Positions 1 to 6,318 of a stretch of 6,318 bases of DNA are shown here, piece by piece (position 1 is the stretch's first letter; every line of letters begins with the position of its first letter). The DNA comes from an uncultured Archangium sp. GTDB lineage: Bacteria; Myxococcota; Myxococcia; Myxococcales; Myxococcaceae. Location: contig CAMLFP010000330.1 of assembly GCA_946479335.1 (NCBI GenBank), forward strand, positions 1 through 6,318, read 5' to 3'. Below the pieces are notes generated by a model. It did not search any database. It worked only from the letters and a program-made list of their open reading frames with translations, and was not told the DNA's origin. The position numbers and the translations under genes were made by a program.

Positions 1-1326
1 GAGGGGCGCGTGGTGTCGTTCCATTCACCGGAGCCGTTGCGTACCGACGAAGCGCTGCGGCGCTGGGCATCGCTGCCGCCGGAGACGCAGCTCAAGCACG
101 TCGAGCCGCTTGGCGCGCCGGCGCGCTTCCCGGAGGTCCTCGAGACGCAGCGCGCGCTGCAGCAGCGCTTCGGCGCGGAGCGGGTGACGGTGTTGGTGAC
201 GGGCGTGACGGCGCTGCCGTTTCGCGCGGTGTTGGCGCAGCGCAACGCGCTCGACTACCTGGCGCTCGACGCGACGTGGGCCGCCGCACCGGGGCAGCGG
301 TTGTTGGCGGACGCGGTCCGCGAAGCGAGAGGCGCGCGCGTCGACGGCTCGAGGAAGCGCCTGGGCATTCTCGGTTCGAGCCTGAGCCACTCGCGCAGCC
401 CGCGCCTTCACGCGCAGCCGTTCGACCGCATCGACTGGCCGCCCGACGCGCCGCTGGCGGAGTTGCTCGATGCGCTCGCGCCGCACTACCGGGGCTTCGC
501 GGTGACGAACCCGTTCAAGAAAGCGGTCGCCGCGTACGCGGGCGCGACGCTGAGTGCGGTGAACACGCTGGTTCGCGGACAGGTCGCTGCCCCTCCGGTG
601 GCAGGGGGCTCCGAGAACGCCGACGTGCACGGCGCGATGACAGGGAAGCCCGGGCCTGCGTTTGTGGCGCGCCACACGTCGCGCGCGGACAGCACGAACC
701 CGGAAGAAGCACGCTCGACGGGCACGAAGTCGGTCGACAGTCATGCACCTGCGACCGTGACCCGTGAGACGTCGCGCGTGGATGGCGCCAACATGGAAGC
801 CGCTCGCGCGACTGTCGCGTTCGACGGTGAGGCGCATGCGAGCGTCACGAGTGAGTCGTCACGCGTGGATGGCACCAGGTTGGAAGACGCGCGCTCGACG
901 GGCACGAAGTCGGTTGTCGGTGCCGTAACGCGCGAGCCGTGGCGCGCGGAGAACACCGACATCGCCGGCGCGCGCGCGGTGTTGGAGAAACTCGGCGCGA
1001 CCTCGCTCACCGTGCTGGGCGACGGCGGCGTGACGGTCGCGCTGCGTGAAGCCGCGGGAGACCGCACGTTGAACGTCATCACGCGCGCCAAGGTTGGCGC
1101 CGAGCCGCTTACCGGCGCGGTGGTGTGGACCTGGCCTGCGTCGGTGGAGGCGCCAGAAGCGCTCCGCTTTCACGACGCGCGCGTGGCGGTCGTCGCCTAC
1201 GGCGCTCCGGCTCGAAAAATCGCGGCCGTCATTCGCGCGCGCGGCGGCCAGCCGGTGATGCTCGGCGCGCGGTGGTTCATCGCGCAGGCGCGGCGACAGA
1301 AAACACTCTGGGAGTCAGCATCATGA
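1..1326 (+). CDS. aroDE: Bifunctional type I 3-dehydroquinase / shikimate dehydrogenase (AroD-AroE fusion), 5' end outside window
   Basis: The protein dehydrates 3-dehydroquinate and then reduces 3-dehydroshikimate to shikimate with NADPH, which are steps 3 and 4 of the cytosolic chorismate pathway. Residues are numbered from the GTG at base 10. The frame is open to base 1, and residues 1-105 match only the C-terminal half of type I dehydroquinase: His5 in VSFH (E. coli His143), Schiff-base Lys29 in LKHVEP (Lys170), Arg72 and the AAAPGQ motif at 91-96. The true start therefore lies upstream, with perhaps 140 residues missing. The GTG at base 10 is not the start. Shikimate dehydrogenase begins near residue 117: SHSRSP at 126-131, VTNPFK with catalytic Lys170, VNTL at 184-187, NTD with Asp317, a GxGGxxxA nucleotide loop at 337-344, and C-terminal similarity near 419-435. 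About 116 extra repeat-built residues separate VNTL from NTD. The stop TGA overlaps the aroC start as ATGA. Such fusions are known in plants and Chlamydia. Identification is firm; activity with the insert is not proven. Confidence 0.9.
   Translation, partial: EGRVVSFHSPEPLRTDEALRRWASLPPETQLKHVEPLGAPARFPEVLETQRALQQRFGAERVTVLVTGVTALPFRAVLAQRNALDYLALDATWAAAPGQRLLADAVREARGARVDGSRKRLGILGSSLSHSRSPRLHAQPFDRIDWPPDAPLAELLDALAPHYRGFAVTNPFKKAVAAYAGATLSAVNTLVRGQVAAPPVAGGSENADVHGAMTGKPGPAFVARHTSRADSTNPEEARSTGTKSVDSHAPATVTRETSRVDGANMEAARATVAFDGEAHASVTSESSRVDGTRLEDARSTGTKSVVGAVTREPWRAENTDIAGARAVLEKLGATSLTVLGDGGVTVALREAAGDRTLNVITRAKVGAEPLTGAVVWTWPASVEAPEALRFHDARVAVVAYGAPARKIAAVIRARGGQPVMLGARWFIAQARRQKTLWESAS
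589..975 (+). repeat. Degenerate in-frame tandem repeats inserted in the shikimate dehydrogenase domain
   Basis: Four units align by eye in the reading frame: bases 664-753, 754-840, 841-921, and 922-975, where the last runs into normal enzyme sequence. A weaker unit may lie at 589-663. The shared pattern is roughly xVTRExSRVDGTNxExAR. Examples are VTRETSRVDGANMEAAR, VTSESSRVDGTRLEDAR and VTREPWRAENTDIAGAR, the last being the genuine catalytic NTD segment. A 23-base stretch at 712-734 recurs exactly at 892-914, 180 bases (60 codons) away, and 12 bases at 775-786 recur at 862-873. The extra residues are rich in Ser, Thr, Arg, Asp, Glu and Ala, with no hydrophobic core, so a solvent-exposed disordered loop is likely. 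In bases 664-921, 20 of 86 codons end in A or T, against 12 of the first 80 aroC codons, a small difference. The origin is either tandem duplication or a dispersed protein-coding repeat. Confidence 0.8.
1311..1314 (+). promoter_or_regulatory. Ribosome binding site for aroC
   Basis: GGAG lies eight bases before the aroC ATG, inside the last codons of aroDE. It supports the ATG at 1323 over the longer reading that extends upstream through the dehydrogenase gene. Confidence 0.7.
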
Positions 1327-2360
1327 ACACCATCGGCGAACTCTTTCGCGTCACGACGTTCGGCGAGAGCCACGGGCCCGCGATGGGCGCGGTCATCGAC
1401 GGCTGTCCTGCGGGTGTGCCGCTCACCATCGAACAGCTTCAAGCCGCGCTCGATCGCCGCCGCCCCGGCCAGTCCACGGTCACCACCGCGCGTGCAGAGG
1501 CGGACCGCGTGGAAATCCTCTCCGGCGTGTACGAGGGCAAGACGCTGGGCACGCCCATCGCGTGCGTGGTGCGCAACACCGACCAGCGCAGTCAAGACTA
1601 CGAGAAGCTCAAGACCGTCGACCGCCCTGGGCACGCCGACAAGGTGTGGCGCGAGCGCTTTCACCACCGCGACCCGCGCGGCGGCGGGCGTACCAGCGGC
1701 CGCGAGACGCTCTGTCGCGTCATCGGAGGCGCCGTCGCCGAAGCGCTGCTGCTCCGTGAGTTGCCGAAGGTGCGCACCGTGGGCTGGGTCTCGCAGGTGG
1801 GCCCGCTGATGCTCCCGGTGCCCGACGCAGACGTCACGCGCGCGCTGGTCGACCGCACCTCCGTGCGCTGCCCTGACGTGGGCCTCGCCGCGAAGATGGA
1901 GGCGCTCATTCTCGACGCGAAGCAGACCGGCGACAGCTGGGGCGGCGCCATCACCGTGCGCGTCGACGGGCTGCCCATCGGCCTCGGTGAGCCGGTGTTT
2001 GGAAAACTGAAAGCGCAGCTCGCGCACGCCGTCACCGGCATCGGCGCGGTCACCGGCATCGTGTGGGGCCCGGAAGATCTCGAGTCTCGCCTGCGAGAGC
2101 CGGGCACGCGCTTTCACGCCCCGCGCGCCGACGGGCGCCCGAGCGACGTGTACGGCGGCATTCAGGGTGGGCTGTCGAATGGAGAGCCCATCGTGCTGCG
2201 CGTGCTCTTCAAACCGCCGGCGACGCTGACCGACCATGCGAAGGCTGGGCGCCACGACCCGTGCATCCTCCCGCGCGCGGTGCCGGTGGTGGAGGCGATG
2301 GTGTCGTGCGTGCTGGCCGACCTCTGGTTGCACACGCTGGCGAGGCCGCACCGCGCATGA
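1323..2360 (+). CDS. aroC: Chorismate synthase
   Basis: This cytosolic enzyme removes phosphate from 5-enolpyruvylshikimate-3-phosphate to give chorismate, the last step of the common aromatic pathway, and uses reduced FMN as cofactor. At 345 residues it is near the family's usual length of about 360. The N-terminal signature GESHGPAMGAVIDGCPAG (14-31) contains conserved His17. RPGHAD at 101-106 holds the second active-site His104. GGGRTSGRET at 120-129 and YGGIQGGLSNGEP at 277-289 are the family glycine loops, and GRHDPCILPRAVPVVEAM (309-326) is the C-terminal signature with Asp312. Small departures from E. coli-type sequence include RDPR for RDYR (116-119) and AVTG for AVKG (242-245). The ATG was chosen because MNTIGELFRVTTFGESHG is the standard N-terminus and it has a GGAG site. 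ATGA overlaps with both neighbours suggest translational coupling within the operon. Confidence 0.96.
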   Translation: MNTIGELFRVTTFGESHGPAMGAVIDGCPAGVPLTIEQLQAALDRRRPGQSTVTTARAEADRVEILSGVYEGKTLGTPIACVVRNTDQRSQDYEKLKTVDRPGHADKVWRERFHHRDPRGGGRTSGRETLCRVIGGAVAEALLLRELPKVRTVGWVSQVGPLMLPVPDADVTRALVDRTSVRCPDVGLAAKMEALILDAKQTGDSWGGAITVRVDGLPIGLGEPVFGKLKAQLAHAVTGIGAVTGIVWGPEDLESRLREPGTRFHAPRADGRPSDVYGGIQGGLSNGEPIVLRVLFKPPATLTDHAKAGRHDPCILPRAVPVVEAMVSCVLADLWLHTLARPHRA

Positions 2361-3337
2361 CGCCCGGCAGCTACGTGAAGTGTCGTGATGTGTCGGGCCG
2401 CTTCGACGAACTCGCGGCTCGCCTCGAAGGCCCGGCGTTGGCCATCGCGGATGCGCGCGTGTTGAAGCTGCATCCGCACGTCGGAAAAGCGCTGCGTGCG
2501 CGGGGTGTCACCGTGTTGGCGGTGCGCGCCGGCGAGGCCGCGAAGTCGCTGCGCGTGTTGGAACGTCTCACGCGCGACGCGGTGTCGTTGCCACGGTCGC
2601 TGACGCTGCTGGCCATCGGCGGAGGCACCATCGGCGATCTCGCCACCGTCTTCGCGCACACCTTCAAGCGCGGCGTGAAGCGCTTCATCCAGGTGCCGAC
2701 GACGCTGCTCGCGGCGGTGGATTCCAGCGTCGGCGGGAAGGGCGCGGTCAACGTCGCGGGCGCGAAGAACGTGCTGGGCGTGTTCCACGCGGCCGACGAA
2801 GCGTGGCTGTGCGCGGAGTTGTTCGAGACGCTCTCGGAGTCGCAGCGCCGCGAAGGCCGCATCGAGGCGTGGAAGATGGTGGTGACGCTCGACGCGCGCA
2901 CCTTCGCGAAGTGGAGCCGCGTCACGCCTACTGATGCCGAAATCATCCGCGTCTCTCGCGCGCTCAAGCACGGCGTCGTGCAGCGCGACCCGTACGAGAC
3001 GAAGGGCCTGCGCGTGGTGTTGAACTTCGGGCACACCCTGGGCCACGTCATCGAGGCGCTCTCGAAGTACCGCGTGCGGCACGGCGAGGCGGTCGGGCTG
3101 GGCATGCTGTTCGCGCTCGATGAAGGCGTGCGCCGCGGCGTGACTCCGCGCGACGTCGCGGACGCCGTCGAGCGCGCGCTGCCGCTGCCGAAGAACGCGC
3201 GCGCGTCACTGGAGAAGTGGACCGCGCCGCGCTTCGCGAAAGACACGCTGCGCCTGCTCGCCGCCGACAAGAAGGCCGGGTGGATTCTCCTCGAGCGCCC
3301 GGGGAAGTGGCGCTTCGTGCCCGCGGAGCATCGATGA
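2357..3337 (+). CDS. aroB: 3-dehydroquinate synthase, short form
   Basis: The enzyme converts DAHP to 3-dehydroquinate, the second step of the pathway, using NAD and a divalent metal such as zinc. In order, the sequence shows AGEAAKS (58-64), the NAD-binding GGGTIGD (88-94), PTTLLAAVDSSVGGK (114-128), metal ligand Glu170 with Lys173 (ExxK), Lys204, Arg219, NFGHTLGH (223-230) with His226 and His230, RHGEAVGLGM with His242, and the late DKK at 304-306. The spacing of Arg219, Asn223, His226, His230 and His242 matches the fungal Arg264/Asn268/His271/His275/His287 set. At 326 residues it is shorter than E. coli AroB (about 360), with roughly 25 residues missing before the GEAAKS motif. The ATG at 2357 overlaps the aroC stop as ATGA, and a weak GAGG lies at 2342-2345. 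An earlier start would run backwards through aroC and is not supported. Confidence 0.94.
   Translation: MTPGSYVKCRDVSGRFDELAARLEGPALAIADARVLKLHPHVGKALRARGVTVLAVRAGEAAKSLRVLERLTRDAVSLPRSLTLLAIGGGTIGDLATVFAHTFKRGVKRFIQVPTTLLAAVDSSVGGKGAVNVAGAKNVLGVFHAADEAWLCAELFETLSESQRREGRIEAWKMVVTLDARTFAKWSRVTPTDAEIIRVSRALKHGVVQRDPYETKGLRVVLNFGHTLGHVIEALSKYRVRHGEAVGLGMLFALDEGVRRGVTPRDVADAVERALPLPKNARASLEKWTAPRFAKDTLRLLAADKKAGWILLERPGKWRFVPAEHR
3325..3328 (+). promoter_or_regulatory. Ribosome binding site for the upstream aroA start
   Basis: GGAG lies five bases before the ATG at 3334, within the final codons of aroB. It supports initiation at the ATGA overlap, although a second candidate site (GAGGG, 3385-3389) precedes the alternative starts TTG 3394 and GTG 3397. 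Confidence 0.55.
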
Positions 3338-4524
3338 GCACGCGCCCCTCACCCCTCGCTTCGCGAGACCCTCTCCCCGCGGGAGAGGGAAGGTTGGTGC
3401 CGCCGATTTCAAAGTCTGACGCGCAGCGCGCGCTGGTGCTGGCCGACATCCTCGGCGTGCCGTTCGACACGATTCTCCCGGCGGGCGAAGCGCTGCCGCG
3501 TGACATCGTCGTGTTGCGCGAGGGCCTCGAGAAGCTGCGCCACGCAGAAGCGCAGCTCGACTGCCGTGACGGCGGCGCGCCGTTTCGTTTCCTGCTCGGT
3601 CAGGCCGCGGTGCTCCCGCATCGCCGCGTGGAGTTCACCGGCACGCCGCGTCTCGGCGCGCGCCCGCACGAGCCGTTGCTGGAGTCGCTGCGGAGTGCGC
3701 TGGGCATCTCCATCACCGGTACGCCGTGGCCGGTGCGCGTCGAGACGCACGAGCTGGTGCGCGGCGCGCGCTTCACAGTGACGGGCGCGGAGAGCAGCCA
3801 GTTCGCTTCCAGTCTCCTCCTCGCCGCGGCGCGGCTCTCGATGCTCACCGGCGACGCCGTCGAGGTGCGCGTCGAAGGGCCACTCGTCAGCGAAGGGTAT
3901 TTCGCGCTGACGCGGTCGTGGCTCACGCGCTGCGGTTTTTCGATGAACCCGGTGCGCGCGCCCAAGACACCGCCCGCGTTCCCGCAGGTGCCCGGAGACT
4001 GGTCGTCGCTCGGCTACCTGCTCGCGCTCTCGTGGGTCAGCGGGCGCGACGTCGCGCGCATGCAGCGCCACAGCGGCCACCCCGACGAGGCCATCGTCAC
4101 GCATCTGGAGCACGTAGGCCTGCGCGTCACCACGAAGCTGGAAGGCGAAGCGCAGCGCGGCTTCGACGTCGACGCCACCACCTGCCCCGACGCGGTGCCG
4201 ACGATGGCGGTACTGGCGACGAAGCTCCCGCAGCCGTCGGTGTTCCGGAACCTCGGCATCCTCCGCCACAAGGAGAGCGACCGAGCGCAGGGCATCGTCA
4301 CGCTGCTCTCGACTGCGGGGCTGACCGCGCGCATCGACGGCGAGACGCTCACCGTCACGCCCGGCGCCGCGCGCGACTTTTCGTTCGACCCGCTCGATGA
4401 CCACCGGCTCGCGATGTCGGCCGCGGTGCTCTCGCGGTTGCACGGGGTGCGCGTCGAGCTGACGAATCGCGAGTGTGTCGCCAAGAGCTTCCCCGGCTTC
4501 TGGGCCGAGTTCGCGAAGCGATAG
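3334..4524 (+). CDS. aroA: 3-phosphoshikimate 1-carboxyvinyltransferase (EPSP synthase)
   Basis: The enzyme transfers the enolpyruvyl group of phosphoenolpyruvate to shikimate-3-phosphate, the sixth pathway step. Its product is the substrate of AroC, encoded in the same operon. Read from ATG 3334 it has 396 residues, against about 430 in most family members. Visible motifs are KSDAQR (27-32), the GTPRLGARP substrate loop (103-111), SSQF (154-157), GDWSSLGY (221-228), CPDAVPTMAVLA (284-295), LRHKESDR (310-317), DHRLAMS (356-362) and CVAKSFPGF (381-389). The loop that is NAGTAMRP in E. coli reads DGGAPFRF here (79-86), keeping the Arg and the second Gly. Residues 5-20 are the translation of a palindromic element, not enolpyruvyl-transferase sequence. 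The real start may be GTG 3397 or TTG 3394. ATG 3334 is reported because it repeats the ATGA overlap seen at the previous two junctions and has a GGAG site. Function is secure; the start is not. Confidence 0.93.
   Translation: MSTRPSPLASRDPLPAGEGRLVPPISKSDAQRALVLADILGVPFDTILPAGEALPRDIVVLREGLEKLRHAEAQLDCRDGGAPFRFLLGQAAVLPHRRVEFTGTPRLGARPHEPLLESLRSALGISITGTPWPVRVETHELVRGARFTVTGAESSQFASSLLLAAARLSMLTGDAVEVRVEGPLVSEGYFALTRSWLTRCGFSMNPVRAPKTPPAFPQVPGDWSSLGYLLALSWVSGRDVARMQRHSGHPDEAIVTHLEHVGLRVTTKLEGEAQRGFDVDATTCPDAVPTMAVLATKLPQPSVFRNLGILRHKESDRAQGIVTLLSTAGLTARIDGETLTVTPGAARDFSFDPLDDHRLAMSAAVLSRLHGVRVELTNRECVAKSFPGFWAEFAKR
3355..3389. repeat. Double-hairpin palindromic element at the start of aroA
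   Basis: Two adjacent perfect inverted repeats are visible. CTCGC (3355-3359) pairs with GCGAG (3363-3367) around TTC, and CCCTCTCCC (3369-3377) pairs with GGGAGAGGG (3381-3389) around CGC. The stretch CCCCTCACCCCTCG just before them and the CCCTCTCC...GGAGAGGG arm resemble the short G+C-rich repeats found between genes in many proteobacterial and related genomes. Read in the aroA frame it gives SPLASRDPLPAGEG, typical of such elements when translated. Only one full copy is visible here, so its status as a dispersed repeat is inferred from resemblance. There is no T-run after the hairpins, so it is not a classical terminator. Confidence 0.65.
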
Positions 4525-4546
4525 TCGCCACGCCGCGCGCGGCGAC
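4524..4546. other. G+C palindrome in the aroA-acyltransferase spacer
   Basis: GTCGCC (4524-4529) can pair with GGCGAC (4541-4546). An alternative inner palindrome, CGCCGC/GCGGCG (4531-4536/4539-4544), competes with it. It begins on the last base of the aroA stop and could slow or end transcription, but no T-run follows, and in such G+C-rich DNA short palindromes arise often by chance. Confidence 0.3.
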
Positions 4547-4550
4547 GCGT

Positions 4551-4556
4551 TACGCT
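4551..4556 (+). promoter_or_regulatory. Candidate -10 element of a leaderless promoter for the acyltransferase gene
   Basis: TACGCT fits the TAnnnT core of a -10 box and ends eight bases before the ATG at 4565. Transcription would start at or next to the ATG, giving a leaderless message. This fits the absence of any purine-rich ribosome binding site before that ATG, unlike the overlapping genes. No convincing -35 hexamer is seen at the usual spacing. Confidence 0.4.
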
Positions 4557-4564
4557 CGCGCGAA

Positions 4565-5842
4565 ATGTTCTACCGGTTGTTTCGCGCCTTCGCGTCGTTC
4601 AACCTCAACTCGTTCTTCCGCGTGGAGAAGCCCGTCGACCCGCACGGTGGCCTCTCACTCGACGGGCCCGTGATGTACGTCGGCAACCACCCGAACGCGC
4701 TCATCGACCCCGGGCTCATCTTCGTCTTGAGCAAGCGGCAGGTGACGTTCCTCGCCAAGGAGCCGCTCTTCCGCTTCCCCGTGCTGGGGCAGGTGTTGCG
4801 CGGCGTGGGCGCGTTGCCGGTGTACCGGAAGCAAGACGGCGCAGACACGTCGAAGAACGAGGGCACGCTGACCGCGGCGACGCAGGCGCTGGTCGACGGC
4901 CGCGCCATCACCATCTTCCCCGAGGGCAAGTCGACGAAGGACCCGCACATCATCGAGCTCAAGACCGGCGCCGCCCGCATCGCGCTCGCCGCGAAGGAGA
5001 AGGGCGTGACGCCGAAGATTGTGCCGGTCGGCATGACGTACGCGGCGCGCAACCGTTTCCGCTCCAAGGTGCACATCGAGATCGGCGAGCCCTTCGAGGC
5101 AACGGGCGAGGTGCGGGAGTTGACCGCGAACATCGACGCGGCGCTGCGCAAGGTGACGCTGAACCTCGAGGCCTGGGAAGACCTCCCGCTCATCAAGACG
5201 GCCGACCAGTTGCTCGCGCTGCAGACCGGCAACCGCGCGGGCGACCCGGAGCGCCTCAAGCGCTTCGCGCGCGGCATGCAGTTGCTGCGCGCCGAACAAC
5301 CCGAGCGCTTCGAGCGGGTGAAGACCACGCTGACGCACTTTCAGCAGCAGCTCTCGTTGCTCGCCATCTCGGCCGATGACCTCACCTCGCGCTACCGCCC
5401 GGCGACGGTGGCGCTGTTCGTCATCCGCAACCTGCTGTGGATGCTGTCGCTCCCGCTGGTGGCGCTGGGGTTCGCGCTCTACGCCATCCCCTTCATGCTC
5501 ACGCGGCTCGCCGCGAAGCTGACGAAGGTGGAGTGGGACATTCAAGGCACCATCAAGTTCCTCACCGCGATGGTGTTGGCGCCCATCTGGTGGGCGTTGC
5601 TGACATTCCTCTCCTGGCGCTTCTTCGGAGCGATCGCCGCCGCGGTGACGTTCATCTTCGCCATTCCCCTCGCGCTCTTCACCCGCGTCTTCTACGAGCG
5701 GCGGCTCACCGCGCTGCGCGACGCGCGCACCTTCTTCGTGCTGGGCAGCCGCAAGCGCATGCAGCGGCAGTTGCTCGACGAGAGCCGCGAGCTGGCCACG
5801 AAGATTGAAGCGCTGGCCGAAGAGCTCCGCCCGAGGCTGTGA
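4565..5842 (+). CDS. PlsC-family glycerophospholipid acyltransferase with C-terminal membrane domain
   Basis: It probably transfers an acyl chain to glycerol-3-phosphate, lysophosphatidate or a related acceptor at the inner membrane. Of 425 residues, about 35-205 form the acyltransferase fold. The catalytic His42 and Asp48 lie in NHPNALIDP, with five residues between them rather than the four of classical PlsC, a spacing also seen in Sct1/Gpt2-type enzymes. GALPVYR (82-88) is the block II region, FPEGKS (118-123) the phosphate-binding block and IVPVGMTY (152-159) the fourth block. Residues 205-280 look helical and soluble. Hydrophobic stretches near 281-313, 332-350 and 353-375 make a membrane region, followed by a charged tail that may form a helix or coiled coil. 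ATG 4565 is preferred: a start at GTG 4475 would overlap aroA by 50 bases and add an Arg/Ser-rich segment unlike the family. Exact substrate is unknown, and the link to aromatic synthesis appears to be positional only. Confidence 0.85.
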   Translation: MFYRLFRAFASFNLNSFFRVEKPVDPHGGLSLDGPVMYVGNHPNALIDPGLIFVLSKRQVTFLAKEPLFRFPVLGQVLRGVGALPVYRKQDGADTSKNEGTLTAATQALVDGRAITIFPEGKSTKDPHIIELKTGAARIALAAKEKGVTPKIVPVGMTYAARNRFRSKVHIEIGEPFEATGEVRELTANIDAALRKVTLNLEAWEDLPLIKTADQLLALQTGNRAGDPERLKRFARGMQLLRAEQPERFERVKTTLTHFQQQLSLLAISADDLTSRYRPATVALFVIRNLLWMLSLPLVALGFALYAIPFMLTRLAAKLTKVEWDIQGTIKFLTAMVLAPIWWALLTFLSWRFFGAIAAAVTFIFAIPLALFTRVFYERRLTALRDARTFFVLGSRKRMQRQLLDESRELATKIEALAEELRPRL

Positions 5843-6297
5843 TGCGCGAGCTGCCGAGGCTCTCCAGCGCCAGCACCTTCTTCTTCAAGCGCGTGTTCCC
5901 CGCGTTCTGGTTCGGCTTCCTCACGCTGGTGGGGGCGCTCATCGCCACGCAGAAGCCCATCGCCGTGCTGCACCCGCTGGCGATGATGCTCTTCGGGTAC
6001 TTCCTCTTTCGTCACCTGGTGTGGGACCTCGCCGACGAGGTGCGCGACGGCGGCTCGTTCCTCCTCGTGCGCAACGGCGGGCTCGAGCAGCGCGTGGAGC
6101 TGCGCCAGGTGATGAACGTCGGCTCCTCGCAGTTCACCAACCCGCGCCGCATCACGCTGAAGCTGCGGACGCCAGGCGCGCTGGGCGATGAAGTCGTGTT
6201 CATGCCGACGGCGCGCGTGCGCTTCAACCCGTTCGCGCAGCACCCGTTGGTCGACGAGCTCATCGCGCGCGTCGACGCCGCGCGGCGCGCTGTCTGA
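5842..6297 (+). CDS. Small two-helix membrane protein with a beta-rich C-terminal domain, function unknown
   Basis: I do not recognise a named family. The 151-residue protein has a short basic N-terminus, two adjacent hydrophobic segments (about 19-37 and 41-60) with a short turn between them, and then a soluble part from about 65 to 145. That part alternates strand-like stretches such as SFLLVRNG, QRVELRQVMNVG, ITLKLRT and VVFMPTA and ends in a helix. Two helices followed by this strand pattern resemble bacterial PH-like membrane proteins, but this is only a resemblance. Start ATG 5842 shares its A with the acyltransferase TGA and has GAGG five bases upstream (5833-5836). GTG 5839 is possible but sits too close to that site. 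The coupling implies co-expression with the acyltransferase and perhaps a shared envelope or lipid role. The stop is TGA at 6295-6297. Confidence 0.8.
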   Translation: MRELPRLSSASTFFFKRVFPAFWFGFLTLVGALIATQKPIAVLHPLAMMLFGYFLFRHLVWDLADEVRDGGSFLLVRNGGLEQRVELRQVMNVGSSQFTNPRRITLKLRTPGALGDEVVFMPTARVRFNPFAQHPLVDELIARVDAARRAV

Positions 6298-6318
6298 ACC
6301 CGGTGCGGGCGACGAATC

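Follow-up and report, generated by a model that had tools for sequence, protein, structure and literature searches.

Minisatellites in bacterial proteins consist of in-frame, head-to-tail copies, and their lengths differ among close relatives. Rickettsia palindromic elements are inserted in frame into protein-coding genes. A close described counterpart of the enzyme studied here is the SK-DHQase-DHSD part of fungal AROM (Aro1; 7tbv, 7u5s), in which kinase, dehydroquinase and shikimate dehydrogenase (SDH) follow one another on a single chain, and the same order is found in the relatives of our protein. In PMC9074039, the catalytic dyad of Aro1 is a lysine and D1370, and the lysine is given once as K1134 and once as K1334. 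The turn of the SDH hairpin between the VNTL and NTD motifs is short in Candida Aro1 (10 residues), whereas the protein described here has a long one. Compared with AroE (E. coli, 1nyt; P. putida, 4omu), it has 117 extra residues in this turn, most of them predicted to be disordered.

The window, i.e., the whole stretch of 6,318 nucleotides that was analysed, comes from a Myxococcaceae-like bacterium and carries a fusion gene followed by three aro genes:

1..1326, + strand: 3' part of a fusion gene for shikimate kinase (SK), type I dehydroquinase (DHQase) and SDH; an open reading frame open at its 5' end, recognized by its match to P0001, by AROM and AroE chains and by the SDH fold
1323..2360, + strand: aroC, chorismate synthase (PF01264, 7.5e-107); ATGA overlap with the fusion gene
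2357..3337, + strand: aroB, 3-dehydroquinate synthase (PF01761, PF24621); ATGA overlap
3334..4524, + strand: aroA, EPSP synthase (PF00275); ATGA overlap

The relative P0001, a protein of 658 amino acids, matches the window fusion protein at 66% identity over 100% of the query. The 5' end of the fusion gene falls outside the window and the SDH part starts at about residue 114; by analogy with the relatives, the complete gene would also encode the kinase part. The order fusion gene, aroC, aroB and aroA over positions 1-4524, with ATGA overlaps, resembles the fungal AROM chain split into separate bacterial genes. In contrast to fungal Aro1, DHQ synthase and EPSP synthase are encoded by separate downstream genes. 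Further downstream lie two genes, one with an acyltransferase domain (4562-5842; PF01553) and a small one in which Pfam found nothing (5839-6297), and neither of them had a tblastn match at E <= 1e-10 in 39 public-genome loci.

The features of the active site and of the hairpin, in the numbering of the 441-residue frame, are as follows:

517..519, + strand: Lys173, in the motif NPFKK; by alignment the catalytic Lys of the SDH dyad; meets K1334 of Candida Aro1 (7tbv, 7u5s)
559..570, + strand: VNTL motif (residues 187-190), first hairpin strand, corresponding to strand 76-79 of the structural model
571..951, + strand: 127-residue loop between VNTL and NTD; in 153 of 156 relatives this stretch is 9-12 residues long
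958..960, + strand: Asp320 of NTD (residues 318-320, nt 952-960), aligned with the catalytic Asp; meets D1370 of Candida Aro1

Of the two numbers printed for the Aro1 lysine, our alignment fits K1334. The two dyad columns are invariant in a 78-row alignment (K60 and D207 of the modelled piece). The preliminary description, in which residue numbers are lower by three, had stated that the frame stays open and that the flanking motifs survive, and both points hold: the reading frame of nt 1-1326 crosses the insert without a stop, and both dyad residues, Lys and Asp, are present. Shuffling the bases of the insert also gave stop-free sequences in 369 of 5000 cases, and the open frame alone is weak evidence. 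The window protein has the two-domain SDH fold, and the fold of P0001 likewise supports the assignment. The scores were below the curated cut-offs, which are thresholds and not biochemical features, both for PF08501 (24.3 bits; cut-off 27) and for NF001311 (39.8; cut-off 235). The insert-free P0003 is likewise under both (25.1 and 54.5), and therefore divergence of the whole group explains most of the low score. In ten relatives' genomes the matches pass PF08501, six of them only together with neighbouring pieces.

The spacing between VNTL and NTD was 10 residues in 150 of 156 relative proteins (148 parsed automatically, and P0054 and P0072 read by eye) and 9, 11 and 12 residues in one each. 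Only three exceeded 12 residues, i.e., P0005 (21), P0002 (38) and P0001 (72). Among 39 public-genome loci, 37 were parsed (L032 and L037 were left out), and the spacer was 10 residues in 36 and 11 in one. The excess at the same hairpin is 117 residues in the window, 62 in P0001, 28 in P0002 and 11 in P0005, and there is none in P0003 and P0004. The count of 127 residues reported before is the same as ours, with its start at nt 574 placed one codon late. The earlier figure of about 116 extra residues referred to E. coli AroE; the excess of 117 is over the relatives.

These relatives bear on whether the insert is peculiar to one strain, which the preliminary description had proposed to conclude if close relatives lacked it. 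P0003 and P0004 do lack it, and P0001, P0002 and P0005 carry shorter inserts, so that it looks like a feature of a lineage and not of a single strain. In a tree of 25 rows, from which the loops of the four insert bearers had been removed, the window protein, P0001, P0002 and P0005 group with P0003 and P0004 (83/67), and the latter two form a supported pair (99/99). The insert bearers need one change on this tree (support 66/51), which is compatible with a single origin of the inserts. Genome searches did not extend the group: an order-level search with P0003 (145 genomes) reached 66% identity at best, and neither there nor among the matches listed in the family-level search was a genome of P0003 or of the insert-bearing group found. 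The family of genome G003 gave a match in 88 of 96 genomes. In four genomes for which both pieces of the match were among those listed (G002, G003, G004 and G013), the two pieces lie 0-9 nt apart.

An insert of this size beside an active site is unusual, with only those three of 156 relatives longer than 12 residues at this place, and it might be a sign of a decaying gene that the cell can spare because it has a second SDH. We regard this as highly improbable. The SDH parts on both sides of the loop are 75-93% identical to those of P0001-P0005, the dyad is kept and no stop occurs. In addition, the fused SDH was the sole PF08501 match at E <= 0.001 in all ten of the relatives' genomes searched, and therefore the window's fused gene is probably the only SDH of the cell.

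The composition of the insert differs from its surroundings. Codon composition is relaxed, with a GC3 of 0.767 as compared with 0.911 and 0.835 in the flanks, and hydrophobic residues make up 15% as compared with 29% in the rest of SDH. As judged from its sequence, the insert is made up of tandem copies, degenerate but in frame, of the segment next to it, which encodes the strand WRAENTD with the catalytic Asp and the helix that follows. Of the copies ahead of the native one at nt 925, those at nt 664, 757 and 844 are clear and that at nt 589 is weak:

589..663, + strand: repeat copy u0, weak; SENADVHGA against native AENTDIAGA; 31 of 54 bases identical to the native copy
664..756, + strand: repeat copy u1, VARHTSRADSTNPEEARSTGTKSVDSHAPAT; 35 of 54 bases; repeat-finder family D1
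757..843, + strand: repeat copy u2, VTRETSRVDGANMEAARATVAFDGEAHAS; 38 of 54 bases; found by the repeat finder
844..924, + strand: repeat copy u3, VTSESSRVDGTRLEDARSTGTKSVVGA; 35 of 54 bases; found by the repeat finder
925..978, + strand: native copy u4, VTREPWRAENTDIAGARA; covers the second strand of the hairpin, the NTD motif and the beginning of the helix after it (strand 201-204 and helix 207-218 of the model)

The native 54 nt (925-978) were slid without gaps along the insert and along the + strand of the window. The four best placements outside the segment itself were all in frame and inside the insert, and the best placement elsewhere on this strand reached 30 of 54. Codon shuffles of the insert gave a mean of 27.2 (sd 1.5), and none of 1000 reached 38. 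At the protein level, 14 of 5000 shuffles equalled the score of native segment against copy. The 54-nt segment was picked only after the sequence had been read; lengths from 45 to 87 nt gave the same outcome, and the repeat finder independently gave three copies of 87 nt. The copies u1, u2 and u3 share 36-42 of 54 bases with each other, and the unit spacings of 75, 93, 87 and 81 nt are whole codons. TRF at a score of 30 reported no array in the insert. Identity at a lag of 180 nt was 0.464, above the maximum of 500 shuffles (0.427), and that at 87 nt was second highest (0.416) but within the shuffle range. Bases 892-914 in u3 are identical to bases 712-734 in u1 (23 bases, 180 nt apart), and therefore two units were probably copied together, as one block, in at least one later event.

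The case for u0 as a firm fourth copy became weaker. Its 31 of 54 bases are barely above the background of 30 of 54, and it does not resemble u1-u3, with which it shares just 21-25 of 54 bases. What supports it is its peptide SENADVHGA and a match of 24 of 32 bases between 605-636 and 941-972, chosen by the repeat finder and reached by none of 20000 codon shuffles. The copies u1-u3 have no NTD motif. The native copy at 925 runs directly into the Rossmann domain and retains the Trp, the NTD motif and the helix behind it.

An AlphaFold2 model was made of the SDH piece of the window protein (328 residues, with the insert at 80-195). Residues 102-181 have pLDDT below 50 and no secondary structure, and lie between the hairpin strands 76-79 and 201-204. 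The enzyme body is mostly at pLDDT 94-98, with the first 30 residues at 74-86. In the model of P0001, which has a different insert, only residues 476-519 are below pLDDT 50, and these are without secondary structure. Most of the insert is therefore predicted to be disordered. The models cannot tell which of the copies serves the enzyme, because their alignments already set the last copy on the NTD columns. The preliminary description had suggested a tolerated, exposed loop, and the model agrees with this in showing a low-confidence, unstructured loop between the hairpin strands and a body predicted with high confidence. This was the better half of the earlier interpretation, which missed the origin from the adjoining catalytic-Asp segment.

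The same description had offered a regulatory or partner-binding role as an alternative. The loop would then have been selected, as a disordered segment that tethers or docks either the partner enzymes encoded in the overlapping aro operon or a regulator of SDH. The fusion together with the ATGA-overlapping aroC-aroB-aroA suggests coordinated enzymes, the frame is kept in all four insert-bearing genes, and the insert is 23% charged with 79% disorder-promoting residues. The inserts of P0001 and P0002 have a common stretch that was equalled in 62 of 3000 shuffles, which also fits such a loop. On the other hand, the insert of the window protein aligns with those of P0001 and P0002 about as shuffles do. 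Against P0001, the local score was equalled by 937 of 3000 shuffles and the global score, slightly better than shuffles, by 230 of 3000, despite flanks around the loop that are identical at 173 of 203 positions (85%); against P0002, 1127 of 3000 shuffles were as good. Common ancestry of the window and P0001 inserts was thus undetectable by sequence alignment. In addition, the differences between units are spread across the codon positions (e.g., 9, 5 and 8 over the 87 nt of u2 and u3). We consider a selected role unlikely, and the proposal of such a role is left unsupported by these comparisons.

Copies of the native segment were looked for in the other inserts. In P0002, RAERRDVEG may be a decayed copy of its native RAENTDLDG (score equalled by 35 of 3000 shuffles), and copies were undetectable in P0001 (1475 of 3000 shuffles as high) and P0005 (1663 of 3000). 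Therefore, duplication is shown in the window; P0002 gives a weak hint of it, and the other inserts do not demonstrate it.

Another explanation is that a dispersed protein-coding repeat or a mobile element landed in the hairpin turn and that the likeness to the native segment is secondary. The locus has in-frame insertion into a coding gene in common with the Rickettsia palindromic elements. It differs from them in that the units match the adjoining native segment and that no dispersed copies above control were found in the relatives' genomes. Small dispersed palindromes of the CCCTCTCCC-GGGAGAGGG type do occur in this group, both in the window (3369-3389) and in five of eight relatives' genomes, and the best match of the insert DNA in relatives (E 1.1e-5, 31 nt) was better than that of the reversed control (1.0e-4). 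However, the only CCCTCTCCC and GGGAGAGGG arms of the window sit in aroA. At E <= 0.01, the insert DNA matched 35 of 92 family genomes and its reversed letters 34 of 92, with only short pieces among the matches listed (the 35 were counted by hand, with at most seven first-look candidates scored per genome); at the looser E <= 0.1, for which no reversed control was run, it matched 83 of 92. The insert DNA had no match to plasmids and phages, and the insert as a protein had nothing at E <= 10 among 1349 candidates. We judge an origin from a mobile or dispersed element very unlikely, since nothing clearly beyond chance came from the 92 relatives' genomes against their reversed control, the plasmids, the phages or the protein database. 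Rfam at gathering scores gave no match in the window, and Pfam gave none for the insert alone.

The palindrome itself, CCCTCTCCC-CGC-GGGAGAGGG at 3369-3389, sits within the beginning of the aroA coding sequence, where its translation is PLPAGEGR. Forward matches to the pattern numbered 216, 156, 116, 53 and 6 in five relatives' genomes out of eight; the other three had none, and the backward control gave 0-1. A GEGR- or AGEG-like string is present in 11 of the 156 fusion-protein relatives: inside a dehydroquinase loop in P0001, P0003, P0004 and P0145, near the dehydroquinase-SDH junction in P0080, P0135 and P0146, and maybe by chance in the other four. P0035 (700 aa) and P0045 (672 aa) have long low-complexity inserts within dehydroquinase, near the GEGR-bearing loop of P0001 and P0004.

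The reading that we prefer, with a probability of roughly 75%, is that the native segment was tandemly duplicated in frame and that the upstream copies drifted into a tolerated, disordered hairpin loop. Slippage or unequal recombination would have duplicated the segment of nt 925-978, which runs from the second strand through the motif of the catalytic Asp into the helix, several times in whole-codon steps. Joined to the Rossmann domain, the last copy would have retained its catalytic Asp and native fold, and the upstream copies would have lost the motif and formed the loop at the hairpin turn. Its length may be tolerated because the loop points away from the enzyme body. The hairpin turn would thus tolerate in-frame tandem duplications whose copies drift fast. 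Most likely, the insert is a tolerated, fast-evolving product of duplication in a surface hairpin; it probably brings no new function, and catalysis would be that of an ordinary SDH with a largely neutral loop.

The window has adjacent in-frame copies beyond chance, as intragenic tandem repeats do, and the length varies in close relatives (11, 28, 62 and 117 extra residues), though copies of the native segment are unrecognisable in P0001 and P0005. Head-to-tail, in-frame copies and length differences are thus common to this locus and other intragenic tandem repeats of bacteria. What sets it apart is that the array is highly degenerate, lies in an enzyme of core metabolism and would have been seeded by the catalytic segment of that enzyme itself. 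This kind of event is already known, and the self-copying of an adjoining catalytic segment goes beyond the earlier reading as a loop. A literature search found no SDH with such a loop, which does not by itself establish that none is in print.

It is also conceivable, though we are doubtful, that the array is a live, self-seeding intragenic minisatellite, in which one myxobacterial lineage keeps re-copying the catalytic-Asp segment as older copies decay. If this were true, a different disordered tether, 11 to 117 residues long, would stand next to the active site of this core enzyme in each species. Under the preferred reading of duplication and drift, a conserved core enzyme could plausibly acquire a long disordered loop by tandem copying of its own catalytic segment, with the copy joined to the downstream domain staying functional. 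With 0, 11, 28, 62 and 117 extra residues, the close relatives form a series in which the tolerance of the AroE hairpin can be tested directly.
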